Assembly (NCBI GenBank): GCA_030643545.1
Contig: DAOWLE010000031.1
Coordinates: 1 to 34,736 of the forward strand
Direction of reading: 5' to 3'
DNA from: a bacterium
Lineage (GTDB): Bacteria > Patescibacteriota > Minisyncoccia > JAHIHE01 > DAOWLE01
Length of the DNA: 34,736 nucleotides
In this document: positions 1-34,736 of the stretch, in pieces
Numbering within the stretch: position 1 is the first letter of the stretch
Layout of the letters: each line of letters starts with the position of its first letter
The notes under the pieces: generated by a model
Databases searched by the model: none
Told to the model about the DNA's origin: nothing
What the model saw: the letters and a program-made list of their open reading frames with translations, nothing else
Translations under genes and position numbers: made by a program

Positions 1-197
1 AATCCGACAATAATTTTCAGAAGCACGCTTTTGCCGATTCCATTAAAGCCGACAATAGCAATTCTGTCTTTCTGATCCACCTTTAAATCAACGCCGGAAA
101 AAATTTCCCGCGCGCCAAAATTTTTGGATACTTTGCTTAAAATCAACAATGGATTTTCCGTTGGCAAAGATTTAATTTTAAGATTGTTTTTTAACAT
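1..197 (-). CDS. ABC-F family ATP-binding protein, N-terminal 65 residues (C-terminal part outside the window)
   Basis: The gene reads leftward from an ATG at 197-195 and runs off the left edge. About 65 residues are visible. They contain an N-terminal strand block (LLILSKVSKNFGAREIF), an acidic turn, then DRIAIVG and a Walker A of the form GFNGIGKSVLLKI. The DRIAIVGxNGxGKSxLLKI context is typical of the first ATPase domain of soluble ABC-F proteins (EttA, Uup and antibiotic-resistance ARE types), which act on the ribosome E site and are not transporters. An oddity is Val where GKST is usual. The coding start is preceded by a roughly 370-nt leader holding a candidate leader peptide and intrinsic terminator, an arrangement known for several drug-inducible ABC-F genes. 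The second ATPase domain and linker cannot be seen, so a transporter ATPase is not fully excluded. Confidence 0.8.
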   Translation of the reverse strand, partial: MLKNNLKIKSLPTENPLLILSKVSKNFGAREIFSGVDLKVDQKDRIAIVGFNGIGKSVLLKIIVG

Positions 198-204
198 AAT
201 GAAA

Positions 205-375
205 GATGTCATTCCGAACCTATCAATTGTCATTCCGAACTTGTTTCGGAATCTTATCCCCCTTTTTTTTAAAGAGGGTTACGGGGATTTTTGAATTAGA
301 TCCTGAAACAAGTTCAGGATGACAAATTAAAAGTTTAGAGTCTGTCCCGAATTTATTTCGGGAATGACAAATTAA
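205..375. repeat. Cluster of palindromic intergenic repeats (CATTCCGAAC / CATCCTGAAC type)
   Basis: Several short hairpins lie in tandem: ATTCCGAAC...TTTCGGAAT near 231-253, ATCCTGAA...TTCAGGAT at 300-320, and CCCGAA...TTCGGG near 345-362, each next to GTCAT or ATGAC. A CCCC...GGGG palindrome at 258-288 separates them. A 61-codon minus-strand frame here translates to CHPELVSGS and KQVRND, the usual readout of such repeats, and is not a gene. In the minus direction the cluster forms the last part of the ABC-F mRNA leader. The final copy ends 11 bases before the start codon. Confidence 0.75.
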
Positions 376-387
376 AATTCCCCAATT

Positions 388-478
388 AAAAAACCTGCTA
401 TATTCCACAGTTTTCTTTTTAAATTTGTTTGATTTCTAAAATAAAACCAAATTAAAGAAAACCGCTAAATAGCAGGTT
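388..478 (-). terminator. Intrinsic terminator inside the ABC-F leader (attenuator candidate)
   Basis: On the minus strand AACCTGCTAT (478-469) pairs perfectly with ATAGCAGGTT (401-392). The stem is extended by GTTTTCTTT against AAAGAAAAC, and a run of six T follows (393-388). An alternative pairing exists: AAATAGC at 511-505, inside the leader ORF, is complementary to GCTATTT at 473-467, which is largely the 5' arm of the terminator. The two structures are mutually exclusive, as expected of an attenuator. Confidence 0.65.
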
Positions 479-551
479 GTATTTCGTAAAAAATAACCGT
501 ACTGGCTATTTCATTCATTTTAATAAAATTTTGCGGATTACAAATTTTCAT
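465..551 (-). CDS. Putative 28-residue leader peptide upstream of the ABC-F gene
   Basis: An ATG at 551-549, about 15 nt after the predicted transcription start, opens a 28-codon frame (MKICNPQNFI...) that ends at TAG (467-465). The stop codon lies just inside the terminator loop, next to the 5' terminator arm, so a ribosome completing or stalled at the end of this frame would cover that arm. No good Shine-Dalgarno is visible, and a four-codon frame (MSL-stop) overlaps its start. The peptide has no recognisable homology. It is called only on position between promoter and terminator, which matches ribosome-mediated attenuators of ABC-F and erm-type resistance genes. Confidence 0.45.
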   Translation of the reverse strand: MKICNPQNFIKMNEIASTVIFYEIQPAI

Positions 552-572
552 AAACTCATTTTATCTATCATT

Positions 573-601
573 AAAATAGCATATTGCAAGAAAGTTGTCA
601 A
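573..601 (-). promoter_or_regulatory. Sigma70-type promoter for the ABC-F leader transcript
   Basis: TTGACA (601-596), 17-bp spacer, TATTTT (578-573), with TGC immediately before the -10 (extended -10). Predicted start is near 566. GGATTAGGGCGGG lies directly upstream of the -35. Confidence 0.7.
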
Positions 602-602
602 T

Positions 603-712
603 CCCGCCCTAATCCTAACGCAAGTTTTTTTGTAATAGAATAACAGAGCCGTAAGGCGGCTTCGCTTTTGGTTTATTGATAATAGAAAGTCATACTTTGG
701 GATTAGGGCGGG
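603..712. repeat. 13-bp inverted repeat (CCCGCCCTAATCC / GGATTAGGGCGGG) between divergent promoters
   Basis: CCCGCCCTAATCC at 603-615 is the exact reverse complement of 700-712. Each arm lies upstream of a promoter pointing outward: ABC-F leader on minus, tRNA-Ile on plus. GTCAA occurs on both sides (597-601 and 713-717), so a small inserted element with 5-bp target duplication is an alternative. The interior carries a small hairpin (AGCCG...CGGCT) and no ORF. Related sequence occurs beside promoters at 9957-9971 and 6459-6472. Confidence 0.6.
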
Positions 713-725
713 GTCAAATTTTTTC

Positions 726-753
726 TTGCCAAAAAAGTAAAATTTGTTATAAT
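726..753 (+). promoter_or_regulatory. Promoter of the tRNA-Ile / tRNA-Ala / thiol-transporter unit
   Basis: TTGCCA (726-731), 16-bp spacer, TATAAT (748-753), with TGT before the -10. Start predicted near 760, about 20 nt before the tRNA. Confidence 0.65.
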
Positions 754-780
754 AAATGTGGATAAAGGAAAAATAAATTT

Positions 781-854
781 GGGCGTATAGCTCAGTTGGT
801 TAGAGCGTTTCACTGATAATGAAGAGGTCCCTGGTTCGAATCCAGGTACGCCCA
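781..854 (+). tRNA. tRNA-Ile (GAU)
   Basis: Full cloverleaf: 7-bp acceptor GGGCGTA/TACGCCC, D arm GCTC...GAGC, anticodon loop CTGATAA giving GAT, T arm with GGTTCGAATCC. Discriminator A at 854. The 3' CCA is not encoded (CAA follows). Confidence 0.96.
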
Positions 855-897
855 CAAGGAAATTGAAAATGTAAAAATCAAAATGTAAAATTAAAGT

Positions 898-921
898 GTA
901 AATTTTCTGTTGAAAATTTAC
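898..921 (+). terminator. AT-rich hairpin between the two tRNAs (weak terminator or processing signal)
   Basis: A perfect 10-bp stem GTAAATTTTC / GAAAATTTAC with a TGTT loop, followed by TTATATTTT. It is AT-rich and the T tract is interrupted, so termination would be partial. The next tRNA shows no clear promoter of its own, which favours read-through. Confidence 0.4.
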
Positions 922-975
922 TTATATTTTAAAAATAGTTTTGAGATTTAATTTTTAATTTTTTGAGATATTTCC

Positions 976-1047
976 GGGCCTTTAGCTCAATGGTAGAGCA
1001 TCGGTTTTGCATACCGAAGGTTGGGAGTTCAACTCTCCCAAGGTCCA
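976..1047 (+). tRNA. tRNA-Ala (UGC)
   Basis: 72-nt cloverleaf: acceptor GGGCCTT/AAGGTCC with one G-U pair, D arm GCTC...GAGC, anticodon loop TTTGCAT giving TGC, T arm GGGAG-TTCAACT-CTCCC. CCA is not encoded. The next gene starts 18 nt downstream, so it is probably cotranscribed. Confidence 0.96.
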
Positions 1048-1065
1048 CTTGATACCAAACTTATA

Positions 1066-2790
1066 ATGAAGATAAAAAACAAAAACTGGACTCTAAAATT
1101 CATATTTTTAACTGCTATTTGTCTTTTAGCCGGCGCAGGCGGATTTAGTTTTGCCTTTGCTGAAGATAGTTCTCCAAGTTCTACAACTTGCGCAGTTTAT
1201 TTTACTTATATTGGTTGTCCTAATTGCGCTCAAGTTGATCCTGTTGTTTTAACCGAATGGACAAAAAAATACCCTGAATTAGCAATTATTGAATATGTGT
1301 GGAAAGGCGGAGATTGGCAGGATCCAAATTCCCAATTTTTTGGAGAATTTGCTAAAGAATATAAAACTCAAGCCGCTGTTCCTCAATTAGTTTTTGATAA
1401 AAAAAATATCAGGTTGGGCGGAATGGATGTTCCTCAAGGAGAAAAGAATATTAAAGCTTTAACTTCAAATCCTTGTCCTTTAATAAATGAAACTGTGTTT
1501 TGGGAAAATCTTGATTTAAACAAATTAAAAGCCAAACCAAAAATTTGGGCCAATGGAAGAATTTTAATAAAGAAAGACAATGGCTGGCTCTTTCAATGGA
1601 ATGGAAAATCTTTTTCAAAAGATTCTAAGAATATAATCGGAGATAGGGCTATAACCAATAAATTAGCAAAAGAATTGCTTTTTACTGAAAATATTTCTAA
1701 TATTCTTCAGGGATATAAATTTGAAATTGTAGAGCCCAAAAGAGCTGATTTTTCAGGGATTGCTTCTTCAGATTCAGAAGTTATTCCTTATGCTGAATTT
1801 GAAAATGCGATAAAAATAAACCCGATTAAAAATGAAGCTACTTTGGCAAAAGGGGCAGCTACGTCGAACAAGGAAGCTTTAGGTGGCAAGGTCTCCTTCG
1901 CTCCCGCCTCCGCCGAGGTTATGGCGGACAAGAAAGCTACGGCGGGCGAAGAAGAAATTGATTTACCAATCTTTGGTAAAATAAAAACTGACGGGTTTTC
2001 TTTGCCGGTTTTAACTGCCTTTTTAGCTATTGTTGATGGTTTGACTAATCCCTGTGGATTTTTTGTTATATTTTTCCTTTTATCTGCTTTAATAAGTTTA
2101 GCCGGAGCTAGAAAAAAAATGTTTTTAGTTGGAGGAATTTTTATATTCTTTTTCGCTCTTTACTATTTCTTGTTTATGGCGGTTTTACTCAATATTTTTA
2201 TGCTTGGAAAAGAAATTGCGATTTTGACTATCATCGCCGGGGGAATATGTATTTTGACTGGCTTATTAAATATTAAGGATTATTTTCTATTTCAAAAAGG
2301 AATTTCTCTTTCTCTTTCCAAAAATAAAAAATTAAAGTTTGAACAGAGAGTTAAAAATTTAAGTTTGACTAAATCCACTTCAGCTTTGATCATTGGAACA
2401 GTTATCATAGCTAGCGCAATAAGCTTAGTGGCAATTGCCTGCACTTTCGGCATTCCGTTGGCTTACACTAAAATTTTAACTTCAAAATCTTTGCCTTTTC
2501 TACAGTATTATCTTTATTTAATTTTCTATAATCTGATTTACATTATTCCAATGGCAACTATTGTTTCAATTTTTGCGATAACATTGGGCAAGAAAACATT
2601 TGGAAAAAAATGGATCAGAAGATTAAAACTTGTTTCTGGATTCATAATTTTATTTTTGGGATCAGCGCTTATTTGGAATTATATTTTATTAGAAAATATT
2701 GCTTTTATTTTTCAGATTATAATTGCCGCTATCGTTCTTTCCGGATTGATTATTTCTATCCCGCGCCTTTTAAAAATATTCCGCCGTTGA
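1066..2790 (+). CDS. Membrane thiol-disulfide interchange protein: thioredoxin-like domain fused to a CcdA/DsbD-type transmembrane domain
   Basis: A 574-residue protein. Residues 1-32 are a signal anchor or signal peptide. Residues 40-135 form a thioredoxin-like domain with the redox motif C51-P-N-C54. Residues 140-240 are a soluble spacer and 261-296 a low-complexity linker. From 310 on there are about six to seven membrane helices with NPCG (C330) and AIACTFG (C459), the two membrane cysteines expected of CcdA/DsbD proteins that carry electrons across the membrane. The inferred role is to pass cytosolic reductant to extracytoplasmic thiols. An upstream in-frame codon at 1021 lies inside tRNA-Ala, so the ATG at 1066 was chosen. 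The linker is encoded by a GC-rich palindromic repeat unlike the rest of the gene. Domain order (thioredoxin first, membrane domain second) differs from DsbD, where thioredoxin is C-terminal. Confidence 0.82.
   Translation: MKIKNKNWTLKFIFLTAICLLAGAGGFSFAFAEDSSPSSTTCAVYFTYIGCPNCAQVDPVVLTEWTKKYPELAIIEYVWKGGDWQDPNSQFFGEFAKEYKTQAAVPQLVFDKKNIRLGGMDVPQGEKNIKALTSNPCPLINETVFWENLDLNKLKAKPKIWANGRILIKKDNGWLFQWNGKSFSKDSKNIIGDRAITNKLAKELLFTENISNILQGYKFEIVEPKRADFSGIASSDSEVIPYAEFENAIKINPIKNEATLAKGAATSNKEALGGKVSFAPASAEVMADKKATAGEEEIDLPIFGKIKTDGFSLPVLTAFLAIVDGLTNPCGFFVIFFLLSALISLAGARKKMFLVGGIFIFFFALYYFLFMAVLLNIFMLGKEIAILTIIAGGICILTGLLNIKDYFLFQKGISLSLSKNKKLKFEQRVKNLSLTKSTSALIIGTVIIASAISLVAIACTFGIPLAYTKILTSKSLPFLQYYLYLIFYNLIYIIPMATIVSIFAITLGKKTFGKKWIRRLKLVSGFIILFLGSALIWNYILLENIAFIFQIIIAAIVLSGLIISIPRLLKIFRR
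1885..1950. repeat. GC-rich palindromic repeat inserted in frame in the linker of the thiol-transporter gene
   Basis: Nested inverted repeats CCCGCC (1903-1908)/GGCGGG (1941-1946) and TCCGCC (1909-1914)/GGCGGA (1923-1928) sit in an otherwise AT-rich gene. The same TCCGCC...GGCGGA theme recurs intergenically at 13838-13868. It encodes the Ala/Gly/Lys-rich linker and keeps the frame open. Confidence 0.65.
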
Positions 2791-2870
2791 TTGCCGAATA
2801 ATGATATAAAAAGGTTGCGAGGTTAATTGATTTCTTTCAAAAAAGGAAATGTGAATAAAAATAAAAAAAA

Positions 2871-3045
2871 TTTGTTGCTAAATTAAAATTTGGATAAATA
2901 TTGTCGCCCCGCCTTTTTTGAAAAAAAGAGCGGGACACTCAATTTTATAGCTAAATCATAGATTTAGATAAATGCTATCCCGTACTAAAAATTTATGTGC
3001 GGGACGCTGTAATTTGTTGCTAAATCAAAGATTTAGACAAATTAC
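2871..3045 (+). promoter_or_regulatory. Three tandem structured units in the leader of the TM-helix protein gene
   Basis: GCTAAAT recurs at 2877, 2950 and 3019 (periods 73 and 69 bp). In units two and three it forms the hairpin CTAAATC-nnn-GATTTAG. Units one and two also carry a GC-armed hairpin: CCCGC...GCGGG near 2908-2934 and TCCCGTAC...GTGCGGGA near 2978-3004. The last unit runs into a near-perfect ribosome binding site AGGAGGTG (3051-3058), 7 nt before the start. No ORF is visible between 2791 and 3065. The repeat may be a cis-regulatory RNA or a repeat family; nothing recognised matches. Confidence 0.5.
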
Positions 3046-3065
3046 GCGAGAGGAGGTGAAAATAA

Positions 3066-3764
3066 ATGAGTTTTATTGAAAATTGGGGAATGGCAGTTAA
3101 TGATTCAGTAATAAATCTCTGGACAAGATTTATTGAATTTCTGCCTAACTTAATCGGAGCGATTTTGGTTTTTATTATTGGCTATTTTGTCGCAGTAATT
3201 CTGGGAAAATTAGTCAGAAAAATTCTACAGACATTGCAAATTGACCAGGCAATTGAAAAAACTGAAATCAAAGCAAGATTTGAAAGTTCAGGCGTCAAGC
3301 TTAATATTGCCAAAATCGGAGGAGATTTAACTAAATGGCTTTTGATTTTAGTATTTTTAGCCGCGGCAACTGATATTTTAGGATGGAACCAGGTAACAGC
3401 TTTCTTTATTACCATTCTCGCTTACATTCCAAATGTTATTATCGCCATTATCATTCTGATCGTTGCCGCTTTAGTAGCCGACTTTCTTTCCAAGGCGGTT
3501 AAAGGTTCAGTAACAGTGGCAAAAGTCAGTTCAGCAAATTTTTTGGCTTCAGTAACACGCTGGACTGTTTTAATTTTTGCGGCTTTAATGGCTTTGGATC
3601 AGTTAGGAATGGAAATGTCTTTGATTAAAATTCTCTTTACCGGCTTAGTAGGAATGGTCGCTATTGCCGGAGGTTTGGCATTCGGTTTGGGCGGAAAAGA
3701 TTTAGCTGGAGATTTTCTGAAAGATTTAAAAAAGGATGTTTCTGAAAAAGAGTCAGAGGAATAA
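3066..3764 (+). CDS. Small conductance channel-like membrane protein (conserved TM-helix repeat, MscS-related)
   Basis: A 232-residue, mostly hydrophobic protein with about five membrane segments: residues ~24-50, ~88-105, ~115-145, ~170-185 and ~190-215. The motif LPNLIGAILVFIIGYFVA and its imperfect second copy (YIPNVIIAIIILIVAALVA) are the hallmark of the conserved TM-helix family of small membrane proteins related to MscS and CmpX. The glycine-rich helix AIAGGLAFGLGGKDLA near the C-terminus resembles the pore helix of MscS. The cytoplasmic beta domain of a full MscS is absent and the protein ends in an acidic Lys/Glu tail. The start is fixed by a strong AGGAGGTG. Its leader is an unusual triple repeat. 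Inferred role: osmotic or membrane-stress response. Confidence 0.72.
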   Translation: MSFIENWGMAVNDSVINLWTRFIEFLPNLIGAILVFIIGYFVAVILGKLVRKILQTLQIDQAIEKTEIKARFESSGVKLNIAKIGGDLTKWLLILVFLAAATDILGWNQVTAFFITILAYIPNVIIAIIILIVAALVADFLSKAVKGSVTVAKVSSANFLASVTRWTVLIFAALMALDQLGMEMSLIKILFTGLVGMVAIAGGLAFGLGGKDLAGDFLKDLKKDVSEKESEE

Positions 3765-3796
3765 TTCAGAGAAATAATACATAAACGAAAATTTAA

Positions 3797-3825
3797 TTGA
3801 AATTTAATTAAATAAGTATTTTAAT
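3797..3825 (+). promoter_or_regulatory. Possible promoter for the hydrogenase gene
   Basis: TTGAAA (3797-3802), 17-bp spacer, TTTAAT (3820-3825). It is followed by an AT-rich palindrome with CCC...GGG arms (about 3828-3852). This is a moderate match in AT-rich DNA. Confidence 0.35.
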
Positions 3826-3906
3826 ACCCGAAATATTAATATTTTTTTGGGAGTGTTATTATTAATTGAGTGGAAGTTAGTATGAATTATCAAAACAAAC
3901 ATCAAA

Positions 3907-5658
3907 ATGAAAAAGGCGCAACAAATAAAAATAACAATTAATAAGAAAAAGATAAAAGCTGGCGAGAACCAGACAATTTTGGAGGCGGCGGAAGAAAATG
4001 GAATTGAAATTCCGAGTTTGTGCTATCATTCTGATTTAAAAATAAAATCCAACTGTCGTGTTTGCTTAGTGGAAATAAAAGGGCGGAAAGGATTGCATCC
4101 GTCTTGTTCAACAAAAATAGAAAGCGGAATGGAAATTATTACTGAATCGCCAAAAATCAGCCGGGCGAGAAAAATTAATTTAGAATTGGTTTTTGCCCAG
4201 CATCGCGAAGAATGCGACGATTGCATTTGGAATTTTGACTGCCAGCTTCTTGCTTTGGCAAAAAAATACAAGGTTAAAATAGACAGATTTATTGACCGCA
4301 AAAAAGATTATCCGGTTTATAAATTCGGGCCGTCAATTGAATTTGACAGTTCAAAATGCATTAACTGCGGAAACTGCGTTGAAGTTTGCCAAAATCAAGG
4401 AGTAAATTTTTTGGAAGCAAGAAAACAAAATAATTTTTTAGAAGTAGTTCCCACAAAAGATAAAAACAAAGATTGTATTTATTGTGGACAGTGCATTGTC
4501 CATTGCCCGTCTGGTGCTTTTGAAGCAGTCGGAGAATTTGAAAAAGTGAGTGAGCCGCTCCGCAATAAAAATAAAATTGTTGTTTTTCAGTTTGCTCCGG
4601 CAATCAGGACAAGCATCGGCGAAGAATTTGGTCTGCCTTTTGGCGAAATCGTCACTGAAAAACTTATCGGCGCTATTAAAAAATTAGGCGCTGATAAAAT
4701 TTTTGATGTGAGCGTTGGCGCCGACTTTACAACCATTGAAGAAGCAGACGAACTTATTGAAAGATTAGGAAACAGAAAAAATCTTCCGATGTTCACTTCC
4801 TGTTGTCCGTCATGGGTAAAATTTATTGAGTTTAATTATCCGGAATTTATTCCTAATTTAGCGACAACCAGATCGCCGCAAATTATTCTGGGTGGATTGA
4901 TTAAAACTTATTGGGCAAAAAAAGAAAATATTGATCCGAAAAAAATAATTGTTATTTCTGTAATGCCTTGTGTTGCCAAAAAATTTGAAATTCAAAGAAA
5001 AGAATTAAAAATTAATGAAATGAAACCGGTTGATTATGTTTTAACAACCCGCGAACTGGCTTATTTATTTATCAAGCATAAAATTGATTTAAAAAAAGTT
5101 AAGCCGGAAAAAGCTGATAATCCTTTGGGAATTCCGAGCGGCGCCGGAGTAATTTACGGGGCGAGCGGCGGAGTAATGGAATCGGCTTTAAGAACGGTTT
5201 ACGCAAAACTTGCAAAAAAAAGATTGCCAAAAATAGAATTCACCCCGTTAAATGGTTGCCAAACAAATTTAACAGGGTTAAAAAAAGTGAGGGGAATGGA
5301 TGAAGTTAAAAAAGCAAACATTAAAATTGACGACAGAATAATTAAAATAGCAGTGGTGAACGGATTGGGAAACGCCAAGAAAATTTTGGAAGAACTTAAA
5401 GAAAATCCTAAAAAATACGATGCGGTGGAAGTGATGGCTTGTCCTGGCGGATGCATTGGCGGCGGGGGACAGCCAGTGCCGGCTGACAATGAAATCAGAA
5501 AAGAAAGGGCAAGCAGGCTTTATCAAATTGACACAAAAAATAAAATACGATTGGCTCATGAAAATCCGATTGTCAAAAAAGTTTATAGGGAATTTTTAAA
5601 TAAAAAAAACAGGCGTTTGATTTGCCATACGAAGTATAACGCAAAACGCAAAAGTTAA
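3907..5658 (+). CDS. hydA: [FeFe] hydrogenase, group A, M3-type catalytic subunit
   Basis: Catalyses reversible H2 formation from protons and ferredoxin or NAD(P)H-derived electrons. The 583 residues carry, in order, a plant-type [2Fe-2S] domain (C39, C50, C53, C67), the His-ligated [4Fe-4S] motif (H99, C103, C106, C112), two [4Fe-4S] ferredoxin motifs (C151-C161 and C190-C200), and the H-cluster domain. All three H-cluster signatures are intact: TSCCPSW (C299, C300), MPCVAKKFE (C355) and ACPGGCIGGGGQP (C512, C516). A HydS-like tail (SRLYQID...AHENPIVKKVYREFL) follows. The domain set matches clostridial CpI and the catalytic subunit of bifurcating HydABC enzymes. No maturase genes are in the window. 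A NuoF-like gene lies 1.2 kb downstream. The last ~18 residues are an extension encoded by a hairpin repeat. No Shine-Dalgarno is evident. Confidence 0.96.
   Translation: MKKAQQIKITINKKKIKAGENQTILEAAEENGIEIPSLCYHSDLKIKSNCRVCLVEIKGRKGLHPSCSTKIESGMEIITESPKISRARKINLELVFAQHREECDDCIWNFDCQLLALAKKYKVKIDRFIDRKKDYPVYKFGPSIEFDSSKCINCGNCVEVCQNQGVNFLEARKQNNFLEVVPTKDKNKDCIYCGQCIVHCPSGAFEAVGEFEKVSEPLRNKNKIVVFQFAPAIRTSIGEEFGLPFGEIVTEKLIGAIKKLGADKIFDVSVGADFTTIEEADELIERLGNRKNLPMFTSCCPSWVKFIEFNYPEFIPNLATTRSPQIILGGLIKTYWAKKENIDPKKIIVISVMPCVAKKFEIQRKELKINEMKPVDYVLTTRELAYLFIKHKIDLKKVKPEKADNPLGIPSGAGVIYGASGGVMESALRTVYAKLAKKRLPKIEFTPLNGCQTNLTGLKKVRGMDEVKKANIKIDDRIIKIAVVNGLGNAKKILEELKENPKKYDAVEVMACPGGCIGGGGQPVPADNEIRKERASRLYQIDTKNKIRLAHENPIVKKVYREFLNKKNRRLICHTKYNAKRKS
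5613..5649. repeat. Hairpin repeat forming the 3' end of hydA
   Basis: GCGTTT (5613-5618) pairs with AAACGC (5644-5649), and an inner ATAC-GAA-GTAT hairpin lies between. It encodes the non-homologous C-terminal tail of the hydrogenase just before the stop. Confidence 0.45.
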
Positions 5659-5704
5659 AGTTCAAAGCTACATTTAACATTTAATTAATCTTTAAACAAA
5701 AAAT

Positions 5705-6364
5705 ATGAATATTATTTGGTACGGACAAAGTTGTTTTAAACTTTCCTCTTCAGCGAAAAATTTATCCGGCGAACCAATCACGCTTATTACTGATCCGTTT
5801 GACAAATCAATCGGTTTAAATCCGCCGCGAACAAGCGCCGACATTGTCACCGTTAGCCATCAACATAAAGATCATAATAATGTTGCCGCGATTAAAAACG
5901 ATCCGTTCATTGTTGACGGACCGGGCGAATATGAAATCAAAGGAATAACTATTGAAGGAATTCCTTCTTTCCATAACAAAAAACAGGGAGCTGAACGAGG
6001 AGACAATACGATTTATGTAATTAAAATGGACGAAATAAAAATTTGCCATCTTGGCGATCTCGGACATTCTTTAACTGACGAGCAAATGGCAAAAATTGAC
6101 GGTATTGATATTTTAATGATTCCGGTTGGCGGAAATTATACGCTTTCATGGGATGAAGCCGATTCAGTTATTAACCAGATTGAACCGAGAATTGTTATTC
6201 CGATGCATTATCATTTGCCCGGGTTAAAAATTAAACTTGATCCGGTTGATAAATTTTGCAAAGAAATGGGCGTTTCCACAAAAGAAACCGTTTCAAAAAT
6301 CAGTTTAAAGAAAAAAGACCTTCCGCAAGAGAAGACAGAAGTAATGGTGATGGGGTTAAAGTAG
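5705..6364 (+). CDS. MBL-fold metal-dependent hydrolase (UPF0173/YtkL-like)
   Basis: A 219-residue metallo-beta-lactamase-fold protein. The metal motif HQHKDH (H52, H54, D56, H57) is followed by a VDGPGEYEI segment, then GDLGH near 118-122 and a C-terminal IPMHYH motif, so all expected metal ligands are present. The short N-terminal strand block (MNIIWYGQSCFKL) is typical of the small zinc-dependent hydrolases of the UPF0173 group, whose substrates are mostly unknown. It follows the hydrogenase by about 45 nt in the same direction and may be cotranscribed, but no functional link to hydrogen metabolism can be read from the sequence. It lacks the flavodiiron extension of MBL proteins that reduce O2 or NO. 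Confidence 0.85.
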   Translation: MNIIWYGQSCFKLSSSAKNLSGEPITLITDPFDKSIGLNPPRTSADIVTVSHQHKDHNNVAAIKNDPFIVDGPGEYEIKGITIEGIPSFHNKKQGAERGDNTIYVIKMDEIKICHLGDLGHSLTDEQMAKIDGIDILMIPVGGNYTLSWDEADSVINQIEPRIVIPMHYHLPGLKIKLDPVDKFCKEMGVSTKETVSKISLKKKDLPQEKTEVMVMGLK

Positions 6365-6440
6365 GGGAAAGTTCATAAAGTGGAAAGTCCATAAAGTTTA
6401 TAAAGTCAAAAGTTCATAAAGTTGTAAAATTTATAAAGTT
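6365..6440 (+). repeat. Degenerate tandem repeat with ATAAAGT core
   Basis: Five copies of (C/T)ATAAAGT at about 6374, 6390, 6399, 6415 and 6432, embedded in longer AAAGTTCATAAAGT-like units. No ORF. It lies upstream of the microprotein promoter. Function unknown. Confidence 0.55.
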
Positions 6441-6472
6441 TTTAGAAATTTTTTGAAAGAATTAGAACGGGG

Positions 6473-6501
6473 TTGACATTTTTTGTCAATCCTGTTATTT
6501 T
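6473..6501 (+). promoter_or_regulatory. Promoter with overlapping palindromic operator for the Cys/His microprotein
   Basis: TTGACA (6473-6478), 17-bp spacer, TATTTT (6496-6501), with TGT before the -10. The -35 is the left arm of a perfect palindrome TTGACA-TTTTT-TGTCAA (6473-6489), a possible repressor site. ATTAGAACGGGG just upstream resembles the motif beside the promoters at 601 and 9956. Confidence 0.65.
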
Positions 6502-6530
6502 AAATAAGACAACAAAATTAGGATGGGAAA

Positions 6531-6650
6531 ATGACAAAAGAAAAAAATGGAGATTGTGATCCAAACAAGTGCAACATGTTTCCAGATGGAACAAGTCCTC
6601 ATAGGCATCCCGATTGCGCCTATTTTAAGGACGGAAAATGCACAAAATAA
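6531..6650 (+). CDS. 39-residue Cys/His-rich microprotein, undescribed
   Basis: A short ORF starting at ATG 6531 with AGGATGGG 5-12 nt upstream as a plausible ribosome binding site. The 39 residues contain four cysteines (C9, C14, C29, C37) and two histidines (H24, H26) in a hydrophilic chain. The segments CDPNKC, SPHRHPDC and KDGKC suggest one metal site (zinc or iron) or two disulfides; the lack of a signal peptide favours metal. It is a self-contained unit with a good promoter 30 nt upstream and an intrinsic terminator 6 nt after the stop, which strongly argues that it is real. It sits between the hydrogenase/MBL pair and the NuoF-like gene. I do not recognise the family. Confidence 0.7.
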   Translation: MTKEKNGDCDPNKCNMFPDGTSPHRHPDCAYFKDGKCTK

Positions 6651-6655
6651 AATAT

Positions 6656-6704
6656 GAGGACGATAAAAGAAATCAAAAAATTATTTTTTAGTCCTCTTTT
6701 TTTT
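6656..6704 (+). terminator. Intrinsic terminator of the microprotein gene
   Basis: GAGGAC (6656-6661) pairs with GTCCTC (6691-6696), with AT pairing inside the loop, followed by a run of eight T. Confidence 0.75.
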
Positions 6705-6760
6705 ATCCAAAAAATATAATATAATAAAGATAAAGATATAGTAGTTATTTTTTTCTATTT

Positions 6761-6827
6761 GTCATTCCCGCGAAGGCGGGAATCCACTATTAAAATAAAC
6801 AAGATTCCTGCCTCCGCAGGAATGACA
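6761..6827 (+). repeat. Palindromic repeat pair ending at the start of the NuoF-like gene
   Basis: GTCATTCCCGCGAAGGCGGG hairpin, then GATTCCTGCCTCCGCAGGAATGACA. The right end runs into AGAAGAGGATAT and the ATG at 6839, so the repeat and the ribosome binding site are contiguous. Confidence 0.8.
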
Positions 6828-6838
6828 GAAGAGGATAT

Positions 6839-7846
6839 ATGTCAAAAAACATTATTACAAAATTAAAAAAAGAAAATTTATTAGGGCGGGGCGGGGCCGA
6901 GTTTCCAGCTGGCTTAAAATGGGAAATGGTTAAAAAGGTAGAAGCGAAAAAGAAATATGTAATCTGCAACGGTTCTGAAGGCGAGCCCGGAGTTTTTAAA
7001 GATGGATTTATTTTGGAAAATTATCCGGAAAAAGTTGTCAGAGGAATTGAGATTGCTATGAAAGCGATTGGCGGTAAATCCGCTTATATTTATCTTCGCA
7101 AAGATTATTACCAGCGGTTTGTGAAAAAATTAAAAAAAATAATTCAAAATAAAATTTCCCCCCTTAATAAGGGGGGATTAAGGGGGGTCTCTTTTTTTAA
7201 AAAACAAAATGGTTATTTTGCCGGCGAGGAAACTTCTCTGTTAAACGCGATTGAAGGAAAAACTTTAGAGCCGAGAGAAAAGCCGCCGTTTCCCACGGAA
7301 AAAGGATTGTTTGATTGTCCGACTTTGATAAACAATATAGAGACATTTTATTATGCGGCAAAAATTGATGAAAATAAATATAAAAAAACCCGCTTTTATT
7401 CAATAAGCGAGAATGATTCAAAAGATAAAAATGTTTATGAATTGCCGATTGACTGGACAATAGAAAAAATTTTAAAAGAAACGAAAAATTTTCCAAGATA
7501 CAATTTTTTTATTCAATCCGGCGGCGGAGCAAGCGGCGAGATTTTATCTTCAGACGATCTTAATCAAAAAATCGGCGGAAGCGGGGCGATTGTAATTTAT
7601 GATTTTGAAAAAACCGATCCGTTTGAACTGATGAAAAAATGGGCTGACTTTTTTTTCACCGGCAATTGCAATAAATGCGTTCCCTGCCGCGAGGGGATTT
7701 ACCGCATTCGCGAAATGATTGAAGAGAAAAAAATAGACGAAAAAATATTAAAAGATTTATTTTTTGTCCTCAAAGAAACAAGCTTCTGCCCCTTAGGCAA
7801 AACCGCAGTTATTCCTTTTGAAAGTTTGATAAAGAAAATGTTTTAA
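6839..7846 (+). CDS. NuoF/HydB-like NADH-oxidising flavoprotein subunit, compact form
   Basis: A 335-residue homologue of the 51-kDa subunit of complex I and of HydB. It carries the FMN/NAD site GRGGAEFPAGLKWE (residues 16-29), CNGSEGEPGVFKD (43-55), YFAGEETSLLNAIEG (126-140), a reduced SLBB-like region, and a C-terminal [4Fe-4S] motif CNKCVPCREG plus CPLGKTA (C277, C280, C283, C317). The family is usually about 420-600 residues; here the N-terminal segment before the FMN site and any extra ferredoxin domains are missing. Residues ~106-119 come from a CCCCCC/GGGGGG repeat inserted in frame. With the HydA 1.2 kb upstream it could form an NADH-dependent or bifurcating hydrogenase, but no NuoE/HydC gene is present here. 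The ribosome binding site AGAGGA supports the start. The 3' end overlaps the convergent gene by 4 bp. Confidence 0.88.
   Translation: MSKNIITKLKKENLLGRGGAEFPAGLKWEMVKKVEAKKKYVICNGSEGEPGVFKDGFILENYPEKVVRGIEIAMKAIGGKSAYIYLRKDYYQRFVKKLKKIIQNKISPLNKGGLRGVSFFKKQNGYFAGEETSLLNAIEGKTLEPREKPPFPTEKGLFDCPTLINNIETFYYAAKIDENKYKKTRFYSISENDSKDKNVYELPIDWTIEKILKETKNFPRYNFFIQSGGGASGEILSSDDLNQKIGGSGAIVIYDFEKTDPFELMKKWADFFFTGNCNKCVPCREGIYRIREMIEEKKIDEKILKDLFFVLKETSFCPLGKTAVIPFESLIKKMF
7158..7188. repeat. G/C-tract repeat inserted in frame in the NuoF-like gene
   Basis: CCCCCCTTAATAAGGGGGG followed by ATTAAGGGGGG. It is translated as PLNKGGLRG, a familiar readout of this intergenic repeat. It lies between the FMN-domain helix and the GEET motif, where homologues are shorter. 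Confidence 0.7.
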
Positions 7847-8838
7847 AGAAAATTTGAATTAAAATTTTCTCTTTGGAAATTCGAAGGAGATGGCCTATTT
7901 AATCCTTCTTTAGTAAATTCTTTTATTTTTTCAAGAGAAATAACTGTAGGAGAAGTGCCTTGAGGATTTAATCCGCCGTTTTGAATAGAATTAGTCGCTC
8001 GATCATAATACCATTGAGGAACTTGAGGAATTCTTCCAGATTTTATAAGAACAAAAATTGGAAGATCAATTTTTTGATTGCGGCAAATAAGTTCTTCTTT
8101 GCGAATTAAAACAATTAATGGACGGAGATCAATTTTTTTCAAAGGACGAGTTAAAATATTAATATGATTTGAAGATGTCTTTTGAATAACTATATCTGCT
8201 TTTTGTCCTTCAACAGATCGAAGCCAGCCAACAATGCTTGGATTGTCTGATTCAATTGCCACTACTTTTAATTTCTTTTTCCCTTGTTTCCCGGTAAAAA
8301 TTTCCGCTTTGTTTTCTTTTAATTTTTGTTCAAACTCTTCGGGAAGTTCTTTAAATCTACGATTTTCCTCTTTATAATGAGCGTGAATTATCGGTAAAAT
8401 TAATTCAACTATTTGCTGTGGATTTTGAGGCAGAATTTTATTAAAATTGGTAATAATTGCGGAAAGTCCGAACGCTTTGTCAATTGGATCAGAAGAAATC
8501 GTGCCAAGCCCGTATTTATCGTCTCTCTCCGCGTAATTTAAAAGTTTGTTTATGGAAGGGTCATCAGTTATTTTTAAATCTTCAGCAATTAAATAAGAAG
8601 CGGTTGTGTTTTTAAAATGATGGTCAAATTTTCCTCCGCCGACATCAATCAAAAAAAATCCTTTTTCAAAAAATGATTCTGAAGTTTCATTTTCGGGAAG
8701 ATTGTTTAAAATTTCAATTTTCGCTTTTTCAATTCCCGGATATTTTTCTTTGCCGAATTTTTTTAATAAAAAAATTGCCACAATTGTATCTGTTTGTGGG
8801 CGAGTAGGAAGAATGATTTTTTGATAAGAAACACTCAT
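7843..8838 (-). CDS. MYG1-like (UPF0160) DHH-type metal-dependent hydrolase
   Basis: A 331-residue protein on the minus strand. The N-terminal half contains IDVGGGKFDHHF (D65, D72, H73, H74), which matches the VDVGG...FDHH core of the MYG1/UPF0160 family, related to DHH phosphoesterases. MYG1 is a 3'-5' RNA exonuclease in eukaryotes; bacterial members are uncharacterised. The first motif here (IILPTRPQTDTIVAIFLLKKFG) resembles the MYG1 opening strand but has Arg/Pro/Gln/Thr where a DHxHFDEA-type motif is usual, so the metal site may differ. A later NYAERDDKYG segment (about 96-105) could supply further Asp ligands. The C-terminus is a basic tail. It converges on and overlaps the NuoF-like gene by 4 bp. 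A palindromic repeat lies in its leader. Confidence 0.6.
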   Translation of the reverse strand: MSVSYQKIILPTRPQTDTIVAIFLLKKFGKEKYPGIEKAKIEILNNLPENETSESFFEKGFFLIDVGGGKFDHHFKNTTASYLIAEDLKITDDPSINKLLNYAERDDKYGLGTISSDPIDKAFGLSAIITNFNKILPQNPQQIVELILPIIHAHYKEENRRFKELPEEFEQKLKENKAEIFTGKQGKKKLKVVAIESDNPSIVGWLRSVEGQKADIVIQKTSSNHINILTRPLKKIDLRPLIVLIRKEELICRNQKIDLPIFVLIKSGRIPQVPQWYYDRATNSIQNGGLNPQGTSPTVISLEKIKEFTKEGLNRPSPSNFQRENFNSNFL

Positions 8839-8870
8839 AAGATAATATTATTTTAAAATAGTTGTTCTTT

Positions 8871-8895
8871 GTCATTCCCGTGAAAACGGGAATCC
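8871..8895 (-). repeat. Palindromic repeat in the leader of the MYG1-like gene
   Basis: GTCATTCCCG-TGAAAA-CGGGAATCC. Read on the minus strand it ends in GGGAATGAC about 32 nt before the start codon, the same polarity as at 6761, 15767 and 22804. Confidence 0.75.
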
Positions 8896-8945
8896 ATCGC
8901 TACAAAATAACAAATAAAAAATTAAAAGATAATTACTATAATTTT

Positions 8946-8954
8946 ATTTTAGCA
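8946..8954 (-). promoter_or_regulatory. Possible extended -10 promoter of the MYG1-like gene
   Basis: TGCTAAAAT on the minus strand (8954-8946), about 110 nt before the start. No clear -35 at the right spacing. Confidence 0.3.
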
Positions 8955-8995
8955 CAGTTTTTAAAAAATTAAAAACAAATTTGATTAAAAAAAAA

Positions 8996-9760
8996 TTAAG
9001 AGAGAAGAGAAATTTGATGAGTCGGTTGCTTGTCGGGTTGACGCATTGTCAATTCAAACACAATACTGTTCTGCCCTGGATTATTGAACGCTCGCGCAAA
9101 GAAAGATGCGTCTACTAGTTTTTTGAATGTCTCCGGAATATCGCTAAACTTGTTATTAGATCCCTCGGGAAAATTACTTTTTCCTTTTGGAATAAGGTAT
9201 AACTTCGTTTTGAATTTAGGTGTTTGCCTTTTTGGCTGTCTTTGTCCTCCTATATCTGTTACTCTATTTCCACGTGTCCACAGAAACATTTCCAGTCCAT
9301 TTTCTCCTGCTATCTTTGTCATCTCTTCTAATAATTCGTTTCCACTTACTAATATTTCCAGATATTTAGGAAACACTGGTCCTCCCGTTCCTTCGATAAC
9401 AGCGTTTTTCTCTTTTGCTTCGTACATTTTAACAGGTACTCCGCTTTCCATAGCAAACTTCATCTTCTTTGCTATGGATTTCGCTGCGCTATCTTCTGCG
9501 TTTTCGTCGATTATCAAAGGCACGCCTTCCTGTTTAAGTCCCTCTGCAAGTTTCGCATTTGTATAATTTACTACGAATACGAACATCCTTCCCTGCCAAT
9601 TAACAGAAAAGAATTTTCTCCAGTCTCCTGATTTCATTTCTATCTTTATGCCGCTACTCTGACGAGCGCGAGCGGCATCAATTTCCTCTTCTCCTGCTTC
9701 TCCTTTTACCTTCTTTACATCAAGAGGAGTTGTCCTCTCATTATTCCATCCATTTACCAT
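8996..9760 (-). CDS. Unrecognised 254-residue protein with a possible PD-(D/E)XK-like motif
   Basis: A soluble protein of unknown family. Its start is supported by AGGTGAG 8 nt upstream. Near the N-terminus, D28 ... IKIEMKSG (E41, K43) has the spacing and hydrophobic context of the D...ExK core of PD-(D/E)XK nucleases, followed by a strand-like segment (RMFVFVVNYTNAKLAEGL). This is inference from one motif. The middle (residues 80-150) is helical and charged. The C-terminal third is Pro/Gln/Lys-rich (GGQRQPKRQTPKFKTKLY) and then a beta-rich block. There are no membrane segments and no cysteines. Composition by eye is less A-rich than the neighbours, so acquisition is possible. It has a consensus promoter and a leader of about 160 nt. 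Gene and strand are likely; function is unknown. Confidence 0.6.
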   Translation of the reverse strand: MVNGWNNERTTPLDVKKVKGEAGEEEIDAARARQSSGIKIEMKSGDWRKFFSVNWQGRMFVFVVNYTNAKLAEGLKQEGVPLIIDENAEDSAAKSIAKKMKFAMESGVPVKMYEAKEKNAVIEGTGGPVFPKYLEILVSGNELLEEMTKIAGENGLEMFLWTRGNRVTDIGGQRQPKRQTPKFKTKLYLIPKGKSNFPEGSNNKFSDIPETFKKLVDASFFARAFNNPGQNSIVFELTMRQPDKQPTHQISLLS

Positions 9761-9921
9761 TTTTTTATCTCACCTAAACTATCCATCAATGATTTAATTA
9801 AAAAATTGACGAACAATTTCGGTAAGATAAATTTTCTCTTCTCTCTATATTAAGTGCATTTTTAAAGAACAATTTCCCTCCTTATAAACAAATCCAAACT
9901 TTTTAATCCTTCATTGTTTAA
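9761..9921 (-). promoter_or_regulatory. Leader of the unrecognised minus-strand gene, with a strong unpaired ribosome binding site
   Basis: About 160 nt separate the predicted start near 9921 from the ATG at 9760. AAGGAGGG (9883-9876) is a strong Shine-Dalgarno with only a TTG (9872) at near-usable spacing, which would open a 24-codon frame (MFFKNALNIERREN...). GAAATTGTTC occurs twice, at 9876-9867 and 9820-9811. A leader peptide or regulator site is possible. Confidence 0.35.
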
Positions 9922-9927
9922 TACCGC

Positions 9928-9956
9928 ATTATAGCATATTTTCAAAAGTTTGTCAA
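9928..9956 (-). promoter_or_regulatory. Consensus promoter of the unrecognised minus-strand gene
   Basis: TTGACA (9956-9951), 17-bp spacer, TATAAT (9933-9928), TGC before the -10. All 12 consensus hexamer bases match. GGATTAGGGTTGG lies directly upstream (9971-9959). Confidence 0.85.
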
Positions 9957-9976
9957 GTCCAACCCTAATCCAAAAT

Positions 9977-10005
9977 TTGACAAGATTGAACATTAAGCAT
10001 ATAAT
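9977..10005 (+). promoter_or_regulatory. Consensus promoter of the RRM protein gene, divergent
   Basis: TTGACA (9977-9982), 17-bp spacer, TATAAT (10000-10005). All 12 hexamer bases match. The two divergent -35 elements are 20 bp apart, with the CCAACCCTAATCC element between them. Confidence 0.85.
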
Positions 10006-10011
10006 TAAAAG

Positions 10012-10239
10012 TGTTAAAAAACTTAATTCTCTATATTTTGTTATTCCAAGAGTTGAACTCTTGGTTACTTTAAAACATAGAGAAACAGTTCGTGCTCTCA
10101 AAATCTTATCTTTTAATTTTTTTGCAACAATTCAACATTTTGTAAAATTGCAAAGTCGTAAGAAAGTAAGGGGCAGGTCGATTAATTAATTAATAAGTCA
10201 ATCCTTTTCTCAAATTGAGAATTGGATAAAAGGAAAAAA
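10012..10239 (+). promoter_or_regulatory. Long structured leader of the RRM protein mRNA with a site-sequestering hairpin
   Basis: About 228 nt without a single ATG. Hairpin 1 is nested: TTCTCTAT (10027-10034)/ATAGAGAA (10077-10084) around CCAAGAG (10046-10052)/CTCTTGG (10058-10064). Hairpin 2 is TTTGCAA (10121-10127)/TTGCAAA (10148-10154). The last one pairs TCCTTTT (10202-10208) with AAAAGGA (10228-10234), burying the Shine-Dalgarno. An alternative ATCC (10201-10204)/GGAT (10224-10227) stem over TTCTC/GAGAA leaves it free. This is suggestive of temperature- or protein-dependent control. Pairing was found by eye; energies were not computed. Confidence 0.5.
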
Positions 10240-10563
10240 ATGGAAAAGAAACTTTATGTAGGAAGCCTTTCTTACGATTCAACTGAAGACACTCTTAAAG
10301 AGGCGTTTTCAAAAGCCGGCACTGTTGTTTCCGCGACTGTCATTACTGACAAAATGTCCGGCAGGTCAAAAGGATTTGGTTTTGTTGAAATGTCTTCAGA
10401 AGAAGAAGCTCAAAAAGCGATAGAAATGTACGACGGAAAAGAATTAGACGGAAGAAAAATTATTGTCAATGAAGCCAGACCAATGAGCAAAGACAGAGGA
10501 GGTTTTGGAGGCGGAGGCGGAAACAGAGGAAATTCCGGTTTTCGCAAAGATTACGATCGATAA
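10240..10563 (+). CDS. RRM-domain RNA-binding protein with glycine-rich tail
   Basis: A 107-residue protein made of one RNA recognition motif: RNP2 KLYVGSL (residues 4-10) and RNP1 RSKGFGFVEM (42-51), followed by a Gly/Arg/Asn tail (about 87-102) and a basic end. It is like the cyanobacterial and other bacterial glycine-rich RNA-binding (Rbp) proteins, which bind single-stranded RNA and are often cold-induced. A TTG start six codons earlier (10222) is possible in frame, but ATG 10240 with AAAAGGA upstream and MEKKLYVG fits the family. It is monocistronic: own promoter, 228-nt leader, terminator. The leader suggests post-transcriptional control, perhaps autoregulation. Confidence 0.95.
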   Translation: MEKKLYVGSLSYDSTEDTLKEAFSKAGTVVSATVITDKMSGRSKGFGFVEMSSEEEAQKAIEMYDGKELDGRKIIVNEARPMSKDRGGFGGGGGNRGNSGFRKDYDR

Positions 10564-10589
10564 ATCGATAAAGATATTTCTGATTAAAA

Positions 10590-10620
10590 AACAAAAAGCC
10601 CTTATGGGCTTTTTTGTTTT
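10590..10620 (+). terminator. Intrinsic terminator of the RRM gene
   Basis: AAAAAGCCC-TTAT-GGGCTTTTTT, a GC core with a long A/T extension and further T after it. Confidence 0.92.
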
Positions 10621-10629
10621 TTTGAAAAA

Positions 10630-10659
10630 TTGGACAAAAAGATAGTTTTTTGGTAAAAT
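10630..10659 (+). promoter_or_regulatory. Promoter of the HD phosphohydrolase gene
   Basis: TTGGAC (10630-10635), 18-bp spacer, TAAAAT (10654-10659), TGG before the -10. Confidence 0.5.
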
Positions 10660-10688
10660 TAAAATAGGTTTTGAGAATTCTATTTTTC

Positions 10689-10717
10689 TTTCTACGAGAA
10701 CGGTTTTCGTAGTTTTC
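10689..10717 (+). promoter_or_regulatory. Conserved leader hairpin, copy A
   Basis: CTACGAGAA-CGG-TTTTCGTAG (10692-10712) forms a 9-bp stem and is flanked by TTT and TTTTC. A second copy, 24 of 29 bases identical, precedes the next gene (11729-11757). It lies 24 nt before the start codon. Confidence 0.55.
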
Positions 10718-10740
10718 AAGGTTAAAAAGTTGCCAAAAAT

Positions 10741-11721
10741 ATGACAATAAACAAAAATGTAGTAATAAATGACAAAATATATGGAAAAATAAAAATTAAA
10801 GAACCGATTCTATTAGAGTTATTAAAATCTCCATCAATTTTAAGATTAAAAAATATTTCCCAATTTGGAATTCCAGATAAGTACTATCACTTCAAAAATT
10901 TTAGTAGATATGAACACAGCGTTGGGGTAATGATTCTTTTAAAAAAACTTGGAGCAACTTTAGAAGAACAAATTGCTGGTCTTTTGCACGATGTCTCTGT
11001 CTTAACATTTTCTCATATAGCTGATTGGGTATTTGCAAGCGGTAGAGAAGGAACCGAAGATTACCACGATACAATTCACGAGAGGTTCATTAAAAAAACA
11101 GAAATACCAAAAATTTTAAAAAAATTTAAATTTTCTTTAGAACGAATATTAAACGAAGAAAATTTTTCGCTTCTTGAGAATAAAATACCTGATTTATGCG
11201 CTGATAGAGTAGATTATTCTTTAAGAGAATTTAAAGATTGGTTAAATCCGAATATAGTAAACAACTGTATTAAAGAACTTGTAAATTACAACGGTGAAAT
11301 AGTATTCAGCAATCAAAAAATTGCATTTGATTTTGCTGTAAATTTTTTAGAACTTCAAAATAAGCATTGGGGCGGGCAAGAAGCGATAATAAGATATCAT
11401 CTTTTTTCTAAAGCGTTAAAAATTGCTTTAGATGAAAAGATTCTATTAAAAAAAGATTTTTATAAAGATGAACCGTTTATATTAAATAAGTTTGAAGACG
11501 CTCAAGATAAAAGAATAAAAGAAATATTAAAAATATTGAAAGAGAAAAAAATAAAAAATGTAAAAAGTGATTCAGGTCAAAAAATAATTAAAAAGTTTAG
11601 ATATGTTGATCCAAAAATAATCTCCAATGGAAAATTGGTTCGGTTAAGTAAATTAAATTCTGAATTTACAAAAATTATTAATAGATATAGAAAAATAAAC
11701 AAAAAGGGATTAATTATTTAA
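10741..11721 (+). CDS. HD-domain phosphohydrolase (dNTPase/SAMHD1-like)
   Basis: A 326-residue protein with the HD superfamily metal site: RYEHSVGV (H59), AGLLHDV (H83, D84) and TFSH, then DLCADRVDYSLRE (around D155/D158), which is the DRxDYxxRD signature of the dGTPase-like/SAMHD1-like branch. In this branch the usual loop after HD is IGHGPFSH; here it reads VSVLTFSH, so the second-shell residues and possibly the substrate differ. Predicted activity: hydrolysis of (deoxy)nucleotide phosphates. The gene is very AT-rich compared with the RRM gene and dnaG. A deoxyribosyltransferase-like gene follows, which makes a nucleotide-pool role reasonable. C-terminus is basic and lysine-rich. Alternative: a phage-defence dNTPase. 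Specificity is not resolved. Confidence 0.8.
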   Translation: MTINKNVVINDKIYGKIKIKEPILLELLKSPSILRLKNISQFGIPDKYYHFKNFSRYEHSVGVMILLKKLGATLEEQIAGLLHDVSVLTFSHIADWVFASGREGTEDYHDTIHERFIKKTEIPKILKKFKFSLERILNEENFSLLENKIPDLCADRVDYSLREFKDWLNPNIVNNCIKELVNYNGEIVFSNQKIAFDFAVNFLELQNKHWGGQEAIIRYHLFSKALKIALDEKILLKKDFYKDEPFILNKFEDAQDKRIKEILKILKEKKIKNVKSDSGQKIIKKFRYVDPKIISNGKLVRLSKLNSEFTKIINRYRKINKKGLII

Positions 11722-11728
11722 AATGAAT

Positions 11729-11757
11729 TTTCTACAAGAACAATTCTCCTAGTTTTC
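11729..11757 (+). promoter_or_regulatory. Conserved leader hairpin, copy B
   Basis: CTACAAGAA-CAA-TTCTCCTAG, same position relative to the next start (31 nt) as copy A. The outer 3 bp and inner 4 bp of the stem are kept, with two mismatches between. Confidence 0.5.
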
Positions 11758-11788
11758 TGAGTTGTAAGATTTTTAAAAAAATTTTAAT

Positions 11789-12229
11789 ATGAAAATAACA
11801 ATTTGCGCGAGTATAAATTTTACTTATGAAATAGGCGAGATTGCTAAACAGTTGCGAGAAATGGAATACGAAGTTGATGTTCCTATGACTGCTCAAAAAA
11901 TACTTGATGGCGAATTAACGTTTAGTGATTTTAAAAAAGAAAAAAGCAAAAACGGCGATGGCGCTTTTCGAAAAATACAATACGATGTAATAAAACGATA
12001 TTATAAAATTATTCAAAGCACCGATGCGGTTTTGGTTTTGAATTTTGATAAAAATGGAATTAAAAATTACATCGGCGGAAATACTTTTTTGGAAATGGGA
12101 TTTGCTTATGTTTTAAACAAGCCGATTTATCTTTTAAATCCAATTCCCGATATGATTTACACTGACGAAATTCAAGCAATGCAGCCGAAAATTTTAAATG
12201 GGGATTTAAAAAAGATTTTAAAAAATTAA
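11789..12229 (+). CDS. Nucleoside 2-deoxyribosyltransferase-like protein
   Basis: A 146-residue Rossmann-like protein. Strand 1 is MKITICASINF. The middle carries STDAVLVLNFDKNG, followed by IGGNTFLEMGFAYVLNKPIY, where Asn-Thr-x-x-Glu-x-Gly matches the catalytic-Glu region of nucleoside 2-deoxyribosyltransferases and related nucleoside hydrolase folds, and a PIPDMIYTDEI segment. Many short proteins of this type are annotated only as hypothetical or as nucleotide-sugar/N-glycosidase-like. It follows the HD hydrolase with 67 nt between them, carrying a second copy of the leader hairpin, and precedes alaX by 15 nt. Inferred role in nucleoside salvage, or N-glycosidic bond cleavage in general. 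Substrate cannot be told. Confidence 0.65.
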   Translation: MKITICASINFTYEIGEIAKQLREMEYEVDVPMTAQKILDGELTFSDFKKEKSKNGDGAFRKIQYDVIKRYYKIIQSTDAVLVLNFDKNGIKNYIGGNTFLEMGFAYVLNKPIYLLNPIPDMIYTDEIQAMQPKILNGDLKKILKN

Positions 12230-12244
12230 AAGGAAATAATTAAA

Positions 12245-12877
12245 ATGACTAAAGCATTATTTTATGACGACACTTACTTAAAAGAGCGCCAAGCAAAAGT
12301 TGTCAGAATAGAAGGAAATAAAGTTTTATTGGAAGAGACCATATTTTTTCCGCAGACATCAACGGAGCCGGGAGATACGGGAAAAATCAATGACAGTAAA
12401 GTTGCGGGATTAAAAAAAGAGAATGAAGAAATATGGCACATATTAAATAATCCGCCTGTTTTCAATGAAGGAGACACAGTGAATTTGCAAATAAATTGGA
12501 ATAAAAGATACGAAGCAATGAAACTTCATTCAGCCCTTCATCTTTTGGCAGGCGCGTTTGATTCGGAATTTAAAGAAAGAGCGGTAGCCGGCGCAGTAAA
12601 ATCAAAATCCGCTTATTTGATTTTTAAAAATGAATTGGCTGACGAAATAATTCAGAAAGCGTTAGATCAAGCGAACAAAGATATTCAAAAAGGTTTAGAA
12701 ATCAAAACTTACGAAGATAAAACGCGAAAAGGATTTAAATGGTGCCAAGTTGAAAATTATGATCCTATTCCTTGCGGCGGCTTGCATGTTAAAAATACAA
12801 AAGAAATAGGCGAAATAATTTTGAAAGAAAAAATAATAGAAAACGGCAAGCAAAAACTTATGATAGGGATAAAATAA
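12245..12877 (+). CDS. AlaX-type trans-editing protein (alanyl-tRNA editing domain)
   Basis: A 210-residue free-standing homologue of the AlaRS editing domain, which hydrolyses mischarged Ser- or Gly-tRNA(Ala). Zinc ligands are all present: HSALH (H95, H99) and CGGLH (C177, H181), in the order of the HxxxH ... CxxxH motif. The N-terminal barrel (residues 1-85, with FFPQTSTEPGDTG) is also kept; usual AlaX-M proteins are of similar length. CGGLH instead of the common CGGTH is a mild deviation. It follows the deoxyribosyltransferase-like gene by 15 nt with AAAGGA upstream. The AlaRS gene itself is not in the window. Confidence 0.9.
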   Translation: MTKALFYDDTYLKERQAKVVRIEGNKVLLEETIFFPQTSTEPGDTGKINDSKVAGLKKENEEIWHILNNPPVFNEGDTVNLQINWNKRYEAMKLHSALHLLAGAFDSEFKERAVAGAVKSKSAYLIFKNELADEIIQKALDQANKDIQKGLEIKTYEDKTRKGFKWCQVENYDPIPCGGLHVKNTKEIGEIILKEKIIENGKQKLMIGIK

Positions 12878-12894
12878 AATTAAAAACAAAAATT

Positions 12895-13212
12895 ATGAAA
12901 TCTTTGCGTCTTTTGGAAAAAATTAAAAACATCCAGTCAAAGCCGGAAGCCGAACGGATCAGAATTATGTGGATTTTGGTGGTGATTTTTATGGTTGGCG
13001 TAGTCGGAATTTTTATTTATTCTTTAAAAAGCATCAAAATTGAAAATGGCGGGAAAATATTAGAAGGAGTGGATGAATTAAAAAAAGAAATAGAAATGCC
13101 GAAAATTCCGGATTTTGATATAAATAATTTAAAAAATCTTCCTACTCTTCCAACCGGAGAAGTAAAAGGAGAAAGGGATGGGAATTTTCCAATAGGATTG
13201 CCGTTAGAATAA
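12895..13212 (+). CDS. Small single-pass membrane protein, hypothetical
   Basis: A 105-residue protein with a basic N-terminus (residues 1-22), one membrane helix (about 23-43, IMWILVVIFMVGVVGIFIYS) and an external or cytosolic tail with KKEIEMPKIPDF and a Pro/Gly end. It lies 17 nt after alaX, and the Wzz-like gene starts one base after its stop codon, so the two are probably translationally coupled. The pairing suggests a role at the cell surface, but no family is recognised. Confidence 0.7.
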   Translation: MKSLRLLEKIKNIQSKPEAERIRIMWILVVIFMVGVVGIFIYSLKSIKIENGGKILEGVDELKKEIEMPKIPDFDINNLKNLPTLPTGEVKGERDGNFPIGLPLE

Positions 13213-13213
13213 T

Positions 13214-13819
13214 ATGGAATTAAAACTTTATTTACAAATTATCAAACAGCAGAAAAAGATAATTTTTATTACCGCTCTTTTAGTTGGATTTTTCGTTTTT
13301 ATTTTCAGTTTTTTTGCCCCGACAGTTTACGAGACATCTCTTTCTATAGAAACAGAAAGAAAAAATATTCAGGAAACGTCTGATTTTCGCTACGATGATT
13401 ATTACGCGCTAAAAGCCAGCGAAATGTTTGTTGATTCAATGGCAAAATGGTTTTCCAATCCGGAATTTATTACTCAGATTTGCCAAAAAGCGGAAGTGGA
13501 TATTAGCGGCGCGAGTTTAAGAAATTTAAAAAAGAAAATCAAAGCGGATAAAATGTCAGCCCAGTATTTAGAAATAAAATTTAAAGCGAATACTCGCGAA
13601 GAGTCAGAAAAAATTTCTTCGGCGATTTCTTTAACGATAAAAGAAAGATCAAAAAATCTCGGCTGGACAGACGCAAAGGAAAATATTTTTTCTATCAAAA
13701 CAAGCGAACCGATAATCGTTGAAAAAAATCCGTTGGTTTTCCTAAATACTTTAATCGGACTTTTCAGCGGATTGTTTATTGGAATTTTGATTGGGTTTTT
13801 TAGGAAATATTTAGAATGA
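13214..13819 (+). CDS. Wzz/chain-length-determinant-like membrane protein
   Basis: A 201-residue protein with two membrane helices near the ends (about 16-36 and 174-194) and an extracytoplasmic, partly coiled middle. The layout MELKLYLQIIKQQKKIIFITALLVG and the C-terminal VEKNPLVFLNTLIGLFSG (helix preceded by a proline) are the Wzz/polysaccharide co-polymerase pattern. Family members are usually 300+ residues or fused to a tyrosine kinase; here only the short core is present and there is no kinase domain. No polysaccharide genes adjoin it. A role in surface glycan or pilus-like assembly is inferred. Confidence 0.7.
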   Translation: MELKLYLQIIKQQKKIIFITALLVGFFVFIFSFFAPTVYETSLSIETERKNIQETSDFRYDDYYALKASEMFVDSMAKWFSNPEFITQICQKAEVDISGASLRNLKKKIKADKMSAQYLEIKFKANTREESEKISSAISLTIKERSKNLGWTDAKENIFSIKTSEPIIVEKNPLVFLNTLIGLFSGLFIGILIGFFRKYLE

Positions 13820-13837
13820 GTTTCAATTTCTAATTTT

Positions 13838-13868
13838 TCCGCCTATGGCGGATCCGCTGCAAGCGGAC
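13838..13868. repeat. Double palindrome TCCGCC-TAT-GGCGGA / TCCGCT-TGCA-like-AGCGGA before dnaG
   Basis: Two adjacent hairpins, TCCGCC (13838-13843)/GGCGGA (13847-13852) and TCCGCT (13853-13858)/AGCGGA (13862-13867). Related to the in-frame repeat at 1885-1950. An ATG at 13845 lies inside it and is not taken as the dnaG start. Confidence 0.7.
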
Positions 13869-13898
13869 ATTTTTCATTTTAAGTTTTCAATTTTTTCT

Positions 13899-15710
13899 AT
13901 GTCTGATACTGTTGATGAAATAAAAAATCATCTTGATGTTGTTGAGGTGATTAGTTCGTACATTAAACTTCAAAAAGCCGGACGAAACTGGAAAGCAAAT
14001 TGCCCTTTTCACAATGAAAAAACTCCTTCGTTTGTTGTTTCTCCAGACCGGCAGATTTGGCATTGCTTTGGCTGCGGATTGGGCGGCGATATTTTTACTT
14101 TTGTGATGAAAATTGAAGGCGTTGAATTTCCAGACGCTTTGCGGACATTAGCCCAGAGAGCCGGCGTTGAAATTAAAAAAGAAAATCCGATTTTGAAAAG
14201 CAAGAGAAAAAAACTTCTTGAAGCGTTGGAAGAAGCGGCTGATTTTTTTGAAATCAATTTGAAAGAATCTCCTCGCGGCAAAATCGCCAAAGAATATTTA
14301 TTAAAAAGAAAATTAACCGAAGAGACAATAAAGGAATTCAGAGTCGGCTACGCGTCTGACAAATGGCAGGATTTGGAAAATCATTTAACTTCTCGCGGCT
14401 ATTCAAAAAATGAAATTTTTGAAGCCGGACTGACAGTAAAAAAAGAAAATGGCGGCGCTTACGACAGATTCCGCGACAGAATTATTTTTCCCATTCAGGA
14501 TTTACAGGGAGCGGTCATCGGATTTGGCGGACGGGTAATGCCCGGCTCTTCGGAAGACAAAGCAAAATATATTAATTCTCCGGAAACTTTTATTTATAAC
14601 AAAAGCCGGGTTCTTTATAATCTTCATCGGGCAAAAGTGGAAATCAGAAAACGAAATTTTACAATTTTAGTTGAGGGCTATATGGATGTGATCGCTTCCT
14701 GGCAAATGGGAACGAGAAATGTTGTTGCTTCGTCCGGGACCGCTTTGACCGAAGGACAGATTAAAATTCTCAAAAGATATTCGGAAAATTTGGCTTTTTC
14801 TTTTGACACTGACACCGCCGGGCAAATCGCCACCAAACGAACAATTGACTTGGCCTTGGAGCAGGGATTAAATATTAAAGTGATTAGCATTCCAAAAGAA
14901 ATCGGAAAAGATCCGGCTGACTGCTTGGTTCAAAATCCGAAAACTTGGCTTGAAGCGATTAAAAATAAAAAACCGATTATGGAATTTTATTTTGACAGCG
15001 CTTTTTCCGGTATAGATATTGATAAAGTGGAAAGCAAAAAAAAAGCGGCGGCAGCGCTTCTTGAAAAGATAAAAAAAATTCCAAACAAAATTGAACAGGC
15101 GCACTGGATAAACCAATTGGGACAAAAAATAAAAATCAAAGAGGAAATTCTTTCTGATATGATGAGTTCAATAAAAGGGGACTATCAGAATTATTCCAAC
15201 CGCCGGGAAATAATTGATCAGGCGTTTGTTTCTAAAAAAAATCGCAGCAAAATACTTCAGGAACGGCTTTTAGGATTTTTGCTTCTTTGGCCAAAAAGTT
15301 TGGAATCTTTAGAAAAAAAATTAGAGGCGGATTTATTTGATGATGAAGAATTGGAAATTTTTAAAAAATTGCAGGAATTTTTAAAAAACAATCAAGAATT
15401 TAATTTTAACGAATTCAAAAAAGAGCTCTCTTCTTCTCTCGGCGATAAAATCGGCTACCTGACTTTAAAAATAGAAAATGATTATAATTTAAAAAATGAA
15501 GATTTGGATTTTTCTCCGGAATCTGACTTGACTGAAGAAATGAATAATTGTTTGAACGCATTAAAGAAAGAAAAAATTAAAATTCAATTGGAAGCGTTGG
15601 AACAGGATATTAAAAAAGCCGAAGCAGACCACGATGAAGAAAGTTTAAGAACTTTCAGCGAAGAATTTCAACGGCTTTCCGGGGAATTAAGTGAAATAGA
15701 GGAGAGTTGA
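13899..15710 (+). CDS. dnaG: DNA primase
   Basis: Synthesises RNA primers for replication. With the start at 13899 the protein has 603 residues. The CHC2 zinc finger is intact (C35, H38, C56, C59 in CPFHNEKTPSF and WHCFGCG). The RNA polymerase core contains YINSPET and the TOPRIM motif VEGYMDV (E259) plus SFDTDTAG (D303, D305), all catalytic acidic residues present. The C-terminal ~170 residues are helical, the place of the helicase-binding domain. An upstream in-frame ATG (13845) would add 18 residues encoded by a palindromic repeat; MSDTVDEIKNHLDVVEVIS fits family N-termini better. Confidence 0.97.
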   Translation: MSDTVDEIKNHLDVVEVISSYIKLQKAGRNWKANCPFHNEKTPSFVVSPDRQIWHCFGCGLGGDIFTFVMKIEGVEFPDALRTLAQRAGVEIKKENPILKSKRKKLLEALEEAADFFEINLKESPRGKIAKEYLLKRKLTEETIKEFRVGYASDKWQDLENHLTSRGYSKNEIFEAGLTVKKENGGAYDRFRDRIIFPIQDLQGAVIGFGGRVMPGSSEDKAKYINSPETFIYNKSRVLYNLHRAKVEIRKRNFTILVEGYMDVIASWQMGTRNVVASSGTALTEGQIKILKRYSENLAFSFDTDTAGQIATKRTIDLALEQGLNIKVISIPKEIGKDPADCLVQNPKTWLEAIKNKKPIMEFYFDSAFSGIDIDKVESKKKAAAALLEKIKKIPNKIEQAHWINQLGQKIKIKEEILSDMMSSIKGDYQNYSNRREIIDQAFVSKKNRSKILQERLLGFLLLWPKSLESLEKKLEADLFDDEELEIFKKLQEFLKNNQEFNFNEFKKELSSSLGDKIGYLTLKIENDYNLKNEDLDFSPESDLTEEMNNCLNALKKEKIKIQLEALEQDIKKAEADHDEESLRTFSEEFQRLSGELSEIEES

Positions 15711-15766
15711 AAGAAATGGAAACTTATAGAAATTGATTGAAACTAATTGAAATTAGAAAATTAATT

Positions 15767-15847
15767 GTCATTCCCGTGAAAACGGGAATCCACTGTTACA
15801 ACACACATAAGTTGCAAGCGTAGATTCCCGCCTACGCGGGAATGACA
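15767..15847 (+). repeat. Palindromic repeat pair ending at the start of ymdB
   Basis: GTCATTCCCG-TGAAAA-CGGGAATCC then GATTCCCGCCTACGCGGGAATGACA. The right end continues into GAGGAATAATT and the ATG at 15859, again supplying or adjoining the Shine-Dalgarno. Confidence 0.8.
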
Positions 15848-15858
15848 GAGGAATAATT

Positions 15859-16665
15859 ATGAAAATTATATTTTTTGGTGACATTGTCGGGCGGCCGGGG
15901 AGGGAGGCGATAAAAAAAATTATACCAGAGCTGAAAAAGGAATATCAGCCGGATTTGATTGTGGCGAATGTGGAAAATATCGCCCACGGAAAAGGAATTA
16001 CCAAAAAATCATTGGAGGAAATTTTAGAAAGCGGGGTTGATCTGGCGACTTCAGGGGATCATACTTTTTCCCAAAAAGAAACAACAGAAATTTTAGAAAA
16101 TGAAAATAGTTCTCTTTTGCGTCCGGCAAATTATCCGCCGGGAGTTCCGGGAAAGGGATATAAAATAATTAAAATCGGAGCAAGAACTGTTTTAGTAATG
16201 AATTTAATGGGCCGAGTTTTTTTTAACGCGAATTTGGACTGCCCTTTTCGAAAAGCCGATGAAATTCTTGAAGAAGCCGGCGATGGAATTGACGCGGTTA
16301 TTATTGATTTTCATTGCGAGGCGACCAGCGAAAAAAAAGCGCTTGGTTATTATTTGGACGGACAAGTTGCGGCAATTTTGGGAACGCATACGCATATTCC
16401 GACCGCTGACGAACAAATTCTGCCGAAAGGAACCGCTTATATTTCTGATGTTGGAATGGTCGGTCCGAAAAATTCTGTTCTGGGAGCTAAATCAGAATCA
16501 ACATTAAATCATTTTTTAACCCAAAAACCTTTTAAATACGATCTTGCGTTTTCCAAAGATGAAAATGACAAAGTTGAAGTTAACGCGGTTCTGGTTGAAA
16601 TTGATCCAAATTCCGGAAAAGCAAAAAAAATTGAAAGAATTCGCAAAGAAATAATTGTAGGTTGA
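15859..16665 (+). CDS. ymdB: YmdB-family metallophosphoesterase
   Basis: A 268-residue member of the TIGR00282/YmdB family (2',3'-cyclic nucleotide phosphodiesterase in Bacillus and Mycoplasma/Deinococcus relatives). Motifs in order: FFGDIVGRPGRE (D8), NVENIAHGKG, SGDHTF, VIIDFHCEATSEK, GTHTHIPTADE. All metal-binding Asp, Asn, Glu and His positions are present. Length is as usual. The start follows AGAGGAATAATT at the end of a palindromic repeat. tRNA-Glu follows 8 nt downstream in the same direction and could be cotranscribed and processed. In other bacteria the protein affects mRNA levels and biofilm formation; that role is not visible from sequence here. Confidence 0.95.
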   Translation: MKIIFFGDIVGRPGREAIKKIIPELKKEYQPDLIVANVENIAHGKGITKKSLEEILESGVDLATSGDHTFSQKETTEILENENSSLLRPANYPPGVPGKGYKIIKIGARTVLVMNLMGRVFFNANLDCPFRKADEILEEAGDGIDAVIIDFHCEATSEKKALGYYLDGQVAAILGTHTHIPTADEQILPKGTAYISDVGMVGPKNSVLGAKSESTLNHFLTQKPFKYDLAFSKDENDKVEVNAVLVEIDPNSGKAKKIERIRKEIIVG

Positions 16666-16673
16666 AATTTATT

Positions 16674-16748
16674 GCCGAATTCGTCTAGTGGTTAGGACAT
16701 CAGGTTCTCATCCTGGAAACACGGGTTCAATTCCCGTATTCGGTACCA
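16674..16748 (+). tRNA. tRNA-Glu (CUC), CCA encoded
   Basis: Acceptor GCCGAAT/ATTCGGT with a terminal G-U pair, anticodon loop TTCTCAT giving CTC, T arm GGGTTCAATTCCC, discriminator A and encoded CCA at 16746-16748. Confidence 0.94.
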
Positions 16749-16752
16749 CTTT

Positions 16753-16802
16753 AACCCCAAAATTTGCCAAATATATTTATTGTGTTATAATGATTTTGGG
16801 TT
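16753..16802 (+). promoter_or_regulatory. Promoter flanked by an inverted repeat, upstream of the conserved hypothetical
   Basis: TTGCCA (16764-16769), 16-bp spacer, TATAAT (16786-16791), TGT before the -10. AACCCCAAAAT (16753-16763) and ATTTTGGGTT (16793-16802) flank it as an inverted repeat with one extra C. This may be an operator looping over the promoter. Confidence 0.6.
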
Positions 16803-16847
16803 ATTAAAAATATAAATATAAAAACAAATCTTAAAAACAAAAAAAAT

Positions 16848-17540
16848 ATGGAAGATCAAAACAAAATTAATTTGATTAATGATCAAATTAAATCAGCGGA
16901 AAAAACTATTCTTATGGCGAGAAAAGAGCTTGCCAAGCTTGGCGGAGATCCGCTTGCAGAAATAGCTTCGCCGTCTAACAATGCAGAAGGCGCGCGCCAG
17001 GTTATTGAAGGATTTTTCAACGGGCAGAATATGGTTGATGAAGAAAGCCATGAATATCCAGTGCCGGCAAATTATGCCAGCAAATCAAAATTAGTTGAAG
17101 GCGACCGCTTGAAATTAGTTATTACCGCTGACGGTTCTTTCGTTTATAAACAAATCGGTCCGATTGAAAGAAAAAGAGTTGTTGGAACTTTAATGCAACA
17201 GGAAAACGGCGATTATTTTGTTTTAGTTGACGGAAAATCGTATCGGGTTCTCTTAGCTTCGGTGACTTATTTTAAAGTTAAAATTGGAGATGAAGTAAGT
17301 TTGCTTATTCCAAGCGACCGAGATAGCGTCTGGGGGACGATTGAAAATATTTTTTCCGCCGGATTGGAAAAACCAGCGGAAAAATTTCCAAAAGTTCAGG
17401 AAAAAAAAGAAAATCCGGCTGAAGATATTGAAGATGAATGGACTGCTGATTTTGACGAAATTAAAAAAGAAGCGCCTGATGAAGAAGAGATTAAGGCAAG
17501 CGAAGAAAATTTTGACAAAGATGAATTTGAAAAAATATGA
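16848..17540 (+). CDS. Conserved hypothetical protein: coiled coil, beta domain, acidic tail
   Basis: A 230-residue protein. Residues 1-32 form a short helix/coiled coil (INLINDQIKSAEKTILMARK). Residues ~72-168 are a beta-rich domain (LKLVITADGSFVYKQIGPIE, VGTLMQQENGDYFVLVDGKS, VKIGDEVSLLIPSDRDSVWG) reminiscent of small OB/GreA-C-terminal-like folds, where 'VGDEVSLLIP' segments recur. The last ~50 residues are strongly acidic and low-complexity. No catalytic motif. It has its own promoter and overlaps gtrA by 4 bp (ATGA). A role in transcription or nucleic-acid handling is only a guess from shape. I do not recognise a named family; it looks like a lineage-conserved protein. Confidence 0.65.
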   Translation: MEDQNKINLINDQIKSAEKTILMARKELAKLGGDPLAEIASPSNNAEGARQVIEGFFNGQNMVDEESHEYPVPANYASKSKLVEGDRLKLVITADGSFVYKQIGPIERKRVVGTLMQQENGDYFVLVDGKSYRVLLASVTYFKVKIGDEVSLLIPSDRDSVWGTIENIFSAGLEKPAEKFPKVQEKKENPAEDIEDEWTADFDEIKKEAPDEEEIKASEENFDKDEFEKI

Positions 17541-17959
17541 GCAAAACATTTATTCAATTTATAAAATTTGCTTTTGTCGGGGGAATTAATACTGGTATTG
17601 ATTTTGCTGTTTTGAATTCTTTGATGTGGATAAGCGGAATTTACAAAGGCGAAGAAATTATTTTTTTTAACATCATCGCTTTTACTGTTGCCACGATCAA
17701 CAGTTATTTTATGAACAAACACTGGACTTTTGGAGCGAAAGGAAAAGAAGAAGTTGGGAAAGAGTTCAGTCAATTTCTCTTAGTTAGTTTAATTGGAATT
17801 TCAATTAACACAAGCATTGTTTATTCAATTACGACTTTTATTGAGCCAAGTTTTGGATTAAGTTCTCCTGTTTGGGCAAACTTTGCCAAAGCCAGCGCAA
17901 CCGCCATTTCCCTTATTTGGAATTTTATCGGTTATAAATTTATTGTGTTTAAAAAGTAA
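17537..17959 (+). CDS. GtrA-family membrane protein
   Basis: A 140-residue protein with four predicted membrane helices, about residues 6-28, 40-57, 78-98 and 115-136. The signatures FAFVGGINTGIDF, NSYFMNKHWTFG and NFIGYKFIVF are typical of GtrA proteins, which take part in moving lipid-linked sugars (usually undecaprenyl-phosphate glucose) across the membrane. Length is normal. Translation is probably coupled to the upstream gene through ATGA. A weak hairpin terminator follows. No partner glycosyltransferase (GtrB) is in the window. Confidence 0.88.
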   Translation: MSKTFIQFIKFAFVGGINTGIDFAVLNSLMWISGIYKGEEIIFFNIIAFTVATINSYFMNKHWTFGAKGKEEVGKEFSQFLLVSLIGISINTSIVYSITTFIEPSFGLSSPVWANFAKASATAISLIWNFIGYKFIVFKK

Positions 17960-17975
17960 GACGATTTTACAAATA

Positions 17976-18004
17976 AAAAAAAGAAAGCTTCGGCTGTTTT
18001 TTAT
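17976..18004 (+). terminator. Weak UUCG-loop terminator after gtrA
   Basis: AAAAAAGAAAGC-TTCG-GCTGTTTTTTA: short GC stem with A/T extension and one mismatch. Confidence 0.4.
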
Positions 18005-18019
18005 TAAAAAAGTTTAATT

Positions 18020-19696
18020 ATGTCTAATTTAGTTTTATATCGAAAATATCGGCCAAAAAGTTTTGGAGAAGTTGTCAGCCAGGAGCATATTATCCGAACA
18101 TTGATGAACGCTTTGACTTTTGAGCAAACGGCGCACGCTTATCTTTTTTCCGGTCCGCGGGGAACCGGCAAAACAACCATCGCCAGAATTTTAGCCAAAG
18201 CGATTAATTGCTCTTCGCCGATTAAAGAAAAAAAAGAAAAACAAAACGCTTTTAAATTTGAACCTTGCAATAAATGCGAGAATTGCTTACAAATAAATGC
18301 CGGGCGATCTCTTGATATAATTGAAATAGATGCGGCTTCAACGCGCGGAATTGATGAAATTCGCGAACTCAAAGAAAAAATCGGATTTTCCCCGAGCCAT
18401 TTGCCCTATAAAGTTTTCATTATTGACGAAGTTCATATGCTCACCCGCGAAGCGTTTAACGCGCTTTTAAAAACTTTGGAAGAGCCGCCAAAGCACGCTA
18501 TTTTTATTTTAGTTACTACGGAAATCCATAAAATTCCGGCGACAATTATTTCCAGATGCCAGCGGTTTGATTTTAAAAAAGTTTCTCTTGAAGAAATAAT
18601 GCAATGCCTGGAAAAAATCGCCAAAGAAGAAAAAATAAAAATTGAAAAATCGGCGCTGGAATTAATTGCCGTTAACGCCGGTGGAGCGGTTCGCGACGCT
18701 GAAAGTATTCTTGGGCAAATTATGGTTATTGCCGGCGAAGACGGAAAAATTACTCTTGAAGAAACTCAGACAATTCTGGGAACAACGCCAATTAAAGCAG
18801 TTGTTGAATTGGTAAAGTTTTTAGCCGAAGACAAAGCGACCGAGAGCATTAAATTTATTAATCGTCTTGCGGATGACGGCTGCAATCTGGAAGAATTTGC
18901 AAAAGCGTTTGTTAATTATTTAAGAAAAGTTCTGCTGATTAAAATCAATAAGGATTTGACAAACTTGGTTAATCAGGAATTGACCCAAGAGCAGATTAAA
19001 GAACTTTTTTCTTTAACTAACAATTTTTCGCAGGAAAAAATTCTAAAAGCGATTGATGTTTTTATTGAAGCGATTAATGAAATGAAATATTCCCATTTTT
19101 CACAGTTGCCTTTGGAAATGGCTATTGTTGAAATTATTTCTTTTCAAAAAAATGAAAATGATTTTCAGGAAAAAATTGAAGATGAAAAGCAAAAAAAAAC
19201 TTCCAATGAAAATTCTTCTACTAATATTAGCGAGAGAGGGGATAGCGCAGATGAAAAAAATCAGAACAGTAAAGTAGAAAATCCTCAAATAAAAAATTTT
19301 GACGAAACAAAAAAAATAGATGATTCTTCAGAAAATGTTTTAAAAACAGTTCGGGAAAATTGGCTTCAAATTATTGAAAAAATTAAAATTTATAATCATT
19401 CAATCAGCGCGTTTTTAAAAAATTGCGAAGTTGTGGGAATGAAGGATAAATTTGTCGTCGTTGCCACTAAATACAAATTTCACAAAGAAAAGCTGGCACA
19501 GGCAGTTAATCGGGAAATTGTTGAAAAAGTTCTTGGCGAAATAATCGGCAAGAAGAAGAAAATTTTTGTCCGTTATCTTTCAGAAGAGGATGCGAAAAAA
19601 GAAGGATATAAAATTAAGAAAACTTTGAAAGAAAAAAAAGATAATCTTGTTAATTCAGCGTTAAAAATATTCGGCGGGAATAAAATAGAAAAATAA
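18020..19696 (+). CDS. dnaX: DNA polymerase III subunit gamma/tau
   Basis: Clamp-loader ATPase, 558 residues. Walker A GPRGTGKT (45-52), zinc module with C64, C83, C86, C89, Walker B IIDEVHM (134-140), sensor TTE (166-168), SRC Arg finger motif SRCQRF (178-183). Domain III follows to about residue 360. After it comes a low-complexity linker (QKKTSNENSSTNISERGD) and a C-terminal domain (~425-530) like the tau polymerase-contact domain. The gene is conserved and complete. No frameshift site for gamma was identified, although A-runs (for instance near 19190-19200) exist in the linker region. The tRNA-Gln gene begins 5 nt after the stop. Confidence 0.96.
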   Translation: MSNLVLYRKYRPKSFGEVVSQEHIIRTLMNALTFEQTAHAYLFSGPRGTGKTTIARILAKAINCSSPIKEKKEKQNAFKFEPCNKCENCLQINAGRSLDIIEIDAASTRGIDEIRELKEKIGFSPSHLPYKVFIIDEVHMLTREAFNALLKTLEEPPKHAIFILVTTEIHKIPATIISRCQRFDFKKVSLEEIMQCLEKIAKEEKIKIEKSALELIAVNAGGAVRDAESILGQIMVIAGEDGKITLEETQTILGTTPIKAVVELVKFLAEDKATESIKFINRLADDGCNLEEFAKAFVNYLRKVLLIKINKDLTNLVNQELTQEQIKELFSLTNNFSQEKILKAIDVFIEAINEMKYSHFSQLPLEMAIVEIISFQKNENDFQEKIEDEKQKKTSNENSSTNISERGDSADEKNQNSKVENPQIKNFDETKKIDDSSENVLKTVRENWLQIIEKIKIYNHSISAFLKNCEVVGMKDKFVVVATKYKFHKEKLAQAVNREIVEKVLGEIIGKKKKIFVRYLSEEDAKKEGYKIKKTLKEKKDNLVNSALKIFGGNKIEK

Positions 19697-19701
19697 AATT
19701 T

Positions 19702-19775
19702 TCGGGGATCGTCTAATGGTAGGACGGCAGGTTTTGGTCCTGTAAATCGGGGTTCGACTCCCTGTCCCCGAGCCA
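19702..19775 (+). tRNA. tRNA-Gln (UUG), CCA encoded
   Basis: Acceptor TCGGGGA/TCCCCGA, anticodon loop TTTTGGT giving TTG, T arm GGGTTCGACTCCC, discriminator G, CCA at 19773-19775. The presence of gatB later in the window is consistent with transamidation-based Gln-tRNA(Gln) synthesis. Confidence 0.95.
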
Positions 19776-19828
19776 TTTGTGAAAATACTATTTGTCTTAA
19801 AGTAAAATTATAAAATAATCAAAATTTT

Positions 19829-20368
19829 ATGGAACAGATTCAGGAATTTATTATCAATATTATTAAAATATACGGAGCAAGCGTTTTTTGGATTGCGGCT
19901 TTATTTTTCGGAGGCAGAATAGTTTTGAAAAAAATAGTCAAAAGAATGATTAAATTAGTTGAGGACGAAGATAGGGGAGACAGTTCGGATTTAAAAAAGA
20001 GATCGCAAACTTTAGGAAGCATTATCATCACCACCGGAAATATTATTATTTATGTTGTTGTTTTCCTGATGGTTTTAAAACTTTTCGGTGTGGATATCAC
20101 TCCAATTTTAGCCGGTGTGGGAATTATCGGATTGGCAGTCGGTTTCGGCGCCCAGTCCATAGTCAAGGATTTTGTTTCCGGATTATTTGTTCTGATTGAG
20201 AACCAATACTGCATCGGAGATAGAGTGAAAATAGGAACTTTTGAAGGCCGCGTTCAAAAAATAACAATGCGTTCCACGGTTCTTCAGGATGATGAAGGCA
20301 AAACTTTTTATATTTCAAATGGCTTGATTAAAGATGTGATAAATTTTTCACAAGGAGATAAAAAATAA
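19829..20368 (+). CDS. MscS-family mechanosensitive channel, minimal form
   Basis: A 179-residue protein. Two N-terminal helices (about 12-32 and 58-80) precede the pore helix TM3, VGIIGLAVGFGAQSIVKDFVSG (written in parts: Gly/Ala packing GLAVGFGAQS), and the start of the cytoplasmic beta domain (YCIGDRVKIGTFEGRVQKITMRST). This is the MscS signature region. The family is usually 270+ residues; here the alpha/beta vestibule is missing and the chain ends after the beta domain. It is followed by secD after 4 nt, so it may be the first gene of the secDF operon. Predicted role: pressure relief valve. Confidence 0.88.
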   Translation: MEQIQEFIINIIKIYGASVFWIAALFFGGRIVLKKIVKRMIKLVEDEDRGDSSDLKKRSQTLGSIIITTGNIIIYVVVFLMVLKLFGVDITPILAGVGIIGLAVGFGAQSIVKDFVSGLFVLIENQYCIGDRVKIGTFEGRVQKITMRSTVLQDDEGKTFYISNGLIKDVINFSQGDKK

Positions 20369-20372
20369 TACT

Positions 20373-21737
20373 ATGAATAATCGTTTAAAAATTCGTTTTA
20401 CTTTGCTCGGAATTATTGCTATCGCTGTTTTAAGCGGATACGCTTGCTATCCGAAAATTTTTGACGCACCTCTGAAAAAAATTGGAATTGAATATCAGAA
20501 TCCGCTGAAAATTCATTTGGGCCTGGACTTGCAGGGAGGAACTCATTTAATTTATCAGGCGGATTTGTCAAAAATTGATTCAAGCGAACAAAAAGTTTCA
20601 ATGGAGGGCGTTCGCGATGTGATTGAACGCCGGGTCAACGCTTTTGGAATTTCCGAGCCAGTGGTTCAGATTTCCCAAAAAAATCGGCTGATTGTTGAAT
20701 TAGCCGGAGTAAAAGATATTGGTCAGGCAATTAAAATGATCGGTGAAACGCCTTATCTTGAATTTGAGGAAGAAATCAGCTGGGAAGAAATAAAAGAACA
20801 AATTGAAGCCGCTGGACAGCCGCTTCCAGAGAAAGAGCCGCAGGGCCCGTTTTTCCAGCCGACTTCTTTAACTGGCCGACATCTTAAGCGGGCTGATGTA
20901 AGTTTTGATCCTCAAACGCACAAACCAATGGTCAGCTTGGAATTTAATGATGAAGGTAAAAAATTATTTGCTGAGATTACTGAAAGAAATGTCGGAAAAT
21001 TAGTGGCGATTTATTTGGACCATCTGCCGATTAGCGTGCCGGTTGTCAACGAAGTAATTCGCGATGGCAGAGCGGTGATTAGCGGCGGAAGTTTTGAAGG
21101 CGCTGAAGGACTGAAAGAAGCGAAACTTTTAGCCCAGCGATTAAATGCCGGCGCTTTGCCGGTTCCGATTAAACTTATCAGCCAGCAGAGCGTTGGCGCA
21201 AGTTTGGGAAAAGCGTCTCTTGATAAAAGTTTTTTTGCCGCAATTGTCGGCTTAATTATCCTTTCGCTTTTTATGATTCTTTATTATCGCTTGCCCGGAT
21301 TGCTGGCGGTTTTTTCATTGGGAATTTATATTATGATTGTTATCAGCTTATTTGAATTAATTCCAATCACTTTGACTTTGGCGGGAATCGCCGGATTTAT
21401 TTTATCAATCGGAATGGCGGTTGACGCCAATGTTCTGATTTTTGAAAGAATGAAAGAAGAATTGCGCGCCGGCAAGCCGTTGGCTTTGGCGATTGAAGAA
21501 GGATTTGTCCGCGCCTGGACTTCAATTCGCGATTCAAATATTTCGTCTTTAATAATTTGTTTGATTTTATTTTATTTCGGCACAAGCATTATTGAAGGTT
21601 TTGCCTTAACTCTGGGAATAGGAATTCTAATCAGTATGTTCTCGGCGATTATTATCACCCGGACTTTTTTAAGAATCGTCGGCGGAACAAGAATTGGGAA
21701 GTATGGAAGATTGTTTGGAGTTGCCAAGAAACAATGA
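20373..21737 (+). CDS. secD: Protein translocase subunit SecD
   Basis: A 454-residue membrane protein of the Sec accessory complex that uses the proton motive force to help export. The N-terminal helix (about 8-28) is followed by the P1 domain, opened by LGLDLQGGTHLIY, and the periplasmic region (to ~285), with NAFGISEPVVQI. Six TM helices form the C-terminal RND-like domain (about 285-445), with IGMAVDANVLIFERMKEE, the classic SecD Asp motif. It is 4 nt after the mscS-like gene and followed by secF 57 nt on. Gap sequence is a degenerate AACAA/AAAGAAC repeat. Length is near that of SecD in Gram-positives. Confidence 0.97.
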   Translation: MNNRLKIRFTLLGIIAIAVLSGYACYPKIFDAPLKKIGIEYQNPLKIHLGLDLQGGTHLIYQADLSKIDSSEQKVSMEGVRDVIERRVNAFGISEPVVQISQKNRLIVELAGVKDIGQAIKMIGETPYLEFEEEISWEEIKEQIEAAGQPLPEKEPQGPFFQPTSLTGRHLKRADVSFDPQTHKPMVSLEFNDEGKKLFAEITERNVGKLVAIYLDHLPISVPVVNEVIRDGRAVISGGSFEGAEGLKEAKLLAQRLNAGALPVPIKLISQQSVGASLGKASLDKSFFAAIVGLIILSLFMILYYRLPGLLAVFSLGIYIMIVISLFELIPITLTLAGIAGFILSIGMAVDANVLIFERMKEELRAGKPLALAIEEGFVRAWTSIRDSNISSLIICLILFYFGTSIIEGFALTLGIGILISMFSAIIITRTFLRIVGGTRIGKYGRLFGVAKKQ

Positions 21738-21794
21738 ACAATGAGCAAAGAACAATAAACAAAGAACAAAAAAATAAACCATTAAAATAAATTT

Positions 21795-22781
21795 ATGTTC
21801 AAAATTATTCAAAAAAGAAAAATTTATTACGCATTTAGTTTAACGCTTGTTTCGCTGAGCATTATTGCTATTGCTGTCTGGGGAATTAAATTGGGAATTG
21901 ATTTTACCGGCGGGTCTTTGATGGAAATAAATTTCGGAGAGGAAAATAAAATTCCGCAAAAGCAGGAAATTACTGAAACGCTGGCTGAATTTGATTTGGG
22001 TGGAATAAATGTTCAGCAAACAGGCGAGACCGGATTGATTCTGCGGTTTAAATCAGTTGACGAAGAAACTCATCAAAAAATGCTAACCGTGCTTAAAGAA
22101 AAATTTTCTTCAGAGAAAAATAATCAGCCGGAAAAATCTAATTCTGAAAATAATTCCGCGAAAAATTCCGAACAGCCGGAAGAAAAAGAAGAAGTGTTTA
22201 TTGAAGAAAGATTTGAGTCAATCGGTCCGGTTATCGGCGCCGAATTAAAAAGAAAATCAGTTTGGGCGATTGGTTTGGCGTTGATGGCGATTGTTCTTTT
22301 CGTCGCCTGGGCTTTCCGAAAAATTTCCCATCCGGTTCCTTCATGGAAATATGGAGTAATTGCGATTATTGCTTTGGCTCATGATGTTTTAATAACTTTG
22401 GGAATTTTCGCCGTCTTGGGGCATTTTTTCAATGTTGAAATAAACACTCCGTTTGTCGCCGCGCTTTTGGCGATTCTCGGTTATTCGGTTAACGATACGA
22501 TTGTTGTTTTTGATAGAATAAGAGAAAATCTTCTTCATTTTTCTTCAGAAACTTTTGAAGAAGCGGTCAATAAAGGAGTGAATGGAACTTTAATCCGTTC
22601 GTTTAACACAAGTTTGACAACTCTTTTTGTTCTTCTGGCAATATTTTTATTCGGCGGAGAAACAATAAAATATTTTTCATTGACTTTAATCTGCGGAGTT
22701 GTTCTGGGAACTTATTCTTCAATTTTCCTCGCCTCGCCGCTTTTAGTTTCCTGGCAAAAATGGAGCGAGAAAAGGGAATAA
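21795..22781 (+). CDS. secF: Protein translocase subunit SecF
   Basis: A 328-residue partner of SecD. N-terminal helix (about 10-30) then GIDFTGGSLMEI, the SecF hallmark. The periplasmic domain contains a low-complexity Asn/Ser/Glu/Lys insert (about 105-135), likely a disordered loop. C-terminal six-helix domain with IALAHDVLITLG and LGYSVNDTIVVFDRIREN, with the conserved Asp residues. Complete. It follows secD and precedes ppsA, with a palindromic repeat between secF and ppsA. Confidence 0.97.
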   Translation: MFKIIQKRKIYYAFSLTLVSLSIIAIAVWGIKLGIDFTGGSLMEINFGEENKIPQKQEITETLAEFDLGGINVQQTGETGLILRFKSVDEETHQKMLTVLKEKFSSEKNNQPEKSNSENNSAKNSEQPEEKEEVFIEERFESIGPVIGAELKRKSVWAIGLALMAIVLFVAWAFRKISHPVPSWKYGVIAIIALAHDVLITLGIFAVLGHFFNVEINTPFVAALLAILGYSVNDTIVVFDRIRENLLHFSSETFEEAVNKGVNGTLIRSFNTSLTTLFVLLAIFLFGGETIKYFSLTLICGVVLGTYSSIFLASPLLVSWQKWSEKRE

Positions 22782-22803
22782 TTAATACTTATTTTTAATT
22801 CTG

Positions 22804-22828
22804 GATTCCTGCCTTCGCAGGAATAACA
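22804..22828 (+). repeat. Palindromic repeat in the leader of ppsA
   Basis: GATTCCTGCCTTCGCAGGAATAACA, followed by GAGGAGATTAAAACT and the ATG at 22844. It is the right half of the repeat pair seen at 6761 and 15767. Confidence 0.75.
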
Positions 22829-22843
22829 GAGGAGATTAAAACT

Positions 22844-25252
22844 ATGCAAAAAAACAAAAAACTCATTTTATTTTTCAAAGACATTTCAATCAAAGACATT
22901 CCTCTCGTCGGCGGGAAAAACGCTTCTTTGGGAGAAATGTTTTGTAGCTTTGCAAAAGTCAAAAGTCAGGGATCAAAATCTAAAATTAAAATTCCAAACG
23001 GTTTTGCCATTACCGCTTTTGCTTACCAGTATTTTATTAAAGAAAATAAATTAGATAAGAAAATCAAGCAAACTTTGACTGGTTTGGATACTCATAATTT
23101 AAAAGATTTGGCAAAGCGCGGAGAAAAAACCAGAAAAATTATTCTCGCGGCAAAAATACCAAAGGAGTTGGAAAAAGAAATTGTTAAAGCGTATAAAGAA
23201 TTAAGTAAGCAGGAAGCCGGATCTCAAATTGATGTAGCCGTTAGAAGTTCGGCGACCGCCGAGGATTTGCCGAACGCTTCTTTTGCCGGACAGCAGGAAA
23301 GTTATTTAAATATCAAAGGCGAAAAAGATTTATTAAAAACGGTCAGGAAATGTTTTGCTTCCCTTTTTACAAATCGGGCGATTTCTTACCGTCAGGAAAA
23401 AAAGTTCAGTCATTTTAAAGTGTCCCTTTCAATCGGCGTGCAAAAAATGGTCCGTTCGGACAAAGCATCAGCCGGGGTGATGTTCACTATTGACACGGAA
23501 TCCGGATTTCGCGATATTATTTTAATTAACGCCGCTTATGGACTTGGAGAAAATGTGGTGAAAGGCGAAATCAATCCGGACCAATATTTTGTTTTCAAGC
23601 CAAAACTGAAAAAAGATTTCAAGCCGATTGTCGGCAAGGCGCTTGGAATAAAAAGAAAGAAAATGATTTATGATTCCAAGGGCGGGACAAAAAATATTCC
23701 AGTTTCTGAAGAAGAGCAGCAGATGTTTTCTTTGACAGATGAAGAAGTTTTAACTTTAGCCCGGTGGGGAATGGAAATTGAAAAGCATTATCAGCGACCA
23801 ATGGATATTGAATGGGCGAAAGACGGCAAAGATGGAAATCTTTATATTGTTCAGGCACGCCCGGAAACGGTTAAGACAATTGAAAAGGCGAATATTTTAA
23901 AAAATTATGTTTTGCTCAAGCAGGGGAAAGTTCTTTTGGAAGGCGAAAGCGTCGGCGAAAAAATCGGACAGGGAAAAGTCCATATTATCAAAAGCGCCAA
24001 AAAAATCAAGGAATTTAAAAAAGGCGAGGTCTTGGTTACCCGGGTGACTGATCCGGACTGGGAGCCGATTATGCGGATGGCTTCGGCGATTATCACCGAG
24101 CTTGGCGGAAAAACTTCGCACGCGGCAATTGTTTCGCGGGAGTTGGGAACGCCCTGTGTTGTCGGCACCGGCAAAGCGACAAAAATTTTGAAAAATAATC
24201 AGGCGGTGACAATCAGCAGCGCCGAGGGCGAAGTCGGACGGGTTTATCAGGGAATTCTGCCTTTTAAAATTAAAAAAGTAAATTTAGACAAATTTGAAAA
24301 ACCGAAAACAAAAATAATGATGAATATTGGAATTCCGCGCCAGGCGTTTTCCCAATCGTTTATTCCGAACGAAGGAGTCGGCTTGGCTCGGGAAGAATTT
24401 ATTATCGCCAACTTTATCAAGATTCATCCGCTGGCTTTGATTAATTTTAAAAATCTTAAGGACAAAAAAGTCAAAAAAGAAATTGAGGAAATTACTGTAT
24501 CTTACAAAAGTAAGACGCAGTTTTTTGTTGATAAATTAGCTCAGGGAATTGGGCGGATCGCCGCCGCTTTTTATCCGAAAGAAGTTATTGTCCGGATGTC
24601 GGATTTTAAAAGCAATGAATACCGTGCTTTAATCGGCGGAGAAGATTTTGAGCCGAATGAGGAAAATCCAATGCTTGGCTGGCGCGGCGCTTCCCGTTAT
24701 TATGACAAAAAATACAAGGCGGCTTTTATTTTGGAATGCCATGCGATTAAAAAAGTCCGCGAAGAATTCGGATTGGATAATCTTAAAGTGATGATTCCTT
24801 TTTGCCGGACTCCGAAAGAAGGAAAAAAAGTTTTATCAATAATGAAAGAGCAGGGATTGATTCAGGGCAAAAACGGCCTGGAGGTTTATGTGATGGTTGA
24901 GATTCCTTCAAATGTTATTTTGGCCGACGAGTTTGCGAAAATTTTTGACGGGTTCAGCATCGGCACAAATGATTTGACGCAATTGACTTTGGGAACTGAC
25001 CGCGATTCAGAATTAATCAGCCATATTTTTGACGCGCGCGATCAGGCGGTTAAAAAATTAGTTTCTGAAGTGATTAAAGTTGCCCGCAAAAATAAAATAA
25101 AAATCGGCATCTGCGGCCAGGCGCCAAGCGACTATCCTGATTTTGCTTCTTTCCTTGTCCAATGCGGCATTGACAGTATCTCCCTAAACCCGGACACCGT
25201 TTTAAAAACAAGCATAGAAATTTTAAAAACGGAGAAGAGACTGAAAAAATGA
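22844..25252 (+). CDS. ppsA: Phosphoenolpyruvate synthase
   Basis: Converts pyruvate, ATP and water to PEP, AMP and phosphate. The 802 residues hold an N-terminal ATP-grasp domain (VGGKNASLGEM, then VAVRSSATAEDLPNASFAGQ), the swivelling phosphohistidine domain with GGKTSHAAIVSRELGTP (His about residue 426) and the C-terminal PEP-binding TIM barrel (GTNDLTQLTLGTDRD, and the final ICGQAPSDYPDFASFL with its catalytic Cys). Length is as in E. coli PpsA. It suggests gluconeogenic flow or, in small fermenters, ATP-linked PEP/pyruvate interconversion. It is closed by a strong terminator. Confidence 0.97.
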   Translation: MQKNKKLILFFKDISIKDIPLVGGKNASLGEMFCSFAKVKSQGSKSKIKIPNGFAITAFAYQYFIKENKLDKKIKQTLTGLDTHNLKDLAKRGEKTRKIILAAKIPKELEKEIVKAYKELSKQEAGSQIDVAVRSSATAEDLPNASFAGQQESYLNIKGEKDLLKTVRKCFASLFTNRAISYRQEKKFSHFKVSLSIGVQKMVRSDKASAGVMFTIDTESGFRDIILINAAYGLGENVVKGEINPDQYFVFKPKLKKDFKPIVGKALGIKRKKMIYDSKGGTKNIPVSEEEQQMFSLTDEEVLTLARWGMEIEKHYQRPMDIEWAKDGKDGNLYIVQARPETVKTIEKANILKNYVLLKQGKVLLEGESVGEKIGQGKVHIIKSAKKIKEFKKGEVLVTRVTDPDWEPIMRMASAIITELGGKTSHAAIVSRELGTPCVVGTGKATKILKNNQAVTISSAEGEVGRVYQGILPFKIKKVNLDKFEKPKTKIMMNIGIPRQAFSQSFIPNEGVGLAREEFIIANFIKIHPLALINFKNLKDKKVKKEIEEITVSYKSKTQFFVDKLAQGIGRIAAAFYPKEVIVRMSDFKSNEYRALIGGEDFEPNEENPMLGWRGASRYYDKKYKAAFILECHAIKKVREEFGLDNLKVMIPFCRTPKEGKKVLSIMKEQGLIQGKNGLEVYVMVEIPSNVILADEFAKIFDGFSIGTNDLTQLTLGTDRDSELISHIFDARDQAVKKLVSEVIKVARKNKIKIGICGQAPSDYPDFASFLVQCGIDSISLNPDTVLKTSIEILKTEKRLKK

Positions 25253-25275
25253 TTGGAAATATAAATGTTTTTTTT

Positions 25276-25317
25276 AGATTCATAGGTTAATCTATTTTAA
25301 CCTATGAATCTTTTTTA
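25276..25317 (+). terminator. Strong intrinsic terminator after ppsA
   Basis: A perfect 15-bp stem AGATTCATAGGTTAA (25276-25290)/TTAACCTATGAATCT (25297-25311) with a 6-nt loop and T run. It marks the left edge of the defence island. Confidence 0.95.
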
Positions 25318-25328
25318 ATAATCAGCTC

Positions 25329-25357
25329 TTATCAAAATAGATTTTTTGTGGTATGAT
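25329..25357 (+). promoter_or_regulatory. Promoter of the methyltransferase/AIPR operon
   Basis: TTATCA (25329-25334), 17-bp spacer, TATGAT (25352-25357), TGG before the -10. The first gene starts 80 nt downstream. Confidence 0.5.
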
Positions 25358-25436
25358 GTAGATAGAGTAAATATTTATCCATGGCTAAAAGTACGGATAC
25401 AATTGAGCTATATTATTTCTTGACTAATTAAAAATT

Positions 25437-26219
25437 ATGCCAATTTTCAATGACTTAGATTTAAAAAATTGGAAAGAATCAGAAATTTGGACTGATAGTT
25501 TATGGATTATTTCTGAACGAGATAAAACTGGAAAGCATAATGGTTTTTATCATGGAAATTTTATCCCGCAAATCCCGCATCAGTTTATTTTAAGATATAC
25601 AAAGAAAAACGAAATTGTTTTTGATCCGTTTCTGGGAAGTGGAACAACAGCATATGAAGCAGAAAGTTTAAAAAGAAATTTTATCGGTATAGATATTCAG
25701 AAAAGTTTAATAAACAAAATTAAAAAGAACTTAGATCAAAAAAGTAATTTTTCTGAATTATTAGCTGATGATAGCACAAGCGAAAATACTTTTAAGCAAG
25801 CAAAAGAAATTTTAAAGAATCATAAAAAGAAAAATATTCAATTGGCAATATTGCATCCTCCATATGCAAACATAATAAAATTTAGTAGTTATAAAGAGGA
25901 TTTATCCAACACAAAATCATTAAAAGAATTTTTAAGCAAATTTTCGCAAGTTTTAAAAAATACTATTTCAATTTTAGAAAAAGGCAGATATTTGGTAATA
26001 GTTATCGGCGACAAATATACTAACGGACAATGGATTCCGTTGGGATTTTATTGTATGAATGAAGCTCAAAAATTAGGATTGACTTTAAAAAGTGTTATTA
26101 TAAAAAATATGGAAGGTAATCGAGCTAAAAGAAATAAAGAGGCGATTTGGCGATATCGTGCGCTTTCAAGCGATTATTATATTTTTAAGCATGAGTATAT
26201 TTTAGTTTTTAAAAATTGA
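25437..26219 (+). CDS. Site-specific DNA methyltransferase (N4-cytosine or N6-adenine)
   Basis: A 260-residue SAM-dependent DNA methyltransferase. Motif I is FDPFLGSGTTAYEAE (residues 62-76), followed by IGIDI (motif II). Motif IV is ILHPPYANIIKFS (138-150), an HPPY variant in place of the usual SPPY/DPPY that is seen in a subset of type II methyltransferases. The N-terminal IPHQFILRYT segment fits motif X. Order X-I-IV. First gene of a tightly packed operon (gaps of 3-5 nt) with an endonuclease candidate right after it. Much lower GC than ppsA, suggesting horizontal acquisition. No target-recognition domain is obvious in the short C-terminal part. Confidence 0.85.
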   Translation: MPIFNDLDLKNWKESEIWTDSLWIISERDKTGKHNGFYHGNFIPQIPHQFILRYTKKNEIVFDPFLGSGTTAYEAESLKRNFIGIDIQKSLINKIKKNLDQKSNFSELLADDSTSENTFKQAKEILKNHKKKNIQLAILHPPYANIIKFSSYKEDLSNTKSLKEFLSKFSQVLKNTISILEKGRYLVIVIGDKYTNGQWIPLGFYCMNEAQKLGLTLKSVIIKNMEGNRAKRNKEAIWRYRALSSDYYIFKHEYILVFKN

Positions 26220-26223
26220 AATT

Positions 26224-27123
26224 ATGGAATATATAAAATCAAAACTTTCAGACGATTTGGCGCGAAAAATTATCGGTAGCCAAGAAAAAGCGATAGAATA
26301 TTTGTTGCGTTTAAATATTATTAAGCCAATATCATCTTTAAAATTTAAAACTATTAGTCGAGGAAAAAACAAAGGAAAGAAAGTTTTGGATTTAAGCACA
26401 AAAGAGCTTTGGAAAATTATTGTTGATAGTTGGAACTATGAAGAAAGCAAAAAAATTATAAGAGATATTTTTAAAGAAACTAACAAATATAAAAACGGGA
26501 AAGAAGCTGACAACGCAATGAATGTGCTTATTAAAGAATGGAAATCTTTGAAATTAGGCAACATCGCATGGCCTTTTTCTCAGGGCGCTTTTGATGATTT
26601 TGTTCAAAGGATAAATTCCGAAAAAGAAAACGGATTTGTAAAGGATAAAAAAGTTAAAGTTGCGGCGGTTAAATATAGACGAATAAAAGAAATTAACACT
26701 GTGAGAAATGATTTTATAGAAACGCTTATTTTTGAAAAGAATAAAAATATTTTACCGACGCTTAATCATAGGCGAGGAGTGGATTTTTTTATAAATGGAA
26801 TTTCTTTTGATCAGAAAGTAGCCAAAAGTCCGACTAATGAATTTAAAAGACATTTCAAAAATGAATGGAGAAAAATAGCTATTCAAAAACCAAAATTGGT
26901 CGCCGAGTATTTATACAAATATCAAGACGAAGGACGCTTTGGCGCTGATCCAAGATTATTGGTTGTTTATATTGATGAGGATGTTTCAATTGAAAAAATC
27001 AGAGAAACTATTGAAAAAACGGATTTAGATAATCCAATTGAAATTAATTTTACTTATAAGCACAAAGTTCAGGGCGAGAAAAATTATAAAGTTCCTTGTT
27101 TTGTGATTTTGTTATATAACTAA
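26224..27123 (+). CDS. Probable restriction endonuclease, PD-(D/E)XK-type
   Basis: A 299-residue protein with no clear named family. The candidate catalytic centre is E166, D187 (GVDFF) and FDQKV (D196, K198): a D-(8)-DxK pattern on two beta strands, the layout of PD-(D/E)XK nucleases. The N-terminal half is helical and basic with SRGKNKGKK, plausible for DNA contact; the C-terminal half is alternate beta. The gene starts 4 nt after the methyltransferase stop, the usual position of the partner endonuclease in a type II system, which is the main support. The function is inferred from motif plus context. Specificity is unknown. Confidence 0.62.
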   Translation: MEYIKSKLSDDLARKIIGSQEKAIEYLLRLNIIKPISSLKFKTISRGKNKGKKVLDLSTKELWKIIVDSWNYEESKKIIRDIFKETNKYKNGKEADNAMNVLIKEWKSLKLGNIAWPFSQGAFDDFVQRINSEKENGFVKDKKVKVAAVKYRRIKEINTVRNDFIETLIFEKNKNILPTLNHRRGVDFFINGISFDQKVAKSPTNEFKRHFKNEWRKIAIQKPKLVAEYLYKYQDEGRFGADPRLLVVYIDEDVSIEKIRETIEKTDLDNPIEINFTYKHKVQGEKNYKVPCFVILLYN

Positions 27124-27128
27124 GTAAT

Positions 27129-28805
27129 ATGAAAAATACATTAATACCAGAACAAGCAGCATTAAATTTGGAAATTGAACAAATTGAAAATAGTTTTTTT
27201 GCAGATGAGCAAAATCCGGAATTAAAAAGAGGGAAATCCTTTCATTATTTGTGTTTGTCAATATTGTGTAATATAGAATATAAGAATATTGATAATGAAG
27301 ATATTACTGATGGAAATGACGAGGAAGGTATTGATATAATCCATTTAGATGAACTAAATAATAAAATCATTGTTAATATCTTTAATTGCAAATCATCAGA
27401 AAAACAACACTATACAGCAATTGATCTTACTAAATTACATCAAGGTTTGAGATATATTTTTGAAGAAAAACAAAGTGTTTATCAAAATTTAGAAAATTAT
27501 AATTTTGTAGATAAAATAGTTAAAATAAGAAATGAAAAAAGTAAAATTATTGAAATCAATGTTTATTATTGTGTATTTGGTGGATCATCAATTGAACCAA
27601 ATGTAAACAGGAAAGTGCAAGAAATTGAGAGACAATATAAAGAACTTGTTGGGTATGAATTTGATAACGCAGATTTTAATTTATATCTTATAAATTGTAA
27701 AAAACTTTTAGATCAAAAACATAAAAACGAAGAACCTTTAAGAGGTATTAAAATAAAAATTCCTTATTATTCAACAGATGTAGGATATAGACCTATAATT
27801 ATTACAAAGGGAGAAATTAAAGGATATTTAGCAACTATCAATGCAAAAGATATAGCTAAGCAAGTAGAAAAATATAAAGATTCCTTGTTTGAAAAAAATA
27901 TTCGTGGCTGGCTAAGATACAATAAGCCAAATACCGATATTTATAATTCTTGCGTTGATGATGAAAGTGAATTATTTTGGTTTATGAATAATGGAATTAC
28001 AATAATCGCAGATAAAGTTCATGCTAATAATTACAAGTTTCAATGGGAAATTATTAATATGCAGATTATCAATGGTCAGCAAACTGCATGGATGATTTAT
28101 GAAGCTTACAACAAAAAAGAATTAAGGGAAAATGTGAATATTTTGTGTAGAATTTATGAGTCGAAAGATGTGAATTTAGTAAAAAAAATCACAAAAGCAA
28201 CAAATACACAGTCATCAATTGGTAGTAGGGATTTAATGTCAAATGAACCAGAGCAAATTGCAATAGAAAAAGTCTTTAGCCAACTTGGATATTTTTATGA
28301 AAGACAAAAAGGACAGATTAAATCTGATATAAAATTCAAAAAAGATATAACAAGCAAAAAAATGGCACAAGTATCTTTAGCGATACTTTGCAAAAAGCCG
28401 AGCTTGGCAAGAAAAAATATTGAAGATAATTTTTTCAATAAAGATAAAAATTATAATAATATATTTAGCCATGATCCAAAAGTGCTTTTATTAGCGTATT
28501 TTGTTTTTGATTATTGCGATAAACAATCAAAGCAAAATAAAATTGATGGTGATGAATTAAAATATTTTGGAACCTTACATATTGCCCGAATACTTTGGGA
28601 ACATAAAGAAAAATTATTTTTAAAAGACATCATTTTAACTATTCAAAAGTTTGAAAACGGACAAATTGATTTATTGAAAGATTATGAAAAATCAGCAAAA
28701 AAATTAAAGAATATTTTAAAACAAAAAGATATTGAAAGTATTGGACATTATTTAAGTAGGATAGAAGTTGATGGATTAATTTTTGAAGCACTATCAAAAG
28801 AATAA
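27129..28805 (+). CDS. AIPR-family (abortive phage resistance) protein
   Basis: A 558-residue protein. The N-terminal segment GIDIIHLDELNN (D69) and IVNIFNCKSS (N86, K88) resembles a degenerate PD-(D/E)XK nuclease core. The central part has the AIPR signature: SLFEKNIRGWLRYN (252-265), ELFWFMNNGITIIAD (281-295) and QIINGQQTAWMIYEAY (312-327). The AIPR domain is known from the abortive infection protein AbiU/AIPR group and from defence islands. The C-terminal third is helical. It lies 5 nt after the endonuclease and 3 nt before the second methyltransferase, so it is an integral part of the operon and not a passenger. Very low GC. Possible role: phage sensing or nuclease effector; not proven. 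Confidence 0.85.
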   Translation: MKNTLIPEQAALNLEIEQIENSFFADEQNPELKRGKSFHYLCLSILCNIEYKNIDNEDITDGNDEEGIDIIHLDELNNKIIVNIFNCKSSEKQHYTAIDLTKLHQGLRYIFEEKQSVYQNLENYNFVDKIVKIRNEKSKIIEINVYYCVFGGSSIEPNVNRKVQEIERQYKELVGYEFDNADFNLYLINCKKLLDQKHKNEEPLRGIKIKIPYYSTDVGYRPIIITKGEIKGYLATINAKDIAKQVEKYKDSLFEKNIRGWLRYNKPNTDIYNSCVDDESELFWFMNNGITIIADKVHANNYKFQWEIINMQIINGQQTAWMIYEAYNKKELRENVNILCRIYESKDVNLVKKITKATNTQSSIGSRDLMSNEPEQIAIEKVFSQLGYFYERQKGQIKSDIKFKKDITSKKMAQVSLAILCKKPSLARKNIEDNFFNKDKNYNNIFSHDPKVLLLAYFVFDYCDKQSKQNKIDGDELKYFGTLHIARILWEHKEKLFLKDIILTIQKFENGQIDLLKDYEKSAKKLKNILKQKDIESIGHYLSRIEVDGLIFEALSKE

Positions 28806-28808
28806 ACT

Positions 28809-29879
28809 ATGAATTACATCGGCTCTAAATTATCACTTCTTGAATTTTTAGAAGATTCAATCAATAAAGTAGTTGATAAAAAAAACTGCAATGTTTTTTG
28901 TGATTTGTTTGCTGGCACTGGAATAGTTGGGAATTATTTTAAAAAAAAAGGATATCAAATAATCGCAAATGATATTCAATATTACAGCTATATTTTAAAT
29001 AAACACTATATTGAAAATCACAAAGAATTAAAGTTTCTAAAATTAAAAAAAGAATTACCTGAATTAGAAAAGATAAAAGCAGAAAACAGAAAAGATTTTG
29101 TCTGCGATTATTTGGAAAATTTAAAAGGCATTAAAGGTTTTGTTTATAAAAATTATTGTTTAGGAGGAACAAAAAACAAAAAAATACAAAGACAATATTT
29201 TTCAGATACAAATGGAATAAAATGCGATGCAATCAGGCAGAAAATTGAAAACTGGAAAAAAGAAAAATTGATTAGCAAAAACGAATATTATTTTTTGCTA
29301 GCAAGTTTAATTGAGTCAATAGATAAATACGCAAATACTGCTTCTGTTTATGGAGCATTTTTAAAGAAATTAAAAAAGTCCGCGCGGAAAAACTTAATTT
29401 TAAAACCAGCTGAATTAGTTATTAACGATCAAAAACACAAAGTTTATAATGAAGATATAAATATTTTAACCAAAAAAATAAAAGGTGATATTCTGTATTT
29501 AGACCCGCCGTATAATCACAGGCAATATGCGACTAATTATCACATTTTAGAAACGATTGCAAAATATGACAATCCAAAAATTTATGGCAAAACAGGATTA
29601 AGAGAATATGAAAATCAAAAATCATCTTATTGCTCATGTTCTAAAGTAAAAAATACTTTTAAGAATTTAATTTTAAACGCTAAAGTAAAATACATTTTTT
29701 TAAGTTATAATAACGAAGGATTAATGTCTTTAAAGGATATAAAAGAAATTATGAGCTTGCGTGGAAAATACGGATATTTTACAAAAAAATATAATAGATT
29801 TAAAGCTGATAAAACAGAAAATAGAAATTATAAAGCAGATAGAACTGTTGAATATTTACATTATGTAGTTTGTAAATAA
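28809..29879 (+). CDS. D12-class DNA adenine N6-methyltransferase
   Basis: A 356-residue protein with the D12 hallmarks: NYIGSK at the start (2-7), motif I CDLFAGTGIVGNYF (31-44) and motif IV YLDPPYNHRQY (230-240). DPPY indicates N6-adenine as target. The insert between I and IV (about 100-200, with a FVYKNYCLGGTKNKKIQRQY block) is where the recognition domain would sit. It is the last gene of the operon. Together with the first methyltransferase it could modify the two strands of an asymmetric recognition site, as in type IIS systems. No terminator follows before the protease promoter. Confidence 0.9.
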   Translation: MNYIGSKLSLLEFLEDSINKVVDKKNCNVFCDLFAGTGIVGNYFKKKGYQIIANDIQYYSYILNKHYIENHKELKFLKLKKELPELEKIKAENRKDFVCDYLENLKGIKGFVYKNYCLGGTKNKKIQRQYFSDTNGIKCDAIRQKIENWKKEKLISKNEYYFLLASLIESIDKYANTASVYGAFLKKLKKSARKNLILKPAELVINDQKHKVYNEDINILTKKIKGDILYLDPPYNHRQYATNYHILETIAKYDNPKIYGKTGLREYENQKSSYCSCSKVKNTFKNLILNAKVKYIFLSYNNEGLMSLKDIKEIMSLRGKYGYFTKKYNRFKADKTENRNYKADRTVEYLHYVVCK

Positions 29880-29913
29880 AATTATGAGCAAAAATCTACA
29901 ATTATAAACTCTA

Positions 29914-29942
29914 TTTCAATAATTCTCTTATTTTGTTATAAT
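29914..29942 (+). promoter_or_regulatory. Promoter of the S41 protease operon, nearly leaderless
   Basis: TTTCAA (29914-29919), 17-bp spacer, TATAAT (29937-29942), TGT before the -10. Predicted start near 29949, only about 8 nt before the ATG at 29957, which has no Shine-Dalgarno. Confidence 0.6.
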
Positions 29943-29956
29943 ACAACAGTAATCAT

Positions 29957-31165
29957 ATGAAAAAAATACAAGTTTCAATTTATAGTTTATTTTTTATTCT
30001 GCTGATAGGAATTGGCGGCGGTTTTTATTTTGGCCAGGAAGGAAATGTCCGCATTGTTGACAACGGAGAAAAAATCGTTATTAAAAAAGAAATTGGTCAG
30101 CCGAAAAATGTTGATTTCAGCGTTTTTTGGGATACTTGGGAAATTATTGAAGAAAAATATGTTGACCGTCCGGCTGATTATAATAAAATGGTTTACGGCG
30201 CTATTTCCGGCTTAGTTGATTCATTGGACGATCCTTATTCGGTTTTTATGGATCCTGAAGAAAGCAAAGAATTTATGGAAGATATGGAAGGAAGTTTTGA
30301 AGGAATCGGCGCCGAGATCGGCATTAGGAAAAATATTTTGACGATAATCGCTCCTTTGGAAGGAATGCCGGCGGAAAAAGCAGGATTAAAATCCGGAGAC
30401 AAAATTATTAAAATTGATGGAGAAACAACCATTGACATAACTTTGAGCGAAGCAGTGAGAAAAATTCGCGGCGAAAAAGGAACCGAAGTTGTTTTGACAA
30501 TTATGCGTGAAAATGCTGAAGAATCAAAAGAAATTAAAATTGTCCGTGGGCTGATAGATGTTAAAAGCGTTGAATGGGAAATGAAAAAAATTGATGAGAC
30601 AGAATTAGCTTATCTTAAAATCCGCCGTTTTAGCGAAGACACATTTCAGGAATTAAACAAAGCGGCCGGTGAAATTCTTTCTTCCTCGGCGAAAGGAATT
30701 GTTTTGGATTTGCGGAATAATCCGGGTGGATATTTAGATGTTGCTATAAAAGTTACCAGTATTTTTATTGACGGAAAAGAAGTAGTTGTTATTGAAGATT
30801 TTGGAAACGGCAAAAAGAAAGAATATAAATCATCTGGACGGGCAAAACTTGCCCATTTGCCGGTAGCTGTTTTAATAAATCAGGGTAGTGCCAGCGCCTC
30901 GGAAATTTTAGCCGGAGCATTAAGGGATATTAAAAAAGTAAAATTAGTCGGCGAAAAAACTTTTGGCAAGGGCTCTGTCCAGGAATTAGAAAGGTTGAAA
31001 GATAAATCTTCGGTTCGCTTGACCGTGGCAAAATGGCTCATTCCTTCAGGCCATTGCATTAACGAAGAAGGATTAAAACCGGACATAGAAGTTGAAATGA
31101 CAGATGAAGATATAGATAATGGAATTGACAAGCAATCAGAAGAAGCGATGAAGTTATTGAAGTAA
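29957..31165 (+). CDS. S41-family C-terminal processing peptidase
   Basis: A 402-residue secreted or membrane-anchored serine protease. N-terminal anchor helix (residues 6-26), helical lid, PDZ domain (about 110-200, with GIGAEIGIRKN and GMPAEKAGLKSGDKI) and S41 catalytic domain. Catalytic Ser313 in NQGSASASEI, Lys338 in TFGKGSVQ and Gln342 are all present. Family role: cleavage of protein tails or regulators at the cell surface. First gene of a likely operon with gatB (13 nt gap). Confidence 0.95.
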   Translation: MKKIQVSIYSLFFILLIGIGGGFYFGQEGNVRIVDNGEKIVIKKEIGQPKNVDFSVFWDTWEIIEEKYVDRPADYNKMVYGAISGLVDSLDDPYSVFMDPEESKEFMEDMEGSFEGIGAEIGIRKNILTIIAPLEGMPAEKAGLKSGDKIIKIDGETTIDITLSEAVRKIRGEKGTEVVLTIMRENAEESKEIKIVRGLIDVKSVEWEMKKIDETELAYLKIRRFSEDTFQELNKAAGEILSSSAKGIVLDLRNNPGGYLDVAIKVTSIFIDGKEVVVIEDFGNGKKKEYKSSGRAKLAHLPVAVLINQGSASASEILAGALRDIKKVKLVGEKTFGKGSVQELERLKDKSSVRLTVAKWLIPSGHCINEEGLKPDIEVEMTDEDIDNGIDKQSEEAMKLLK

Positions 31166-31178
31166 AAAATTTAAAATT

Positions 31179-32663
31179 ATGAAATATCGTCCAACTATCG
31201 GTATGGAAGTTCATGCCGAGTTGAAAACTAAATCAAAAATGTTTTGCGGATGCGCCAATAATTCCGATGAAAAAAATCCGAACACAAACATCTGTCCGAT
31301 TTGTACAGGCCAGCCCGGAACGCTTCCAGTAATTAATAAAAAAGCGGTTGAAAAAACGATTAAAGCCGGTTCGGCTTTAAATTGTAAAATTCTTAAAAAA
31401 GCTCATTTTGACAGAAAAAATTATTTCTATCCGGATTTGCCAAAAGGATATCAGATTTCACAATTTGACGAACCGTTTTGCGAGAATGGCTATTTGGAAA
31501 TTTCCGCCAACGGCGAGTCAGACAACAGCGGACAAAATTCAAAAAAGAAAATAAAAATCAGAAGAATTCATCTAGAGGAAGACGCCGGCAAATTAATCCA
31601 TCAAAAAGAAAACGGCTGTTCGTTGGCTGATTATAATCGCGCCGGAGTTCCTTTGATGGAATTAGTCACTGAACCGGATATTTCCTCATCTAAAGAAGCA
31701 AAAAAATTCTGTCAGGAGCTTCAATTGATTTTTCGTTATCTGGATATTTCTTACGCGGATATGGAAAAAGGGCAGATGCGCTGCGAAGTTAATATCAGCA
31801 TTTCACCGGAAAATGAAAATAAATTAGGAACAAGAACAGAAATAAAAAACTTAAATTCTTTTCGAGCGGTGGAGCGGGGGATTGAATATGAAATAAAAAG
31901 GCAGACAAAAGTTTTGGAAGCGGGCGATAAAGTTATTCAGGAAACAAGGGGCTGGGACGACGCGAGAGGAATTACCGTTTCCCAAAGGTCAAAAGAAGAA
32001 GCGCATGATTACCGTTATTTGCCGGAGCCGGATCTGCCGGCGGTTGAATCAAAAAATTTTAAATTTAAAATTTCCGAACTGCCTCAGCAAAAACGCGAGC
32101 GGTTTAACAAGCAATTTAAAATATCACCTTCAAATATAGAAACATTAATCAGCAATAAACATTTGTCTGAATATTTTGAACAGACAGTGAGTGAGCTTAG
32201 AGCTTGGATTCAGGCAAAAGAAAATATTTCAGAGAATGATTCGGAGAAATTAATTAAGCTTGCTGTCAATTACATAGTGACTGAATTGCAAAAATTATTT
32301 TATCAAACAAAAAGCAATGTTCAAAATTGCAAAATTACTCCAGAAAATTTTGCGGAATTTATCACTCTGATTTTTGAAGGAAAAATTTCTTCATCAGCTG
32401 CCCAGACAGTTCTGGCGGAAATGTTCAAATCCGGCGCTGATCCATCCCACATTATTAAAAAGGAAAATTTAAGCCAGGTAAGCGACGAAAAATTATTAAA
32501 TGAAACAGCAGAGAAAATTATCAAAGAAAATCCGCAAGCAGTGGAAGATTTTGGAAAAGGAAAAGAAAAATCACTCCAATTTTTAGTCGGGAAAATGATG
32601 GCCGCCACAAAAGGCAAAGCAAATCCGCAAATAGCCGGGGAAATTTTAAAAGGAAAAATGTAA
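31179..32663 (+). CDS. gatB: Aspartyl/glutamyl-tRNA amidotransferase subunit B
   Basis: A 494-residue kinase/tail-binding subunit of GatCAB, which amidates Glu-tRNA(Gln) and Asp-tRNA(Asn). N-terminal GMEVHAELKTKSKMFCGC with the zinc cysteines and CPICTGQPGTLP, then YYFYPDLPKGYQISQ, HLEEDAGK, DYNRAGVPLMELVTEP, TRTEIKNLNS, and the C-terminal YqeY-like helical domain (about 350-494). All cluster residues look intact. gatA and gatC are not in the window. The need for this enzyme agrees with an organism that lacks GlnRS. Confidence 0.97.
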   Translation: MKYRPTIGMEVHAELKTKSKMFCGCANNSDEKNPNTNICPICTGQPGTLPVINKKAVEKTIKAGSALNCKILKKAHFDRKNYFYPDLPKGYQISQFDEPFCENGYLEISANGESDNSGQNSKKKIKIRRIHLEEDAGKLIHQKENGCSLADYNRAGVPLMELVTEPDISSSKEAKKFCQELQLIFRYLDISYADMEKGQMRCEVNISISPENENKLGTRTEIKNLNSFRAVERGIEYEIKRQTKVLEAGDKVIQETRGWDDARGITVSQRSKEEAHDYRYLPEPDLPAVESKNFKFKISELPQQKRERFNKQFKISPSNIETLISNKHLSEYFEQTVSELRAWIQAKENISENDSEKLIKLAVNYIVTELQKLFYQTKSNVQNCKITPENFAEFITLIFEGKISSSAAQTVLAEMFKSGADPSHIIKKENLSQVSDEKLLNETAEKIIKENPQAVEDFGKGKEKSLQFLVGKMMAATKGKANPQIAGEILKGKM

Positions 32664-32693
32664 AAATAATAAATAATGACGAAAGGAACAATT

Positions 32694-33077
32694 ATGAAAA
32701 AAGATAAAATTCTTATTGTTGAAGACGAACCGTTTCTTCTTGATATGTATAAAATGAAATTCAAACAAGGCGGCTTTGAAGTTATTAGTGCCGCTGACGG
32801 AGAAGAGGCGATTAGAATCAGCAGGCGCGAAAAGCCCGATATTATTTTATTGGATATAATGATGCCAAAAATAGACGGCTTTGAAGTTTTGGAAAATCTT
32901 AAAAAAAATTCGCTTACTAAATCAATTCCTGTTCTTATTTTTAGTAATTTTTCCCAAAAGGAACAAAAAGAAAAAGGGATTGCTCTTGGAGCGGCTGACT
33001 ATTTTGTAAAAACAAATTATACGCCGGCTCAAGTTTTAGAAAAAGTAAAAAATATTTTAATAGAAAATAATAATTAA
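32694..33077 (+). CDS. Stand-alone response-regulator receiver protein (first)
   Basis: A 127-residue CheY-like receiver with no output domain. Acidic pocket VEDEP near residue 10, phospho-acceptor Asp in ILLDIMMPKIDGFE (about 53), Ser in IFSNFS, and Lys in YFVKTNYTP. The start at 32694 is preceded by AAAGGAAC; an earlier ATG at 32676 has no such site. It is 30 nt after gatB and 55 nt before a second receiver. No histidine kinase in the window. Likely acts by protein-protein contact, in type IV pili or polarity as for other single-domain receivers; this is inference. Confidence 0.9.
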   Translation: MKKDKILIVEDEPFLLDMYKMKFKQGGFEVISAADGEEAIRISRREKPDIILLDIMMPKIDGFEVLENLKKNSLTKSIPVLIFSNFSQKEQKEKGIALGAADYFVKTNYTPAQVLEKVKNILIENNN

Positions 33078-33125
33078 TACCCCCTTCTAACTCCCTCTAA
33101 TTTAGGGGGAGAGAAAGTGGGGGTA
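33078..33125. repeat. C/G-tract palindrome between the two receiver genes
   Basis: TACCCCC (33078-33084) pairs with GGGGGTA (33119-33125), with CTCCCTC...AGGGGGAG inside. The right end merges into the ribosome binding region TAGGATATT of the next gene. Same family as the in-frame repeat at 7158-7188. Confidence 0.7.
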
Positions 33126-33132
33126 GGATATT

Positions 33133-33516
33133 ATGAAAAACAAAAATAAAAAAGTGTTAATTATTGAAGACGATCCTTATATAGCTGATATGTACGCGAC
33201 AAAATTTAGAATGAATGAATACGAAATTAAATTAGCGAAAAACGGAGTAAAAGCATTCGATGAGCTTCAAAAAGAAAAACCAGATATTATTCTTTTAGAT
33301 TTATTGATGCCTGGAATGGATGGATATGAATTTTTAGAAAAAATTAAAAAAGAAAAAGAATTTAAAAACATTAAAGTGATTATTTTAACAAACCTTGGGC
33401 AAAAAAGGGAAATTGAAAGAGCATTAAAACTTGGCGCTAATGATTATATTGTTAAAGCGTATTTTACGCCGGAAGAAGTAGTGAGAAAAGTAGAAAAATT
33501 ATTAAATTGTTCCTAA
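33133..33516 (+). CDS. Stand-alone response-regulator receiver protein (second)
   Basis: A 127-residue CheY-like receiver, related to the preceding one. IEDDP near residue 12, phospho-acceptor Asp in ILLDLLMPGMDGYE, Thr in ILTNLG, Lys in YIVKAYFTP. No output domain. The YFTP/NYTP ending after the Lys is shared with the first receiver, so the pair probably arose by duplication. pyrG follows 9 nt later. Confidence 0.9.
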   Translation: MKNKNKKVLIIEDDPYIADMYATKFRMNEYEIKLAKNGVKAFDELQKEKPDIILLDLLMPGMDGYEFLEKIKKEKEFKNIKVIILTNLGQKREIERALKLGANDYIVKAYFTPEEVVRKVEKLLNCS

Positions 33517-33525
33517 GTTAAAATT

Positions 33526-34736
33526 ATGTCTAAATTTATTTTTGTCATTGGCGGAGTAATGTCTTCAGTCGGGAAAGGCATCGCCACTGCTTCAATTGGA
33601 AAAATTTTACAGAGCAAGGGCTATCGCGTTTGTATGATTAAATGCGATATGTATGTTAATGTTGACGCCGGGACAATCAGGCCGACTGAGCACGGCGAAG
33701 TTTTTGTCGGCGAAGACGGCATTGAAGCGGATCAGGATCTGGGAAATTACGAAAGATTTACCGGCATTCCTTCAACTCGCGACAATTATATAACCACCGG
33801 ACAAATCTATCAGACAGTTATTGAAAAAGAAAGAAATTTAGAATACGGCGGTGAGGATGTGGAAGTTGTTCCAGATATTCCCAATGAAATTATCAGAAGA
33901 ATAAAAGAAGCGGCAAGAAAAAATAAAGCGCAGATAACTATTATTGAAATCGGCGGAACAGTCGGCGAATACCAAAATTTATTATTTTTAGAAGCGGCAA
34001 GAATGATGCATTTAAAATCTCCGAAAGATGTTATTTTTACTTTAGTGAGTTATCTGCCGGTTCCAAATAAAGTGGGAGAAATGAAAACAAAACCGACTCA
34101 ATACGCAGCCCGTTCTTTAAATTCTGCCGGAATTCAGGCGGATTTTATTTTAGCCAGAGCGGAAAAATCTTTGGATAAAAAACGGAAAGAAAAATTGTCA
34201 ATTTTTTGCAGCGTGCCGGTGGAAAATATAATTTCCGCTCCGGACATTGATTCTATTTATGAAGTTCCGTTAATTTTTGAAGAAGAAAAATTAGGAGATA
34301 AAATACTTAAAAAATTTCATTTAAAGTTAGTTAAAAAAGATCTCAAAGATTGGGAGCAATTGGCAAAAAAAATAAAATCAATTAAACGAGAAGTTAAAAT
34401 TGCTGTTGTTGGAAAATATTTTGCCACTGGCAGTTTTATTTTATCTGATTCTTATATTTCAGTAATTGAAGCGATAAAGCATTCCTGCTGGGCAAATGAA
34501 GTTAAGCCAAAACTAATCTGGGTTGATTCGGAAAAATTTGAAGAAAATCCAAACGCAATAAAAAAATTAAGCAATTACGACGGAATAATTGTGCCCGGAG
34601 GATTTGGCGGACGCGGCGTTGAAGGAATTATTAAAACGATAAAATATGCCAGAGAAAATAAAATTCCGTTTTTGGGATTATGTTACGGAATGCAAATTGC
34701 CTGCATTGAGTACGCAAGAAATGTCTGTCAGATGCC
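33526..34736 (+). CDS. pyrG: CTP synthase, 5' part (runs off the right edge)
   Basis: About 403 residues of a usual ~540 are visible. It makes CTP from UTP, ATP and glutamine. The amidoligase domain begins IFVIGGVMSSVGKGI (P-loop; V-S-S-L in most homologues), then EHGEVFVGEDGIEADQDLG and IIEIGGTVGEYQN. The region around KTKPTQYAARSLNSAG replaces the more common TKPTQHSVRELRSIG. The glutaminase domain contains IIVPGGFGGRG and LGLCYGMQ with the nucleophilic Cys; the catalytic His-Glu pair would lie outside. The start is chosen at ATG 33526, 9 nt after the receiver stop. No frame breaks are seen. Confidence 0.95.
   Translation, partial: MSKFIFVIGGVMSSVGKGIATASIGKILQSKGYRVCMIKCDMYVNVDAGTIRPTEHGEVFVGEDGIEADQDLGNYERFTGIPSTRDNYITTGQIYQTVIEKERNLEYGGEDVEVVPDIPNEIIRRIKEAARKNKAQITIIEIGGTVGEYQNLLFLEAARMMHLKSPKDVIFTLVSYLPVPNKVGEMKTKPTQYAARSLNSAGIQADFILARAEKSLDKKRKEKLSIFCSVPVENIISAPDIDSIYEVPLIFEEEKLGDKILKKFHLKLVKKDLKDWEQLAKKIKSIKREVKIAVVGKYFATGSFILSDSYISVIEAIKHSCWANEVKPKLIWVDSEKFEENPNAIKKLSNYDGIIVPGGFGGRGVEGIIKTIKYARENKIPFLGLCYGMQIACIEYARNVCQM

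Follow-up and report, generated by a model that had tools for sequence, protein, structure and literature searches.

Characterized ABC-F proteins act on stalled ribosomes, and in the trp, leu, and ilv attenuators the position of the ribosome in a leader open reading frame (ORF) decides termination. Attenuation through an upstream ORF (uORF) is already described for ABC-F genes of Firmicutes and actinomycetes. At msrD, the terminator is blocked by a ribosome that has stalled on the leader, and MsrD feeds back through that leader to repress itself; the leader peptide, MsrDL, is the six-residue MYLIFM and stalls at the stop codon with cladinose macrolides (PMC10314930). The vmlR leader combines a three-codon uORF with an anti-antiterminator and an antiterminator (PMC9226507), while ARE5/lmrC leaders rely on start-codon stalling by LSAP drugs at very short uORFs (PMC12421871). 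EttA, an ABC-F protein not involved in resistance, also acts through a leader peptide (EttA-MgtL; PMC11282234). In the literature searched, we found no report of an ABC-F leader peptide or of ribosome-mediated attenuation from Patescibacteria/CPR, and an earlier note on the DNA analyzed here likewise knew of no case described in that phylum. Here we present a locus in a Patescibacteria genome at which a leader-peptide, ribosome-mediated transcription attenuator probably controls an ABC-F gene; judging from sequence, we put the probability of this reading at roughly 0.8.

The locus lies on the minus strand, at 601 to 388, of the window, by which we mean the whole 34,736-nucleotide stretch of DNA that was analyzed. 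Four elements proposed in the earlier note were all recovered (Table 1): the promoter, the ORF of 28 codons, the terminator with its 5′ arm overlapping the end of that ORF, and the downstream ABC-F gene. The transcript is expected to start near 566 on the minus strand. The terminator 5′ arm is formed by the final leader codons, CAA CCT GCT ATT TAG, and the U-tract is followed after 194 nt by the ABC-F start codon at 194. Leader ORFs lack a clear Shine-Dalgarno sequence, which counts against an attenuator. Across the region from the ABC-F gene lie two tRNA genes; since they run the opposite way, the leader promoter would be the natural promoter for the ABC-F side.

Table 1. Features of the leader region and their positions in the window
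Feature	Position	Strand	Remarks
Sigma-70-type promoter, TTGACA-17-TATTTT	573..601	-	TG extended -10
Leader ORF MKICNPQNFIKMNEIASTVIFYEIQPAI (then stop), 28 codons	465..551	-	Homologues and coding constraint
In-ORF hairpin	490..512	-	512-504 pairs with 498-490
Intrinsic terminator	388..478	-	5′ arm 478-469, 3′ arm 401-392, T6 tract 393-388
Dispersed GTCATTCC-type repeats, outside the switch	217..370	.	Between terminator and ABC-F start
ABC-F gene, 5′ end (64 residues in window)	1..194	-	Cut at base 1 by contig end

The terminator hairpin has 10 perfect basal pairs followed by T6. The earlier note had suggested folding the RNA with an energy model and looking for covariation in sister genomes, and both analyses favored the terminator. 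In the window it folds at -30.5 kcal/mol (z, -6.6), a stability matched by 0 of 200 shuffled sequences. Among relatives, 5 of 14 stem pairs were changed on both sides; counted in a fixed register over eight distinct sequences, the covariation score was 0.360 versus 0.263 for shuffled alignments, and 0 of 500 shuffles scored as high. A perfect arm plus U-tract was found at 2 of the 237 short ORF ends in the whole window, the second being the ordinary terminator of a neighboring gene. Because only these 2 ends were comparable and relatives share the arrangement, the association of leader and terminator is above chance.

The mutually exclusive alternative stem of the earlier note (AAATAGC/GCTATTT) was not supported. 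The letters are present on the minus strand of the window, but upstream pairing of the terminator 5′ arm has a predicted probability of 0.01 there, and AAATAGCC pairs instead with GGTTATTT inside the ORF. Mean upstream-pairing probabilities were 0.01 to 0.13 in the window, in family f2, and at most f3 loci, 0.22 to 0.32 in G005 and L072, and 0.48 to 0.65 in the G015 copies, where the pairs are local and form no common stem. Thus, a vmlR-type antiterminator, in which the terminator 5′ arm pairs with the upstream leader, was found neither in the window nor in relatives. A hairpin does occur at a similar position within the ORF in relatives and might make RNA polymerase pause; covariation in this hairpin is no more than suggestive (68 of 500 shuffles were equally high). 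No Rfam leader or riboswitch exceeded its gathering score in window positions 1 to 1200, where only two tRNAs reached it.

We examined the arrangement across the 18 genomes of the order, among which the ABC-F N terminus was matched in 17 and the PF12848 linker domain in 16; the relatives are annotated as Moraniibacteriota, Paceibacterota, and Parcubacteria. In the class the gene is rare, occurring in 23 of 286 sampled genomes. Among loci with sufficient upstream sequence, the arrangement recurs in every one of the 11 other genomes of the order that have a testable gene and lie outside family f4, for a total of 13 ABC-F loci in 12 genomes with the window included. Each has a promoter, a homologous ORF of 28 to 30 codons, and a terminator that overlaps the final codons with its 5′ arm. 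A thirteenth genome (G008) carries the leader at a contig end, and L072 has a homologous leader with the same layout. In all leader-bearing loci of the order and in L072, TTGAC lies ~49 nt (47 to 58) before the leader ATG. The earlier note had singled out sister genomes that keep the ABC-F gene while losing the ORF and paired arms as an observation that would speak against the attenuator, and the opposite was found except in the two genomes of family f4 (L027 and L028), which keep the ABC-F gene and lack a homologous leader. These two share another upstream short ORF, MTFRQY(H/Y)KILTDCLE(S/G), ending in a stop.

At nine loci, the U-tract is separated from the ABC-F ATG by 6 to 41 nt, a gap in which a separate promoter could hardly fit, and expression of the ABC-F gene would then require read-through of the terminator. 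Judged by this spacing alone, ABC-F transcription appears to depend on read-through. An intrinsic terminator stands between promoter and ABC-F gene, and the end of a conserved, constrained short ORF overlaps the terminator arm, as expected of an attenuator. Against an attenuator, the leader in the window is ~190 nt upstream of the ABC-F gene, with repeats between the two.

The leader peptides can be aligned: STVIFYEIQPAI in the window corresponds to GCVVMFEVKPVR, GCVIMYIRTRPVK, GTVVVLSAETC, EAVVRFENDIY, GSAVIFVAKSTD, and RKIVSYEKEAGF in relatives. When columns of the aligned leader DNA were shuffled, 2 of 5,000 shuffles matched the protein conservation of the largest family, 1 of 5,000 did so while also leaving every row without a stop, and 0 of 5,000 matched the conservation of the motif block across lineages. 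The pN/pS ratio was 0.44 in the leader frame, compared with 0.93 and 0.68 in the two others. By these comparisons the leader ORF is constrained as a protein. The in-ORF hairpin and the terminator arm, and not the peptide, may account for some of the conservation of the motif.

Beyond the order, ABC-F orthologs ~50% identical, Nealsonbacteria among them, are preceded at L075, L076, L078, and L080 to L082 by leaders unlike ours in sequence (for example, MFVQTIEYMRSC and MKSFVQTIEIEYTRTI, each followed by a stop), and the terminator arm again lies at the stop codon. L079 keeps the ABC-F gene, and no leader was found upstream of it; the upstream region of L077 was left out of the leader comparison. 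By inspection, the arrangement was absent from five family f17 ABC-F loci and from eight distant ABC-F loci in other Patescibacteria classes. No ABC-F relatives were found in viral contigs.

A covariance model built from the leader (R1) and searched in the genomes of the order returned the ABC-F leaders and, more weakly, further matches that look real. Within the window's own genome no second leader was found, the next match (E, 0.049) lying inside a protein gene. In G013 (L140), which has no ABC-F gene by PF12848, MNISNPQFVSVETNRKADSVLALNLSLLLV with its stop and a terminator precede leuA, whose own frame carries one in-frame stop in that assembly. Six of the last 11 residues of this leader (VLALNLSLLLV, then stop) are Leu. 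The Leu codons occupy the place of the hydrophobic stretch of the ABC-F leaders, a correspondence suggesting that regulation acts through stalling at those codons. The homologous leuA leader thus provides an independent pointer that suggests ribosome-stalling control of the ABC-F leader as well. In its own right, it looks like a classic leucine attenuator in Patescibacteria.

A second homologous leader family (for example, MTTLNSQSMRMKESQITGYFVIVKISLLIK, then stop) likewise comes with a terminator and is rich in Ile, Leu, and Val. Its members are L143, L144, L138, L142, L150, L153, and second loci of G009, G007, and G006; after the leader there usually come 1 to 2 kb of DNA rich in hairpins and poor in protein-coding sequence. 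In two genomes, at L138 and L153, a gene for tRNA-Val (anticodons GAC and TAC) begins a few bases past the terminator of a Val-containing leader of this family and may be under attenuation control.

We propose that RNA polymerase would start near 566 and transcribe the leader ORF and that, by default, the terminator would form and transcription would stop near 388. Were a ribosome to stall within the final ~10 codons of the leader, around the [VI][VI]x[FY] stretch, its footprint would cover the terminator 5′ arm (about codons -5 to -1); with the arm covered, no hairpin would form and polymerase would read through to the ABC-F gene, whose product would relieve the stall and could close the loop. 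ORF translation and arm occlusion are part of this proposal, and relief of termination by stalling is inferred from the layout and from the leuA leader. Direct occlusion of the arm, the mechanism described for msrD (PMC10314930), is the simplest account, simpler than an alternative stem. Of the attenuator put forward in the earlier note, then, the conserved promoter, ORF, and terminator stand, and the exclusive antiterminator stem is not supported. The signal is most likely an inhibitor of the peptidyl transferase center or exit tunnel, or else intrinsic stalling.

The first possibility, that the attenuator senses a ribosome-targeting antibiotic of the macrolide, lincosamide, or pleuromutilin type and that the ABC-F protein serves in resistance, as at msrD or vmlR, has in our judgment slightly less than an even chance. 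The rest of the ABC-F gene lies on another contig of the same genome (C9:14402-12984), whose residues align to ortholog P0001 from position 72 onward. Against the 380-bit cut-off of the NCBIfam ribosomal-protection-like ABC-F model, orthologs P0001, P0002, P0004, and P0005 scored 463, 465, 430, and 488 bits and the C9 fragment 413, in keeping with resistance, as are the accessory distribution of the gene in the class and the frequency of uORF attenuation at ARE ABC-F genes elsewhere. However, every cut-off of the named ARE families (Msr, Vga, Lsa, Sal, OptrA, and CplR) was missed, so that the earlier description of an ARE-type ABC-F may apply by the broad ribosomal-protection-like model and by no named resistance family. 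The four orthologs and the C9 fragment also fell below the cut-offs of the EttA, YbiT, and Uup NCBIfam models. YheS, YbiT, and EttA are the closest solved structures by sequence, which speaks against resistance, and so does the presence of the gene as a single copy that does not look mobile in almost every genome of the order.

The second possibility is a leader that is by nature difficult to translate, with the ABC-F protein resolving the stall, so that low ABC-F activity raises its own expression. Coinheritance of the leader with a single ABC-F gene across the order argues for such autoregulation, and there is precedent in the clearing of nascent-chain pauses by ABC-F proteins and their action through leader peptides (EttA-MgtL, PMC11282234) and in the repression of MsrD by itself through its own leader (PMC10314930). 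Since the leader contains no recognizable known intrinsic arrest motif, we regard this as rather unlikely. More doubtful still, and offered as speculation, is a wider scheme in which homologous leader attenuators were inherited in the order and reused for ABC-F, leuA, and possibly tRNA-Val, the ABC-F leader acting as a physiological self-sensor by way of an intrinsic stall that the ABC-F protein clears, thereby setting its own level.

The leader might instead sense aminoacyl-tRNA, as a leuA-type leader would, with ribosomes stalling on Val or Ile codons during branched-chain amino acid shortage. The Leu-rich leuA leader, the second leader family (Ile, Leu, and Val making up 0.61 of the last 11 residues), and a Val fraction of 0.19 in the ABC-F leaders versus 0.05 in window proteins all point that way. 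Yet the I+L+V fraction of the ABC-F leaders is 0.31, compared with 0.24 in window proteins and far below the 0.73 of the leuA leader; Val or Ile is invariant at no position, one Val occurs in the window leader, and the ABC-F protein has no obvious link to these amino acids. Lacking a strict control codon, the ABC-F leaders favor drug-induced or intrinsic nascent-chain stalling, and we rate amino acid sensing as a minor and improbable rival.

The ORF and terminator could also form an independent small-protein gene that merely happens to precede the ABC-F gene, with a promoter and terminator of its own. This is very improbable: the unit always accompanies this ABC-F gene, the terminator arm overlaps the coding end at every locus of the order, and the 6- to 41-nt spacing at nine loci led us to reject it. 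A transposable or repeat element with terminator-like ends is scarcely credible and was rejected too, given that only the repeats flanking the region recur in the genome, whereas the leader-terminator stretch is single copy and relatives have it at the orthologous position. As to those repeats, relatives carry other sequences in place of the GTCATTCC-type repeats. On the other flank, window positions 597 to 720 form a ~120-bp repeat with inverted ends (CCCCGCCCTAATCCC and GGATTAGGGCGGG), part of which has dispersed copies in the genome; the -35 hexamer lies at its edge, and another copy likewise adjoins a TTGACA promoter.

A conserved leader offers a handle on ribosome stalling in the reduced, hard-to-culture cells of Patescibacteria and on the role of a rare ABC-F protein, be it drug protection or difficult nascent chains, and it could be studied in E. 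coli or in a cell-free system, with no need to culture the organism. Like msrD/MsrDL of Streptococcus (PMC10314930), the locus combines a short ORF, an intrinsic terminator, and an ABC-F product; unlike MsrDL, the leaders here have 28 to 30 codons, are unrelated in sequence, and come from a different phylum. It resembles the vmlR leader of Bacillus (PMC9226507) in the proposed uORF-controlled transcription attenuation of an ABC-F gene and differs in having no supported antiterminator. With the ARE5/lmrC leaders of actinomycetes (PMC12421871) it shares a uORF and premature terminator before an ABC-F gene, again in another sequence and phylum. The trp, leu, and ilv attenuators are matched by the homologous G013 leader, which precedes leuA and has Leu control codons, and not by the ABC-F leaders, in which no codon plays that part strictly. 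What is new, for an attenuator of a known kind, is the little-studied phylum and the unrelated leader family.
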